64,000 nucleotides of DNA from Planctomycetaceae bacterium (GTDB lineage Bacteria; Planctomycetota; Planctomycetia; Planctomycetales; Planctomycetaceae), in the NCBI GenBank assembly GCA_024742875.1, contig JANSXP010000001.1:372001-436000 (forward strand), read 5' to 3'. How positions within the stretch are numbered: the stretch's first letter is position 1; every line of letters starts with the position of its first letter. A program made the position numbers and the translations under genes. Positions 1 through 64,000 of this stretch are shown in pieces. The notes beneath the pieces are model-generated. The model worked only from the letters and a program-made list of their open reading frames with translations. It did no database searches and was not told where the DNA came from.

Positions 1-1917
1 GTAGTCGATACGGGAATTCGGGGCGACCGCATCCGTCCAGTCTTCCCGCAAGACGCCCATGGCCTCGCTGTCCGGCCGGGCGTTCAGGTCTCCGGCAAGG
101 ATCACGGGGGTTGGATATTTCCCAAACAGACTGTGCAGCTGCTGTGTTTGTTCGATGCGCGTGTCGCTGCTCTGATGGCACAGGTGCGTGCCGACGAAAC
201 AGAACTCCGGCAACCCGTTGTCAGGCAGCACATTCACCGACAGTGCGCATCGTGGTTCGTTGCCAAAACGAAAGGGCAGGTGATGGGCGCGGGGCTGCTC
301 AAGCGGGAAACGAGACAAGATGGCCTCACCGTACTGACCGCCTGCGTAGAACAGAGCATTGCCAAAGACGTGATTCATGCCGAGTCGTTTTCCCAGTTCG
401 GCCGCCTGGTCGATGCCCGCGGCTCGCTGAGTACTGTGATCCACTTCCTGCAGTGCAATGACGTCCGGTTTGAGTTTGGCGATCGTGGCCGTCAGTCGGT
501 CGTAGTCAAATTTGCCATCCATCGCTTCCCCATGATGGATGTTGTAAGTGAGCACGCGGAGTGTGGGCTGCGGCACAGTTGCGGCGGCCACTGCCGGATC
601 GTCACTCAGTCTTGCAATGACCGTATCCCCACGACCGGTTTCGTCGGCGATGCTCTGAATGGTCCACAGATCTGTGTGGTTGTCACCATCCACAACGCTG
701 CCGCTGTAATCGCCCCAGGCACCGCCTTCGGTGGCCGCGCGCCCTTCGCCCAGACTGATCGCAGGGCGCAGTTGCCCGGGCGGATCGTCCGCACGACGAA
801 ATGCCAGTCGCGGGCTGATGAACATCTCCGGACTGGTCTCCTGGAAGCCCACAAGCACGTCCAGGTGTTTGTTGACCGCCAAAGTCGTCTGGATATAGCT
901 GCTGGTGTCTGAGCAAAGCAGGCCGCTTTGCACAAATTTTCCATCCGTCAGCCGCACCTGATGCCACTGGATACCCGCGCGGCCGTTGCAGTTGACCGTC
1001 TGTGAGAACCACAGGTGGCCGCTTTGCACAACCAGGTTCTTGGGGTTGCGATCACCCGAGGCCGTCCGTTTGTCAGTCCCTTTCTGAGGCGATTGAGGGG
1101 GCCAGCCAAAGTGCGGAAAATTGTGCGGGGCGCGGACGAGCAACTGTGCGACCGGACGCCCGTCTGCCGACTCGCTCACTTTGGTAATGACAATGTCGCT
1201 GCGTTCGAGTTTGACAAACAGCAGTTCGGCCGTGGCATCCTGGGTGGCCACCGGGTGTCCCAGATTACCCTCGAAGTGATAGACGGTGGCCGGCTTTCCC
1301 GCTTTGGCATCGGCCGTTTTCAGCACAAACGTCTGCGCGTCTCCGCCGGGGAACGAATAGCCGATCCACTGTTTGCTGTAGCCAATACCGCCCCCGTCAC
1401 GGCCGCCAGGAGCGGGGACGGGATAAGTGTGCCAGACGCCCGTGGGATCCTTGGTGGCCGAAACCGAAATGTTGACCGGCTTGAGTTTCTCGCGGTCCCA
1501 GGGATTCCACAAATCGAAACCGAAGACCTCGTTGTGGGCATCGTAAAAGAGCTTGGGGTCGATGCCGCCGTTGAAGCACTGCTGCGAAACTCCCTGAACA
1601 AACTCGCCCGCCCTGGTGTAAATGATCAGTCCATTGTTGGTGGCATGCAGCACATGGTTGCCGCCGACGGCGATCTGCGGATCGACCTGACGGTTGCCGT
1701 CACTGGCGCCATCGAAAACGAGCAGACCATTGACCGTTCGCGGGTTGCCCCCCTGTCGACGCTCTCGGCATTGACCATTTTTGTTGAACGAGTCATTGCG
1801 AATCGGCGTGATGATTTCCGATCGCAGTGGTGTTTGCGACTGCCCGCGGACTGCGGGCACAAGGCCAGAGGCAATCAGAGCGACGAACAGAAGTCGAAAG
1901 GTGGGAGCGATATTCAT
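1..1917 (-). CDS. Secreted two-domain protein ending in an endonuclease/exonuclease/phosphatase (EEP) domain, partial at the left edge
   Basis: The frame is open from the ATG at 1917 to base 1 with no stop, so 639 residues are visible and the C-terminus is missing. Residues 1-26 form a signal peptide (basic start, hydrophobic LLFVALIASGLV, Ala-rich cleavage region). Residues about 55-445 look like a beta-rich extracellular propeller-type region ('VDPQIAVGGNHVLHATNNG' style repeats) with no family I can name. From about residue 450 the EEP fold is clear: LTYNIHHG, LQEVD (metal Glu), YGEAILSRFP, GTHL and the metal-binding LAGDLNA. The final SDH motif would lie outside the window. The family cleaves phosphodiester or phosphomonoester bonds in nucleic acids, phosphoinositides or sphingolipids; the substrate cannot be told here. 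Export suggests scavenging of DNA or phospholipid. Confidence 0.85.
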   Translation of the reverse strand, partial: MNIAPTFRLLFVALIASGLVPAVRGQSQTPLRSEIITPIRNDSFNKNGQCRERRQGGNPRTVNGLLVFDGASDGNRQVDPQIAVGGNHVLHATNNGLIIYTRAGEFVQGVSQQCFNGGIDPKLFYDAHNEVFGFDLWNPWDREKLKPVNISVSATKDPTGVWHTYPVPAPGGRDGGGIGYSKQWIGYSFPGGDAQTFVLKTADAKAGKPATVYHFEGNLGHPVATQDATAELLFVKLERSDIVITKVSESADGRPVAQLLVRAPHNFPHFGWPPQSPQKGTDKRTASGDRNPKNLVVQSGHLWFSQTVNCNGRAGIQWHQVRLTDGKFVQSGLLCSDTSSYIQTTLAVNKHLDVLVGFQETSPEMFISPRLAFRRADDPPGQLRPAISLGEGRAATEGGAWGDYSGSVVDGDNHTDLWTIQSIADETGRGDTVIARLSDDPAVAAATVPQPTLRVLTYNIHHGEAMDGKFDYDRLTATIAKLKPDVIALQEVDHSTQRAAGIDQAAELGKRLGMNHVFGNALFYAGGQYGEAILSRFPLEQPRAHHLPFRFGNEPRCALSVNVLPDNGLPEFCFVGTHLCHQSSDTRIEQTQQLHSLFGKYPTPVILAGDLNARPDSEAMGVLREDWTDAVAPNSRIDY

Positions 1918-2085
1918 GCTGATCGATCGGTGAGGGTGGGAAGGAGGTCAGTGGAGGGACGCTGGCGACGGAACACCGTCCGCCAGCGGTCGTGACATCG
2001 TAGTCGATCGGTGACTCGGATGGGACCGTCGTCGTGGGATGCGTCGCGTTCTGTTCTCTCTCTCCGGTGGCCGATCTTTCTCGCG

Positions 2086-3621
2086 TCACATGGCTGTTGG
2101 TCTCGCTCCGCGCTCCAGTTGCTGCAGCAGTCCGGCGGCTGTGGACGAGTCCGGTTTCAGCTGCAGTGCCCGCGCGGCGAATTCCAGAGCGGCATCCGGC
2201 CGGTCCATCTGTACGTGGCAGCGGGCCAGGTTGCACAGTGTGGTGGGATGATCTTCGAAAAGCCGCAAAGACAGCTCATACAGGCGGACAGCGTCGGATG
2301 GATGGCCCAGTTTTTCCCACAGATGCCCGATGGCAAACGGTATGTCGTCAGTGCCCCAGTGAAAGTAGCGACGTTCGATGAGCGGCAGGGCTGCAGTGAG
2401 TGCTCGTCTCTGAGCGGAATCAGCTGTTGGCAGCGCCCGACGAATGTGGCGGCGCAAGTGATAAAATACCAGTGCGTCATGTCCAGACAGCCGCAGCAGC
2501 GACAGGCAGCGGCTCAAAGCGACCTCGCTGTCGTCCTGCCAGCGACGGGACAGCTGATGAAACTCTCCCGGATTGAAGTCACTCACTCCATGATGATATT
2601 CCCGTCGCAGATTCTGCAGCGGGCAGTCGCCGGCTGCAGCGAACGCCGTCACGTGCACGACGGGCGCATCGTGTGCGGATACGAACGCCTGGCCCTGTTG
2701 CTGCTGGAACCACTCAGCGATCGCCGGAAAATTGACGCTGAACGAATAACAGCCTCCATGGGGAATCGCAGTGGGCAGCGGGCGGTTGTGAAGTTCGTCC
2801 ATGTGCCGATACCCCTTATCGGCGGCCAGCAGCAGCATGCCGTCGGTCGCCCACGAACGCACGTCTGACAAGACACGGCAGCCCGCGGTCGGGATGGTGA
2901 AGCAGCCGTCGCGGACGTGATGCGAAAAATGCTGCACGAGGTGTTCCAGTGAGGCGTCAGCATAAGCGGTGTCGGTGACCGGACGCTGCTCCCACTCCCA
3001 GTCAGGTTCGTCGCTGTCAGCTGTCTGCGTGATCCGCGGCAGGCATTCAAGCAACTGGTCGCCCTCTGTGCGAAACACGTCAATCGGCAGTGAGTCAAAA
3101 AAGTAGTTGCCAATCACCACCACATGTTGTGACGCATTGTCTGCCGTGACTGTTCGACGGGTCTGCCGCAAAGTGAGGTCGCTGTCTCCGGCGGCAAAGC
3201 GGGCGACATCGGCAACTTCGGACTGGATCAGAGGGGCGAGTCCTTCGTGCTCCTGCCAGAAAGTGATGTTGCGTTCCGCGATGTCCGTCAGAACGTACTG
3301 CCACTGGGCGTCACCCATCAGCCCAGCCTGCTGCAGTTCCTGCAGATGCTGAATGCACAGATAGCCAAATCGCCCGTGGCCGGCGCCGCCTTCCACGATC
3401 AGCACCTGCTGCGCACCGGTATCAGCAATATAGGCGGCGATGCAGCGGGCGTAAGTGCGGGCGATGTAGGAGCTGGTGGTGATCCGCGACGGCACACTGC
3501 CGCGCCAGGCGTCAATGCCGACAGATTCGTAAAATTCGGTCTGACGCTGCCAGATCGAAGCGGCCGACAGGCGACGACCGGAATCAAGCAGGTTCAGGTG
3601 CTGACTGGACAGTGAATTCAC
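2086..3621 (-). CDS. MidA-like class I SAM-dependent methyltransferase with C-terminal TPR
   Basis: The protein is 511 residues if the GTG at 3621 is used. The frame stays open to an ATG at 4062, but that extension runs through low-complexity sequence into the divergent gene at 3969, so the shorter form is preferred. Motif I reads VLIVEGGAGHGRFGYL, and NYFFDSLPIDVF matches the 'FD(A/S)LP' signature of the MidA/NDUFAF7 group, whose mitochondrial member methylates an Arg of complex I subunit NDUFS2. The last 90 residues carry a TPR-like pair (AVRLYELSLRLF, ALEFAARALQLKP). A MidA-type core fused to TPRs suggests a protein substrate, but this is inference. The start is uncertain because no good ribosome binding site is visible. 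Confidence 0.7.
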   Translation of the reverse strand: MNSLSSQHLNLLDSGRRLSAASIWQRQTEFYESVGIDAWRGSVPSRITTSSYIARTYARCIAAYIADTGAQQVLIVEGGAGHGRFGYLCIQHLQELQQAGLMGDAQWQYVLTDIAERNITFWQEHEGLAPLIQSEVADVARFAAGDSDLTLRQTRRTVTADNASQHVVVIGNYFFDSLPIDVFRTEGDQLLECLPRITQTADSDEPDWEWEQRPVTDTAYADASLEHLVQHFSHHVRDGCFTIPTAGCRVLSDVRSWATDGMLLLAADKGYRHMDELHNRPLPTAIPHGGCYSFSVNFPAIAEWFQQQQGQAFVSAHDAPVVHVTAFAAAGDCPLQNLRREYHHGVSDFNPGEFHQLSRRWQDDSEVALSRCLSLLRLSGHDALVFYHLRRHIRRALPTADSAQRRALTAALPLIERRYFHWGTDDIPFAIGHLWEKLGHPSDAVRLYELSLRLFEDHPTTLCNLARCHVQMDRPDAALEFAARALQLKPDSSTAAGLLQQLERGARPTAM

Positions 3622-3968
3622 GCGTGATGTCTTTTTTCGGAAGGCAGAACACAGGGCTGCAGCCGGCGCCGCAACGGGCGCCACAGTGGGTGTCGACGTT
3701 GGTCCGACAGGAAGAGAATAGGTCACTAACGCGGGCGCGGTGGAAAGATTGGCTCCGCTGTCAAAAGGGTGACAGCGGGTCGCGTTCGCCACGGAGGCCT
3801 GAAGGAAAACAGACCCAGCGACCGTGGCGGACTGGTTCACAGCGATGGCTGCGGTTAGTCTCTGCACGGGGCGCAGTGCAAGTGATGGGGCCGATTTCTC
3901 GCCGGTCTTTGTGGATCGGTAATCCATCGCCCACTTGCCGCCTGGGGATTCTGTTGAGGACAGCAACC
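3622..3968. promoter_or_regulatory. Divergent intergenic region with a perfect inverted repeat
   Basis: These 347 bases separate the divergent methyltransferase and DUF1579 genes and contain no convincing gene. At 3755-3778 there is a perfect inverted repeat with 9-base arms (CCGCTGTCA and TGACAGCGG) around a 6-base spacer. No T-tract follows on either strand, so an operator or an RNA hairpin is more likely than a terminator. Confidence 0.45.
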
Positions 3969-4532
3969 ATGTCGATTCGCGTTTCTGTGTTTGTATGCCT
4001 GCTGGCCATTTCCTGTGGGCCGGCTTTCGCTCAGGAGGGACCAGCGGGTGCGTCCGCGACAAAGCAGCATCAGTGGCTGCAGAAGTTTGTGGGCAGCTGG
4101 ACGGTGGAAAGCAAAGGGTCCATGGGCGAAGGACAGCCGGAGATGGTGTCCAAAGGCACGATCGAATCCACTTCCCTGGGCGGCTTCTGGGTGATGAATC
4201 GGATGACGGCGGATTTCGGCGGCATGGGGTTCACCGGAGTGCAGACGGTCGGCTATGACGCTGCCAAAAAGAAGTATGTGGGCACCTGGGTCGACTCCAC
4301 CAGCGGCTTCATGTGGAAGTACGAGGGGTTCGTGGATGACTCGGGTAAGAAGCTGGTGCTCGAAGCCACAGGACCGGACATGCTGGATCCCGCCAAATCA
4401 CGGTTGTATCGGGATTCCTACGAATTCAAGACCAGTGACGTTGTGGTAACCACTTCATCGATGAAGAACGACGACGACACGTGGACCACCTTCATGACGG
4501 GGGTCGGCAAACGCGTGAAGCCAAAGAAGTAG
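3969..4532 (+). CDS. Secreted DUF1579 family protein
   Basis: The protein is 187 residues and starts at the ATG at 3969, preceded by GAGGA about 8 bases upstream. Residues 1-21 are a signal peptide (VSVFVCLLAISCGPAFAQ). The mature part has the DUF1579 pattern: a Trp-rich start (LQKFVGSWTVES), then alternating beta strands including GFWVMNRM, VQTVGYDAAKKKYVGTW and a closing acidic-aromatic strand. The family is lipocalin-like in predicted shape and common in planctomycetes; its function is unknown. It is monocistronic: a strong terminator follows at 4589 and the upstream gene is divergent. An exported small-molecule-binding protein is possible, but nothing in the sequence names a ligand. Confidence 0.75.
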   Translation: MSIRVSVFVCLLAISCGPAFAQEGPAGASATKQHQWLQKFVGSWTVESKGSMGEGQPEMVSKGTIESTSLGGFWVMNRMTADFGGMGFTGVQTVGYDAAKKKYVGTWVDSTSGFMWKYEGFVDDSGKKLVLEATGPDMLDPAKSRLYRDSYEFKTSDVVVTTSSMKNDDDTWTTFMTGVGKRVKPKK

Positions 4533-4588
4533 ACAGTCAGGTTCAATTGTCAGATCAGACTGTCAGATCAAACGCCGGACAGCCGTAT

Positions 4589-4622
4589 GACGCACGGTCT
4601 TCTCCCGTGCGTCGTTTTTTTT
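4589..4622 (+). terminator. Rho-independent terminator of the DUF1579 gene
   Basis: A perfect 9-bp stem (GACGCACGG at 4589-4597, CCGTGCGTC at 4605-4613) with a 7-base loop is followed by G and eight T residues (4615-4622). Confidence 0.9.
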
Positions 4623-4688
4623 GGAGACCCTGCACGGCTGGGCTGTTCCGCTCGACCTGCCCAACTGCACACTTCGTACGCTGGTGGA

Positions 4689-7600
4689 TCACTTTTGGGG
4701 CGTCAGCAGCTGTTCGAACGTTGCATTGCCGATGCGGTATTTCTTCCAGTCTTTGTAATCGAAGTGCCACCACTCGTATTCGTACACCGTGAATCCTTCC
4801 GCTTCCATGGTGCGACGCAGCAGCTGGCGGTACCACCGCTGTCGTGCAGTTCCGCCGGGGTACAGCGGAAATGATCGCGGAGAGAATTCATCATATCCGG
4901 CCACCATTTCAATCGGGTCACCGGTCGCCAGATCGTACAGCGTCAGGTCCACCGCGCAGCCGCGGTTGTGGCGTGACCCGCTGGCCGGGTTAGCGACAAA
5001 GTCTTTCAGATTGTCCGGTGTGGCGTCCCAGAACATTTTTGTAACGTGCCAGGGACGGTAGGCGTCATGAACCAGCAGGCCCAGACCCAGCGGTTCCAGT
5101 CGTCGCTGGGCGCGGACGACTGCTTCGGCAGCGGGCCGCTGCATGAAGGCCTTCGGCTGCTGGTAGAAGATGGCGCCGGTAAAGTTGTTGGTGGTGGCAT
5201 AGCGAACGTCCAGGTGAATGGAGTCATCCAGCGAGGTGAGTTCCACCAGGTCCGGCTCCCGAAAGTCGCCAGGTTCTGCGGGAGGTGACGCCGCCAACGC
5301 ACCGGCCCGCAGTTCGTCGATGGGACGCACCGGCTCGATGCGAAACGTCTCGCCGTCTTTTGTGCCCACTTCACGTCGCACGAAAATGACCTCTGCGGCA
5401 TTGACGCTTGTCGCTCGCCCGCTGCTGTCGCGCGTGAACGTCAGACCTTCGCCGTGATACAGGCCGTAGTCGGGAAACTGGAAGACATTGTCACTGACTT
5501 CGGTCAGTGGATAGTAATAAAACCACTCGATGAGCGCGTACAGCTTCTCGTCTTCTTCAAGGATGTACAGCGTGTTGTGGTCCCAGCCATACTCTCCGAT
5601 CAGGCCTTGCCAGCGCTGCGGAATGTCGGCCGGAGGTGTGTCGGGCAGCCGTGCGTATTGGGTGTCGCCGATTTTCAGCCGCCGATTTTCCCCTGGGGTC
5701 ACCTGTGTGCCAAATCCTGTTTCGTCGTCGGTCAGGATGACACCGTCGCTCGCTCGGGAGCGGAGCTGATACCGGTACGAACCGCGGTGCAGGAAGACGG
5801 CGCCGTCCAGCTGGCTGATTTCCGCAAACCGATCCCCGTTCACCTCCCGATATTTTCCGATCAGTTCTGTCGCACGATCTGCGGGAACGGCAATTGTTGT
5901 CGGATAGTCAGGCAGCGGCTGTTCGTTCTGTGCGGCGACCATCAGGCGCAGCGCATAGTCGGCCAGTCGTCGCGTGACGCCATTGCTGCCATCCAGCGCT
6001 GAGGCGGCCACAACGCCCAGTTGCCGTTCGGGCAGGACTTCCAGCTGGGTGGAGAAGCCATACACTGCGCCCCCATGTCCAATTTTGGTCAGTCCGTCAA
6101 GTTGCTGCACATGAAACCCCAGTCCGAAGCCCTGCGGCTGGCCGTTCTGATCTTTGACGGGCGTTGTCATCAGGGCCAGCGTTTCCGGTTTGAGCAGGGC
6201 GCCGCCGGCTGTCTGTCCGTCCGCGAACAAGCACGATGCGAACTTCGCCAGGTCCCGCACGCTGGAGTACATGTTTCCGGCCGGTCCGGTTCCTAAAAGA
6301 AACGTGGGCGCTTCAAACCGGCGGCCGTCGTATGTGCGCATCCATCCCGTCGCCATTTGGGGAGCGATGGCCTGGTCAATGACAAAGCTGCTGTTGCTCA
6401 TACCCAGCGGTTTCAAAATACTCTGTTGAACTCGCTGGGGGTGGGTGCTGTCCAGTTGTGACTCCAGCACGGCTCCCACAACCGCGATGGCCGCGTTGGA
6501 ATATTTGGTTTTGCTCTCCGGGCGGTACACAAGCCGCGTGTTGTTGAGGCTGCGAACGGTGGCGGCCAGTGTGGGTTCGTGCGGATCAAAATAATGCCCC
6601 ACCGGAGATTCGCGGACCAGTCCGGACCGGTGAGACATCATCTGTCGCAGGGTCTGGGCAACACCGAATGGGTTTTTCGGCTGGAAGTCCGGGAGGTACT
6701 GTTGAATGGGCGCATCCAGATCCAGGCGACCTTCATCCACCAGCTGCAGCAGGGCGATGTCGGTGAACAGTTTGGAAACCGATCCGACGCGGTACACTGT
6801 GTCGGCTGTGGCGGGCTGGGTCTGGTCAGCATCCTGAAAGCCAAATCCGTCCGCCCAGACAGTGTGGTCCTTATCAACCAGTGCGATCGAAAACGCGGGC
6901 AGTCGCTTCTGTTCCACTTCCCAGCGAACCGCCCTGCGCAGTTTTTCGACGGCTGGCTGATAGTCAGGTAAAGGTGGCAGATACACGTCAGCCAAAGAGA
7001 CGGCCAGCTGTGTGAGGCTCAGCCGCTGCAGATTGCTCATGATGGCCACGCAGGTTCCCGATTCAGGATAAAGCAGCAGCATCGTGGACGTGCCCGACTG
7101 CGCTCCGCCGTGCCAGACGGCGGAGCGATTTGACTTTTCGCCAACCCCCCAGCCCAGTCCATAGCCCGTTTGCTCTGCGTCGTCCGTCTGCCCGGAGGTC
7201 CACATTGCCTGCCGCGTCTTTTGGCTCAGCAGGCGGCCCGTATTGATGGCTGTGGCAAAGCGAACCAGATCGGGGGCCGACGACAGCAGCCCTCCTCCCG
7301 GGATCTTCATGCTCGTGTCATGCAGCGTGCAGTTGTACAGCTCTCCGATTTTGAAGTTATTGCCCGGCAGCAGGAACTGCAGAGACGGCGTGGCGCGAAA
7401 ATAACCGCTGGCTCGATGAGGGACGATAGAAAACACGTCGTCAGCCACCGTCTGCCGCATGTCTGCCTGGGCCATAACCCGCTGTTGGAGGAGTGTCATG
7501 AAGTCCGCCTCACCGGCCGCCTCACACACGGACCCGAGCAAATTGTAACCGAACGATGAGTAACGATATTTTGTCCCCGGTTTGTGAATCAATGGGTCGT

Positions 7601-8102
7601 CGACGAATGTCCGGAGAGCAGTTTTCAGGTTGAAAAAATGCTTCGTGGAAGACGCTTCTGCGGCCGATTTGTAATGCCGCACTCCGGCTGTGTGTCCCAG
7701 CAGCTGTCGACACGTGACCGGCCAGCCCTTGTCTTTGAACTGTGGCACCCACTGTTCCACGGAAGTGTCCAGGTCCAGTCGACCCTGTTCCACCAGCGAC
7801 AGAGCGATTGCCGCTGTGAGCGGCTTGGCAATGGATCCAGTACGATAGCGCGTGTCGGGCCGCGCTGGCACGTCGTGCTCCACGTCGGCTTTGCCATAGC
7901 CCTGCACATACACCAGCTGATTGTTGTGGGCGACGGCCACCGACATGCCGGGCACTCCATGCTCGTTCATGTAGGCGGACACCCGCTGATCAATTGCTGA
8001 GGTCCGCTCGTCGGCGGCAAGACGGCCGGTCAGCAGGCTGCCGGCCAGCAGCGGGAACACGAGGAAAGTTGCCGCCAGCAGCGGTCGTGGCCTGGGATTC
8101 AT
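4689..8102 (-). CDS. Tandem beta-lactamase-family serine hydrolase fused to a VanX-type D-Ala-D-Ala dipeptidase
   Basis: This 1137-residue exported protein contains three enzymes. Residues 1-30 are a signal peptide. Domain 1 (about 35-375) is a class C beta-lactamase/DD-peptidase fold with S90-I-A-K93, Y181-S-S and H331-G-G. Domain 2 (about 385-720) repeats the fold with S441-V-S-K444, Y534-S-N536 and H676-G-G. A beta-rich linker (about 730-915) follows. Residues 950-1137 are an M15D dipeptidase like VanX, with R1016 (DAYRP), zinc ligands H1045 and D1052 in SRHNRGCAVD, and E1110 and H1113 in EWWHF. All three active sites look intact. The ATG sits 8 bases after AGGAGG and overlaps the stop of the epimerase gene by 4 bases. 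It is the last gene of the operon. The likely job is periplasmic hydrolysis of D-Ala-containing peptides; beta-lactam or vancomycin resistance is less likely but not excluded. Confidence 0.88.
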   Translation of the reverse strand: MNPRPRPLLAATFLVFPLLAGSLLTGRLAADERTSAIDQRVSAYMNEHGVPGMSVAVAHNNQLVYVQGYGKADVEHDVPARPDTRYRTGSIAKPLTAAIALSLVEQGRLDLDTSVEQWVPQFKDKGWPVTCRQLLGHTAGVRHYKSAAEASSTKHFFNLKTALRTFVDDPLIHKPGTKYRYSSFGYNLLGSVCEAAGEADFMTLLQQRVMAQADMRQTVADDVFSIVPHRASGYFRATPSLQFLLPGNNFKIGELYNCTLHDTSMKIPGGGLLSSAPDLVRFATAINTGRLLSQKTRQAMWTSGQTDDAEQTGYGLGWGVGEKSNRSAVWHGGAQSGTSTMLLLYPESGTCVAIMSNLQRLSLTQLAVSLADVYLPPLPDYQPAVEKLRRAVRWEVEQKRLPAFSIALVDKDHTVWADGFGFQDADQTQPATADTVYRVGSVSKLFTDIALLQLVDEGRLDLDAPIQQYLPDFQPKNPFGVAQTLRQMMSHRSGLVRESPVGHYFDPHEPTLAATVRSLNNTRLVYRPESKTKYSNAAIAVVGAVLESQLDSTHPQRVQQSILKPLGMSNSSFVIDQAIAPQMATGWMRTYDGRRFEAPTFLLGTGPAGNMYSSVRDLAKFASCLFADGQTAGGALLKPETLALMTTPVKDQNGQPQGFGLGFHVQQLDGLTKIGHGGAVYGFSTQLEVLPERQLGVVAASALDGSNGVTRRLADYALRLMVAAQNEQPLPDYPTTIAVPADRATELIGKYREVNGDRFAEISQLDGAVFLHRGSYRYQLRSRASDGVILTDDETGFGTQVTPGENRRLKIGDTQYARLPDTPPADIPQRWQGLIGEYGWDHNTLYILEEDEKLYALIEWFYYYPLTEVSDNVFQFPDYGLYHGEGLTFTRDSSGRATSVNAAEVIFVRREVGTKDGETFRIEPVRPIDELRAGALAASPPAEPGDFREPDLVELTSLDDSIHLDVRYATTNNFTGAIFYQQPKAFMQRPAAEAVVRAQRRLEPLGLGLLVHDAYRPWHVTKMFWDATPDNLKDFVANPASGSRHNRGCAVDLTLYDLATGDPIEMVAGYDEFSPRSFPLYPGGTARQRWYRQLLRRTMEAEGFTVYEYEWWHFDYKDWKKYRIGNATFEQLLTPQK

Positions 8103-9151
8103 GGCAGCCTCCTGTCAGAGGAGTGAGTTTGGTGAACAGGAAATGACACTCCGTTTCCGTGAGTGTGAGTCAGTTCGATGCGTCCGTCGATCACACGCAC
8201 GCCGCTGGCCGGATCGTCGGACAACAGCGCGGCGCCATCCAGATCAGCATAGTCGAGCAGGGGGGCCAGCTGTGCGGCGGCCGATATGCCGACGCTGCTT
8301 TCCACCATGCAGCCCAGCATGGTTTTCAGACCCAGCTGACGTGCCCGACGCAGCATTCCCACGGCGGGCGTGATACCGCCGCATTTGCTGAGTTTGACGT
8401 TAATGCCATGAAAATGCGGCGCACAGGCGTCCACGTCGGCCGGCGTCTGACAGCTTTCGTCGGCGAAGACCGGCAGCGCCGACTGCTCAAACACATGCGC
8501 CAGCTGCTCAGCGGATGCGGTCGCGGGCAGCGGTTGCTCAAGCAGTTCCACGCCCAGTGGTTGCAGCCTGGAGGCATTGTCAATGGTTTCCTCGGGCGAC
8601 CAGCCGCCGTTGGCGTCAACGCGAAACGTGGCGGGTGTGACGTCTCGCAGCGCCCGCACGATTTCCACGTCGCGATCTGTCCCCAGTTTGATCTTGTAGA
8701 TGGGCCAGCCGGCGTGCGTCTTCAGCTTTTTGATCATCACGTCCCTGCGGTCAATGCCGATCGTGTAGCTGGAGGGCGGCACCTGCTTCCAGCTAAGCGC
8801 GAGCAGCTGGTAGGTCGTTTTTCTCTGCAGCTTGCCAAACAGATCCCAGGCAGCGCAGTCGACGGCCGACAGGGCAAACAGGTCCTCCGCCAGCGGCACG
8901 TGCAGCTGAGCCCACAGCTGTTGCGGATGACCGAAGGTGTACGTTTCGATTTTTTCTCGACAGCCTTCCAGTGACGCACTCACCGAATCCTGCGTGTGGC
9001 CGTAGAAGGCGTTTTCGGATGCTTCCCCAAACCCTCGCTGCCCCTCGTGCTCCAGTTCCACAATCAGGGTGGAACGGGTGGACACCGATCCCCGCGCAAT
9101 CGTGAATTCAAACTCCAAAGGCAGCCGCAGTCGATGCAGTCGCAGTTTCAT
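8099..9151 (-). CDS. Enolase-superfamily dipeptide epimerase (L-Ala-D/L-Glu epimerase or N-acetyl-D-Glu racemase type)
   Basis: The protein is 350 residues with the muconate-lactonizing subgroup layout: an N-terminal capping domain (1-110) with the 20s-loop region around FTIARGS, then a barrel. Catalytic features are K153-I-K155, metal ligands D179 (DANGGW), E205 (EQP) and D231 (ADES), the base in NVKLSKCGG, and D-L-D-G-A near the end as in L-Ala-D/L-Glu epimerases. It starts 4 bases inside the DUF1611 gene, after a strong AGGAGCGGAG. The reaction is either inversion of D-Glu to L-Glu within a murein-derived dipeptide, or, given its DUF1611 partner, racemisation of N-acetyl-D-glutamate as in the reported DgcA enzyme. 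The sequence alone does not decide between them. Confidence 0.85.
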   Translation of the reverse strand: MKLRLHRLRLPLEFEFTIARGSVSTRSTLIVELEHEGQRGFGEASENAFYGHTQDSVSASLEGCREKIETYTFGHPQQLWAQLHVPLAEDLFALSAVDCAAWDLFGKLQRKTTYQLLALSWKQVPPSSYTIGIDRRDVMIKKLKTHAGWPIYKIKLGTDRDVEIVRALRDVTPATFRVDANGGWSPEETIDNASRLQPLGVELLEQPLPATASAEQLAHVFEQSALPVFADESCQTPADVDACAPHFHGINVKLSKCGGITPAVGMLRRARQLGLKTMLGCMVESSVGISAAAQLAPLLDYADLDGAALLSDDPASGVRVIDGRIELTHTHGNGVSFPVHQTHSSDRRLP

Positions 9152-10203
9152 TCGCTCCGCTCCTGTTTTCGTTGAAGTACGGCGTCAGCCAGAAGGCCCG
9201 GTCCGTCGCGGTACACGTCGCACACAGGCAGGCCGAATTCGGACTGCATGCGGCGGCGTTCGGCGCTGACCTGTGCGGCTGTTGCGAACCGTCCATTCAT
9301 GGCGATGCCGATGAAACTGCACGGGTGACGAAGCGCGGCCATCGTCAGGTATGCGTTCATCAGCTCGCCGTGACTGCGCAGCCGAACATTGTCCAGGCCC
9401 TTGACGTGTTCGCGACCGATTTCGTAACAGTAGATCAGACCCTGAGGAGCGCAGCCGTTCAGCAGACCGGCGGTGACCGCTGAAAAACTGGGGTGGGACA
9501 GACTGCCCTGACCCTCTATCAGCAAAATTTCGTGCTGCTCGTGTCGACGGACCAGTCGTTCGGCCGCGCCATTGACAAAGTCGGCCACCACACAGTCGAT
9601 GGGCACTCCGTCGCCGGCAATCATGATGCCCGTCTGACCGGTGGCCAGAAACCTGGCGTCAACCGCTCGCTCTTTCAGTTCACGCTCCAGTTCCAGTGTG
9701 GCCACCATTTTTCCCACACTGCAGTCCTGTCCCACCGTGTGAATTCGCAGACTCCTGGAGCCCAGCGGTTCTCCACTGGACGTGCTGAACTCTGAGTTGC
9801 GGCGCACATCGATCAACCGACAGCCGCGTTCTTTCGCCAGCTGGACCAGTTCGTCATCGCTGGTCAGAAACTCGTGCAGACCGGATACCAGATCCAGCCC
9901 CTGTCGCAGAGCGGCGGTCAAAACGGGTCGCCACGATACCGGCAGCCGACCGCCCGGCGAGGCGATCCCCACAAACACGGCGTCCGCCTGCGGCGGGAAC
10001 TGCCCGACAACGGGGACCCCGTGTCCTGCAGGAAACAGCTGACCAGCATCCCGACCGGCATGTTCCCGATCAAAGACGGCACAGATGTCGGATGGCCGAT
10101 ACCGCAGCAGACTGATGGCCGTCTTCGCCAGCTGCGGCGTGGAGCAGCCATCTGTCAGCACGACAATCTGCTGATAATTCTGCAAAGCGGCATAGGGATT
10201 CAC
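9148..10203 (-). CDS. DUF1611 family P-loop protein (DgcN-like)
   Basis: The protein is 351 residues. It starts at the GTG at 10203 with GGAG about 9 bases upstream and is the first gene of the operon. An N-terminal Rossmann-like domain (1-145) precedes the DUF1611 P-loop domain, where the nucleotide loop is GQDCSVGKM (158-166) and LIEGQGSLSHP follows near residue 240. Members of DUF1611 often sit beside dipeptide epimerases. One branch, DgcN, was reported as a D-glutamate N-acetyltransferase acting before the DgcA racemase in D-glutamate catabolism. The gene order here matches that pair exactly. The protein has no signal peptide, so it should work in the cytoplasm after uptake of D-Glu or short peptides. 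The acetyltransferase role is inferred from the neighbour and the family. Confidence 0.82.
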   Translation of the reverse strand: MNPYAALQNYQQIVVLTDGCSTPQLAKTAISLLRYRPSDICAVFDREHAGRDAGQLFPAGHGVPVVGQFPPQADAVFVGIASPGGRLPVSWRPVLTAALRQGLDLVSGLHEFLTSDDELVQLAKERGCRLIDVRRNSEFSTSSGEPLGSRSLRIHTVGQDCSVGKMVATLELERELKERAVDARFLATGQTGIMIAGDGVPIDCVVADFVNGAAERLVRRHEQHEILLIEGQGSLSHPSFSAVTAGLLNGCAPQGLIYCYEIGREHVKGLDNVRLRSHGELMNAYLTMAALRHPCSFIGIAMNGRFATAAQVSAERRRMQSEFGLPVCDVYRDGPGLLADAVLQRKQERSE

Positions 10204-10328
10204 GAAAGCACTCCGGCCGGATCTGGCATCGGAAAACTTCAGTGTACGGAAATTGTCGCCCGTGTGATTCCCATTGAGCGATGTTCTGCTGGCTTCCCGG
10301 ATAACTTCACACAGCGTGTGCCGGATGT

Positions 10329-11279
10329 TTACCGGCCGTCAGGCGGCGACTCTGCGGCCAAATCGCTGGCTGCGGCTTTCCATTTGTCGGCAAACGACCA
10401 GTGCTGTGGGAATCGTTCCTGGCGACCGGCCGCTGACAGGGGAGGCAGCAGGAATTCGGCCAGGTCTGCAGTGATGTGCGTCAGATCCAGGGAGGCATCA
10501 AGTCGAGTTTTGCGGAGGAAGGCTTTCCACTGCGTCTGTTTTTGTTTGTCGGTGGCAAATGCAGATGTCAGCGCCAATGGGGCTTCTGTGGGAAGTTCGG
10601 TTTGCCGGCGGACGAAGGTGGCCGCAATGGCCTCCGCCAGACGTGTGCCGGAGAAGGAAAACTGTCGCGCCAGACTGCGAATATCATAAAAGTCCTTCAT
10701 GCGACTGTTGGCGATGCCCAGGTGCACCATCGCCTGCAGTTTTTCCGCGATCACTGTTTCGCGCGGGTAGACCGTCAAAGAGGGTGCGGGAAAATCGAGA
10801 ATCGCCGGATACTGCGTGCGTTCGGGGCCAGGCGTGATGGCGTCTCCAAAACCGATGTCGATCTGCACGGGGATTCTGGCTGACGCCATATGCGCGGTCA
10901 GTTTCAGTCGCAGGCCTTCGTACTGCTCGTCTGCTTTCATACGGGCCGCCTGTACGGACTGGCTGTCGAACACCAGGCCATCGTCGGGAACTGGTACGTC
11001 ACACACGTTTTGGAATATCTGTGCGAAAGCTTCCGGCTCGGGTTCGCCGCTGCCCAGAAGGTCCAGGTCCCGCGTGGGACGATGGACGTCGCCCGTCCAG
11101 ATCTGAAACAGCATGGCGCCTTTGAGGACGAAGCGATCGGCGTGGGCAGACTGCGTCAGTCGAAACAGCAGTCGCTCCAGCGCGAAGCGAGTCAGCACCA
11201 GATCGAATGGCTCCTTTGTGGTACGTGACACGTTCATCAGTCGCTGACGAACCGAGGCGGCGACGTTGCGCGGGCTCAT
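10329..11279 (-). CDS. AbiEii/AbiGii-type nucleotidyltransferase toxin
   Basis: The protein is 316 residues. The ATG at 11279 overlaps the antitoxin stop by 4 bases, which fixes the start although the frame stays open 45 bases further. The MNT-like nucleotidyltransferase core is visible: FVLKGAMLFQIW, then T-R-D-L-D-L-L (the two catalytic Asp), then VQIDIGFGD (third acidic residue), followed by VIAEKLQAMVHLG and MKDFYDIRSLA, which are typical AbiEii signatures. Type IV toxins of this family transfer nucleotides, for example onto tRNA 3' ends, and block growth. It is paired with the AbiEi protein immediately upstream. The pair probably acts in phage defence or locus maintenance. Confidence 0.85.
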   Translation of the reverse strand: MSPRNVAASVRQRLMNVSRTTKEPFDLVLTRFALERLLFRLTQSAHADRFVLKGAMLFQIWTGDVHRPTRDLDLLGSGEPEPEAFAQIFQNVCDVPVPDDGLVFDSQSVQAARMKADEQYEGLRLKLTAHMASARIPVQIDIGFGDAITPGPERTQYPAILDFPAPSLTVYPRETVIAEKLQAMVHLGIANSRMKDFYDIRSLARQFSFSGTRLAEAIAATFVRRQTELPTEAPLALTSAFATDKQKQTQWKAFLRKTRLDASLDLTHITADLAEFLLPPLSAAGRQERFPQHWSFADKWKAAASDLAAESPPDGR

Positions 11280-11872
11280 ACGACCGCTTCCAGATAGGGT
11301 CTCATGACGTTGGACTGTCGGCACGCAGCGGCCGCCTGCCAGAGTTCGTCCATTGTGACCCGCTTTTCAGAAATGGCCTGACGCAGCGCCTCGATCGCTA
11401 CGTCCAGTCCCACCTGGCTGCGGAATTTGAAACAGTCTGCGAGCGTTTTGGCGATGGAGAACACGCGGACCGACTGCCCCTCAATATCGGCCTGCTCGAC
11501 GCCATACTGCAGGGCGTCTCCGGACATGCGAACCAGACGGATGGCCGGGTAGTCAACCACCGGTGTGCGTGTGGTCCGACTGGCCGCCATCCAGACCTCG
11601 AATGGGGCTTCTGTGGTGAGGTCGTAAAAACGCAGCGCGCTGAGCAGACAGACGGTGGCCTGAGGAAGACGGCGTGAGGCTTCCAGCAGCGAACGATGTT
11701 CGGATGGGGCATCGTCCATCAGAGCGTACAGGCCCCGGGACGGGCGATCGAGCACCCCCTGCTGATACAGTTTTCTCAGGTAACCGCCCGAGTAGCCGCG
11801 CCGACGCAGATCACGGACCCGCAGGGGGCCGTTTTGCCGCAGAATTTCGATGATTTCACTGCGTTTGGTCAT
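11276..11872 (-). CDS. AbiEi family antitoxin with N-terminal winged helix-turn-helix
   Basis: The protein is 198 residues from the ATG at 11872; an ATG at 11905 would add 11 residues that do not fit the family. Residues 1-60 form the AbiEi winged helix (IIEILRQNGPLRVRDLRRRG, then YLRKLYQQGVLDRPSRGLYAL). The C-terminal domain has the usual 'CLLSALRFYDLTT' and 'VFSIAKTLADCFKFR' segments. AbiEi proteins bind DNA upstream of their own operon and also neutralise the AbiEii toxin. It overlaps the toxin gene by 4 bases and is transcribed first. Two direct repeats lie just upstream (11929-11969) and could be its operator. Confidence 0.85.
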   Translation of the reverse strand: MTKRSEIIEILRQNGPLRVRDLRRRGYSGGYLRKLYQQGVLDRPSRGLYALMDDAPSEHRSLLEASRRLPQATVCLLSALRFYDLTTEAPFEVWMAASRTTRTPVVDYPAIRLVRMSGDALQYGVEQADIEGQSVRVFSIAKTLADCFKFRSQVGLDVAIEALRQAISEKRVTMDELWQAAAACRQSNVMRPYLEAVV

Positions 11873-11928
11873 GGGCTGGCGGTGCGCGTCCCGTGAGGGC
11901 TCCATTTACCAAGGTTCGAATGTGCATA

Positions 11929-11969
11929 CACTTGTTGGTTTGTGTTTGCGTTATCGTACCACTTGTCGG
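11929..11969. promoter_or_regulatory. Possible AbiEi operator: two direct repeats
   Basis: The sequence CACTTGTyGG occurs at 11929-11938 and 11960-11969, so the two copies are 31 bases apart (about three helical turns) in the 130-base gap upstream of the antitoxin. Autorepression is known for AbiEi; that these repeats are the site is inference. Confidence 0.35.
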
Positions 11970-12002
11970 GTGCAGGGCCAGCGGAAAAACGGGGCAGACA
12001 CG

Positions 12003-12033
12003 AAAAAAGCCTGCTGACAAAGTCAGCAGGCTT
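12003..12033 (-). terminator. Rho-independent terminator of ndk
   Basis: On the minus strand a perfect 12-bp stem (12022-12033 with 12007-12018) closes a 3-base loop and runs into T residues (A-run 12003-12008 on the plus strand), 26 bases after the ndk stop. Confidence 0.92.
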
Positions 12034-12058
12034 CAATTCTTGCTGAGAGCTGCGTGGC

Positions 12059-12526
12059 TTACAGTTCTTCCGCAGCACACGTCCAGCCGCCCAAAGCGGT
12101 GTCGTAGCTGCAGATTTCGCCTTCACTGAAGTAGATGCCAATTTCCCGAGCAGCAGCGTCCACGCCATCGCTGCCGTGAATCATGTTCATCTGCCGGCTG
12201 CTGCCGTAATCACCGCGAATGGTGCCCGGAGCGGCTTCCCGACCATTGGTGGCTCCAATGAGTGTCCGCATAACACTGACCGCTTCGGGACCTTCCACAA
12301 TCATGGCCACAACGGGTGCAGAGGTGATGAAGCCTTCCAGCTCGGGATAGAAGGGTTTTTCAACGTGCTCTTCGTAGTGCTGTTTGCTCATCTCGGGAGT
12401 CACCTGCAGCATTTTCATGGCGATGACATTCAGGCCCTTATTTTCGATGCGGGTAATGATGGTCCCGATCAGTTTACGCTGTACGCCGTCTGGTTTGACC
12501 AGGATGAGTGTTCGTTCTGACGCCAT
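12059..12526 (-). CDS. ndk: Nucleoside diphosphate kinase
   Basis: The protein is 155 residues, close to the normal length for the family. It opens with RTLILVKPDGVQRKLIG. The catalytic histidine is H117 in NMIHGSD, and the nucleotide-binding GATNGREAAPGTIRGDYG segment is intact. It transfers the gamma-phosphate between nucleoside triphosphates and diphosphates through phosphohistidine. The gene ends in a strong terminator at 12003-12033 and lies 152 bases downstream of carA on the same strand. Two palindromes occupy that gap, so the two genes may have separate transcripts. Confidence 0.98.
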   Translation of the reverse strand: MASERTLILVKPDGVQRKLIGTIITRIENKGLNVIAMKMLQVTPEMSKQHYEEHVEKPFYPELEGFITSAPVVAMIVEGPEAVSVMRTLIGATNGREAAPGTIRGDYGSSRQMNMIHGSDGVDAAAREIGIYFSEGEICSYDTALGGWTCAAEEL

Positions 12527-12634
12527 GGGGCGAATCGCCTTTTGGTGAGATGGAAGAGGATGAGAGATCGAAGGAACGTGAATTCAAAAACGCGACATCG
12601 CAGAACGTGAGATCTGTGAGTGACGTTTGGGACA

Positions 12635-12669
12635 CAGACGCTGGCCGTCTGTCTGCCGATCATCGGCAG
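12635..12669. repeat. Two adjacent palindromes between carA and ndk
   Basis: CAGACG (12635-12640) pairs with CGTCTG (12646-12651) across 5 bases. One base later, 12653-12669 is a 17-base palindrome with 8-base arms (CTGCCGAT, ATCGGCAG) around a single C. There is no T-tract on either strand. They could be a factor-independent stop for carA, a processing site or a regulator site for ndk. Confidence 0.4.
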
Positions 12670-12678
12670 GATGCCGCC

Positions 12679-13818
12679 CTAGGCCGTGACGCCTTTCATC
12701 AGTTCCACAAATTCTTTGAACAGATAGTGGCTGTCGTGAGGACCAGCAGAGGCTTCCGGATGGTACTGGACGCCAAAGGCGGCGTGCGTCCGATGCCGAA
12801 TGCCTTCCACCGTGTCGTCGTTGAGATTGATGTGAGTGACTTCCACATCCTCGGGCAGGCTGGCGGAATCGAGCGCGAAGCCATGGTTCTGTGATGTGAT
12901 TTCCACCTTGCCGCTGGCCCTGTTGAGAACCGGCTGATTGGCACCGCGATGTCCGAACGGCAGCTTGTAGGTTTTGCCTCCACAGGCCAGGCCCAGCAGC
13001 TGCAGTCCCAGGCAGATGCCGAAGATGGGCTTTTTGCCCAGCAGCTGCTGAATGGTGGCGATGGCATAATCCAGAGGCTCCGGGTCGCCCGGGCCGTTGG
13101 ACAGGAAGACCCCGTCAGGTTCCAGGGCAAGGATTTCTTCGGCCGTGGCTTTGCCGGGCACCACGGTCACCTTGCAGCCCGTATCTTTCAGGTAGCGGGG
13201 AATATTCCACTTCATGCCGTAGTCGATGGCCACGATATGCAAGCCCGTGTCACTGCCGGCAGCGGCACCAAATTCCACCGGCCGACCCAGATCGTACAGC
13301 GGGTCCTCCCACGTGGAGGCGGCTTCCGGCATGACTTCGCACGCCAGGTCAGCGCCCACCAGACTGGGACCGCTCCTGGCTTTCTCGATCAGTGAGGCAT
13401 CGTCCATGTCCACCGACGAGATGACGCCTGGCATTGCGCCATCGTTGCGAATCTGTCGGACAACAGCGCGGGTGTCGATACCCTGCAAGCCGAGGATATT
13501 GTGACGTTTCAGGTAATCGTCCAGAGATTCGCTGGAGCGATAGTTGCTGGGAGCCTCGCACAGCTCTCGCACGATGAAGCCGCGCAGAAACAGGCCCCGG
13601 CTTTCGACATCTTCTGCGTTGACGCCGTAGTTGCCAATCAGCGGGTAGGTCATGGTCACGATCTGACCATTGTAGGAGGGATCGGTGAGGATCTCCTGAT
13701 AGCCCGTCATGCTGGTATTGAAGACGACTTCGCCGTGGATTTCGCCTTCAGCACCAAAGGCAGTGCCTTCAAACACAGACCCATTGGCGAGGGCCAGTTT
13801 CGCAGGTCGACCAGTCAT
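12679..13818 (-). CDS. carA: Carbamoyl-phosphate synthase small (glutaminase) subunit
   Basis: The protein is 379 residues, full length. The N-terminal CPSase domain (1-150) has MTGYQEILTDPSY and GVNAEDVES. The C-terminal class I glutamine amidotransferase has FLSNGPGDP, the nucleophile C269 in GICLGLQLLG and the His-Glu pair in YHPEAS. It releases ammonia from glutamine and passes it to CarB for carbamoyl phosphate, used in arginine and pyrimidine synthesis. carB is not in the window. Upstream (13819-14010) lies a 192-base divergent promoter region shared with the SDR gene. Confidence 0.97.
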   Translation of the reverse strand: MTGRPAKLALANGSVFEGTAFGAEGEIHGEVVFNTSMTGYQEILTDPSYNGQIVTMTYPLIGNYGVNAEDVESRGLFLRGFIVRELCEAPSNYRSSESLDDYLKRHNILGLQGIDTRAVVRQIRNDGAMPGVISSVDMDDASLIEKARSGPSLVGADLACEVMPEAASTWEDPLYDLGRPVEFGAAAGSDTGLHIVAIDYGMKWNIPRYLKDTGCKVTVVPGKATAEEILALEPDGVFLSNGPGDPEPLDYAIATIQQLLGKKPIFGICLGLQLLGLACGGKTYKLPFGHRGANQPVLNRASGKVEITSQNHGFALDSASLPEDVEVTHINLNDDTVEGIRHRTHAAFGVQYHPEASAGPHDSHYLFKEFVELMKGVTA

Positions 13819-14010
13819 ATGTGCGGTTTCCGTCTGAATATCGAAGCTGCCGCGGGCAGCGCGTACCCGGGCCGCAGTTGTGAGTCCTGGATTTTGAGCC
13901 TTTTACCAGGATCTGCGGCCCTGAGAAAGCTGCCAGGCGAAGTACGCCCCAGTTTTGCAGGAATCGGAAGCGAGACTGCAATTCGGCCCGCGGCCCGTTA
14001 CTCTGCCGCC

Positions 14011-14769
14011 ATGAGTTTTGCATCATTATCCGGCCAGAGAATTGTGGTCACCGGATCGTCCAGCGGTATCGGTCGGGCCATTGCGCTGTCCTGTGCACAG
14101 GCGGGCGCCGATTTGGTGATTTCCTGTCGACAGTCGATGGTTCGTGCGGAAAGTGTGGCCGAGGAAGTCCGCCAGCTGGGTCGCCGCGCAGACGTTTTCA
14201 GTGCCAACATCGTGAATCAGTGGGCCCGCGAAGCGTTCGAGAAAGAGTGCTTTGACTCAGGACCCGTGGATGCCATCGTCAACAATGCGGGCGCCGATCT
14301 GCTCACCGGCGAATTGAAAGAAGCGGACTTTGCCACCAAGCTGAGGGTGCTGCTTGACGTGGACGTGACCGGATCCATTGATTTGTCGCGACGGTTTGGC
14401 GCTCGTTTTGCCGAGCAGGGGCACGGCCGCATTATCAACATCGGCTGGGATCAGTCAGACCGGGGCATGGAAGGTGACAGTGGCGAACTGTTTGCGGCCG
14501 CCAAAAACGCGGTGATGGGCTTCACGCGGTCACTGGCTGTCAGTCTGGCGCCCACTGTCAATGTCAACTGCATCGCGCCCGGCTGGATCAAAACCGCCTG
14601 GGGGGATGACGCCAGTGATTACTGGCAGCAGCGCGTGCTGGACGAAACTCCCCTGAAACGCTGGGGACTGCCGGAAGACATCGCCCACATGGCCCGCTTT
14701 CTGTTGAGCCCGGAAGCCGCGTATATCACGGGGCAGGTGATCAACGTCAATGGCGGCGCCATTCGTTAA
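14011..14769 (+). CDS. Short-chain dehydrogenase/reductase-family protein lacking the catalytic Tyr
   Basis: The protein is 252 residues. The ATG at 14011 begins MSFASLSGQRIVVTG; the frame is open further upstream only across the carA region. The NAD(P) loop TGSSSGIG (14-21), NNAG (91-94) and the C-terminal GQVINVNGGA are typical SDR features. The active site is odd: the Tyr of YxxxK is F151 (F-A-A-A-K155), with a Ser at S139 in its normal place. Classical SDRs need that Tyr as acid/base, so this member may be inactive, may catalyse a different reaction or may only bind cofactor. It lies 45 bases before the glycosylase gene on the same strand, so they probably share a transcript. Confidence 0.85.
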   Translation: MSFASLSGQRIVVTGSSSGIGRAIALSCAQAGADLVISCRQSMVRAESVAEEVRQLGRRADVFSANIVNQWAREAFEKECFDSGPVDAIVNNAGADLLTGELKEADFATKLRVLLDVDVTGSIDLSRRFGARFAEQGHGRIINIGWDQSDRGMEGDSGELFAAAKNAVMGFTRSLAVSLAPTVNVNCIAPGWIKTAWGDDASDYWQQRVLDETPLKRWGLPEDIAHMARFLLSPEAAYITGQVINVNGGAIR

Positions 14770-14814
14770 GTGTTTGACGGGGATGACTGTCTCCCCACTG
14801 CTCGAGGTCACCGT

Positions 14815-15468
14815 ATGCCGGTGACTCCTCTGCCCGCTGAATTTTTTGATCGGCACGTCACGCAGGTGGCCGTCGAATTGCTGGGAAAAATTCTCGTGCG
14901 ACGCAGTCGCGAGGGAGTGACGGCCGGCCGCATTGTGGAGACCGAAGCGTATCTGGCCCAGGCAGATACAGCCGCGCATTCGGCCGTCGGCATCAATCGC
15001 AAAAACGCCACCATGTTTGGCGCCCCGGGTCACGCTTACGTCTATACAATTCATGCGCGACAGTGCTTCAATGTGGTCACGCAACCCCGTTCGGCCGTGC
15101 TGGTGCGAGCGCTCGAGCCCTTGCAGGGTCTGGACTTGATGGCGGCGCGCCGCGGCACCCAGGTGCTCCGCGATTTGTGTCGTGGTCCAGCGCGGCTGGC
15201 CGAAGCGCTGGACATCGGTCGTGAGTGTGATGGCTGGGCGCTCACGTCGGGACGTCGGCTGTGGATGGAACCGGGTGCTGAGACGGACGCGCCACAGCGT
15301 GAGTGTCTGGTGTCGACACGGATCGGCGTGACATCGGCCCATAAACTGCTGCTGAGATTTCACACCCCGGACAGTCTGTTTGTCAGTGGCACAAAGACGC
15401 TCAACACAAAGGGTTCCTACGCTTTTTCGCAGTGGCAGCGGCGCACAAAAAAAGGCGACTTCACGTAG
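14815..15468 (+). CDS. 3-methyladenine DNA glycosylase, AAG/MPG family
   Basis: The protein is 217 residues. The ATG at 14815 follows GAGGT by 6 bases; a GTG at 14770 is in frame but has no matching site. Family features are LGKILVRRS, GRIVETEAYL (with the active-site Glu), NATMFGAPGHAYVYTIHARQ, CFNVVT, VLVRALEP and CRGPARLAEALDI. It flips out and excises alkylated purines in base-excision repair. The segment that is usually YxFIYGMYxCLN reads YTIHARQCFN, a mild departure. A minus-strand terminator hairpin overlaps its last five codons and stop (15454-15486). Confidence 0.9.
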   Translation: MPVTPLPAEFFDRHVTQVAVELLGKILVRRSREGVTAGRIVETEAYLAQADTAAHSAVGINRKNATMFGAPGHAYVYTIHARQCFNVVTQPRSAVLVRALEPLQGLDLMAARRGTQVLRDLCRGPARLAEALDIGRECDGWALTSGRRLWMEPGAETDAPQRECLVSTRIGVTSAHKLLLRFHTPDSLFVSGTKTLNTKGSYAFSQWQRRTKKGDFT

Positions 15469-15486
15469 CGAGCCCGTGAAGCCGCC
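15447..15486 (-). terminator. Rho-independent terminator of the sigma-factor fusion gene
   Basis: On the minus strand the arms 15475-15486 and 15454-15465 form a 12-bp stem with one G-U pair and a 9-base loop, followed by seven T residues (A-run 15447-15453). The mismatch falls on the plus strand, so the stem is stronger for the minus-strand transcript. It sits inside the 3' end of the convergent glycosylase gene. Confidence 0.88.
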
Positions 15487-15506
15487 CGGGGTCCTGTTTC
15501 CAGCCG

Positions 15507-17729
15507 TTACTGCTGCGAGGATTCTGTCAGCAGGTTCAGCAGCTTGACAATTTCACGATGGCCAGCCTGCGTCTGACGGACCACAAGCGTGTTGCCAACC
15601 GTCTGAATGGCGCCGCCTTCACCGTCGCGTTCCAGCCAGTGGCAGGGCGGAGACGTCATGTCCATGACGAGTTCCCGCAGTGACTGGGCGCCCGTGTAGC
15701 CCGGCATGCCTCCGCCGAAGCCGCCGCTCATACCGCCACCCATGCCTCCGCCGCCAAGTCCACCGCCCCCCATGCCGCCGTCACCCATCTGCGCGGGGAC
15801 ACTGAACAGGCCGCCGCCGCCACTCATGCCGCCACCGCCTCCCAGGCCAGGGCCCGGTCCGCCGACACCCGGTCCAGCACCCCCTCCGGTTGAACTGCCC
15901 ATTCCCGGGGCACCGCCTCCCATACCGCCACCGAAACCGCCGCCTCCCAGGCCACCACCGCCTCCACCGAAGCCACCGCCGCCGCTGTAGCCTCCGCCCC
16001 CGAAACCGCCGGAGTTGTTGGAGTAGTCCAGAGTCAGCAGTTTGGTCACGTTGTAAGCGCGGGTTTCCAGACGCTCCATGGCGGCGTCTTTCGTGGTGAT
16101 GACCATCACTTCGTTACGAATTTCGTACGTGAGGTCTTCATCTGTTTTGCTGAACAGCAGTTCCAGCGCGTTTTCCAGCGTGACCTGCTCCAATTCGATG
16201 TCGCGAATCAACACGTCGTCCAGCGTGCTGATCCCATGGTCCTCCAGAGCTCGCGTGTCGGCAATGATCGACAGCTGGCGGCGATTGCCGGTCTCGTCGA
16301 CGTAGGACTGTGAGAAATGGGCCGACAGATACGCCAGGCAGTCGCTCAGCGGCATCTCGCCCGTGAAATCAATCTTCGCCGGGCAGGGCTTGTCCAGCAG
16401 CCCATACATCCATTTTTCAGCCGGCCTGGCGGTCGACGGATGGCGGGCATACGCGGGCTGTGGTTTGCCGGGCGCTGCTCCTTCTGCGCCGGATGCGTCC
16501 AGTCGGGTGATCAGGGCGCTGGCCACTTCAAACTGATTCGGCCGGCCTTTCATCAGAACCGAATTGGTGCGGGCGTCCGCCTGCAGCGTGGCGTCCGGCA
16601 TCAGCTGGCTGAGCATCTGCACCAGCTCAGTGGCCTGCACGTTTTTGATGGCAAAGATCTGGACGAGTTCTTCAGCAGCGGCCGCTGTTTCGGCCGTCGT
16701 TTCTCCAGCGGCTTCACCCCCTCCACCATCGGCAAAGGGGTCGGCGTCATCTCCACCACCACCCGATCCAAACGGGTCATCCTGAGCGGGTGTGGCAATC
16801 GACGCCAGCACGCCCGCCAGTGGGTCAAATTCGCCCGGACCACCGTCATCCACCACCGTGTGGATGCCGCCGGAACCGCCCGCTCCGGGAGTGTCTTCGG
16901 CGAGGGACTTCATCCCCATGATGCCGGCCACCGCGCCGGAGCACAGCAGCGTTGTGAGAACGGCCTTGGAAGTGATCATGGTTGTCTCCGCAGTAATGAA
17001 AGGTTCGAGATGGGACAGCTGTGTGCTGCCGGAAGAGACTCCGGACAGAGATTGGGCACCCAGCGAAATGGTGGATTCGAGTAGTGTGGAAGATGCGACG
17101 GCCGGCTGACTGGTGGCCAGTCCGGCGGCCATCGCCAGAGCGCCAATGGCCACACCGCGGCGCGCCAGTCGCACCCGCAGCAGGTTGCGGGCCTGGCGGA
17201 TGCGACCATCCACCGTGCCCTTGCTGACGGCCAGCTGATCGGCAATCTGCTGGCTGGTCTGACTGGCAAAATAGGTCATCACCAGCACTTCACGATATCG
17301 CTGAGGCAGTGCGTTCAGCTCTTCGTCCAGCACAAGGCAGTCCTGAGCGGAAGCAATGCGATCCAGCGGATCGTTCGATTCCGGAACGGGTTGTTGCGGC
17401 AGTGATTCCACAGTTTGTTTCCTGCGTTGTTTGACCATCCGCCAGCTGGTTCGCCAGGCGACGGTGTACAGCCAGCTGCTCAGTGAGGCGGCTCTGCGAA
17501 CCTGTCGGGGGCGGCGGGCCAGCGTCAGAAACGTGGCCTGGAACGCATCGTCCACATCGGCCGCATTTCCCATCACTCTCCGGCAGACCCCCATCACCAG
17601 TCCCTGGTGTCGGCCCACGATTTCCGCGAACGCGTTTTCGTCAGCGTCCTGAATAAAGCGACGCAGCAGGTCGCGGTCATTCAGGGCAAATTCGACGTCT
17701 GGTTGCGTGAATAATTCTGTCATGGTCAC
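15507..17729 (-). CDS. ECF sigma factor fused to membrane, secretin-like and Gly-rich regions
   Basis: The protein is 740 residues. Residues 18-105 are sigma region 2 (LLRRFIQDADENAFAEIVGR, DVDDAFQATFLTLARR) and 134-185 are region 4 (LNALPQRYREVLVMTYFASQ, then the helix-turn-helix IADQLAVSKGTVDGRIRQA). Hydrophobic stretches at about 193-213 and 255-274 look like membrane segments. Residues about 346-405 resemble a secretin N-domain (FAIKNVQATELVQML to VASALITRLD). A module (about 428-560) and a C-terminal segment (about 680-735) are also found twice in the neighbouring gene, and a Gly-rich tract separates them. Planctomycete ECF factors with large C-terminal extensions are known. A membrane-tethered sigma factor released or gated by an outside signal is the natural inference. 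A terminator follows directly. Confidence 0.87.
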   Translation of the reverse strand: MTMTELFTQPDVEFALNDRDLLRRFIQDADENAFAEIVGRHQGLVMGVCRRVMGNAADVDDAFQATFLTLARRPRQVRRAASLSSWLYTVAWRTSWRMVKQRRKQTVESLPQQPVPESNDPLDRIASAQDCLVLDEELNALPQRYREVLVMTYFASQTSQQIADQLAVSKGTVDGRIRQARNLLRVRLARRGVAIGALAMAAGLATSQPAVASSTLLESTISLGAQSLSGVSSGSTQLSHLEPFITAETTMITSKAVLTTLLCSGAVAGIMGMKSLAEDTPGAGGSGGIHTVVDDGGPGEFDPLAGVLASIATPAQDDPFGSGGGGDDADPFADGGGGEAAGETTAETAAAAEELVQIFAIKNVQATELVQMLSQLMPDATLQADARTNSVLMKGRPNQFEVASALITRLDASGAEGAAPGKPQPAYARHPSTARPAEKWMYGLLDKPCPAKIDFTGEMPLSDCLAYLSAHFSQSYVDETGNRRQLSIIADTRALEDHGISTLDDVLIRDIELEQVTLENALELLFSKTDEDLTYEIRNEVMVITTKDAAMERLETRAYNVTKLLTLDYSNNSGGFGGGGYSGGGGFGGGGGGLGGGGFGGGMGGGAPGMGSSTGGGAGPGVGGPGPGLGGGGGMSGGGGLFSVPAQMGDGGMGGGGLGGGGMGGGMSGGFGGGMPGYTGAQSLRELVMDMTSPPCHWLERDGEGGAIQTVGNTLVVRQTQAGHREIVKLLNLLTESSQQ
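15696..16034 (-). repeat. Gly-rich low-complexity coding tract
   Basis: The sigma fusion gene has about 110 codons here that are mostly GGx with Phe, Met and Leu interspersed. On the plus strand this appears as CCGCC-rich DNA. It probably forms a flexible linker in the protein. Confidence 0.85.
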
Positions 17730-17852
17730 CCGTTAGTGTACCGACGAGCCTCCCTGCTGCGCGCAATTTCGGGGGAAATGAAAATTGGCCTGATTTCTGC
17801 GGAAACACAGAAAATACGGTGCCAGTTGTCATCCGCCGTGCTGCTTCCAGGC

Positions 17853-17887
17853 AAAAAAATACGGCTCGGTGCGATTCACATCGAGCC
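17853..17887 (-). terminator. Probable terminator between the two secretin-module genes
   Basis: On the minus strand GGCTCG and CGAGCC (17882-17887 and 17863-17868) pair, extended by GTG/CAC inside, and are followed by GTA and seven T residues (A-run 17853-17859). It lies 47 bases after the stop of the upstream gene, so the sigma fusion gene at 17729 must use its own promoter. Confidence 0.8.
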
Positions 17888-17933
17888 TGGAGAAGGTGGG
17901 CGTTCGCATTCTGAGTTGGCTCGGCGGCGCGCG

Positions 17934-19835
17934 TCAGTCCATGGTCGAATTCTGCAGCTGATTGAGTAGTCGCACAATTTGCTGATGCACGTGATATGAC
18001 TGCATGATCACCAGCGAATCGCCCGCCAGGCGGATGTTGCCGCCATCACCGTCAATATTGATCCACAGTGCCGGTGGCCACGTCATGGCCTGAATGGTGT
18101 CGGTCAGGCCGTCGGGATCGTCGGCGAACAGACGTTGATTCACAGAGGCGACATTGTAGGTTCGTAACTGCAGCAGCTCGGATTCCCTGTTCTCCGTGGT
18201 CACCAGCAGCGTTTCGTTCTCGATGACCCAAATGAGCGCTGGTTCCTGCGTTTGTTCAAACACGACACGCAGAGCGTTCTCCACACTGACTCCGTCCAGG
18301 TAAATGTCGCGCACGAGTACATCGTCAAGTGATTGAATGCCTTCAAGTTCCAGCTCGTGGAAATCAGGGGTGAACTGCAATCGCCCGGAGCGGTCATCGC
18401 TGGGACGACGTTCTGAAAGTTGCGCGGCGATTTTCTCCAGGACCTCGGCCAGCGGCGTTTCGCCGGGAAAATCCAGCGTGCCACAGGGGGCGTCCATCAG
18501 TTCGTGCAGCCAGCGTTCTCTTGGCGTAGCATCGGGGCCGTATCGCTGAAAGACGGCGGTGTGGCTGTGGGCCGCATGTGATGACCGGGAGAGTCGATTG
18601 AGCAACCGCACAATTTCCCGCTGGCACGCGTGGCCCTGACGAATGATCAGTGTGTCGTCCACCAGTCGCAGCGATCCTCCTTCGCCATCGATCTGTTGCC
18701 ACATGTAGGGAGGAAACGTCATTTCCACAATGAGCGCGCACAGCGGGTGCTGTGGCTCGGTCGGCAGAACGTGTGTTGGCGATTCGCCCAGCAATTGCGG
18801 GCTGACAGAGAATTGTCCGCCTCCGCTGCCGAATCCTCCGCTGCCGAAGCCGCCAGTATTCGGGAGCGGGCCGTGAAACATTTCGCTGGAGCGTTTTTTG
18901 CGTTTGTTCTTTTTTCTGCCAGCGGGGGCAAATTTCTGCCGCAGCAAATCCCCCACGTCATGAACGCGGGTTTGCAGATAGCGATGGTTGTTGATCAGCC
19001 AGTGCGTCGTGACGAGCGCGGATTCGTTGTGAATGATCAGTTCCAGACGCGGCTCCGTCGTTTGCTCGAAGATCAGGTTTAACGCCGATTCAATGGTCGT
19101 GTCCCTGATGTGGATGTCGGTGACGGAGATATCTTCCAGCAGTTCGACGCCCTCTTCAGACAGCTCCGCCAGGTCGGGTAGAAAGTGCAGCCTGCGTTTT
19201 TGGCCCGCTCCATCGGGATACTCAGACGACGCGAATTCGGCAATGTGATCCAGTACTTCGGTCAATGGTGTCTCGCCCGGAAAGTCGAGTTCCGGGCAGG
19301 GCCTCTCCAGGACTTCGTGCAGCCATTTTTCGTGCGCAGAGGCGGTGCTCGGTGAGAAGGAGAACGGGCGCGCGGGAGCCGTTACGGCTGTGCCCTGCAG
19401 AACGTCTGCAAGTGCAGCCGCCACAGCGTCCTGCCCTGCCACCTGGCCGCCGATCGGCTTGATACGACCAATATCTGCCGGGGCAGCGGTCAGGTCAGCC
19501 AGGACGGCGGCGATCTTAGCGTGTTCGGCTGGCGCAGCCTGGACGACGATGCTGTGGGCGTTCCCCTGTTCGATTTTTGCCACCAGCTGCAATTCCCTGA
19601 GCGTGGCCAGCAGCGTGTCTGATTCGAGATTGCCGATCTGATAGGTTCGCAGAGTTGTCTGTGTCTGGTGGGAGGCACGGCTTTCGGGTTCAGCCTGCTG
19701 AGCGGGCATCGGACGGGTGCTGGCCTGCGCGGCGACGGACTCACCCGGCATCGTGACCAACACCAGAGCGGGTACCCAAAACGCAGGCAGTGCGGACAAC
19801 ACGGACTTCATCCAGAGTGGTGGTGGCAGCTTCAT
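17934..19835 (-). CDS. Exported protein with two tandem copies of the sigma-fusion module
   Basis: The protein is 633 residues from the ATG at 19835, which gives a signal peptide (MKLPPPLWMKSVLSALPAFW...). The frame is open to 19964 but the extra residues look non-coding; an ATG at 19811 is also possible. A short secretin/STN-like start (LRTYQIGNLESDTLLATLREL) precedes two repeats. Each repeat has a WLHE-L-PC-LDFPGETPL-EVL core, an 'SVTDI/LVRDI'-type strand, an IxNExxLVTT strand, and a closing MTxPPxxWxxIDGxGG...RxxDxLxIxQ...IVRLLN segment. The same unit occurs once in the sigma-factor protein downstream. The role is unknown; a periplasmic sensor or scaffold that partners the sigma fusion is a reasonable guess. 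Confidence 0.78.
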   Translation of the reverse strand: MKLPPPLWMKSVLSALPAFWVPALVLVTMPGESVAAQASTRPMPAQQAEPESRASHQTQTTLRTYQIGNLESDTLLATLRELQLVAKIEQGNAHSIVVQAAPAEHAKIAAVLADLTAAPADIGRIKPIGGQVAGQDAVAAALADVLQGTAVTAPARPFSFSPSTASAHEKWLHEVLERPCPELDFPGETPLTEVLDHIAEFASSEYPDGAGQKRRLHFLPDLAELSEEGVELLEDISVTDIHIRDTTIESALNLIFEQTTEPRLELIIHNESALVTTHWLINNHRYLQTRVHDVGDLLRQKFAPAGRKKNKRKKRSSEMFHGPLPNTGGFGSGGFGSGGGQFSVSPQLLGESPTHVLPTEPQHPLCALIVEMTFPPYMWQQIDGEGGSLRLVDDTLIIRQGHACQREIVRLLNRLSRSSHAAHSHTAVFQRYGPDATPRERWLHELMDAPCGTLDFPGETPLAEVLEKIAAQLSERRPSDDRSGRLQFTPDFHELELEGIQSLDDVLVRDIYLDGVSVENALRVVFEQTQEPALIWVIENETLLVTTENRESELLQLRTYNVASVNQRLFADDPDGLTDTIQAMTWPPALWINIDGDGGNIRLAGDSLVIMQSYHVHQQIVRLLNQLQNSTMD

Positions 19836-20075
19836 GTTTTTGGTTCCGATTGAGGTTGCAGACGGGATGGCGATCCAGCGGCCGACATCTGAGTCTGTGG
19901 GCCACAGGCTGAACGAACAAACCCTTTTTTTGGGCAATGGGGGCATTGGGGCCAAAAATGGCAATTCGGCAGATCCGCTGTCGACCGCCGCCCGTTCAGC
20001 CGTCGAGCCTGGCAGATCGCCGCCAAATGAAGATAAGATGACGTCGCTCGGCCAGGCCCCCAGGAAAAACGCAGC

Positions 20076-20723
20076 ATGTCAGAAACATCCGATTCAAATC
20101 TTGAAAAAATGTCCCCTGTTCCCGATGAGGCCAGGCCACCCGAATCGGCGGCCCCTATCCCCGGTCCGGCGACGATCAACGTGGTCCGTTCCGACGTCCA
20201 GACGTCCGACATGATTGAGGGTTACCACGTGATCGCCGAGTGGATTCGGTTTGCTGACGCCAAGGCGGCCGTTGTGCTGACCGTCGGCGGTGCGATTGCC
20301 GGACTCGTGATTCCCACCCTGAAAAACTACCTGCAGGAAGATGTGCAGCATCCGGCCCCGTGGTGGACGACGATGGTGTGCGTGCTGTTTTCGGTGTGGC
20401 TGCTGTTGATTTTGCTCAGCGGAATCGCGGCATTCAGCTGCATCCTGCCGTTTCGCCGCCGTGGCAAGCATCCGGCCCTCGGGTTCTGTTCACACTTTCA
20501 TCCGGCCGCCATTGGTGCCGCCTACACGCTGGATGAAGCGGACAAGTTTCAAACAGACTGCGAAGGCATGGGGGACGCCGGACTGCGGCGCGAAGTGGCC
20601 GCCTGCCTGCTGATTGACTCGCACATCTCGGGCGTGAAGTATCGCCGCGTGTCGACCTCCATTCGGCTGATGGGCGCCAGCGCCATCGTGTCTCTGATTT
20701 ATCTGATTGCCATTCAGTTCTGA
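20076..20723 (+). CDS. PycTM-like (DUF5706, Pycsar effector family) membrane protein
   Basis: The protein is 215 residues. After a 45-residue Pro-rich soluble start comes IRFADAKAAVVLTVGGAIAG, the D-x-KAA signature that opens the PycTM/DUF5706 domain. Membrane helices lie at about 66-84, 98-124 and 196-214. Between them is LPFRRRGKHP, then FCSHFHP, and HISGVKYRRVSTSIRLMGA before the last helix, all in the family order. In Pycsar defence such proteins are opened by cCMP or cUMP made by a PycC cyclase and damage the membrane. No cyclase gene is adjacent, so this is either an orphan effector or a housekeeping relative. The call rests on the motif pattern alone. Confidence 0.72.
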   Translation: MSETSDSNLEKMSPVPDEARPPESAAPIPGPATINVVRSDVQTSDMIEGYHVIAEWIRFADAKAAVVLTVGGAIAGLVIPTLKNYLQEDVQHPAPWWTTMVCVLFSVWLLLILLSGIAAFSCILPFRRRGKHPALGFCSHFHPAAIGAAYTLDEADKFQTDCEGMGDAGLRREVAACLLIDSHISGVKYRRVSTSIRLMGASAIVSLIYLIAIQF

Positions 20724-20774
20724 TCGGTTGTTGGTGGCTTGCGCTGCCGCGCTGTCAGACCTGATTGTGTGGCT

Positions 20775-21608
20775 TCAAAACTCCGTCAGGCGACAGCTGC
20801 CTGTCAGTTCGCCCGTCATGCGCGGCAGCCAGGCATTGAATCTCAGTCGGATGTCGGTTCGCCGCGGCGTGACGGCGCGCTCAATCAACTCCAGCCGGTT
20901 GGCATCAGTCACCGGAAACAGTGTGATCAGCTGGTGGATATTGCGGGTCACGTGACGCAGGCTGTAGACCAGCAGCCAGTGTCTTTGCTTCTGCACGCAG
21001 ACCAGATCGGTCTGCAGCTGCCAGGTTCCGGTGCGCCGATCTTTTACGGATTCCGTAATTCGCTGATGTGGCAGCCTCTCAAAATCTTTGTCCACCAGCT
21101 CTGGCGTGGCTTTGGCTTCCAGCCAGTCAGCCAGTCGTGTTTGCTCCCGCCGATGACGACGATAGGCAATGCGACCGGCCAGCCAGGTGGCATTGGTGAG
21201 CAGAGTGCCCGCGGTCGGCTGCGGTCCCAGAGAATCGGGCGGGATGCCCAGTGCGGCTTCCAGCCCGGTCTCTGTCCAGCGATCGCGTTTCATGCCATAG
21301 GGCGTCTGAATGACACTGAACAGATAGCCATACGTATGCTGCAGTCCGGCATGTGGCGTGGTGCTTGACAGTGTTTTTCCGGCAATCCGCCCCAAAACGG
21401 CGATCACCGCCGGATCAACGATATCTGTCTTTGTGATTTCATCGCAGTTGACCGATCGCCCCCAAAACGACAGCGGACCCCGACGCCGCGCGTCGGTTTC
21501 GATCTGGTCAGCCACAGAACCGCACAGACTTCTCAGCTTCTTTTCCCCGGCCGCGGGCGAACGGCGAGCGGCGCGGATAAGCTGTGGGGCAACCAGAGAT
21601 AAATCCAT
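20775..21608 (-). CDS. Uncharacterised protein, convergent with the PycTM-like gene
   Basis: The protein is 277 residues with balanced composition, no signal peptide and no membrane helix. I do not recognise it. Notable segments are AGLQHTYGYLFSVIQTPYGMKRDRW (residues about 87-111), the helical ATWLAGRIAYRRHRREQTRLADWL region, and a C-terminal half of alternating strands (WQLQTDLVCVQKQRHWLLVY). It ends 51 bases from the PycTM-like stop. No nucleotide-cyclase, nuclease or kinase motif is visible. An overlapping plus-strand frame (20739-21368) has a poorer, Arg/Gln-rich composition, so the minus strand is preferred. Confidence 0.6.
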   Translation of the reverse strand: MDLSLVAPQLIRAARRSPAAGEKKLRSLCGSVADQIETDARRRGPLSFWGRSVNCDEITKTDIVDPAVIAVLGRIAGKTLSSTTPHAGLQHTYGYLFSVIQTPYGMKRDRWTETGLEAALGIPPDSLGPQPTAGTLLTNATWLAGRIAYRRHRREQTRLADWLEAKATPELVDKDFERLPHQRITESVKDRRTGTWQLQTDLVCVQKQRHWLLVYSLRHVTRNIHQLITLFPVTDANRLELIERAVTPRRTDIRLRFNAWLPRMTGELTGSCRLTEF

Positions 21609-21653
21609 CAGGTGAGTGGTCCAGAGAGCGATTGTTGAAGCAAAGGCGGGCGA

Positions 21654-23324
21654 ATGTTGGCAGACAGTTTAACACGTCAGGATTCTGCAGCTACGGCCCC
21701 GTCGGTCCGGGTGATTGTCGGCGTGTTGCTGGCGGTGGGGATGGGGCAGGGGCTTCACGCTGATGAAGACAGCTTTCCGGATTCGGTCACTCGGCAAACG
21801 GTCAGGCAGATGGACGATCTGTTCGCACGTGCGGCCATGTCGGGCCGCATTCCTGCTGAGCTTACCGTTTCTGTGCAGGGCAATGCGCCGCTGTTTGACT
21901 GTCGCTTTGTGCCCAACGTGGATGGCACGGCGTGGTATGTGCTGCTGAATGCCCAGCGCGGGAAAATGCTGCAAAAGGATCGGGAGTACACACAGCAGTC
22001 ACTCGAACGTGCCATCGAGCAAAAGGTCAGGATTCGAGGCCGTACCTATTACACCATCGTGTGGAAGCAAATGGCGGAAACAGAGACGCCGCTGAAGCTG
22101 CCCGAGGGCAAGTTGCCGGAGACCGGCGGCACACAGCCGCGGTTTGCCCAGCTGGACACGTTCTTCCACGAATTTCTGCAGGAGCATCATGCGGCAGGCC
22201 TTGCTGTGGCGATCGCCAAAGATGGCCGGCTGAAGTATTCGCGAGCTTTTGGTTACGCGGATGTGGCCGCCCGCATGCCCATGCAGCCAGACACGCAAAT
22301 GCGAGTCGCCAGCCTTTCCAAACCCATCACGGCCATTGCCGCATTGCGGCTGATCGAACAGAAAAAACTGCAGCTGGACGAATGCGTGCTGCCCATTCTC
22401 GAACGCGGTGGCTTTCGCCTCACTGCCAGGGCCGATGTCAGGTGGAAGGACATCACTGTGCGTCATCTGCTGCAGCACTCCGGTGGCTGGGACCGGGACC
22501 AAAGCGGCGATCCGATGTTTAAGGTGGTGGAAGTGACCCGCGCCCTCGAACTGCCTAGGCCCGCACGACAAACGGATATCCTGCGCTACCAGCTGCAGCA
22601 ACCGCTCGATTTTAGCCCCGGCAGCCGCTACGCGTATTCCAACTTTGGCTACAGTGTCCTGGGTCGCGTGATGGAGATCGTATCGGGGGAGGACTACGAG
22701 CCACTCATGCAACGCCTGCTGCTGCAGCCATGCGGCATGCAAAAGACGGCTTTGGGAAAAACGCGATCGGGCGACCGGCTCAGGGCCGAGGCACGCTATT
22801 ACCCTCAGACGGGAAAGCCTCATACACCGTTCTGGCTGGCGGTTCCGGCCACGAAAGTGCGCCGCACGTCAGACGACTTTCAACGTGTGAGCGAACCCTA
22901 CGGACGCTGGGATCTGGAAGTGATGGATGCCCATGGAGGCTGGGTGTCCACCGCTCCCGACCTGCTGCGTCTGCTGTCACAGACAGAGTCGCAGCAGAGT
23001 CCCCTGGTTTCTGAGGCATCACGGCGGCAGATGGTGAAAGCGCCCGACTACGCGGATCCATCCCGAACCGTATGGTATGGCCTCGGCTGGCAGGTGCGGG
23101 AGAAACGATCACCCGACGAAGTGGGGCGCATTCTCGATGGCTGCAATATCTGGCACTCTGGTGCCCTGGCAGGAACCTCCACACTGCTGGTGCGACGATC
23201 GGACGGGATGTCGTGGGCGGTGCTGTTCAATACAGACCGCTCCATCGAAGGCCAGCGTCTGAGTACCCTGATGGACTACCAGATGCACTTTGCCGTGAAT
23301 TCTGTGACGGACTGGGAGGAGTGA
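21654..23324 (+). CDS. Exported serine hydrolase, beta-lactamase/DD-peptidase family
   Basis: The protein is 556 residues. A signal segment near residues 17-36 (VRVIVGVLLAVGMGQGLHA) is followed by about 130 residues without clear homology, perhaps an adaptor domain. The class C fold starts near residue 165 with ASLSKP (the SxxK motif), YSNFGYSVLG (YxN) and WHSGALAGTS (the H-x-G motif near the end), so the catalytic set is complete. Likely activity is on peptides or esters, as for EstB or DD-peptidases. It is the third copy of this fold in the window, after the two in the fusion at 4689-8102, but its motifs differ and it stands alone. Confidence 0.85.
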   Translation: MLADSLTRQDSAATAPSVRVIVGVLLAVGMGQGLHADEDSFPDSVTRQTVRQMDDLFARAAMSGRIPAELTVSVQGNAPLFDCRFVPNVDGTAWYVLLNAQRGKMLQKDREYTQQSLERAIEQKVRIRGRTYYTIVWKQMAETETPLKLPEGKLPETGGTQPRFAQLDTFFHEFLQEHHAAGLAVAIAKDGRLKYSRAFGYADVAARMPMQPDTQMRVASLSKPITAIAALRLIEQKKLQLDECVLPILERGGFRLTARADVRWKDITVRHLLQHSGGWDRDQSGDPMFKVVEVTRALELPRPARQTDILRYQLQQPLDFSPGSRYAYSNFGYSVLGRVMEIVSGEDYEPLMQRLLLQPCGMQKTALGKTRSGDRLRAEARYYPQTGKPHTPFWLAVPATKVRRTSDDFQRVSEPYGRWDLEVMDAHGGWVSTAPDLLRLLSQTESQQSPLVSEASRRQMVKAPDYADPSRTVWYGLGWQVREKRSPDEVGRILDGCNIWHSGALAGTSTLLVRRSDGMSWAVLFNTDRSIEGQRLSTLMDYQMHFAVNSVTDWEE

Positions 23325-23555
23325 GTAGGTATGAATCGTCACAATTGCTCGCTGGTGGCAGGCTGTGTCAGGGCCATACAGGGAATCTGAGTTTTTGGCA
23401 AAGACGGGTCGTGTTGATTGCGACGACAGTCCCCCGACTTAAACTGCCAGAGCACCATGGGCGTCTCAGGGACGGGCTGACCGATGGCCGAGCGGGCCAC
23501 ATAGACTGCCTGACTGGCTGACAACTTCTGCCGGGCCTGCTGAAGCAATTTCCTG

Positions 23556-25688
<2,133 letters not shown>

Positions 25689-25845
25689 GCAGACACACGC
25701 TCAATTCGCCGTCCACTCACAGTGACCGTTCTTGTGGTCTGCGAGTCACACGGAGAGCGTTTGTCTGATCTTTGTAACGCGCGGGATCGCACAAGGTGCA
25801 GAAACGTGTGCCTGTCGTTGTTGCCCCGAGCCGTTTGGCGGTCAC

Positions 25846-27870
25846 TCAAAACTCGTCCGTGTCCACGTGGATCATCTGACCGCTGATACTTTTCAGGCTC
25901 TCTGGAATCTGATCGGGCGTGAGCTCCTGAGCAATAAAATGCGCAGACGTGACGGCACCGAAGTTGCTGTTGTCTTCATCAATATCCAGTGATGGGGATT
26001 TGGCAATACGTGCCACCAGCCACGCGCGAATGCCCTGAGTGGCTGTCGCCGAGGGCGCATTGAAGCGACCTTCGTCGATATTCAGCGTCCATCGCGTCTG
26101 ATTGGGATCCGATTGAAATCGGGCCGTTTTGGTGGCTCCTTTGGTCAGATCCCCCAGAACGACCGCGCTGTAGCGTGTGGGAATGGCGGCTTCTTCCTGC
26201 CAGTAGCCGTACCGGCGCACACGATTGAGCCGCGTTTGCTCCACGAGTTTGACAATTTTCTCGCCGGCGCCCACCGACACACACATGCGGCAATCGGTCA
26301 GTTCCAGGCCACTCGTGTTTTTCACTGTGACGGCAAACTGTCCGACGGCCGGAGTGTTGTCGCCGGCCTCGGCCACCTGCTCAAATTTCAGATCCACCTC
26401 CAGTGGCTGCAGGTCAGGAAGGTAGTCTGTTGCGATCAGATCACGACGTCCCCAGGGCGTGATGGGCACCCGTGCCTCAAAGGCCTGCCCGCGGTCCGGC
26501 GCCTGTGTTGTCTGCACGGTGAATGCGGGATGAGGATCACTGTCGAACCAGTTGTTGCCGTAGTACCGCTGAGACTCCGAGGCCACCACCTGCAGATCCG
26601 GCTCTCGTCCTGTGACCGAGAGTCGGTCACTGCGACCACCGGCCGACTGCACTTCAAGTTCCGCATACTGCAGACCGCCGTTTTCTGTTAATCGTGTGAC
26701 GCTCACCCAGCTGACATCGCCCCGACTGTAGCGGACGCTGCTGCCCAGGATGACTGACGTCAGGCAGGCAATGCCTACCAGCGAGCAGACGTAGATCAGC
26801 ACGGTGCGTTTTTTGCGCTTCATCAACGTCAGCGTGACAATCCCCGACAGCAGAGTGTAGACCGTCATGAATGTCAGAATGGAAATACGGCTGCGTTCGG
26901 CACGCCCACTGTCACGGCTGTAAGCAGAGGAGAGGGCGATCTGGCGATGCAGTTCCTGGTGAGGCAGACGTTCGAGCACGGTCGCCAGTTGGGCATCCTG
27001 AGCGCTGCTGTTTTCCACGAACAGCCCGCTGCGGAAGGTGCGCACCGAGCCCAGACCGCAGCGATACACCGACAATCCATCGCGGTCAGCGTCCGGCTGC
27101 AGGCCGAACGGCGAGGCGGCCGACAGCGCGTCGCGCAGTTCTTCCTCGTCGGCTGGCAGAAACACGGTTCCGCCTGCGGCAACATACCGGCCCAGTGCCT
27201 GCCACTGTCCTGCGTTGAGTCGATCGGCAGCAAGGGGGCCGGGGAAGACGATTGCAGTAATGGGAACCAGCGGTCCCGGATGTGTGGGCATCTGCCACGT
27301 CATCGCATTCATCGAGACCAGCGATGGTGTTGCCTGGTTGACAACCACATCGCCGGCCGGCACGGCTGCGTCAGGACTGGCCGGCTGTTCGGGGCCCGGG
27401 AACTCCAGCATCCGCTGACTGTCGTTGATGATCAGGACGTGATTGGACGTGCGGTTGTAATTGGCGCCATTGTTGAGTGTCAGTTGCCGACGCCACAGGA
27501 CCTGGTTGCCGTTGCGCAGTTCGGCCAGACAGCGATTCCACTGTCGCATGGCCTGCACGGTGCTCAGCCGCCGGGTCTGACCGGCCGTCAGATAGATGTC
27601 GCCCAGGCTGACTTTGTGACCGCCCCAGTCATCGATCAGTACCAGTTCGCCTTCGATCGGTCCGTTGGTGAAGTTACTCAGCAGGAAGGAAATGGGCACC
27701 GGAGCGGAAACGCTCGCCATGCCCTTCCAGCCAGCGAGCGCATCGACAGTCAGCCCTGGCGTATCCACATCTTCGTCATCCGGCTGAGCGAACGCTGCGC
27801 TGCTCAGGTTCATAACCATCAGCGCAGCAAGCAGCAGGAATTTGACGGAACGTACGACTGTGACACTCAT
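25846..27870 (-). CDS. Exported/membrane protein encoded with an ABC exporter, function unknown
   Basis: The protein is 674 residues. A signal peptide (about 1-28) is followed by a large periplasmic region, two membrane helices near residues 330-350 and 358-378 (TFMTVYTLLSGIVTLTLM, RTVLIYVCSLVGIACLTSVIL) and a further beta-rich region. The segment WQALGRYVAAGGTVFLPAD resembles the glutamine-amidotransferase-like fold seen in GldG/DUF4350-type ABC partners. The start ATG overlaps the permease stop by 4 bases and has GGGGGG about 8 bases upstream. As the last gene of a coupled ATPase-permease operon it is probably a dedicated partner of that transporter. The substrate is unknown. Confidence 0.75.
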   Translation of the reverse strand: MSVTVVRSVKFLLLAALMVMNLSSAAFAQPDDEDVDTPGLTVDALAGWKGMASVSAPVPISFLLSNFTNGPIEGELVLIDDWGGHKVSLGDIYLTAGQTRRLSTVQAMRQWNRCLAELRNGNQVLWRRQLTLNNGANYNRTSNHVLIINDSQRMLEFPGPEQPASPDAAVPAGDVVVNQATPSLVSMNAMTWQMPTHPGPLVPITAIVFPGPLAADRLNAGQWQALGRYVAAGGTVFLPADEEELRDALSAASPFGLQPDADRDGLSVYRCGLGSVRTFRSGLFVENSSAQDAQLATVLERLPHQELHRQIALSSAYSRDSGRAERSRISILTFMTVYTLLSGIVTLTLMKRKKRTVLIYVCSLVGIACLTSVILGSSVRYSRGDVSWVSVTRLTENGGLQYAELEVQSAGGRSDRLSVTGREPDLQVVASESQRYYGNNWFDSDPHPAFTVQTTQAPDRGQAFEARVPITPWGRRDLIATDYLPDLQPLEVDLKFEQVAEAGDNTPAVGQFAVTVKNTSGLELTDCRMCVSVGAGEKIVKLVEQTRLNRVRRYGYWQEEAAIPTRYSAVVLGDLTKGATKTARFQSDPNQTRWTLNIDEGRFNAPSATATQGIRAWLVARIAKSPSLDIDEDNSNFGAVTSAHFIAQELTPDQIPESLKSISGQMIHVDTDEF

Positions 27871-29647
27871 GCGCTGGTCCCCCCATCATCCGTTTTCAGA
27901 TATGACTGCCGCAGCGTCCGGCTGGAACGACGAATGGCGAGCAGCAGCACGCCGATCAGCAGGGCATGCGCCACGTAGAATGGGATGCTGGTTGCCTGTA
28001 CGGGAAACGCGGGACCAAGCTGACTGAACAGACGCACGATGGCGGCCGCCGGCGACGTGAGCGCCAGCTGGGGCGTGAACTCCTTCAGAAACTCGATCCG
28101 TCGCAGCTCGATGATTTCCTGTGTCAGCACGGCCGGGAGAAACGGCAGCAGAATCACAAAGCCCAGGTACAGAACGGCCGTCAGGCCGAATGCCAGGCTC
28201 TTCAGCCAGGTGGTCAGGGCCAGGAAACGCAGCAGGCAATAGACGGTCAGTCCACTGATGGACAGGATGAGGGCACCTTCGACGCTCATTTGCTGCAGGC
28301 CGAATGGTGCCCATCGCGCGGCTGAATCCGGTTCGATATAGAAGATGGATGTGTCCTGACTGCTCGCCACAAAGTGCTCGAAAATATGAGGGGTGGCGAT
28401 CGCCAGCCCCGTGGAAAATGTCAGGAACGCCAGAAAACAGATGGTGTCCAGCCGGGCCACCTCGGGCCGCCAGCGACGCCAGACGGGCAGACGCAGGAAG
28501 GTGGTGTTGCGACCGTGCGAAAACAGCAGGGCGGCCAGCAGCACGCCGATGCCGTGAACCGCCAGAATCATGCCTCGAAAACCGGGCGCCCAGTTGCGCC
28601 CCGGCGGCCCCCACTGCTTGATCAGAAAGCCCATTAACGCCACGAACCCCAGAAATCCGATGGTGGAAACGCCAAAGATCAGCGCCGCGCCCAGTCCCCA
28701 TCGCAGCAGACCCTCATGGGCCCGCAACGAGGTGCCGCGGTTCTCATAGAAGAACGCAATTTCGGAAGGTCGCTGAATGTGGTGTCGCAGTCGGAACCAG
28801 CGTTTGCGTTTGCTGTCCCCTTTGCGGACGACTTCTCCAAAGGTGCTGTTGTCAACGATGATGCCAAACAGCGGACCGATGTGGATGGAGAACAGGGCCA
28901 GACAGCCGATGGACGTCATGACAATGACCGAGGAGCCGTACAGTACCCAGTAGTTGTTGTACATCTCGGGTGCCATGTCGGGCAAAGAGGCGTAGACCGG
29001 CTGCAGCAGGACGGGGAAGGGCGTGATTGTAAAAACCTGCACAGGTATGGGCGCACAGCCGATGCCGCTGAGAATGGCAAACACACCCACGACAAACACG
29101 GCGGACAGCAGTTCGTTGACATACAGCGAGACCCAGAGGGTCACGGCAGCCAGCATCATGCAGTACAGCCACACCAGCAGTACGCCGGCGACGAATGTGG
29201 TGATGTCCATCCCGCCCAGCGTGATACTCAGGACCAGATAGGGCAGCAGCAATAAAAAGATCAGGCCCAGGTACAGGTTCTGTGAGGTGGCTTTACCAAT
29301 CACAAATCGAAACGGCGTGATCCCGCTGAGCAGGATTTGGTCAAAGTATCGCCCAATCCGAGGACCCAGAAACACGGACGCCAGTCGAAACGGGATCAGC
29401 AGTGTGGCGAAAGCTGTGGCGCCGCCCAGCAGAATCAGAGCCAGCAGCTGGCCAAACTCAATGTTCTCTGTCAGGTCTCGAAAGTCGCGATCATCGGGCG
29501 CCAGAATCAGCGGCGCCACCATCATCAGGATCACGAAATTCAGAATCAGCGCTGTGGCGCCCACCGTGAAGGCGGACATCAGATTCGCGCGGTCCCGTTC
29601 GTGAGTGGGGCTGTCATGGAACTGTTGAAGAAAACGCTGCAGCACGA

Positions 29648-29651
<4 letters not shown>
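27867..29651 (-). CDS. ABC transporter permease, multi-span
   Basis: The protein is 594 residues with about 12 hydrophobic segments, for example ALILNFVILMMVAPLIL, LLALILLGGATAFATLL, NLYLGLIFLLLLPYLVLSI and ILSISGLTVYCLL. It has two permease halves joined by a basic cytoplasmic loop near residue 280 (RKGDSKRKRWFRLRHH). The start is a GTG at 29651, overlapping the ATPase stop by 4 bases. The arrangement resembles ABC-2-type exporters with both halves in one chain. It should form the membrane part of the transporter whose ATPase is encoded just upstream. Confidence 0.85.
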
Positions 29652-30586
<935 letters not shown>

Positions 30587-30693
30587 TGGAGAGGCCCTGG
30601 TTGATGTGGATGACGGGCGTTCGCTGGTGGGACGCGATTATTCTCACAAAACACGGCGGCACGCGGAATCTGTCTAAAATTCTGGTCCGGCGC

Positions 30694-31080
30694 TCATTCG
30701 TCGACGACCACCGTCCGACCACCTTCCTGGCGGGAGATGCCAAAGACGATGTATTCTGCTGTGTCTCTGCCCGTGTTGCACATTCGGTGAATCTCACGCG
30801 GTTCCACCAGCACGGTGTCGCCCGGAGTCATGGAGACTGTCTGATTGTCCACACACATTTCGACAGAGCCGCACAGCAGGACAAAGACCTCCTGCATATC
30901 CTCGTGAAAGTGAGCGTTAAAACACTCGCCCGCCGGCAGCCTGGCCCAGTTGAGCATCTGCACCTGCCCGAGCTGCAGATCGGCGGCGGTGGCGATCACG
31001 CGTTTGAGCACGCCCGGCCTGGTCTGATCTTCATGAGATGCCGGTACAAATGGCGAGGCGTTTGCGGTAATGTATTTCAT
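30694..31080 (-). CDS. Small cupin-domain protein
   Basis: The protein is 128 residues from the ATG at 31080 (MKYITANASPF); the frame runs on to 31335 but overlaps the divergent sulfatase. The cupin metal site is present: motif 1 has FNAHFHEDMQEVFVLLCG (two His and a Glu) and motif 2 has DTVLVEPREIHRM with the third His. Single-domain cupins of this type include small isomerases, dioxygenases and sugar-binding proteins; the substrate is not evident. It diverges from the sulfatase gene at 31155, with only 74 bases between the starts. Confidence 0.82.
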   Translation of the reverse strand: MKYITANASPFVPASHEDQTRPGVLKRVIATAADLQLGQVQMLNWARLPAGECFNAHFHEDMQEVFVLLCGSVEMCVDNQTVSMTPGDTVLVEPREIHRMCNTGRDTAEYIVFGISRQEGGRTVVVDE

Positions 31081-31154
31081 GGCAGAGGGAGGCAGGGGTG
31101 GCAACGGCCCGGTGCGGAACTTCTGTTTTCTATGAAGAGCGGGCGGGACACGCA

Positions 31155-32846
31155 ATGAACAAACCGATTCAGTCGGCGCTGACGCAGCGCGCATCACTGG
31201 CGGCAGTGCTGGGCGGCGTCTGTCGGACAATTCGCCTGGCGTTTTTGCCAGCCTGGTTCCTGATCTGCGGCCCGATTGCCTGGCTGATGTGTTCCGCGAA
31301 CGACGTTCAGGCGACCACACCAGTTGGCGCCACACCAGCCGCTACTGAGCCATTGCCGAACATCGTCTATATCATCTGTGATGATCTGGGTTATGGAGAC
31401 GTGCAGTGTCTGGCGCCGCAAACCAGCCGCATTCCCACGCCCTGTGCCGATCGTCTGGCGGCTGAAGGCATGATATTCACCGACGCTCATTCGGGCAGTT
31501 CGGTCTGCTCACCCACCCGCTATGGCATCATGACGGGCCGTTACAGCTGGCGAACACGTCTTCAAAAAGGAGTGGTCACCGGTTTCGCTCCGAGTTTGAT
31601 TGCTGCCGAACGAATGTCGGTGGCCGGTTTTTTAAAAAGCCAGGGATACGCGACGGCGGCGATCGGCAAGTGGCATCTGGACTTTGAATATCTCAACCCG
31701 CAATCCGGTGAGAGGTACCAGCAGAAGCAGCACAAAACACCACCGGTCGGCGCACGCATTCCCGATGGCCCCGTTGATCGCGGCTTTGATTATTACCACG
31801 GCTTTCATCACGCCCGCAACATGAAGGCGGTGATTGAAAACGACCGCGTGATCGAGCATGACGAAGAAATCAACATGCTGCCGCGGCTGACCGGCAAGGC
31901 GGTCGAGTATATTGAAAGCCGTGCCGGAAAAGACGAGCCCTTTTTTTTGTATCTGCCACTGGGCTCGCCGCATACTCCCATCCTGCCGTCGGCCGAATGG
32001 CAGGGACGCAGCGGTCTGGGCAGATATGGCGATTTTGTGATGCAGACAGACAACGTGGTGGGAGAAGTGTCCGCCGCACTGCAGCGGATCGATGCCACGC
32101 AGAATACGCTTGTGATCTTCACCAGTGACAACGGCTGTTCCAAAGCGGCCGACATCGCAGACCTTGCCAGACAGGGCCACAAAGTGAGCGCCCATCTGCG
32201 TGGCTCGAAGGCTGATATCTGGGACGGCGGACATCGCATCCCGTTTATTGTCCGCTGGCCGGAGGTGGTGGAAGCGGGAACACAGTGCGACCAGCTGATT
32301 TGTCTGACGGATCTGTTTGCCACCCTCGCCGATCAACTCGAAGCCGACATCCCGCCTGGCACGTGTGAAGACAGCGTCAGCTTTCTACCCGCGCTGCACC
32401 AGGAGCCAATCACCTCCACACGGGCCGGAGTGGTGCACCACTCGTTCTCCGGTCATTTTGCCTATCGCCAGGGGCCCTGGAAGCTGATTCTGGCGCGGGG
32501 GTCGGCCGGCTGGACCAAACCACAGGAGAAAGATCTTGATGCTTCGGTCCCCAAAGCTCAGCTTTACAATCTGGACGATGATCATGGTGAGACCAGCAAT
32601 CTGTACACAGCAGAGCCGGCGATTGCACAGCAGCTGCTGAAGCAGCTGCAGGCCGACATTCAGGGGGGCCGCAGCACGAAGGGGCCGTCGGCCAGCAATG
32701 ATGTGTCTGGCATCGTGTTGTGGAAAAGTGAGAGCGGAAAGAACAAAGGGAACAAAAACAGCGGGAATAAGAACAAGGGATACAGCAGCAAAGACAACTC
32801 TTCCCCCAGGAAATCCGCCGCCCCGTCGGGGGAAGGGCAGCGTTAG
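31155..32846 (+). CDS. Exported type I sulfatase (arylsulfatase family)
   Basis: The protein is 563 residues from the ATG at 31155. A hydrophobic signal or anchor lies at about 26-50. The metal site starts at C75-D76-D77 ([10 protein letters not shown]). The formylglycine motif is C118-S-P-T-R in [19 protein letters not shown], so the enzyme should be matured by the FGE system. ITSDNG-like [10 protein letters not shown] (in [11 protein letters not shown]) and a later [18 protein letters not shown] complete the family pattern. The last 45 residues form an unusual Lys/Asn/Ser/Gly-rich tail ([14 protein letters not shown]). It probably removes sulfate esters from marine polysaccharides. The DUF1501 gene follows 76 bases later, a common planctomycete pairing. 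Confidence 0.93.
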
Positions 32847-32922
32847 TCAGTCTCACGATCACTTTACGTGGCGGCAGCACATGGTTGCCGCTGCAGAAGA
32901 ATTCACTTCAGGAACCAGCCAC

Positions 32923-34413
32923 ATGGCATCCTCACTGGACCTTCATCGTTCGCTGCAGCAACTGCAGCAGAACCTCACACGCCGCGATCTGTTTGCCAAT
33001 GCCGGCCGTCCGCTGGGCGCTGCGGCGCTGGCCTCTCTGGCGGGCTCCGCCGCCGCCGCTGGCCAGCCGGCTGACTGGACGACGGCCGCAGCCAATGGCG
33101 GACTGCCGGACCTGCCCCACTTCGCACAGAAGGCCAAACGTGTCATTTACCTGTTTATGTGCGGCGGCCCGTCTCACATTGACACGTGGGATTACAAGCC
33201 CGAAGTGCGGGCCATTCACGGCCAGGAACTGCCCGAGTCCATCCGCAACGGACAGCGCATTACCACGATGACTTCCGGGCAGCAGGCATTTCCCTGTGTG
33301 GCACCCATGTTTCAGTTTCGCCGTCACGGCCAGGACGGTCGCTGGGTCAGCGAGCTGCTGCCACACACGGCCAAACTGGTTGACGACATCACCGTGGTGA
33401 AGTCCGTGCACACCGAGGCCATCAATCATGATCCGGCCATCACATTTATCAACACGGGTGTGCAGCAGCCAGGCAAAGCCAGCATGGGCGCCTGGGTCAG
33501 CTATGGGCTGGGCAGCCCCAATCGCAATCTGCCCTCTTATGTGGTCATGATCTCCAAAGGGCCCGGTCAGAAGCAGGCACTGTACAGTCGACTGTGGGGC
33601 AGCGGCTTTCTGCCGTCTCAGCATCAGGGTGTTGCGCTACGTGCAGGCGCCAGTCCGGTCCTGTACCTGAATGATCCGGCTGGCATTGATCGCTCCACGA
33701 GACGTCGTATGCTGGATCGCATTGCCGCCATCAACAACGAGCACTTCAGTGAGTTCGGCGATCCGGAAACCCAGACGCGGATCGCCCAGTATGAGATGGC
33801 ATTCCGGATGCAGACGTCCGTGCCCGGGCTGATGGATCTGTCCACCGAAACGCAGGAAACGAAGTCACTGTACGGTCCGGATGTCGAGAAGCCTGGTTCA
33901 TTCGCGCGCAACTGTCTGATTGCCCGGCGACTGGCCGAGCAGGGCGTGCCGTTTGTGCAGCTGTTTCATCGCGGCTGGGATCAGCATGGCAATCTGCCCA
34001 AACTGCTCCGCGGTCAGTGCGACACCATCGATCATCCGACCTATGGCCTGATCACGGATTTGAAGCAGCGAGGTCTGTTTGACGACACGCTGATTGTCTG
34101 GGGGGGTGAGTTTGGTCGGACCATCTACTCTCAGGGGAAACTGACGTCCGACAATCACGGCCGCGACCACCACGGACGCTGTTTCACGATGTGGATGGCG
34201 GGAGCGGGGATCAAACGCGGTTTTGAGTACGGCCGTACGGATGACTATTGCTACAACATCGTGGAGAATCCGGTCCATATCCGCGACATGAATGCCACAC
34301 TGCTCAGCCAGCTGGGAATCGATCATAATCGACTGACCTTCCGCTATCAGGGTCTGGATCAGAAACTGACGGGGGCCGAGCCGGCGCGGGTTGTATCGGA
34401 TGTACTGGCTTGA
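32923..34413 (+). CDS. DUF1501 family protein with Tat-like leader
   Basis: The protein is 496 residues from the ATG at 32923, preceded by AGGA; an ATG at 32881 is an alternative. The leader has [23 protein letters not shown], a twin-arginine-type signal. The core shows the DUF1501 signatures [33 protein letters not shown] and VWGGEFGRT, with [17 protein letters not shown] near the end. The fold is alkaline-phosphatase/sulfatase-like, though the function of DUF1501 is not established. It lies in the sulfatase transcript, which fits a role in degradation of sulfated or otherwise decorated glycans. tatC is also in this window (51834). Confidence 0.92.
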
Positions 34414-34592
34414 AATGCGGCTACGAAGCCGGAAAATGGTGTCCCTGGGGCTTTGGGTGCTTCAGGATACGCGGGTAAACCACGCGGGAGGTGAGATGCC
34501 CGGATATCGGCCCGCAACGTGACGGGTGTGAGATTTTCCCACAAACCAATCGGCACAGCCTGTCACTTCAGGCGTGGTGCTCGGAGCGTTTG

Positions 34593-34973
34593 ATGAGCAG
34601 CGATACTTTGATCCATCTGATTGCCGCCGAAGCCGAAGAGCGAGAAACTCTGTCGCGCTATCTCAGGCGACACGATTACAACATTGAAGTATTCGACAGT
34701 CTGGACGCCAGCAAAGAGGCACTCGCCGGCGGCCCGCCGTCACTGATTGTGCTGGCCGGATCGAGCATTCCCAGCCCCGATATTTGCAAGTTTGGGGCGG
34801 CCGTGGAAATGTCGAGTGACTCCCCCATTATCGCCCTGCTGACCAAACTGCAGATGTCGATCGTCAGTGAGCTGGCCGAATCCGAAAACCTGTGGACGGC
34901 CGAGTATCCGATCTCCCTGCGTGAGATCCGTGCCTCCATTGTGGAAGCTTTCGAAGAAATCAGCGCCGGCTGA
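34593..34973 (+). CDS. Stand-alone pseudo-receiver domain protein
   Basis: The protein is 126 residues from the ATG at 34593 and consists of one CheY-like alpha/beta domain: LIHLIAAEAEERETLSRYL, NIEVFDSLDASKEAL, PSLIVLAGSSIPSPDI, SPIIALLTK, and a final helix. The phosphorylatable Asp at the end of strand 3 is replaced (LIVLAG), and the acidic pair after strand 1 is Ala-Glu. It should therefore not be phosphorylated in the usual way. Atypical receivers can act as adaptors. No histidine kinase or output domain is nearby. The flanking gaps (34414-34592 and 34974-35182) contain no gene that I can support. Confidence 0.65.
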   Translation: MSSDTLIHLIAAEAEERETLSRYLRRHDYNIEVFDSLDASKEALAGGPPSLIVLAGSSIPSPDICKFGAAVEMSSDSPIIALLTKLQMSIVSELAESENLWTAEYPISLREIRASIVEAFEEISAG

Positions 34974-35182
34974 ACATGGCGGTCCGTCAATGCCCGGCCC
35001 TCGGCGGCCGCGGTGCTTGGCGGCCCGGCCCGCCGGACGTGTGTCGCACGACGGCCGTGTGACGCGCTGGATAGGCCCGCAGCCAAATTCGGTGGCCAGA
35101 ATCACGGGCTGGTTCTAAAACGTTCTGTCTGTGCGCCCCAGTGTCGGCGTGCGCCTTTTCACAGCGTTTTTGGGGTTCTGTC

Positions 35183-36439
35183 ATGCGCTTCCGCGTCGTC
35201 TGTTTGCTGTTGCTGACTGTTTCATCATCCGTCGTCATGGGAGGTGACACGTGGCCGCAGTGGCGGGGGCCCGGACGGGACTGCCAGGTGACGCCACGCC
35301 CCTGGCCGACTGCACTGGAAGAAGGCACACTGAAGCAGACGATGCGCGTAGATTTGGGTGACAGCTACTCTGGTCCCATCGTCACAGAAAATATGATTTT
35401 CGTGACGGAGACCGTGGGAAAGAAAGAGGTCGTCCAGGCCCTGGATCGCGCCACCGGCAAACAGATCTGGTCCACTGAGTGGAAGGGCAGCATGACGGTC
35501 CCGTTTTTCGCCGCCGCCAATGGCAGCTGGATTCGTTCCACGCCGGCCTTCGCTGACGGGCGACTGTTTGTGGCCAGCATGGAGGACGTCATGGTGGGCA
35601 TTGATGCGGCCACCGGCAAGCAGCTGTGGACGAAGGACTTTCGTGAGGAATTCTCCACAGGCAATCAGTCGTTTGGCTTTGCCTGTTCGCCGCTGGTTGA
35701 TGGCGACGCCGTTTATGTGCAGGCGGCCGCCGGGCTGATCAAATGCGACTGCGCCACCGGCAAGACCATCTGGCGTGGCCTGACAGAAGGCGGCGGCATG
35801 ATGGGCGGCGCCTTTTCTTCGCCCGTGATCGCTACGGTCGCCGGTCGTCGGCAGCTGGTTGTGCAGACGCGTAAGTCGCTCACCGGCGTTTCTCTGGAGG
35901 ATGGCAAAGCCCTGTGGTCTGTCGATATTCCCGCGTTTCGTGGCATGAACATTCTCACGCCCACCGTCATTGGCGATCGGATCTTCACCAGCAGCTACGG
36001 CGGTGGTTCGTTCATGTACGAAGTGAGCGCCAATGCCGATGCGTTTGAAGCAAAGCAGATCTGGACGGCCAAAACGGAAGCCTATATGTCGTCGCCGGTG
36101 GTTGTGGATGGCTTCATCTACTGCCATCTGCGCAACCAGCGCGTGGTGTGTCTGGATCCGGAAAACGGCAAAGCCAAATGGACCACGCGGCCTTACGGCA
36201 AATACTGGAGCATGGTGGCGAACGGCCGCAAGTCACTGGTGCTGGATGAACGAGGAGAGTTGATTCTGCTCGATCTGAACCCCGGCGAGTTCAGGCAGCT
36301 GGGCAAGCTGAAGGTCAGTGAAGAGTCTGCATGGGCCCACCTGGCGGTTGTCGACAATCAGATTTTCGTGCGGGACCTGAAGGGTCTGACTGTTTACGAA
36401 TGGGCGGCCGGCCAGACGACAGCCGCTCTGCGGCGATAG
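35183..36439 (+). CDS. Exported PQQ-type beta-propeller protein
   Basis: The protein is 418 residues with a signal peptide (VVCLLLLTVSSSVVMGG). WPQWRGPGRD at residue 24 is the hallmark start of planctomycete PQQ-like propellers. Repeats of the type ALDRATGKQIW, GIDAATGKQLWT, KCDCATGKTIWRG, GVSLEDGKALWSV and CLDPENGKAKWTT mark the blades. Catalytic residues of true quinoprotein dehydrogenases are not evident, so it is more likely a structural or binding propeller (BamB-like) than an enzyme. It lies alone between the pseudo-receiver and the cytochrome-type gene. Confidence 0.88.
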   Translation: MRFRVVCLLLLTVSSSVVMGGDTWPQWRGPGRDCQVTPRPWPTALEEGTLKQTMRVDLGDSYSGPIVTENMIFVTETVGKKEVVQALDRATGKQIWSTEWKGSMTVPFFAAANGSWIRSTPAFADGRLFVASMEDVMVGIDAATGKQLWTKDFREEFSTGNQSFGFACSPLVDGDAVYVQAAAGLIKCDCATGKTIWRGLTEGGGMMGGAFSSPVIATVAGRRQLVVQTRKSLTGVSLEDGKALWSVDIPAFRGMNILTPTVIGDRIFTSSYGGGSFMYEVSANADAFEAKQIWTAKTEAYMSSPVVVDGFIYCHLRNQRVVCLDPENGKAKWTTRPYGKYWSMVANGRKSLVLDERGELILLDLNPGEFRQLGKLKVSEESAWAHLAVVDNQIFVRDLKGLTVYEWAAGQTTAALRR

Positions 36440-36498
36440 TCATGCGGTGACCGAAACCTCCGTCGATCACATGTGGGCAGGCGGGGGACAGCTCCGGT

Positions 36499-36541
36499 CG
36501 GCACCGGGCTCTTGTTTCTTCGGTGCCGTCCCCGGTATGAT
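36499..36541 (+). promoter_or_regulatory. Hairpin and putative promoter before the PSD1-type gene
   Basis: An 8-bp stem (36499-36506 with 36521-36528) encloses a 14-base loop but has no T-tract. A sigma-70-like pair TTGTTT (36512-36517) and TATGAT (36536-36541) with an 18-base spacer overlaps it, 39 bases before the start codon at 36580. Confidence 0.4.
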
Positions 36542-36579
36542 CGAGGCCTCACCTTCCCGGACTTTGAGGTCTCCCTTCC

Positions 36580-39500
36580 ATGATGTCTGCTGTTCGCTGG
36601 TTCTCCCTGTGCGTGCTGTGCTGTGCGGCGGCCAATGCCGCTGAGGTTCGATTCAACCGCGACGTGCGGCCGATTCTCAGCACGGCCTGTGTGAAGTGTC
36701 ACGGACCGGACGAGGAAAGCCGCGGCGCAGAACTGCGGCTGGATTCCGAAGAGGGCGTGGCGGCCGCTTTTTCTGGCGGCCTGGCCGGCAGCGAAGCCTG
36801 GTCGCGAATCACGTCGGACGATGAAGACGTGGTGATGCCTCCGCCCGATGCGCACGTGGACCTGAAGCCTGAGCAAATTGCCACGCTCAAAGCGTGGATT
36901 GAAGCGGGTGCCGTCTACGAGGGGCACTGGTCATTCATCGCCCCTTCCCGCCCGCAGGTCCCGACCATCGCCGGGCCGGACGCGGACTGGGTTCGCAGTC
37001 CCATTGACGCTTTCATCGTGCGGTCGCTGCAGCGCAAAGGCCTGCGTCCCAGCGCGGATGCGGATCGAGAACGCCTGCTGCGGCGGGTCACGCTCGATTT
37101 GACGGGGCTACCGCCCACGCTGGAAGAGATTGACGCGTTTTTGGCGGACACTTCCGACCAGGCATATGAGAAAGCCGTCGATCGGCTGCTCGCCTCGCCT
37201 CATTTTGGTGAGCGGATGGCGGTGATCTGGATGGACGCCGCCCGCTACGGCGACACGAGCGTCTTTCACGCCGACGGCCCCCGCGACATGTGGGCGTGGC
37301 GGGACTGGGTGATTGATTCCTATAACGCCAATAAGCCATTCAGTCAGTTTACGATCGAGCAGCTGGCCGGTGATCTGCTGCCCCAGCCGAACACTTCGCA
37401 GAAAGTGGCCACCGGTTTTCTGCGCAACAACGCGACCACTGATGAAGGCGGGCTGATTGAGGAAGAGTATCGCGTTGAGTATGCGATCGACCGTGTGAAG
37501 ACCACGTCCATGGTATGGCTGGGGCTGAGTATGGAGTGCGCTCAGTGTCACAATCACAAATACGACCCGATCACCCAACAGGAGTACTATCAGTTCTTTG
37601 CGTACTTCAACCAGGCGGCCGATCGGGGACGCCAGACCCGCAATGGCAACGAGGCGCCCATCGTGGATGTGTTTGCTCCCGACCGACTGGTTCAGGCCAA
37701 ACAGCAGGAAGCTGAGCGTGCCGAACTTGACCAGCAGATTGCCGCTCGCGGACAGGCGGCTGAGGGTGCTTTTCAGAAATGGCTGGCCACAGCCGCCCGC
37801 AATCCGAGTGAGGTGGTGGTCGCGCCCGATGATCACCTGCTGCGCGTGCCGCTGGATGAAACGAAGGGCCGCGGCGTGGCCGTGGATTCTCCGGAGTCGA
37901 TCAACGGGCGTCTCAACGGCGCCGTCAAGTGGACGGTCGGCCGACTGGCTGGCGCATTTGATTGCGATGGCGGCAACTTCATCGATCTGGCCGGCGCCGC
38001 CAACTTTGACGGCAGTCACGGCTTTTCCTATGGCGGCTGGATTCGCCCTCAGGGGGCCGGCAGCGGGGCGCCCATCGCGCGGATGAATAACGGCAACGCG
38101 TTTCGCGGTTATGACCTGCACCTGTCTGGCGGCGTGGTGGAACCGCACATCATTTCCCGCTGGCCGGACGACGCCATTAAAGTGCGGACCAAAAAGAAGC
38201 TCACGCCTGATCAGTGGCAGCACGTGTTTGTGACATACGATGGTTCCGGGCAGGCGGCAGGCGTGCGAGTGTATGTCAACGGAGAGCTGTGGGACTGGGA
38301 CATTGAGCAGGATGGACTGTCCGGCCCGGTGACCTCGAAAGGTCCGTTCTACCTGGGCCGCCGCAATGGTGGCTCCAACTACAAGGGGCTGATCGACGAT
38401 GTGCGAGTGTTCGCTCGAGTGCTGTCCGCCACAGAAGTGAGCGCGCTGGCGGAAACAGATGCCGTGACGCCGCTGCTGGCCAAATCAGCCAACGAACGAA
38501 CTGATGATGACGTGGCCACACTGCGGACGCATTACCTGCACACACTCGACGATCCCTATCGGAAACTGATCGCTCGGCAGACCAAACTGACGGCTTCCAT
38601 CGGGAAACTGAAACAGCCCATTGTCAACGTCATGGTGATGCAGGACGTTCCGCAGATGCGTCCCACCTTTGTGCTTAATCGCGGCAGCTATGATGCGCCC
38701 ATGAAGGATCGTCCCGTGCTGCCAGGCGTTCCCGCCGTGTTGCCCGCGCTGCCCGAAGGGGCGGCCGCCAACCGACTGGGCCTGGCCAACTGGCTGATTG
38801 ATCGCCGCAATCCGCTAACCGCGCGCGTGACCGTCAATCGATACTGGGCGATGCTGTTTGGGGAAGGCATCGTGCGTTCGCTGGAAGACTTTGGTGCCCA
38901 GGGGCAATGGCCTTCGCATCCGGATCTGCTGGACTGGCTCGCGGTTGACTTTGTGGAATCCGGCTGGGACATCAAACGCTCTCTTCGTCAGCTGGTATTG
39001 TCCTCCACCTATCGCCAGTCGTCACGGTTAACGCCGCAGAAGCTGTCGGTGGATCCGGAAAACCGACTGCTCAGTCGTGGTGCTCGCTTTCGGCTGCAGG
39101 CGGAGTTCGTACGGGACAACGCACTGGCTGCCAGTGGGCTGCTGAATGACAAAGTGGGCGGTCCGGGTGTGAAACCCTATCAGCCGGCCGGACTGTGGAA
39201 CGAAGTCAGTCTCAATGGGGGCCTGCGGTTTGTGCAGGATCACGGAGATAAGCTGTATCGCCGTTCGATGTATACATACTGGAAGCGATCTGCTCCAGCG
39301 CCCGCGATGACGATCTTTGATGCCCCCACAAGGGAAAAATGTTCGCTGCGGCGTGGGCGCACCAACACACCCCTGCAGGCACTGGTGACCATGAATGATC
39401 CTCAGTTTGTGGAGGCTGCCCGCGTGCTGGCCGAACTGAGTCTGCAACAGCAGGCGATGTCGCTGGAGGAACGACTGGAGTTTGCCTATCGCCGCGCCAC

Positions 39501-39714
39501 GGGCGTGCGTCCGGGCAATGGTGTGCGGAGTATTCTCTTGGAGGCCTGGCACGAAGAGCTGGAACGCTTTTCGTCCAACAGGCAGGCGGCCGCAGATCTT
39601 TTGGCGATTGGCGAATCACCTCGCGACAAATCACTGGATGTGGTCGAGCATGCCGCCTGGACGGTCGTCGCCAGTATGATTTTGAATCTGGATGAGACGC
39701 TGACGCGGGGCTGA
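36580..39714 (+). CDS. Planctomycete cytochrome-type DUF1549/DUF1553 (PSD1) protein with an inserted LamG-like domain
   Basis: The protein is 1044 residues with a signal peptide (1-20). The first heme-type motif, C37-V-K-C40-H41, opens a PSCyt1 domain that ends near [18 protein letters not shown]1549 follows (about 135-345) with [26 protein letters not shown] and the second motif C320-A-Q-C323-H324 in [13 protein letters not shown]. Residues about 440-620 form a concanavalin/LamG-like domain ([38 protein letters not shown]). DUF1553 fills the rest ([42 protein letters not shown]). Such proteins usually sit beside DUF1501 genes and sulfatases; here a sulfatase follows. The LamG insert suggests carbohydrate binding. 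The function is not established. Confidence 0.93.
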
Positions 39715-39794
39715 TATCAGCATCTCACGGTTCGCATGGCATCAAACGCTGCGCTGCGGCGCGACCGTTTGAAAGTTCGCAGGAAGGGGAGACG

Positions 39795-41279
39795 ATGAAC
39801 GTGTCACGAATGTGGCTGGCGGGTCTGGCCGTGGGCCTGTTTTTACAGATCGCCGGGCCGAATGTGGAGGCCGCTGAGCGGCCCAACATCATCGTTTTCA
39901 TTGCGGATGATGTTAGCTGGAACGACTACGGCTGCTATGGCAATGCGTCGGCTCGTACTCCGCACATTGACGCGCTGGCGAAGTCTGGTATTCGTTTTGA
40001 TCGCGCTTATCTGACGGCCAGTAGTTGCAGTCCCAGTCGCTCCAGCATTATCACGGGGCGGTATCCGCATAACAACGGCCGCGGAGCCGAACTGCATCAG
40101 CCCATTTCCGGCAACATTCCATGGTTCCCCGAAACACTGCGAGAAGCGGGCTACTACACGGCGCTGTCCGGGAAGCATCACATGAAGTCCACGACCAAAC
40201 GCCCCGAACCGTTTGACCATGTTGACGGCGGCCGGGTGAAGGACAACTCCGGAGGGCACGCCAATTGGGTGAACGTGGCGAAACAAAGGCCTCGTGATCA
40301 GCCCTTCTTCTTCTGGTTTGCCGCCTACGATGCGCATCGTGGCTGGGACGCGGACCGCCAATGGGACGAAAGTCGCTATGGACCGCCCCACCGTCCGGCG
40401 GACGTGGTGGTGCCCCCGTTTCTGGTGGATGACACGGCCACGCGTGAAGACCTGGCGTCTTACTACAATGAAGTGACGCGGTTTGATTATTACATTGGTC
40501 GTGTAATGGACGAACTCAGGCATCAGGGCGTCGCCGACAACACGCTCGTGTTTGTACTGGCGGACAATGGTCGGCCTTTTCCGCGCGCCAAAACGCGGCT
40601 TCACGATTCAGGAATGAAAACAGCGCTGGTGGCGCACTGGCCGGCCGGTATTCAGCAGTCAGGACCATCCGGGAGCCTCGTGAGTGTGATCGATTTGGCG
40701 CCCACCATTCTGTGGGCTGCGGGCCTGACGCCACCGCAGACAATGCAGGGCGTTTCTTTACTGCCCGTATTTGCGGATTCCACCGCGTCTGTGCGTCGCT
40801 ATGCGTTCTCCGAGCACAACTGGCATGACTACGAAGCCCATGGTCGCAGTGTTCGCTCGGGCGATTTTCTGCTGCTGAAGAATTTTCGCACCGCGCTGCC
40901 CTGGCAGGGGCCTGCCGATTCGGTCCGTTCGCCATCGCACGCCAGTCTGCAGGCGGGCCGCGATGGTGGGACGCTGACCGCAGCGCAGCAGGACGTATTT
41001 CTGGCGCCACGACCGGATGTGGAGTTGTACAATCTCAAAAGCGATCCCTTTCAAACCCGCAATCTGGCGGCGAGTGTCGACGCGGTGGCCATTCGTGACC
41101 GCCTGGCCGGTGTGCTCGATCAGTGGATGGACGAAACGGGCGATAGTGTGCCCGAACGGATCAGCGGGGATACGTTTGACCGCGAAACGGGAAAAGCGCT
41201 GAAGCAGAAACCACCGGCCGGCACAACGCCCGGTCAGGACCGCCAGGCTGATCGCAACAACAACCCGGGGCCGAGATAA
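39795..41279 (+). CDS. Exported type I sulfatase
   Basis: The protein is 494 residues. The ATG follows a strong AGGAAGGGGAG. A signal peptide covers 1-27. Metal residues D38-D39 occur in FIADDVSWNDYG. The formylglycine motif is C78-S-P-S-R in SSCSPSRSSIITGRYPHNN, which matches heparan N-sulfatase-like planctomycete enzymes. LVFVLADNGRPFPRAKTRL is the later DNG motif with Lys. It follows the PSD1-type gene by 80 bases on the same strand, so the two may be co-transcribed. The likely role is desulfation of polysaccharides. Confidence 0.93.
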   Translation: MNVSRMWLAGLAVGLFLQIAGPNVEAAERPNIIVFIADDVSWNDYGCYGNASARTPHIDALAKSGIRFDRAYLTASSCSPSRSSIITGRYPHNNGRGAELHQPISGNIPWFPETLREAGYYTALSGKHHMKSTTKRPEPFDHVDGGRVKDNSGGHANWVNVAKQRPRDQPFFFWFAAYDAHRGWDADRQWDESRYGPPHRPADVVVPPFLVDDTATREDLASYYNEVTRFDYYIGRVMDELRHQGVADNTLVFVLADNGRPFPRAKTRLHDSGMKTALVAHWPAGIQQSGPSGSLVSVIDLAPTILWAAGLTPPQTMQGVSLLPVFADSTASVRRYAFSEHNWHDYEAHGRSVRSGDFLLLKNFRTALPWQGPADSVRSPSHASLQAGRDGGTLTAAQQDVFLAPRPDVELYNLKSDPFQTRNLAASVDAVAIRDRLAGVLDQWMDETGDSVPERISGDTFDRETGKALKQKPPAGTTPGQDRQADRNNNPGPR

Positions 41280-41362
41280 AGCCCGTATGCCTGATCGTCA
41301 GGACACGGCCATTCGTCGGCCGTCTGACTGGTGTGCTGCTTTTTGGGGAATGGTTCTTCATG

Positions 41363-41400
41363 AAAAACGCCCGCACCCCCAAACCGGGGATGCAGGCGTT
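41363..41400 (-). terminator. Rho-independent terminator of the TIM-barrel gene
   Basis: On the minus strand the segment forms a 15-bp stem with two G-U pairs and a 5-base loop, ending in TTTTT (A-run 41363-41367). On the plus strand the G-U positions become mismatches, so it works mainly for the gene at 41465-42478. Confidence 0.88.
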
Positions 41401-41464
41401 GCACGTTGATGGCATCAGTGTGACGATCTGCCGCACAGATGCCAGGCAAATTCTGCAAATTGTG

Positions 41465-42478
41465 TCAGGACAGGATGCCCCGCGCGACCAGGTTGTTGAT
41501 GCGGCGCGCGGTGTCCGCCAGCCCGTCGCAGACGGCCTCGGAATACGTGCGGCCGTCTGTGGTGTCGATGCCGTGACCCGGGTCGGCGGCCCGCAGTCCT
41601 TCCAGCGCCGGATCTTCGTGGTGGAACAGTTCCACGAACACGATTTCCAGTTTGCCCGTCGCGGCACACGCAGTCAGCAGGTTGCCGATCCAGCCGTCGT
41701 CGGTCGACAGGCAGCCACGGGTCGTCTTGCTGGAGGCATGAAACATGCTGAAGCCGCCGGCCTCTGCCATTTCCTTCACGATGGCCGCGTTCTGTTCCAT
41801 GCTCAAATCAGAGTCTCCGCAGTGAGCAGCGTCCACCAGCACTTTGAAGAAGGGCTGTCCGAGTTCCTCGTTGGCCTGCTTCACGATTTGCCACGCCTTA
41901 CCGACGTCCGTGAACGTCATGAATTCAATGCCACGCAGGAACTCAATGTGCCACGCTTTCACGCAGCCGTCCAACGCGCCCGATTCCCGCACGGCGCGGG
42001 TGTGCAGTTTGACGTTCTGGGCAACAGCGGCATCAAACTCGGCCCCCGTTAAAGTGGTGGCACCAGGCTTCATCCATTCTTCGATGGAGGTGGATGCCAC
42101 ATGCTCCACGTTGAGTTCCTGTGCGGCCTTGAGGCCGGCGACCAGCATTTCGCAAACCGCGTCTTCATCTTCCGGGTTCATGGGGTTGCCGCCGGCCACC
42201 ATCATGATCATGTAGGGCGTGATTCCAAGATCGCGGATTCCGCCAAACAGGTCCTGTGTGTCCTGCGGGACGACTCCGGGAAACAGGGGGACCTGAGCGG
42301 CCGTGATGTCCACCGGCGCGGTTTCCTTCAGGTGAGCGAGTTCCGCGACTGACAGCAGACGACCATCTTCGCCCCGAGGCAGGCAGCCGTTTTCATCGGG
42401 TACGAGGCCACCGACAAACTTAATATGCGTGGGAACCACTCCAAACTGGAGGTCTGTTTTCAGGTCAATCTTTGCCAT
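41465..42478 (-). CDS. Xylose isomerase-like TIM-barrel protein
   Basis: The protein is 337 residues from the ATG at 42478; a GTG at 42487 would add three residues. The pattern is that of the AP-endonuclease-2/sugar isomerase barrel: GITPYMIMMVAGG, VEHVASTSIEEW, CVKAWHIEFLRGIEFM, FKVLVDAAHCGDSDLSM, FSMFHASSKTTRG and IVFVELFHHED near the end. The alternating Glu, Asp and His suggest a divalent metal site. It may be a sugar epimerase or isomerase but no substrate can be assigned. It is monocistronic, ends in a strong terminator and diverges from the ketosynthase gene. Confidence 0.7.
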   Translation of the reverse strand: MAKIDLKTDLQFGVVPTHIKFVGGLVPDENGCLPRGEDGRLLSVAELAHLKETAPVDITAAQVPLFPGVVPQDTQDLFGGIRDLGITPYMIMMVAGGNPMNPEDEDAVCEMLVAGLKAAQELNVEHVASTSIEEWMKPGATTLTGAEFDAAVAQNVKLHTRAVRESGALDGCVKAWHIEFLRGIEFMTFTDVGKAWQIVKQANEELGQPFFKVLVDAAHCGDSDLSMEQNAAIVKEMAEAGGFSMFHASSKTTRGCLSTDDGWIGNLLTACAATGKLEIVFVELFHHEDPALEGLRAADPGHGIDTTDGRTYSEAVCDGLADTARRINNLVARGILS

Positions 42479-42910
42479 TTGTGTCACTCAGGTGAGGTTC
42501 GCGAGTTGAATGACGACCACCACTGCGGGTGACCGATTCCGGGCGAAACAGTGTGGCAGGGACGGTCGGATCATACAACTGACGCCAGGTGACACCGGGC
42601 AGTGAACGAGTCGCGGCGCTCCTGCGGGATGGACGAATCCAGCAATCGGGAAACAGGCCAAATCCTGCGTAAATCCCCGCATTTGTGCCGGGGCAGCGGC
42701 TTGTCAGTCGAATCGTCTCTGGGTACTCTGCTCAGCCGCACGCCACCGGCCTGCGACGGTGACTCACGTGTGTCGGAAAACCGATGGCTGGGCCCGCGAT
42801 GTGCTCGAAAGTTTCCTGAAGTCCGTCGTTGTGTTCACGCGGTCGCTCTGCCTGGAGCCGTTCGACCTGATTCGACTCCGATCGCCCAACTTTGATGAAG
42901 AACTAGAAAC
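42479..42910. other. Divergent intergenic region without a supported gene
   Basis: These 432 bases lie between the TIM-barrel gene and the ketosynthase. A 64-codon plus-strand frame (42759-42953) overlaps the ketosynthase start and has no clear ribosome binding site, so it is not called. Promoters for both flanking genes are expected here, but I see no convincing -35/-10 pair or RNA structure. Confidence 0.5.
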
Positions 42911-44146
42911 TTGGCTCTCGACGATCGCATTGTCATCACCGGTGTGGGGCTGACCGCTCCCAACGGAAACAGCCTTGCCGAATTCCGCCAGAATCTGCTG
43001 GACGGGAAATCGGGCGTAGTCAACTACGAAACTCGCTACATGGGGCCCGTTCTGGCGGGTGTGTGCGATTTTGAAACGTCCCGTTATCAGACGCGTCGCG
43101 AGGTGCGTCGCGGCACGCGAGCCGGGTCGGTTGCCATCTATTGTGCCAACGAAGCCGTCAAGGATTCCGGGCTGGACTGGGAAAATACTCGCCGTGATCG
43201 TGTGGGCGTGTACCTGGGAATCACCGAACACGGCAATGTCGAGACAGAAAACGAGATCTACGAGATCTCGCAGTTCGATTACGACACCAAAGTCTGGTCT
43301 CACCATCACAATCCCCGCACTGTGGCCAATAATCCGGCGGGCGAAGTCACGCTGAGCCTGGGGATCACGGGGCCGCATCTGACGATTGGTGCGGCCTGTG
43401 CGGCGGGCAATGCGGGGTTCATCCAGGCGGCGCAGATGCTGCGACTGGGCGAATGTGACGTCGCGATTGCTGGTGGTGTCTCAGAGAGCATTCACACGTT
43501 TGGTATCTTTGCCAGCTTTCAAAGCCAGGGCGCCCTGGCCAGTCATGAGGACCCCGAACTGGCCTGTCGGCCATTTGACACAGCTCGCAACGGCATCGTT
43601 GTGGCGGAGGGGGGAGGCATCTGCACGGTGGAGCGACTGCAGGATGCTCAGGCCCGCGGCGCGAAGATTTATGGAGAAATCATTGGCTATGCCATGAATT
43701 CTGATGCTTCGGACTTTGTGCTGCCCAGTCGCACACGGCAGGCGGAGTGTGTCAATCTGGCACTGGGCCGAGCAGGAATCTCAGCGGGCGATATTGACAT
43801 CGTCAGCAGTCATGCGACGGCAACAGAGCAGGGCGACATTGAAGAAGGCTCTGCCCTTAAGGCCGTTTTTGATGGCACAAAAGCGGCCATCAACAACACC
43901 AAGAGCTTTATTGGTCACGCCATGGGGGCGGCTGGCGCTCTCGAATTGCTGGGCAATCTGCCGTCATTTGACGATGGTATGGCCCACGCTACAATCAATT
44001 TGCAGGATCCTGACCCAAGATGTGCTTTGCCGAATTTAGTCGCGAATGAGCCGCGAAATCTTGGCGAAGTGAAGTATATACTCAACAACTCGTTTGGGAT
44101 GCTGGGGATCAACTCTGTGGTGATCGTCAAGCGATTTGAGTCCTGA
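42911..44146 (+). CDS. Beta-ketoacyl-ACP synthase (FabF-like)
   Basis: The protein is 411 residues. The catalytic triad is complete: C163 in GAACAAGNAG, H301 in SSHATATEQGD and H336 in KSFIGHAMGAAG, with K331. It is therefore a condensing enzyme, not a chain-length-factor paralogue. The start is a TTG at 42911, because an in-frame TGA lies at 42896 and no ATG or GTG lies between. It is followed by an ACP gene and a CrtI-like oxidoreductase on the same strand. The set is more like a dedicated secondary-lipid pathway than primary fatty acid synthesis, for which fabD, fabG and fabZ would be expected nearby. Confidence 0.92.
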   Translation: MALDDRIVITGVGLTAPNGNSLAEFRQNLLDGKSGVVNYETRYMGPVLAGVCDFETSRYQTRREVRRGTRAGSVAIYCANEAVKDSGLDWENTRRDRVGVYLGITEHGNVETENEIYEISQFDYDTKVWSHHHNPRTVANNPAGEVTLSLGITGPHLTIGAACAAGNAGFIQAAQMLRLGECDVAIAGGVSESIHTFGIFASFQSQGALASHEDPELACRPFDTARNGIVVAEGGGICTVERLQDAQARGAKIYGEIIGYAMNSDASDFVLPSRTRQAECVNLALGRAGISAGDIDIVSSHATATEQGDIEEGSALKAVFDGTKAAINNTKSFIGHAMGAAGALELLGNLPSFDDGMAHATINLQDPDPRCALPNLVANEPRNLGEVKYILNNSFGMLGINSVVIVKRFES

Positions 44147-44215
44147 TTTCATCCATCGACGCGCCCATTGGCGCATCAACCACGCTTAGCGTCATCGTGT
44201 TCAAGGGGATAATTA

Positions 44216-44479
44216 ATGACGGTTGAGGAGATCCGACAGGTCATTATTGACATTCTGGAGCGTATCGCTCCGGACGAAGATCTGTCCGATCTGGACGACA
44301 GCGTTGCGTTCCGCGAGCAGATGGAACTCGACAGCATGGACTTTCTGGACATTGTCATGGAGCTCCGAAAGGCCTACCGCATCCAGATTCCCGAAGAAGA
44401 CTATCACAACCTGAACACGATGGATTCGACGGTCAGTTACCTGACGCCCAAACTCAAGGACGTTCCTGTCGCTGGCTGA
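44216..44479 (+). CDS. Acyl carrier protein
   Basis: The protein is 87 residues, with AAGGGGAT about 6 bases before the ATG. The 4'-phosphopantetheine site is S40 in MELDSMDFLDIVMEL. The acidic helices (IDILERIAPDEDLSDLDD) are typical of ACPs. It differs from standard FabF-operon AcpP in having DSMDF rather than DSLDT, and in a longer C-terminal helix. It lies 69 bases after the ketosynthase gene and presumably carries its substrate. Confidence 0.93.
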   Translation: MTVEEIRQVIIDILERIAPDEDLSDLDDSVAFREQMELDSMDFLDIVMELRKAYRIQIPEEDYHNLNTMDSTVSYLTPKLKDVPVAG

Positions 44480-44487
44480 CATCGGCT

Positions 44488-44605
44488 CACGCAGGCTGGC
44501 ACCTGCGTGTCTTTCGGGGCACGCCGGTTAATCGCCAGGTCGGCATACGAACCGGAACAGAAAATGATCACATCGCCCCCGGAGTCTGGACTTCGGGGCG
44601 TTTCT
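44488..44605 (+). terminator. Two hairpins after the ACP gene, possible partial terminators
   Basis: The first is an 8-bp stem (CACGCAGG 44488-44495, CCTGCGTG 44502-44509) followed by TCTTTC. The second pairs 44574-44584 with 44591-44600 (one bulged C, one G-U) and is followed by TTTCTATT. Both lie in the 240-base gap before the oxidoreductase gene, so they may limit rather than end transcription. Confidence 0.5.
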
Positions 44606-44719
44606 ATTGACAGGCAGGCCATGGCCGGGGCAGCCTGAGCCACCACCAGGCTGCTCGACGTCACGTCCGGTGGCTGTTGACGATACCTCTGAGCTTCGCA
44701 TCGTGTTGGAGAATTCGAC

Positions 44720-46105
44720 GTGCATTACGATACCGTGATCATCGGTGCTGGCATGTCCGGTTTGTCGGCAGGCGTTCGTCTGGCCTACTACGAGAAAAAC
44801 GTCTGCATCCTGGAACGACACACCACCATTGGTGGTCTGAATTCGTTTTACCGGCTGCGCAAACGCAATTATGACGTCGGTCTGCATGCGGTGACCAACT
44901 ATGCGGAGCCTGGCACCAAAGGCGGACCGCTCAGTAAGCTGCTGCGACAGTTGCGTATGAAGTGGGAAGATTTCGACCTGCGGCCGCAGCTGCATTCCTC
45001 GATTGTGTTTCCCGACTGCACATTGCGTTTTACCAACGATTTTCAATGCTTCCTTGATGAAGTGGCGTCGAGTTTTCCGCGACAGATCGATGGTTTTCGT
45101 CGGCTGCTGACGGTGATTGATCAGCACGATGCGCTGAACCTGGACCGATCCGGCGGACAGCCCGCCTCGGCGCGTGAGGTTCTGTCGGAGCATCTGACCG
45201 ACAGCCGCCTGATCGACATGATCTTTTGTCCGCTGATGTTCTACGGCAGTCCTACGCCGCGCGACATGGACTTCAGCCAGTTTGTCATCATGTTCAAGAG
45301 TATCTTCTATGAGGGTTTTGGGCGGCCGTTTGACGGCATTCGGCTGATCCTCAAGAAGCTGGTGCGACATTTCAAATCTCTTGGTGGTCAGTTGAAGCTG
45401 CGTGCCGGCGTGAGCGAGATTCGACAGGAGGATGGCCAGGCGCGGGCCGTGGTCCTGGATGATGGCACGGAGATCACAGCAGACAACGTTCTTTCTTCGG
45501 CGGGTGCCGCCGAGACCATGCGGCTGATTGACCCTTCTGCCACTCCCGTGCGTCCGGAGCCCGGTGATATTTCCTTTGTGGAATCGATTTCCGTGCTGGA
45601 CCGAGAGCCTTCGGATTTGGGTCATGACCAGACGATTGTGTTCTATAACGATGCCGATTCATTCCACTATGAGCGGCCGGACGTGCCCGTGGATCTGCGC
45701 AGCGGAATCATTTGCTCGCCCAACAATTTTGACTACTCCCGGCCACTGGAGGACGGGCGCATTCGCATCACGGCTCTGGCGGAACCGGACTACTGGCTCA
45801 ATCTTCCGGAGGACGAGTACCAGCGCGTCAAGATGGAGTGGAACGACCGCATCATTGAAAGTGCGTTAAAACACATACCCGATTTTCGAGCCCACGTCAT
45901 CGATACAGACGTATTCACGCCGCGGACAATTCGGCGGTTTACCGGGCACGACAACGGGTGTGTTTACGGCGCGCCCGAGAAATTCGTCAACGGTCAGACG
46001 CCCTTCCGGAACCTCTACCTGTGCGGCACCGATCAGGGCTTTCTGGGGATTGTGGGGGCGATGCTGTCGGGAATCACCATTGCCAACCGCTATCTGCTGA
46101 AGTAA
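44720..46105 (+). CDS. Phytoene desaturase (CrtI)-like FAD-dependent oxidoreductase
   Basis: The protein is 461 residues. The start is a GTG at 44720 with GGAG about 9 bases upstream. The N-terminal dinucleotide loop VIIGAGMSGLSAG (7-19) is followed by the acidic LER and IGGLNSF, and the C-terminal CrtI signature is NLYLCGTDQGFLGIVGAMLSG. The family desaturates or isomerises polyprenyl and other polyene chains, and includes CrtI, CrtN and retinol saturases. Linked to a ketosynthase and an ACP, it more probably acts on an acyl-derived chain than on phytoene, since no crtB is present. Confidence 0.85.
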   Translation: MHYDTVIIGAGMSGLSAGVRLAYYEKNVCILERHTTIGGLNSFYRLRKRNYDVGLHAVTNYAEPGTKGGPLSKLLRQLRMKWEDFDLRPQLHSSIVFPDCTLRFTNDFQCFLDEVASSFPRQIDGFRRLLTVIDQHDALNLDRSGGQPASAREVLSEHLTDSRLIDMIFCPLMFYGSPTPRDMDFSQFVIMFKSIFYEGFGRPFDGIRLILKKLVRHFKSLGGQLKLRAGVSEIRQEDGQARAVVLDDGTEITADNVLSSAGAAETMRLIDPSATPVRPEPGDISFVESISVLDREPSDLGHDQTIVFYNDADSFHYERPDVPVDLRSGIICSPNNFDYSRPLEDGRIRITALAEPDYWLNLPEDEYQRVKMEWNDRIIESALKHIPDFRAHVIDTDVFTPRTIRRFTGHDNGCVYGAPEKFVNGQTPFRNLYLCGTDQGFLGIVGAMLSGITIANRYLLK

Positions 46106-46356
46106 ATCGTCTTCGCAAAAGACACGGCATCGGGGACGTCGAAGGCGCGACTGTTTTGCTCCGATCTGCCCTGATTCGGTCTGCTGTTGACTGCTTCTCA
46201 ATGCTGGGATGCTGTGTCTGGCGGTTGCGAACCGGGGGCACCGGCATATAATCGCGGTCAGGGCGGATCACGTGGAAGCCCTGAAATTTTGCTGGAAAAC
46301 TGGCCCGTATCCCCTCCGCCATCGTCCTGGCCGGGGCTTTTAAGAGACCATTCCCA

Positions 46357-46908
46357 ATGTTCACCTGGTTTCGCAACCTCTTCAGCTCAGTGATCACGGT
46401 CCTGCAGGGCATGTACGTGACGTTGATCACCATGCTGAAGACCTTCCGACGCAAGCGTCAGACGTTTACTGACATCTACGCTTACCCTGAGGTTCCCATC
46501 AAAGTGAAGCCCCGTTATCGCGGCTTTCATCGCTTTGATCTGACCACCTGCATTGGCTGCGAGAAATGTGCGCAGGCCTGTCCGGTGGATTGCATCTACA
46601 TCGAGAAAGTCAAAAGTCCCGTTGGCAAGGGGTTTCGACTGAACGGCTTTGCGATCGATTACACCAAGTGCATGTTCTGCGCCCTGTGTGTGGAGCCTTG
46701 TCCGGTGGACTGCATTTTTATGGGGTCCAATCATGACCTGAGCTGCTACAGCCGCGACGGATGTGTGGTGGATTATGCCAAGCTGCCGCTGGAGATTGCC
46801 TGGGGACGTGCAAGCATCAATCCAACGGCCGTGGCTGAGTCCAAGGTGCTTCACGAACCTGTGTGGGTGAAAGGCGAGGAGAGCCCATTCGAGTTTGCGG
46901 AAGCGTAG
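46357..46908 (+). CDS. nuoI: NADH-quinone oxidoreductase subunit I
   Basis: The protein is 183 residues. Two 4Fe-4S clusters are marked by [12 protein letters not shown] and [12 protein letters not shown]. The N-terminal amphipathic helix ([20 protein letters not shown]) is typical for NuoI, which passes electrons along the peripheral arm of complex I towards the quinone site. It is the first gene of the local nuo group and precedes DUF2203, nuoA, nuoC and nuoD. The order I-A-C-D is not the common A-to-N order. Confidence 0.97.
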
Positions 46909-46947
46909 CATCCGTTTTTTGGTCTGGTTAATGGGGCAGCAACTGTC

Positions 46948-47376
46948 ATGTCAGCCGGTGAAACAGTTCTAACCGTTGAAGAAGCCAATCTGCGTCTTCC
47001 CCTCGTCCGCGCGATCGTCAGGGACGCCGTGGGGCTCAAGCAGGATGTGCTGGCCCGTCAGGACCGCCTGATCGAGCTCCGTGAGCGATATCCGGAGAAG
47101 GACGACGAGGCATCTCCGTACTCTGAAGAAGTTCACGATATGGAGAAGTCACTGCACGCGGACGAGCAGAAGATTGCTGGTTTCGCGATCGAGCTGGAAG
47201 ACGTGGCCGCCGAACTAATGAATGCCGAACAGGGTCTGGTGGAATTTGACTCTGTGCTGGAAGGCCGTCCAGTACGGTTGAGCTGGAAGTATGATGAGCC
47301 GGAAGTCTGTTTCTGGCGTGAAGAAGATGAAGAGCCGATTGACCGAAAGCCGCTGCAGCTGACGGAAGCCGGATAA
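46948..47376 (+). CDS. DUF2203 family protein
   Basis: The protein is 142 residues. It begins TVEEANLRLPLVRAIV, the DUF2203 signature. A long helical middle (LIELRERYPEKDDE...VHDMEKSLHADEQKIAGFAIELEDVAAELMNA) is followed by LVEFDSVLEGRPVRLSWKYDEPEV and a closing EPIDRKPL, matching the family's 'hydrophilic tail'. The function is unknown. It sits 39 bases after nuoI and 22 bases before nuoA, so it is almost certainly co-transcribed with complex I genes. An assembly or regulatory role is possible but is inference from position only. Confidence 0.85.
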   Translation: MSAGETVLTVEEANLRLPLVRAIVRDAVGLKQDVLARQDRLIELRERYPEKDDEASPYSEEVHDMEKSLHADEQKIAGFAIELEDVAAELMNAEQGLVEFDSVLEGRPVRLSWKYDEPEVCFWREEDEEPIDRKPLQLTEAG

Positions 47377-47398
47377 CTGATAGGCTGGACGAAATCTC

Positions 47399-47974
47399 AT
47401 GAGTAATCTTGTCGGTCACCTGTTGCTGTTTGGCGGCTCGGTCTGCGTGCTGCTGGCACTTCCAATGATCATTGGCCGCTGGGTTCGTCCCAGTCTGCCG
47501 ACACCCGAGAAAGATGCGATCTATGAATGTGGTGAGCCGGCCATCGGTTCCAGCTACATCCAGTTCGACCTGCGTTTCTATGTGGTGGCTTTGCTGTTCA
47601 TCGTGTTTGATGTGGAAGTGGCCTTTTTCTTCCCGTGGGTCGCAATTTATGGCAACGCGGCCCAGTTGGCCGACACGCGACTGGATGAAGGCGCCCGTCA
47701 GGTGATCAGCGCCCGCATGCTGGATCAGCCAGTGGAGACTGCGGAAGTGATTTCCGCTCCCACGGCTCAGCTGCTGATGCAGACAGGTTTTGTGGACCTG
47801 CTGGTATTTTTTGCCGTGCTGCTGGTGGGCTTTGCGTACATCTGGAAACGGGGCGACCTCGACTGGATTCGCGCTCTGGCCAGGCGTTCGGAGATTGCCG
47901 CCGACCAGACTCTGCCGTCCAGCGCCGGTGGGTCTCAGCCCAGTTCTGAACCGGCCACTGCGCTGGCCCCATAG
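47399..47974 (+). CDS. nuoA: NADH-quinone oxidoreductase subunit A
   Basis: The protein is 191 residues, longer than the usual 120-150. The conserved loop is YECGEPAIGSSYIQFDLRFYVVALLFIVFDVEVAFFFPW, which includes the second membrane helix and the acidic FDVE motif. Helices lie at about 5-25, 60-80 and 128-147. The extra length comes from an insert of about 35 residues between helices 2 and 3 (ADTRLDEGARQVISARMLDQ) and a Pro/Ser-rich tail. NuoA lies at the junction of the membrane and peripheral arms. Confidence 0.95.
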   Translation: MSNLVGHLLLFGGSVCVLLALPMIIGRWVRPSLPTPEKDAIYECGEPAIGSSYIQFDLRFYVVALLFIVFDVEVAFFFPWVAIYGNAAQLADTRLDEGARQVISARMLDQPVETAEVISAPTAQLLMQTGFVDLLVFFAVLLVGFAYIWKRGDLDWIRALARRSEIAADQTLPSSAGGSQPSSEPATALAP

Positions 47975-48086
47975 GCAGGCTCGGGCGGTGCGGCCGTGTT
48001 TCCGGCGGCAACGTCTGTCTGTCTTCGGACCGTCCTGCTCTGCAGGCGAACCCAACTGACCATCTGACTCATTCGAAACAGACCTC

Positions 48087-48617
48087 ATGGACATTCAGGA
48101 AATTCATTCGATCCTCGCTGAAGAATTTGGCGACGATGTGGGCAGCGGTCCTCATGAGGCGAAGGATCCCTGGATTGAAGTGGCTCCGTCCGCTCTTGCT
48201 CAGGTGGCCGTCTTTCTGCGTGACGATGAGCGACTGCAGTTCAATCATCTGAATGATCTGTGCGGCTGCGACTACCTTGAGCCCGATCCGAAAAAGGCCG
48301 CAAAGTTCGGTCACGATCCGCACGTGGAAGTCGTTTACCAGCTGTCCAGTATCGAGCTGAACCATCGACTCAAACTCAAAGTCGTCGTGCCCCGCTGGAA
48401 AGACGACGTGGAAGGCCAGTTGCCGGAAGTACCGACAGTCAGTGGCGTGTGGGGAATTGCCGACTGGCACGAGCGGGAAGCCTACGACCTTGTCGGTATT
48501 CTGTTTACCGGCCATCCCAATCTGCGTCGGATTCTGTGCCCGGAAGACTGGGAAGGGCATGCGTTGCGGAAGGACTATGACTTTCCTCTGGAGTATCACG
48601 GCATTCGCGGCAAGTAG
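48087..48617 (+). CDS. nuoC: NADH-quinone oxidoreductase subunit C
   Basis: The protein is 176 residues, the stand-alone NuoC size. Family features are [32 protein letters not shown] and [44 protein letters not shown]. It is the 30-kDa subunit of the peripheral arm. It is separated from nuoA by only 112 bases, which is too short to hold nuoB. Confidence 0.97.
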
Positions 48618-48694
48618 TCCGGTCTATGGTCGTTGTGACCGCCGGAAGACACAGGGGTGCGGCAGGCACTGGAGCGAGACAAGAGACACATATC

Positions 48695-49933
48695 ATGAGC
48701 ATGCAGGTAGAAGACCCACGCGTCGTAGAATTCGACGTCCAGACCGACGAGATGCTGGTCAACATGGGCCCACAGCACCCCAGTACGCACGGCGTGCTGC
48801 GTCTGCTGCTGCGAACCGACGGAGAAATTGTTCATGAGTGCACGCCGCACATTGGTTACCTGCATCGCTGTGCGGAAAAAATCGGCGAGAATCTGGCGAC
48901 GCCGCAATGGGTGCCGTACACCGACCGCATGGACTACCTCGCGGCGATGAACATGAACCTTGGGTTCGCGCTGGCCGTCGAGAAGCTGGTGGATATGGAG
49001 GTCAACGAAAAGGCGCTTCACCTGCGGGTCTTTATCGCGGAGTTGGGGCGGGTTGCCAGCCACCTTGTGGCGATGGGCACCTACGGTCTGGACCTGGGCA
49101 CGTTCAGCCCCTTCCTGTACGCTTTTCGTGAACGTGAAATTATCCTCGACTTCTTTGAGGAAGTCTGTGGCGCACGTCTGACATGCAGTTATGTGACGGT
49201 TGGCGGAGCGACCCACGATCTGCCTGAAGAGATCGAAATTCCCGACGGACTTTCGGCTCTGCTGGAAATAGACCCCGGTCGCCGGGCTCCGTTTTTTGAA
49301 GTCGTAGAGATGTTTCTGCAGTGGCTGGAAAAGCGGATTGCCGAGTATCACACGCTGCTGACTCGCAATCAGATTTTCATCAGTCGCACGGCCGGTATTG
49401 GCGAGCTGTCACGTGAGATGGCGATTTCTTACGGCTGCACGGGACCCGTTCTGCGAGGCAGCGGAGTGGACTATGACCTGCGTCGTGACGGCGAAGCGAT
49501 CTATACGCGGATGTACGAAGGCTATGACTTCGAGATCCCCGTCGCTCCGTTTGCCGATGCCCCGCCGGAAGCTGTACTTGGCGACAACTGGTGTCGTTTT
49601 TATGTGCGGATGATGGAAGTGGTGCAGGCCATTCGTCTGGTGCGGCAGTCCATTCCCAAATACCAGGCCGCTGAAGGCTCACATCGTGACGCTTTCAAAA
49701 TGAACACCAAGCTGCCCAAAGATGAAGTGTATCTGGAAACAGAATGCCCCCGTGGCCAGATGGGCTTCTATCTGGTTGGCAATGGCACGGCCGAGCCACT
49801 GCGAGCTCGCGCGAAGAGTTCTTCTTTCTGCAATCTGTCGATCACAGACCACATCTGCCGCGGCATTCCGCTGGCCGACATTCCCTCGATTATTGGGTCG
49901 CTGGATGTCGTGATGGGTGAGATCGATCGGTAG
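48695..49933 (+). CDS. nuoD: NADH-quinone oxidoreductase subunit D
   Basis: The protein is 412 residues from the ATG at 48695 (a GTG frame start further upstream is unlikely). Typical segments are NMGPQHPSTHGVLRL, HIGYLHRCAEKI, ELGRVASHLVAMGTYGLDLG, ATHDLPEEIE and the closing ICRGIPLADIPSIIGSLDVVMGEIDR. The conserved HPSTHG His and the Tyr and Asp that contact the quinone head are in place. It is the last complex I gene of this group. It forms the quinone site with NuoB, which is not encoded here. Confidence 0.97.
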   Translation: MSMQVEDPRVVEFDVQTDEMLVNMGPQHPSTHGVLRLLLRTDGEIVHECTPHIGYLHRCAEKIGENLATPQWVPYTDRMDYLAAMNMNLGFALAVEKLVDMEVNEKALHLRVFIAELGRVASHLVAMGTYGLDLGTFSPFLYAFREREIILDFFEEVCGARLTCSYVTVGGATHDLPEEIEIPDGLSALLEIDPGRRAPFFEVVEMFLQWLEKRIAEYHTLLTRNQIFISRTAGIGELSREMAISYGCTGPVLRGSGVDYDLRRDGEAIYTRMYEGYDFEIPVAPFADAPPEAVLGDNWCRFYVRMMEVVQAIRLVRQSIPKYQAAEGSHRDAFKMNTKLPKDEVYLETECPRGQMGFYLVGNGTAEPLRARAKSSSFCNLSITDHICRGIPLADIPSIIGSLDVVMGEIDR

Positions 49934-50151
49934 AACGCCCGGATCAGCCATGCTCCGCGGGGCCCCGGACGCGTTCCCTCGATGCCAGGCGGTCTGCCAG
50001 AGGGGTTTCCGTTACCGCTGAGTTCGCGCGGAAAAGGGGCGCGGCGCCGGCGACCTATGAGAATTTTCCTCACGGTGCCGTCGCCTATCCGACTCAAATC
50101 AGCGTTCCCCAGCCGCCGGGTGCTGTGCCCGTGTCCATCATTGGAGTCGTT

Positions 50152-50655
50152 ATGCGCGAACAGATCATTCGGGAATGTCAGTGTCTGCTGGATCAGGCGA
50201 TGTCGCGGACGCGCCACTGCGTGACCCAGCTGTCGTTTGAGCAGTTGTGGTGGCGTCCAGGTCCCGATCAGAACAGCGTGGGAATCATATTGCGGCACGT
50301 CACCGGAAATCTTCGACAGTGGGCCATCTGTGGCCTGACGGGTGCCGCAGATCACAGGGATCGTGCGGAAGAATTTCACGGCGACGCACAACAATCAGCT
50401 CCGGAACTGCTCGCCGGGCTTGAGGCTGTGGTGGCCGATGTCGGGCGTGCGATGCAGGGGCTTTCCACTGAGCAGTTGCAGCAGGAGCGAACGATTCAGG
50501 GATTCCGCGTGTCGGGCCTTGGCGCGCTGTTGCATACGATTCCGCACTTTGTCGGACACACTCACCAGATCGTGGCGCTGACACGTCAGCAACTGGGACA
50601 TGGCTACACGTTTCACTGGACGCCCGATGCTCCCCGTGATGTGGTGCCCCTGTGA
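50152..50655 (+). CDS. DinB-like (DUF1572-type) metal-binding protein
   Basis: The protein is 167 residues. The ATG at 50152 has GGAG about 7 bases upstream. The four-helix DinB pattern carries the three metal His residues: ILRHVTGNLRQW (first) and HFVGHTHQIV (second and third), with SFEQLWWRPGPDQNSVG before them. DinB-superfamily members are metal-dependent transferases acting on small thiols or are damage-inducible proteins of unknown role. It stands alone between the nuo group and the aminotransferase gene. Confidence 0.8.
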   Translation: MREQIIRECQCLLDQAMSRTRHCVTQLSFEQLWWRPGPDQNSVGIILRHVTGNLRQWAICGLTGAADHRDRAEEFHGDAQQSAPELLAGLEAVVADVGRAMQGLSTEQLQQERTIQGFRVSGLGALLHTIPHFVGHTHQIVALTRQQLGHGYTFHWTPDAPRDVVPL

Positions 50656-50819
50656 CGTGAGGGCATGTTCCGGCGGGCGGTCACCGTCCCCGTGTGTGGC
50701 CTCCCGCTGATTCGGCGGCGTTCTGTGTCGGATGCAGCAAAATTGCGGCACGCGGCAAGGATGGAATCACGCGATCGCCCGAATTAGTCTGGCCCGGCCG
50801 TGATTGGTTTGTGTCGCAG

Positions 50820-50830
50820 TGGTATAAAAT
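50820..50830 (+). promoter_or_regulatory. Possible extended -10 promoter of the aminotransferase gene
   Basis: TGG followed by TATAAAAT (50823-50830) matches an extended -10 element. No -35 at proper spacing is clear. The start codon is at 50923. Confidence 0.35.
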
Positions 50831-50922
50831 CGTCGAACATTCTCTGTGGCTGCGACGTTATCTTTTACGTCGGCCGTTCACAGACGCGGAGAGTTCGAGT
50901 TCATCTGAATGCGGGAAGCACC

Positions 50923-51780
50923 ATGTCTGTTCAGGTCTATGTCGCCGGTAAACTTGTTCCCAAAGAGGAAGCTGTGGTCAGTGTTTTTGATCATGGCCTG
51001 CTTTATGGAGACGGTGTCTTTGAAGGCATCCGCATTTACGGGGGCAAAGTGTTTCTGGAGCAGGAGCACATTGATCGGCTGTACGAAAGTGCGCGTGCGA
51101 TTCGGCTGGACGTCCCGCTGACTCCTAAGGACATGATTCAGGCGGTTCGCGATACGGTCGCCGCCAATGGCATCGAAAATGGCTACGTGCGTCTGGTGAT
51201 CACGCGTGGCGCAGGGACGCTGGGCATCGATCCGCAGCGGACCAGCAATCCCCAGGTGATCATCATTGCCGATACGATCAGCCTGTATCCTCAGGAACTG
51301 TATGACAACGGACTCGCCCTGGTCACCGCCAGCACCATTCGCAATCACAGTGGTGCGCTGAGCCCCCGTATCAAATCGCTGAATTATCTGAACAACATCA
51401 TGGCCAAACTGGAGGGCAAGGATGCGGGCACGATGGAAGCGCTGATGCTCAACCACAATGGAGAGGTGGCTGAGTGCACGGGCGACAATATTTTCATCGT
51501 GAAAAACGGCGTGCTGAAAACACCTCCACCGGAAGCCGGTATTCTGGAAGGCATCACACGCAATGCCGTGATGAAGCTGGCCGTTGAAGCCGGAGTGGAA
51601 GTGCGTGAATCCACCATGGTCCGTCATGATATTTACACGGCTGACGAGTGTTTTCTTACCGGCACGGCCGCCGAAGTGATCGCCGTTGTCAGTCTGGATG
51701 GTCGAGTCATCGGCGACGGTAAGCCGGGACCGGTGACCAAAGATCTGCTGGAGCGTTTCCGAGCTCTGACTCAAGGCTGA
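50923..51780 (+). CDS. ilvE: Class IV PLP aminotransferase, branched-chain aminotransferase type
   Basis: The protein is 285 residues from the ATG at 50923, with GGGAAG about 6 bases before it. The fold-type IV pattern is complete: VFDHGLLYGDGVFEGIR, the PLP Lys K151 in IKSLNYLNN, the Glu in GEVAECTGDNIF, and ITRNAVMKLA and TGTAAEV for phosphate binding. It most resembles IlvE, which interconverts Leu, Ile and Val with their 2-oxo acids. D-amino-acid aminotransferases share the fold and are not excluded, which matters because of the D-amino-acid operon elsewhere in the window. tatC follows after 53 bases. Confidence 0.88.
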   Translation: MSVQVYVAGKLVPKEEAVVSVFDHGLLYGDGVFEGIRIYGGKVFLEQEHIDRLYESARAIRLDVPLTPKDMIQAVRDTVAANGIENGYVRLVITRGAGTLGIDPQRTSNPQVIIIADTISLYPQELYDNGLALVTASTIRNHSGALSPRIKSLNYLNNIMAKLEGKDAGTMEALMLNHNGEVAECTGDNIFIVKNGVLKTPPPEAGILEGITRNAVMKLAVEAGVEVRESTMVRHDIYTADECFLTGTAAEVIAVVSLDGRVIGDGKPGPVTKDLLERFRALTQG

Positions 51781-51833
51781 TGCCACCGGCGATCCCTGTT
51801 CTGTTTTCCTTCCGCAGCCCCGCCCACTGATTC

Positions 51834-53006
51834 ATGCCTCGAAACCGCGATCTGTTTGACGACTCGACGATGACATTCGGCGAACACCTGGAGGTGCTTC
51901 GCACGCATGTCTGGCGAGCGCTGATTGGGATGATCATCGGCGTGATCCTGTGTTTGTTCCTGGGCAATTATCTGGTGGAGTTCCTGCGGATCCCCATCGA
52001 CGACGCCCTGCGCCGCAATAACAAGGCGGTCGCGACGGACGATCTGGGCGGTGGCGAGTTCTGGTCGTTTGTGACGGACTTTTTTTCCGGGAAGGACAAA
52101 GAAAAAACTTCCCAGGAGCCCCAGGAGGCACCCGGAGAGCTGCAGAACGATGAGCTGATCGTGCAGGTTCCGCTGGAAAGTCTGCGGGACGCCATCGAGT
52201 CTGTCGCGCCGGGAACAACAGTGGCTCCCTCTGCACCGCCGGAGCAGGGCGATTCACAGGAGCCGACCACAGAGGATCAAGGCCCTGCTGTTGGGGGCGA
52301 TGAGGCTGATAAGACCGATGGAGATTCTGCCGACGAGGCGCCAGAGCAGGTCGACAGCGATCCACGGGTCATGGTGCCGCTGATTTTGAAATCACCGGAG
52401 ATCGCCCAGTTTCGGGCCACGTCAGAGGCACGCAATAGGCCTGTGGCCTTGAAAGTGGAGGAGGCCTTCCTGACCTATATCAAAGTCAGCATGGTGGCCG
52501 GCTTTGCGCTGACCTCTCCCTGGATCTTCTATCAGATCTGGCTGTTTGTGGCGGCCGGCCTGTTCCCGCATGAGCGCAAATATGTCCACACATATCTGCC
52601 GATGAGCCTGACACTGTTTCTGGCCGGAGCGGCGTTCTGCTTCTTTCTTGTGCTGCCGTTCGTACTCGATTTTCTGATCAGCTTTAACGAGTGGATGGGG
52701 ATTGCACTGCAGCCGCGTCTGTCCGAATACATCAGCTTCGTCATCATGATGCCCGTGATGTTTGGCATCAGTTTTCAACTGCCGCTGGTGATGCTGTTTC
52801 TGGAACGCATCGGCATCATGACGGTCGAAGGCTACTCGGAAAACTGGCGCATGGCCGTGCTGGTGATCGCCATCGTTTCCATGCTGCTGACTCCCTCAGA
52901 TCCACAGAGCATGCTGCTCATGATGCTGCCGCTCGTGTTTCTCTACATCGGCGGCATTCAGCTGTGCAAATTCCGGGTCAACAAGAACGCCGATCCGCTG
53001 GCCTGA
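51834..53006 (+). CDS. tatC: Sec-independent translocase TatC with a large acidic insert
   Basis: The protein is 390 residues; TatC is usually about 240-260. TatC features are TFGEHLEVLRTHVWRAL before helix 1 (28-48), the VEEAFLTYIKVSM box (208-220), SPWIFYQIWLFVAAGLFPHERKY, and four further helices to the end. Between helix 1 and the EAF box, residues about 60-205 form an insert rich in Glu, Asp, Pro, Gln and Ser (KEKTSQEPQEAPGELQ, DQGPAVGGDEADKTDGD). This maps to the first periplasmic loop, where TatC meets the signal peptide and TatB. tatA and tatB are not in the window. Confidence 0.93.
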   Translation: MPRNRDLFDDSTMTFGEHLEVLRTHVWRALIGMIIGVILCLFLGNYLVEFLRIPIDDALRRNNKAVATDDLGGGEFWSFVTDFFSGKDKEKTSQEPQEAPGELQNDELIVQVPLESLRDAIESVAPGTTVAPSAPPEQGDSQEPTTEDQGPAVGGDEADKTDGDSADEAPEQVDSDPRVMVPLILKSPEIAQFRATSEARNRPVALKVEEAFLTYIKVSMVAGFALTSPWIFYQIWLFVAAGLFPHERKYVHTYLPMSLTLFLAGAAFCFFLVLPFVLDFLISFNEWMGIALQPRLSEYISFVIMMPVMFGISFQLPLVMLFLERIGIMTVEGYSENWRMAVLVIAIVSMLLTPSDPQSMLLMMLPLVFLYIGGIQLCKFRVNKNADPLA

Positions 53007-53384
53007 CAGTGAACCGCAGCGAGGTGCTGTTGTGACGGTTGGCCGCTTCCATGGTTGTAAGCCGCCCACCTTCCGGTGACGTGTCGGGAGTGATTGTGCC
53101 AGGCGGTGAATCGGCCGCGCTGCCTGTTCGCGTCTATGAGACCGTTTGTTGCCTGCGCATCCCGTGCGTCCCATTGCCTGCGCCCGCTTGAGGCTCGGGG
53201 CAGCTTCTCGTGACAGCTTCTGATTTCTGTGGGTGGCCATGCGGAGCCAGGGCCGCTGCGCGTCGGTCCAACTGTCGGTCTGCCGTGTCCAGCGGTGCGG
53301 GACGATGCGGTCTGCATGCGCATGATGGCCATTTTGCGCGGGTTTTGCGAAATCTGGACAAATTCCGGTCGTTGTCTGGCAATA
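53007..53384. other. Intergenic region upstream of sdpR, no supported gene
   Basis: Small frames here have no ribosome binding site or family likeness. A single GCGAAAT half-site (53347-53353) matches the arms of the palindrome just downstream. Confidence 0.5.
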
Positions 53385-53406
53385 TATTTCGCTAGTTGGC
53401 GAAATA
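53385..53406 (+). promoter_or_regulatory. Palindromic operator for the SdpR-type repressor
   Basis: Perfect 8-base arms TATTTCGC (53385-53392) and GCGAAATA (53399-53406) flank 6 bases, ending 7 bases before the repressor start codon. An AT-rich AATATAT stretch overlapping its left edge could be the -10 region. ArsR-family repressors bind such palindromes in their own promoters. Confidence 0.7.
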
Positions 53407-53413
53407 CCGAAGT

Positions 53414-53692
53414 ATGAACGACGTGTTTCAGGCATTGAGCGATCCCACTCGCCGGCAGATTCTTTCGCTGTTGCGAGACGGCGATCTGTCAGCCGGTCAG
53501 ATCTGCGCCCATTTTGACCTGGCGCGATCGACAATGTCTGGCCATTTTCGAGTCCTCAAGCATGCCCATCTGATCGTGCCCGAACGCAACGGCACCACGA
53601 TTGTTTACAGCCTGAATGTCTCGGTGCTGGAGAGCGTGGTGTCGTCTGTGATGAGGATGCTGGATGTGGGGGAAGGCAAACCCAATGACTGA
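53414..53692 (+). CDS. sdpR: ArsR-family repressor, SdpR type
   Basis: The protein is 92 residues from the ATG at 53414; a TTG at 53396 falls inside the operator and is unlikely. It is one winged helix-turn-helix: VFQALSDPTRRQILSLLRDGDLSAGQICAHFDLARSTMSGHFRVLKHAHLIVPERNG. It lacks the Cys pairs of metal-sensing ArsR proteins, as SdpR does. It overlaps the sdpI gene by 8 bases. In Bacillus, SdpI captures SdpR at the membrane when toxin is present and so induces the operon. A comparable loop is inferred here. Confidence 0.85.
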   Translation: MNDVFQALSDPTRRQILSLLRDGDLSAGQICAHFDLARSTMSGHFRVLKHAHLIVPERNGTTIVYSLNVSVLESVVSSVMRMLDVGEGKPND

Positions 53693-54494
53693 TTCTGACG
53701 CGACAGACACTGTGACGACTTCCTCCACAGATGAGGGAGTCAACAAAGGTCCGGCTGACGCTTCCGCAGATTCTTCAGCGGTGTCCACCTACGCCCCCAA
53801 CACTGGGCTGGAATGGCTGCACGTGGCGCTGGTGGTGGGCCTGTTTGTTGCGTCCGCTTTGTGCTGGTCGTCGGCTCCGGACCAAATTCCGATGCACTGG
53901 AACGTGAAGGGCGAGGTGGATCGATACGGCGGCAAGCTGGAAGGCCTGTTTCTGCTGCCGGCCATTACGGCGGGGCTGTATCTGCTGCTGCGATTTATTC
54001 CGGCCGTCGATCCAGGCAAAGCCAACTATGTGCAGTTCTCGAAGGTCTATTCACTCATTCGTGTGGCGACAACCCTCGTGATGGTTGTCGTTCACGGGGT
54101 CACACTGGCCTGGGCGCTGGGGTATCGCATGAACATGGGGGCCGTCGTGTCGATTTCTGTCGGAGGCCTGTTCCTGCTGCTGGGGAACGTCATGGGCAAG
54201 ATTCGGCCCAACTGGTTTGTGGGGATTCGCACACCGTGGACACTGTCCAGCAAGCTCTCGTGGACACGCACGCACCGCGTGGGCGGGTGGCTGTTCATGG
54301 GGATTGGCATCGCCATTCTGGCGTGCGGCTTCCTTCAGTCGGAGTGGGCTATTGGCGCTACGCTGGTTGGGACACTGGGAGGCACGTTGTTTCTGGTGAT
54401 CTACTCGTTTTACGTGTGGCGGCAGGACGAGTCCCGCATACCACCGGCTGGCACGCTGCCGGCGACGGAATCCGAGGATCGAGAGGCAGTCTGA
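53685..54494 (+). CDS. sdpI: SdpI-family membrane protein
   Basis: The protein is 269 residues from the ATG at 53685, with GGAAGG about 9 bases upstream. A 45-residue Ser/Thr-rich start is followed by a DUF1648-type helix and the DQIPMHWNVKGEVDRYG motif, then the SdpI domain GNVMGKIRPNWFVGIRTPWTLSSKLSWTRTHRVGGWLFMGIGI. About six membrane helices are present. In Bacillus it is immunity protein and signal receptor for the SDP toxin; many bacteria carry the pair without the toxin. No sdpC-like toxin gene is visible here. Confidence 0.88.
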   Translation: MTDSDATDTVTTSSTDEGVNKGPADASADSSAVSTYAPNTGLEWLHVALVVGLFVASALCWSSAPDQIPMHWNVKGEVDRYGGKLEGLFLLPAITAGLYLLLRFIPAVDPGKANYVQFSKVYSLIRVATTLVMVVVHGVTLAWALGYRMNMGAVVSISVGGLFLLLGNVMGKIRPNWFVGIRTPWTLSSKLSWTRTHRVGGWLFMGIGIAILACGFLQSEWAIGATLVGTLGGTLFLVIYSFYVWRQDESRIPPAGTLPATESEDREAV

Positions 54495-54591
54495 GGGCAG
54501 GAGTTCAGCTGAACGGCCGTCGAACAGTTTGATTCCTGGCACACGTATCGCCAAAATAGCGTCTCAGGCTTTTCAGTTTCGGAGTTCATGC

Positions 54592-56856
<2,265 letters not shown>

Positions 56857-56888
56857 AAGTCCACAATCGAAACCGATTCCGGTTGCAG

Positions 56889-56918
56889 ACCCGAGGTGCC
56901 CCCCTCGGGTTTGTTTTT
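56889..56918 (+). terminator. Rho-independent terminator of the FAD oxidoreductase gene
   Basis: An 8-bp perfect stem (ACCCGAGG 56889-56896, CCTCGGGT 56903-56910) with a 6-base loop runs into TTGTTTTT. Confidence 0.9.
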
Positions 56919-56967
56919 GCGCACGCCAAAGAGCAGGCGGGTGCCGACGGGCCAGCGGACGCGTGCT

Positions 56968-57339
56968 TCAGGCAGACGGTTCCGCCGGTGGATCAGAAAG
57001 ATCGTCCGCAATGGGAGGGAACTGTCGCACGAGCCAGCGATCGTAAACGAAAGGGCCAAAGGGGACGATGGCCGCCAGGACGCCCAGCCATGCGGCCGCG
57101 CGGCTGATCGGCACTTTGGAGACGGCCAGCAACAATAGCAAGGCGAGCGCAACAAACAGAAAACCGTGCACCGAGCCCACAATTCGAACGGCTGTCGGCA
57201 TGCCAGCCAGATATTTTAGCGGCATGGCAACGCCGAACAGCACCAGAGTCGATGTGCCTTCGATCAGTCCCAGTCGACGCACGAGCGTCAAAAAGGTGGT
57301 GTTGATGGGCGATTCCTGTGGCACGTTCACGGTGGTCAC
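56968..57339 (-). CDS. DUF3817 family small membrane protein
   Basis: The protein is 123 residues with three helices (about 29-47, 55-74 and 80-97). The family pattern is LRRLGLIEGTSTLVLFGVAMPLKY, then VGSVHGFLFVALALLLLLA, matching DUF3817 ('EG...PLKY...G..HG'). Its function is not known. It lies 25 bases after the stop of the methyltransferase gene on the same strand, so it is probably the last gene of a short operon. Confidence 0.85.
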   Translation of the reverse strand: MTTVNVPQESPINTTFLTLVRRLGLIEGTSTLVLFGVAMPLKYLAGMPTAVRIVGSVHGFLFVALALLLLLAVSKVPISRAAAWLGVLAAIVPFGPFVYDRWLVRQFPPIADDLSDPPAEPSA

Positions 57340-57364
57340 TTTGTTGAAGTGGAAGCGGGCGTTT

Positions 57365-58090
57365 TCAGGCTGGGTCAGGCGTATTCAGCAGAAAGGCGGC
57401 CGTCAGGGTGGCCCAGGCGGGCGTGTATTCGTGTCGCCTGAGTTCGATGGTTAGCTCGTCATACCGACACGCAGACGATGTCCTGATGAATTGTAGCAGC
57501 ACTCGGCGAACGGGCGATTGTGCGTGACCTCGAATTCGGCAGCACTGACGCGGGAACAACCCGGCGGCCTGAGCAGAGGCGATGGCCGTTGGTTCGGACT
57601 CCGATGGAAGCACGACACACAGACTGCCCGACGCTGACAGCAGGCGAGTGGCGGCGTCCAGCAGGTCATGCCAGGTGAGTGTGATCTCGTGACGGGCGGC
57701 CGCACGAGCCGACTGCGGTGAGATCGGGCCGCCCTGAAAAAAAGGCGGATTGCAGACAACCAGATCGTAGGGTGACTCTGATTGAAACTGCTGAATGTCT
57801 GATGGCTGACAGTGCAGTCTCTCTGACCAGGGACTGTCGGCAAAATTCTGCCGTGCCTGTTCGGCGGACGAGATGTCTGGTTCCACGGCGTCGACCATGG
57901 CGTCTCCGAATCGCTGGGCGAGCATCAGCGCAATCAATCCGCAGCCGGTGCCGACGTCCAGAATTCGGGTCGGATGCTGACACTGTGCCCAGGCCCCCAG
58001 AGCGATTGCATCCGTTCCCACTTTCATGGTGGAGCGCTCGTGGTGAACGCTGAAATGCTTGAAGCGAAATGGCCTGGTGGTGGAATTCAC
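57365..58090 (-). CDS. tRNA1(Val) (adenine-N6)-methyltransferase-like (TrmN6/YfiC, COG4123)
   Basis: The protein is 241 residues. The SAM loop is ILDVGTGCGLIALMLAQRF (43-61) and the N6-adenine catalytic motif is NPPF in DLVVCNPPFFQGG. The start of the family, FRFKHFSVHHERSTMKVGTDAIALGAW, matches TrmN6. It methylates A37 of tRNA1-Val in E. coli; the tRNA target here is assumed. The start is a GTG at 58090 that overlaps the stop of the phosphorylase-like gene by 4 bases, so translation is coupled. Confidence 0.88.
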   Translation of the reverse strand: MNSTTRPFRFKHFSVHHERSTMKVGTDAIALGAWAQCQHPTRILDVGTGCGLIALMLAQRFGDAMVDAVEPDISSAEQARQNFADSPWSERLHCQPSDIQQFQSESPYDLVVCNPPFFQGGPISPQSARAAARHEITLTWHDLLDAATRLLSASGSLCVVLPSESEPTAIASAQAAGLFPRQCCRIRGHAQSPVRRVLLQFIRTSSACRYDELTIELRRHEYTPAWATLTAAFLLNTPDPA

Positions 58091-58887
58091 AGGACCGACT
58101 TGCCCAGCTTTTCGCCGATCTGCTTGACGACACTGAACAAAAACCGACTCAGGTTTTTCGCCACCTGTTCACTGCGTTCTTTCCACGGATCCTGTGGTTG
58201 CCGCCGAATTTTTCCCAGCCACCCGGAAACGCCGCTCAGGGCCTGCCCGGGAGGCCGCCGGTAAAGATGTTCCCAGCCTTCCAGCGTCAGGGATTCGGTG
58301 GCTTGATCCGCAATGACCCGCGCGACGAGCGTGTGAATGCGGTTCTGCTCGGTGGACTTCTCCTGGCAGACCTGCATCACCGCCAGCGATGTGGTGTCAC
58401 ACACCTGCGCTGCGTGGGTCTGCAGCAGGGCCCGTTTGTCGGCCGCTGATTGCGGCTGCTCGTCGGCCACCACATGCTGGCGAACAAAGATGCGACTGGA
58501 TTCAGGAATCGGGTTACGCACCGGCAGGCTGTTTCCGTGTTGATCGCAGAGCGAATCCGCCAGGCAGATGTCGCCGTGGTTCAGGTCTTCATCCAGCCCG
58601 CCGCTGAATCCGGCTGTGATGATCCATGCCGGATTGTGCTCGTTGATGAGTGTTTCTGCCGCGCGGCGATGATCGGGAAACTGACGTCCGGCTTCCACGA
58701 TGGCGATGCGCAACACTTCCTCAATGAATCCGCCGCGGAATGTCAGGTTGCCGTCGGCGTATTTGCGAACACGGTCCAGCGCCTTTAAGAACGGACGGAT
58801 CTCGTCAATGTGGCTGCAGACGATTGCGATGTCGGCAGACCGACGGTCACTGGCGGCTTCTGTCTGTGAGGGAGTCGCGTCTGACAT
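58087..58887 (-). CDS. Nucleoside phosphorylase-superfamily protein
   Basis: The protein is 266 residues from the ATG at 58887 (a GTG at 58890 is adjacent). It shows the phosphorylase-superfamily pattern: DIAIVCSHIDEIRPFLKAL, the ITAGFSGGLDEDLNHGDICLADSL core and DTTSLAVMQVCQE near the base site. The C-terminal 60 residues are basic and extra. Relatives include MTA/SAH nucleosidases and HpnG-type hopanoid nucleosidases. The substrate cannot be chosen from sequence alone. It is translationally coupled to the TrmN6-like gene. Confidence 0.72.
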   Translation of the reverse strand: MSDATPSQTEAASDRRSADIAIVCSHIDEIRPFLKALDRVRKYADGNLTFRGGFIEEVLRIAIVEAGRQFPDHRRAAETLINEHNPAWIITAGFSGGLDEDLNHGDICLADSLCDQHGNSLPVRNPIPESSRIFVRQHVVADEQPQSAADKRALLQTHAAQVCDTTSLAVMQVCQEKSTEQNRIHTLVARVIADQATESLTLEGWEHLYRRPPGQALSGVSGWLGKIRRQPQDPWKERSEQVAKNLSRFLFSVVKQIGEKLGKSVL

Positions 58888-58985
58888 CACCGGCGGCGCG
58901 CTCAGCGGGAAGTGGAAAACAGGAAGTGAATACCGAAGTGGAAAACGAGAGTGGAGTCCCGCAATCTCAGCGACGCGGCTCTTTG

Positions 58986-60068
58986 TCAGGCGGTCGCCTC
59001 AAAGTCCTTCATGAACTGCAGCAGCGCGTCGATGCCGGCTTCCGGAAACGCATTATAGATGCTGGCCCTCATGCCGCCCACACTGCGATGACCTTTCAGC
59101 GCGTTGAAGCCCTCGGCGGTGGCTTTGGCGATGAAGTCCGCGTCTTTGTCTGCATCGCCGGTGACGAAGGTGACATTCATCAGCGAACGGTCTTCCGGAG
59201 CAGCCGTGGCCGAGTACAGGTTGCTGCTGTCCAGATAGTCATACAGGCACTGCGCTTTCGCTTTATTTTTTTGTTCCATCGCCGCCAGGCCACCACCCGC
59301 CTTGATCCAACGGAAGACGAGCATCATCAGATAGATGCCGAATGTCGGAGGCGTGTTGAACATGGAATCAGCATTGGCATGTGTGCGGTACTGCAGCATA
59401 GAGGTCAGCTCGCTGTTGCCCGATTCCACCAGGTCCTCACGAACAATCACCAGGGTGACGCCGCTGGGGCCGAGGTTTTTCTGAGCACCCGCGTAGATCA
59501 GGCCGTATTTGGAAACGTCGATGGGGCGACTGAAGATGTCACTGCTGGCATCACACACCAGAAACGCGTCGTCCGCATAGCCGGTCGGCTCGCTGGCAAA
59601 CTGAGTTCCGTAAATGGTGTTGTTGGAGGTGAAGTGCACATACCGAGGGGCCTCACTCCACGACTGGGTTTTGGGAATGTAGTTGAATGTCGTGTCCTCA
59701 CTGCTGCAGGCCACGTTCACATTGCCAAACAGTTTTGCCTCCTTCACCGCCTTTTTGGACCAGGAGCCTGTCACCAGGTAGTCGGCCGTTTGCCCGGCAG
59801 ACAGAAAGTTCATGGGTACCATTGCAAACTGCGAGGAGGCTCCTCCCTGCAGAAACAGGACCTTGTAGTTGTCCGGAATGCCGCCAATTTCACGGCACAG
59901 TGCCTCGGCTTCTTCGGCCACGGCCACGAAAGGCTTTCCGCGATGGGAGTGCTCGCAAACGCCCACTCCCGTGTCGCCCAGAGACAACAGATTATCGCGG
60001 GCTTCAGCGAGGACGCTTTCAGGAAGAACGGCCGGTCCGGCGGAAAAATTCCAGATGCGATTTGTCAT
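58986..60068 (-). CDS. serC: Phosphoserine aminotransferase
   Basis: The protein is 360 residues from the ATG at 60068, with AGGCGAG just upstream. Typical SerC segments are [38 protein letters not shown], the PLP Lys in [18 protein letters not shown], and [19 protein letters not shown]. The C-terminal [17 protein letters not shown] binds substrate phosphate. It makes 3-phosphoserine from 3-phosphohydroxypyruvate in serine synthesis and can act in pyridoxine synthesis. It is 98 bases upstream of the phosphorylase-like gene. Confidence 0.97.
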
Positions 60069-60607
60069 CTCGCCTGCTTTCTGTTTCACTCAATCAACGG
60101 GCAAAGGACTGGGGAGCGGGATACTGCTGGTGGGATCCGGTTTGTCGGATGCTGCCGCCGTTTTGCGGGCAACGGGCGTGTGTTCCCTGGACAGTCATCG
60201 GCCTGTGGGGGCGGCCCGCCGCAGGCTCTCACGCCCGCTCACGACGAATCTTAAAGAGTGTCTGCAGAATTCCCAGCGGTGGCCATTGGAGTCACCGTTT
60301 TTCCCGCAGCCGTCGGGCACGAGTCCTGCGCGAAAGAACGACCTGTAGACTGGGCATCCGCAGCCGTCCCGCACGTGATGACGGGCGGGGTCCCGGGCAA
60401 ATCTGTGTGACACCGGGGGCAGCCTTGAGTTCACTTTGGGCAGCGATAAGATGTCCGCTTCGCCCTGCAGCGACTGCTTCTGCATTGCCGCGTGGTGGTA
60501 GGGGATCCGGAAGTTGTCGCAACAACAAGCCCGCGAGATCCATGTTTTTCCATTGTGGTGTGTGGCCCCTTTTGCAGTAGTGGTCGCCACGGCATGCAAG
60601 CCAGACT
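60069..60607. other. Divergent intergenic region without a supported gene
   Basis: These 539 bases lie between serC and prs. Short frames on both strands have Arg-, Ser- and Pro-rich translations and no ribosome binding sites. I see no tRNA, riboswitch or clear terminator. It should carry the promoters of serC and prs. Confidence 0.5.
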
Positions 60608-61624
60608 ATGAATCAGGAAAGCTCAGCCGACAGTCGCCTGGGGCCGCGTTTGCAGCCTTTTCAGCCGGCTCAGGGAAACCTTGCCATTCTGGCGGGGTCC
60701 GGTAATCCCGTGTTTGCTCAGAAGATCGCTAACGAACTGGGGGTCCGTCTAACCCCCTGCCACGCTCAGGTCTTCAGTGAGGGCAACGTGTTTGTCCGCA
60801 TCCTGGAAAACGTGCGTGGGCGGGACACGTTTCTTGTGCAGGGCGTCCATCAGCCGGTCAATGACAATTTTATGGAACTGCTGTTCTGGATTGACGCATT
60901 GAAGCGTGCCAGCGCTCAGCAGATCACAGCCGTCATTCCTTATTTCAGCTACGCGAAGGGTGACAAGAAAGACGAACCCCGCGTCTCCATCCGCGCGCGT
61001 GTGTGTGCCGATGCCATCGAGGCGGCTGGCGCCGATCGTGTGCTGACCATGGATCTGCACAGCCCGCAGATTCAGGGATTTTTTAGCAAACCGGTCGATC
61101 ATCTCTACGCTCGCGCGGTGATCTGTGAGCACATTCAGACGCTCAACATCGACAACCTTGTTGTCTGCAGTCCGGATGCGGGATTTGCCAAAGCGGCGGC
61201 CGCCTATGCCAACCTGCTGGCTGTGCCGGTTGTCATTGGCAACAAGACGCGGCCCGATCATTCTGAGCAGGCTGAGATTCTCGAAGTCATCGGGCAGGTG
61301 GAAGGTCGCAATGTGCTGATGGTGGATGACTTCACGATCACCGGCGGTTCCCTGTGCAGCATGGCGGAAGTGCTCAAGCAGCGTGGGGCGAAAGACATCT
61401 ATGCGGCCGTGTCTCACGGTGTGCTGTCCAAAGGTGCGTCCGGACGCATTCAGGACAGCCTCATTAAAAAGATGTTCATGACGGACACCATTGAAACGCC
61501 CGTCGAACCGCTGTGTGAAAAGATTGACGTCATTTCTGTTTCCAATCTGTTTGCGAAAGCCATCCGCAGCATTCACGATCGTACCAGCGTGAGCATGCTG
61601 TTCCCCGATGACAAACAGACCTAG
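60608..61624 (+). CDS. prs: Ribose-phosphate pyrophosphokinase, divergent type
   Basis: The protein is 338 residues. It has the PRPP synthetase order: LAILAGSGNPVFAQKIANELG, NVFVRILENVRGRDTFLVQ, PYFSYAKGDKKDEPRVSIRA, DRVLTMDLHSPQIQGFF and the PRPP-loop region VLMVDDFTITGGSL. Classical enzymes have YARQDR and DDMIDTAGT-type sequences at the latter sites; here Arg-Gln is Lys-Gly and the loop reads TITGGS. It still has the metal-binding MDLHSPQ. It should make PRPP from ribose-5-phosphate and ATP. mutS follows after 109 bases. Confidence 0.92.
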   Translation: MNQESSADSRLGPRLQPFQPAQGNLAILAGSGNPVFAQKIANELGVRLTPCHAQVFSEGNVFVRILENVRGRDTFLVQGVHQPVNDNFMELLFWIDALKRASAQQITAVIPYFSYAKGDKKDEPRVSIRARVCADAIEAAGADRVLTMDLHSPQIQGFFSKPVDHLYARAVICEHIQTLNIDNLVVCSPDAGFAKAAAAYANLLAVPVVIGNKTRPDHSEQAEILEVIGQVEGRNVLMVDDFTITGGSLCSMAEVLKQRGAKDIYAAVSHGVLSKGASGRIQDSLIKKMFMTDTIETPVEPLCEKIDVISVSNLFAKAIRSIHDRTSVSMLFPDDKQT

Positions 61625-61733
61625 CGATTGTCTGGCTGCTCGGTCCCAGTTGATCGATCGGCCCGCGGTGTTGCTTTGTGCAGCCGCCGTCTGTCCTGAT
61701 AGTTGTCAGATCTGAATGGAGTTGCCCCGCCTT

Positions 61734-64000
61734 ATGGCCGCTAAGCTGTCACCAATGATGGAACGCTATAAGGAGGTGAAGGCCGAGAATCCAGGCGCGA
61801 TGCTCCTGTTTCGGATGGGCGACTTCTATGAACTGTTCTACGAGGACGCTCAGAACGCCGCGAGGGTGCTGGGGCTGACGCTGACCAGTCGGGACAAGAA
61901 CTCGGAAAATCCGATTCCGATGGCCGGCTTTCCCTATCATCAACTGGATAACTACCTGCAGAAACTGATTCAAAACGGGTTTCGCGCGGCCATCTGCGAT
62001 CAGGTGGAAGACCCCAAAAAAGCGAAGGGCATGGTCCGTCGTGAGGTGACACGCGTGGTGACGCCCGGCACGCTGACGGATGATCAGTTGCTCGACCCCC
62101 GTGAAAGCAATTTCATCGCCAGCGTCGCGCCGGCCAAAGAGACGCTGGGGCTGGCCTGGCTGGAAGTGTCGACGGGGCGATTTCTGGTGGCCGAAATTGA
62201 ACCGGCACTACTGCAGGATGAACTGGCCCGTATTCGCCCGGCCGAGTGCATCGTCCCCGATGAAGTGGCGGGTGCCGGTCAGCTGCCCGTGCCGCGCCCC
62301 GATCTGGGTGGCCCTGTGCTGACCGGTCGACCGGCGTGGTGCTTTTCCAAAGAGGAGTCCAGGCGGCTGCTGACAGAGCATTTCGGCACAAAAACGCTGG
62401 AAGGTTTCGACATCGAAGACGACAGTCCGGCCGTCACGGCGGCCGGTGCTCTGCTGGAGTACATCCGCGATACGCAACGAGCGGCTCTGGGGCACATCGG
62501 GCGTCTGGAGAGTTACCGTCGCAGTCGTCACATGACGATCGACGAAGCCACCCGCCGCAGCCTGGAATTGACGCACACGATGCGGGATGGCCAGCGGCAG
62601 CAGAGTCTGCTGGGGACCATCGACGAAACCTGCACGCCAATGGGTGCGCGGCTGCTGGCCGACTGGCTGTCCAGCCCGCTGATGAACCTGAAGCAGATTG
62701 AAGACCGACTGGATGCCGTGCAGGAACTGGTGTCAGAGTTGTCGTTGCGGGATGACCTGCGGGAAGCGCTCAAGGGGATGTACGACCTGCAGCGGCTGAC
62801 ATCGCGGGTGGCCACTGGCCGCTGCACGCCACGGGATCTGACGTGCCTGTCTTCCACGCTGGGCCAGTTGCCGCGGATGAAAGCGCAGCTCACGCAGCGC
62901 CGCGCGGCGCGGCTGGTGACACTTGAGCAGCGGATTGATCTGTGTGGCCAGGTGCAGCACGCCATTGCCCAGACAATTGTGGACGAACCGCCTGTGACGG
63001 TGGCGGACGGTGGCGTGATTCGTCCCGGTTTCAGCGAGCAGCTGGATGAGCTGCGGGAACTGGCGCAGGGGGGCAAACAGTGGATTGCTTCCTACCAGGC
63101 CAAAGAGAGCGAACGCACGGGCATCCCGAATCTGAAAATCGGATTCAACAAAGTCTTTGGCTACTACCTGGAGGTCACTGCGGCGCACTGGAGCAAGGTT
63201 CCGGAGGACTACATTCGCAAACAGACCCTCAAGAATCAGGAACGGTACATCACACCGGAACTGAAAGAGTACGAAGACAAGGTGCTGCGTGCCGAAGACC
63301 AGAGCAAGGCGCTGGAGCAGGAGATTTATGCCCAGCTGAGAACCGAGGTGGCTGAGCATGTGACACGACTGCTGAATACGGCCGATGCTCTGGCCGAAGT
63401 CGACGTGTTTGCCGGGCTGGCCTCACTGGCTGCGGCCGCCGGATACTGCCGTCCGGAAGTCACTGAAGAAGCCGTGCTGGATATTCGTGAAGGTCGTCAT
63501 CCCGTTCTGGACCGACTGATGCCTGCCGGGGAGTTTGTTCCCAATGATGTGCGACTGGGGTTGGATGCCTTGACGGTGGATCAGGGTGAACCGTCGACTG
63601 CCTCTGCCGCGGGCCACGAGAACGGCCGCGTGCAGATCATCACGGGGCCCAACATGGCGGGTAAATCGACTTACATCCGACAGGCCGCGCTGCTGACAGT
63701 GATGGCTCAGATGGGCTCGTTCGTGCCGGCCAGCGAAGCGCGTATTGGCATCGCGGATCGCGTGTTTGCCCGGGTGGGGGCCAGCGACGAACTGGGCAAA
63801 GGGCAAAGTACGTTTATGGTCGAGATGACGGAGACCGCTCGCATCCTGAACAGCGCGACCGCACGCAGCGTGGTGATTCTGGATGAGATCGGCCGGGGCA
63901 CCAGCACCTACGACGGCATCAGTCTGGCCTGGAGCATCACCGAGTTTCTGCATGACGAAACCCAGTGTCGGACCATGTTTGCCACTCATTACCACGAACT
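61734..64000 (+). CDS. mutS: DNA mismatch repair protein MutS, partial at the right edge
   Basis: The frame is open from the ATG at 61734 to the window end: 755 codons with no stop, against about 870 for the family. GGAG lies about 12 bases before; an in-frame ATG at 61716 is an alternative. The mismatch-reading motif is [10 protein letters not shown] (Phe-x-Glu), VTPGTL marks the connector, and FGYYLEVT the clamp. Walker A is GPNMAGKST (about 638-646), followed by [18 protein letters not shown] and Walker [17 protein letters not shown]. The visible end is [10 protein letters not shown], so only the C-terminal part is missing. Confidence 0.98.

Follow-up and report, generated by a model that had tools for sequence, protein, structure and literature searches.

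A planctomycete operon joining a DUF1611 protein, an enolase-superfamily epimerase, and an S12-S12-M15 fusion: a possible route for scavenging D-glutamate from peptidoglycan peptides

D-Amino acids and peptidoglycan remains form a large, slow-turnover pool of nitrogen in water and sediment, where planctomycetes are common, and the locus described here raises the question of whether one of their operons draws on that pool. The window, a 64-kb (64,000-nucleotide) stretch of Planctomycetaceae DNA, contains three ORFs on the minus strand, consecutive ones sharing 4 bases. They encode a 351-residue DUF1611 (DgcN-like) P-loop protein with a GTG start (positions 9148–10203), a 350-residue enolase-superfamily epimerase of DgcA/AEE-like type (8099–9151), and an 1137-residue S12-S12-M15 fusion that is probably exported (4689–8102). 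The sequence-only reading of this DNA had reported the overlaps, the ribosome binding sites, and the domain content, and all three descriptions hold: the ORF coordinates place the DUF1611/epimerase overlap at 9148–9151 and the epimerase/fusion overlap at 8099–8102, AGGAGG lies 5 bases upstream of the ATG of the fusion gene and a ribosome-binding-like GGAG upstream of the other two starts, and Pfam finds DUF1611, MR_MLE, two S12, and Peptidase_M15 domains. There is no transporter gene within the trio.

The DUF1611 protein, the sole DUF1611 match in its genome, contains DUF1611_N (Pfam, 1.1e-24) and DUF1611 (1.9e-64) domains and a P-loop, GQDCSVGKM, at residue 158, the features expected of DgcN (NF041892). 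DgcN is also its best NCBIfam match, but at 259 bits against a cut-off of 480, whereas the DgcN-grade proteins of two other loci, L199 and L201, score 551 and 521 bits. The closest solved chain is 7xrj (3.9e-57). By analogy with DgcN, for which the acyl donor is acetyl-CoA, the protein is proposed to be a D-Glu N-acyl(acetyl)transferase.

The epimerase carries MR_MLE_N (Pfam, 4.1e-8) and MR_MLE_C (1.8e-32) domains. Its best NCBIfam match is DgcA (NF042940), at 239.7 bits versus a cut-off of 400, and with the AEE model PRK15129 it reaches 175.5 bits, the cut-off being 343; the DgcA-grade epimerases of L199 and L201 score 498 and 467 bits with NF042940. The L201 protein clears the AEE cut-off as well (365 bits), and the NCBIfam models therefore fail to separate AEE from DgcA function or to settle membership. 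Among solved chains, 3iji, which we take to be a Bacteroides dipeptide epimerase, ranks first (3.7e-65) and is followed by 1jpd, an L-Ala-D/L-Glu epimerase (2.3e-44). The active-site residues of L-Ala-D/L-Glu epimerase (KxK, E, DE, K, and DxD) are all present, although they do not distinguish AEE from DgcA; K153, K155, E205, E232, K253, K256, D303, and D305 are each conserved in 99 of 99 alignment rows, the window protein included, and R20, which is common to 1jpd, in 88 of them. The DxD motif, which presumably binds the ammonium group of the dipeptide, was considered as a discriminator between the two functions and rejected, because AEE and DgcA, including NCBI-grade DgcA, both carry it. In an unrooted tree of 36 rows, the epimerase does not group with NCBI-grade DgcA, from which it is separated by a 100/100 branch, and it also lies apart from E. 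coli AEE. It shares with DgcA the adjacent DUF1611 gene, and members of the DUF1611-linked epimerase group in the same tree come from planctomycetes, Chloroflexota, and relatives of cyanobacteria.

In the fusion, Pfam identifies two Beta-lactamase/S12 domains (1.8e-134 for the whole protein) and Peptidase_M15 (4.2e-34). S12 domain 1 spans residues 37–360 and domain 2 residues 385–730 (approximate limits), and the M15 VanX-like domain residues 951–1118; an AlphaFold model built with 11 sequences (mean pLDDT 73.9, pTM 0.64) shows a β-rich region of ∼170 residues, about 736–910, between S12 domain 2 and M15. The proposal from sequence of two serine DD-peptidase-type domains plus VanX stands for domain 2, which has the full set of S-x-x-K, Y-x-N, and H/K-x-G motifs (S441xxK444, Y534SN536, and H676GG), and for the M15 domain, whose motifs are intact, but domain 1 is noncanonical, with Y181-S-S replacing Y-x-N. 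The M15 domain has the residues of VanX/DdpX (M15D), with H1045, D1052, and H1113 presumably the zinc ligands, E1110 the base, and R1016 the transition-state arginine; these five and S441, K444, Y534, N536, and H676 are invariant in an 11-sequence alignment. The only solved chain matched by the M15 part at E ≤ 0.001 is the VanX-type 1r44 (8.6e-22), and the window protein's scores of 88.6 of 320 and 144.8 of 176 bits miss the curated NCBIfam VanX/DdpX cut-offs. When the whole fusion was used in Foldseek, the best 50 of 1231 matches were S12-type folds alone, including a D-aminopeptidase and a DL-peptidase, and none of these 50 matched the fold of the β-rich region. The N terminus, judged by eye, is signal-peptide-like and has no lipobox, which points to probable export. 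The fusion is the sole M15 match in its genome. An S12(-M15) protein usually has the arrangement S12, β-rich region, M15; the extra N-terminal S12 domain is rare, occurring in 6 of 103 genomes with such a protein.

At E ≤ 1e-40, a threshold that excludes weaker matches to DUF1611 (six) and to the epimerase (three), both proteins are found in the identical 67 of 297 genomes; at looser cut-offs, four genomes have DUF1611 alone and one (G292) has the epimerase alone. The epimerase gene is within 500 bp of DUF1611 on the same strand for 62 of 76 DUF1611 copies, being downstream in 59 of the 62, and 14 copies have no adjacent epimerase. Several contigs, recognized as identical by their lengths, occur under two identifiers (L127/G001, L129/G002, L134/L032, L142/L244, L149/L212, and L168/L213). 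Among 14 control genomes, E. coli, B. subtilis, and Bacteroides ihuae are without a DUF1611 match, and Thermotoga maritima has one. An S12(-M15) protein is encoded within 5 kb of DUF1611 on the same strand in 14 of the 25 class genomes that hold both families, and near the epimerase but not DUF1611 in 2 of the 25. The trio recurs across three planctomycete families, the opposite of the lack of conservation in relatives that the sequence-only reading had named as grounds for abandoning its proposal, and because it is conserved among planctomycetes, the operon association is very probably not a matter of chance.

Of the 103 genomes with the S12(-M15) protein, 77 have no DUF1611 match, and no constant partner was seen in 20 loci around the S12-M15 protein; most of these loci come from genomes that lack DUF1611, although G189, G194, and G248 carry a match at another place, and 2 of the 20 have no anchor. 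Ten neighbors scanned near S12-M15 comprise a sulfatase, a kinase, an SSF transporter, DUF1501, thioredoxin-like and amidohydrolase_2 proteins, and others, two being without a family. We rejected the idea that the trio arose only once, since mapping the label "beside the core" onto a 45-row S12(-M15) tree requires 7 changes, at least 4 of them forced, with L235 marked though it adjoins the epimerase only and L223 (G290) left unmarked. The link between fusion and core has been gained or lost several times. A hydrolase lies on the same strand downstream of the core in 16 of 30 loci versus upstream in 2, a count that is biased because the hydrolase queries came partly from the same loci and some loci were chosen as linked; the 20 scan-derived loci among them have it downstream in 7 and upstream in 1. 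None of the hydrolases searched for was found at 24 more distant DUF1611 loci (<45% identity).

A second architecture beside the core, unrelated to S12-M15, joins Beta-lactamase2 (class-A-like), PG_binding_1, and an S11 carboxypeptidase. When, among the matches listed in DUF1611 genomes, shorter pieces are dropped and only matches at least about 500 residues long are counted, 27 DUF1611 genomes have an S11-fusion match; this fusion follows the core in 11 of them, which are all 11 DUF1611 genomes of another family (f11). Single loci have as same-strand partners an S12+amidohydrolase_3 protein, an asparaginase_2/β-aspartyl peptidase, C26, a γ-glutamyltransferase, or a PF03553 transporter, although three of five γ-glutamyltransferase genes are on the strand opposite to the core. 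The neighbors in these other loci point to DD-peptidase, γ-glutamyl, β-aspartyl, and amidohydrolase chemistry. Some partner hydrolases would equally suit acidic D-peptides that do not come from peptidoglycan. One scanned locus has argC, argJ, and acpS upstream of DUF1611; in an Amylibacter locus, NCBI-grade DgcN (551 bits) and DgcA (498 bits) adjoin a D-amino-acid transaminase, and in a gammaproteobacterial locus an S12 gene is one ORF upstream of DgcN-DgcA.

The best reading of the locus is a module of DgcN/DgcA type that would invert D-glutamate and is linked to exchangeable, probably exported hydrolases acting on peptides of the peptidoglycan type, and there is a somewhat better than even chance that the operon is a peptidoglycan-peptide scavenging route centered on D-glutamate. 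Outside the cytoplasm, the S12 part of the fusion, of DD-carboxypeptidase type, would trim D-Ala from muropeptide tails and the M15 part, of VanX/DdpX type, would split D-Ala-D-Ala, different hydrolases filling this place in other loci. Freed D-Glu, or a product bearing it, would enter the cytoplasm, where the DUF1611 protein would N-acylate D-Glu (with acetyl-CoA, per the DgcN precedent) and the epimerase would convert N-acyl-D-Glu to the L form, the L product passing to L-Glu or arginine metabolism. We infer every substrate as well as export, transport, and which way the flow runs; conversion of D-Glu to L-Glu would be in line with the DgcN/DgcA precedent. The earlier D-amino-acid/murein-peptide interpretation is supported in part: its linkage and wall theme stand, but the curated DgcN and DgcA cut-offs are missed.

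Alternatively, as in E. coli and B. subtilis, the enzyme might be an L-Ala-D/L-Glu epimerase whose dipeptide substrate comes from peptidoglycan, with DUF1611 catalyzing a separate step. The closest solved chains, the retained catalytic and DxD residues together with R20, and the VanX-like or S11 and peptidoglycan-binding peptidases adjoining the core are consistent with this. Thermotoga maritima, which presumably has a characterized dipeptide epimerase, matches DUF1611, so that the DUF1611-epimerase pairing alone does not exclude dipeptide work. However, at E ≤ 1e-40 the epimerase is always accompanied by DUF1611 (67 of 67 genomes), the three control genomes named above are without it, and the AEE score is about half the cut-off, making this route rather unlikely. 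A slightly higher, but still low, probability is assigned to general scavenging of D-Glu, D-Asp, or isoaspartate peptides of any origin (lipopeptides, poly-γ-glutamate, or aged protein), with peptidoglycan as one source; its core chemistry is that of the peptidoglycan reading, so the two are not exclusive and their probabilities overlap. The variable partners (β-aspartyl peptidase, C26, γ-glutamyltransferase, and amidohydrolases) and the D-aminopeptidase and DL-peptidase among the structure matches argue for it, and PMC12363236 names dgcN as the key gene of a pathway that handles acidic D-amino acids and the corresponding amides. The VanX-like and S11 plus PG_binding_1 partners are, in contrast, peptidoglycan-type domains.

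A role in self-maintenance of the wall or in glycopeptide tolerance, in which VanX and DD-carboxypeptidase activities would leave the cell's own wall with fewer D-Ala-D-Ala termini, is suggested by the union of VanX-type M15 and DD-peptidase-type S12 in one protein. VanX, however, works on the cytoplasmic D-Ala-D-Ala pool whereas the fusion appears to be exported, the domain-scanned neighbors include no vanH- or vanA-like gene, and partner hydrolases differ from locus to locus, so that this is highly improbable. Least probable of all is that the genes are chance neighbors with no common function; the frequency of the S12(-M15) protein outside DUF1611 genomes and the patchy link on its tree would agree with this, but 14 to 16 of 25 genomes are linked versus an assumed ∼0.002 per genome (relatedness ignored), and a second, unrelated DD-peptidase-type fusion occupies the same operon position.

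The scavenging reading can be extended, tentatively and with less than an even chance of being right, to modular planctomycete loci in which a fixed DUF1611-epimerase core would rescue D-Glu and hydrolase types would have joined repeatedly (S12-M15, class A-PG_binding-S11, and S12-amidohydrolase_3, with γ-glutamyltransferase, C26, and β-aspartyl peptidase in single loci), serving to feed on the walls of other bacteria; the core would represent a separate group of epimerases that depend on DUF1611, with an N-acyl group that is perhaps not acetyl. If a fixed core with swappable hydrolases is true, wall-peptide use would be predictable from genomes, and the locus may provide a genetic handle on the DUF1611-linked epimerase group. 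Full-text literature searches returned no paper on the trio, as far as titles and the beginnings of abstracts show.

Among known systems, the DgcN-DgcA D-glutamate pathway (EC 2.3.1.312 and EC 5.1.1.25) has the same pair in the same order (L199 and L201) and provides the best NCBIfam matches for both window proteins, but the window scores are far under the cut-offs, the epimerase lies across the 100/100 branch, and the window operon adds the DD-peptidase-type fusion. The AEE murein-peptide route, present in E. coli and B. subtilis, shares the fold family, the catalytic residues, and the peptidoglycan theme, but those species are without a DUF1611 match and the window epimerase is under the AEE cut-off. 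With the D-Ala-D-Ala dipeptidases VanX/DdpX (M15D) the window M15 shares the zinc-ligand, base, and arginine motifs, although it is fused behind S12 domains, is apparently exported, and is under both NCBIfam cut-offs. The S12 D-peptidases (D-aminopeptidase 1ei5, Pyrococcus 2qmi, and the R61 DD-peptidase 1ikg) resemble the fusion in fold and in the S-x-x-K, Y-x-N, and H-x-G motifs of domain 2, whereas the window chain combines two S12 domains with M15.

ORF calling in the window bears out the three minus-strand genes with two 4-base overlaps described in the sequence-only reading, and Pfam bears out their domain content: a DUF1611 protein (9148-10203; DUF1611_N and DUF1611), an enolase-superfamily epimerase (8099-9151; MR_MLE_N and MR_MLE_C) and a fusion protein (4689-8102) of two serine-peptidase-type S12 domains and Peptidase_M15. 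The top NCBIfam models are DgcN for the DUF1611 protein (259 bits against a cut-off of 480) and DgcA for the epimerase (239.7 against 400), followed for the latter by PRK15129, L-Ala-D/L-Glu epimerase (175.5 against 343), and the M15 part scores 144.8 against 176 with DdpX and 88.6 against 320 with VanX; all of these cut-offs are missed. The minus strand also carries type IV toxin-antitoxin genes (AbiEii toxin-like and AbiEi-like antitoxin; 10329-11905), ending 125 bases ahead of the DUF1611 gene, and, at 2086-4062, a gene for a Methyltransf_28-like protein with C-terminal TPR repeats.

The description of the epimerase as DgcA- or AEE-like agrees with its top models, but the cut-offs are missed and the protein stands apart from NCBI-grade DgcA in a 36-row, midpoint-rooted tree. 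One side of a 100/100 branch holds NCBI-grade DgcA (over the cut-off; loci L199 and L201), 4gfi, 1jpd (which we take to be E. coli AEE) and three proteobacterial or unassigned rows; the other holds the window epimerase, 3iji, 3jva and DUF1611-linked epimerases of planctomycetes, cyanobacteria relatives, Actinomycetota and Chloroflexota, the finer branching around 3iji not being settled by this tree. The window epimerase is therefore outside the NCBI-grade DgcA group, although it may work like DgcA. Residues Lys153, Lys155, Glu205, Glu232, Lys253, Lys256, Asp303 and Asp305 are kept in 99 of 99 aligned rows, and Arg20, in 88 of the 99, is common to 1jpd and 4gfi and absent from 3iji and 3jva. 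In an alignment of 11 sequences, Arg1016, His1045, Asp1052, Glu1110 and His1113 of M15 and Ser441, Lys444, Tyr534, Asn536 and His676 of the second S12 domain are invariant; the first S12 domain has Ser90, Lys93, Tyr181-Ser-Ser and His331-Gly-Gly. We take these epimerase, M15 and S12 residues to be those of the active sites. The AlphaFold model of the fusion (mean pLDDT 73.9, pTM 0.64) has a beta-rich region at about 736-910, and its best PDB matches among those listed by Foldseek are D-aminopeptidase 1ei5, DL-peptidase 9sn1 and Pyrococcus protein 2qmi.

The co-location of the trio recurs in other planctomycetes. When 297 genomes of the class were searched with the window proteins, the fusion matched 103 (E ≤ 1e-60), DUF1611 72 (E ≤ 1e-15) and the epimerase 69 (E ≤ 1e-25). 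Tightening to E ≤ 1e-40 leaves DUF1611 and the epimerase with an identical set of 67 genomes (76 and 74 copies); among weaker matches, four genomes have DUF1611 without an epimerase match (G022, G025, G076, G167) and G292 the reverse. An epimerase lies within 500 bp on the same strand for 62 of the 76 DUF1611 copies, downstream in 59 of these. An S12(-M15) protein is within 5 kb of DUF1611 (E ≤ 1e-40), on the same strand, in 14 of the 25 genomes holding both, and beside the epimerase only in two more (G163, G290); these 16 span three families (f1, f5, f11), and the M15 part is missing from the match in G163, G190 and G290. DUF1611 is present in 7/8 genomes of the window's genus, and the pair is followed by the fusion, directly or one gene later, in six of the seven, including G007, whose fusion is truncated at the edge of the contig; in the remaining one, G001, the contig stops short of that position. 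The fusion occurs without any DUF1611 match in 77 of its 103 genomes, and the match runs from the first S12 domain through the end of M15 in only six. In a 45-row tree of S12(-M15) proteins, linkage to the core requires seven changes, at least four of them forced.

The strongest evidence for a link to wall peptides is that two unrelated DD-peptidase-type fusions occupy the same operon position. A Beta-lactamase2, PG_binding_1 and Peptidase_S11 fusion, unrelated to the S12-M15 protein, follows the pair in several loci (domains scanned in L135, L146, L154, L158, L159), and in L139 follows a DUF1611 gene that lacks the epimerase. Among the matches listed across the class, it is matched over at least about 500 residues in 27 genomes that have DUF1611, and it adjoins the core in 11, which are all the DUF1611 genomes of family f11 (11/11); in one, G242, DUF1611 has no adjacent epimerase. 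Both architectures are present in G097 and G190, and G163 has the S11-type fusion plus a separate epimerase-S12 pair.

Other partners, on the same strand unless stated and, where unscanned, labelled by BLAST to scanned examples, include S12+amidohydrolase_3 (L023, L024, L026, L230, L231), the reverse order (L027), asparaginase_2/beta-aspartyl peptidase (L027, L142/L244), C26 (L020, L128), a downstream PF03553 transporter (L020, L022, L126, L128, L239) and stand-alone amidohydrolases, presumably of D-aminoacylase type (L137, L243; PRK09061, 208 and 204 bits against 340). Gamma-glutamyltransferase is immediately downstream in L237 and lies upstream in L020; it carries less weight because its genes in L034, L035 and L135 have the opposite orientation. 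A XylR-type regulator is upstream in 7/30 loci (domains scanned for one), and many of 13 hydrolase N-termini inspected by eye resemble signal peptides. None of these hydrolase types was found in 24 DUF1611 loci below 45% identity. At the second DUF1611 locus of G004 (L026:9243-13258), a DDE transposase gene interrupts the S12+amidohydrolase_3 gene.

Scanned argC, argJ and acpS genes precede DUF1611 on the same strand in L144:2721-6719, and their clusters recur in L149 (probably one contig with L212) and, in part, in L150 and L151; this order is consistent with N-acetylglutamate chemistry, though it may be coincidental. DUF1611 may also pair with a second racemase type: for two more distant homologs (about 30% identity), the next gene, which overlaps DUF1611 by 4 bases, is of the Ala_racemase_N family and takes the place of an epimerase (L036:8391-9485, scanned; L037:5826-6908, of the same cluster). 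Among 14 control genomes, DUF1611 matches occur in Synechococcus elongatus, Thermotoga maritima, Corynebacterium glutamicum and Haloferax volcanii, and none in E. coli, B. subtilis or Bacteroides ihuae. DUF1611 relatives, all below 60% identity and some annotated dgcN, are encoded in 100 plasmid records, with hosts including Klebsiella, Vibrio, Sinorhizobium and haloarchaea. The S12 linkage may reach beyond planctomycetes, an S12 gene lying one ORF upstream of NCBI-grade DgcN and DgcA on a gammaproteobacterial contig (L201:7391-10964).

Gene anatomy, motifs, co-occurrence and linkage are the observed features of the trio and core; in the mechanism that we propose, the fusion would be exported and would remove D-Ala, and D-Glu would be released, taken up, N-acylated and then inverted. 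In the portions available of three papers, dgcN is described as the key gene in a pathway by which acidic D-amino acids and their amides undergo irreversible racemization (PMC12363236), DgcN-DgcA is proposed to be the principal D-Glu route in a Shewanella (PMC10845958), and EC numbers for both enzymes and growth on peptidoglycan of a Rhodobacteraceae strain with dgcN/dgcA genes are reported (PMC11747546). Those portions describe no DgcN/DgcA operon with exported hydrolases, and our literature search, within the text accessible to it, found no report of one. The window trio is a real, conserved and coherent operon, and it most likely represents a new form of the D-Glu pathway of DgcN/DgcA type, linked with hydrolases of the peptidoglycan type.
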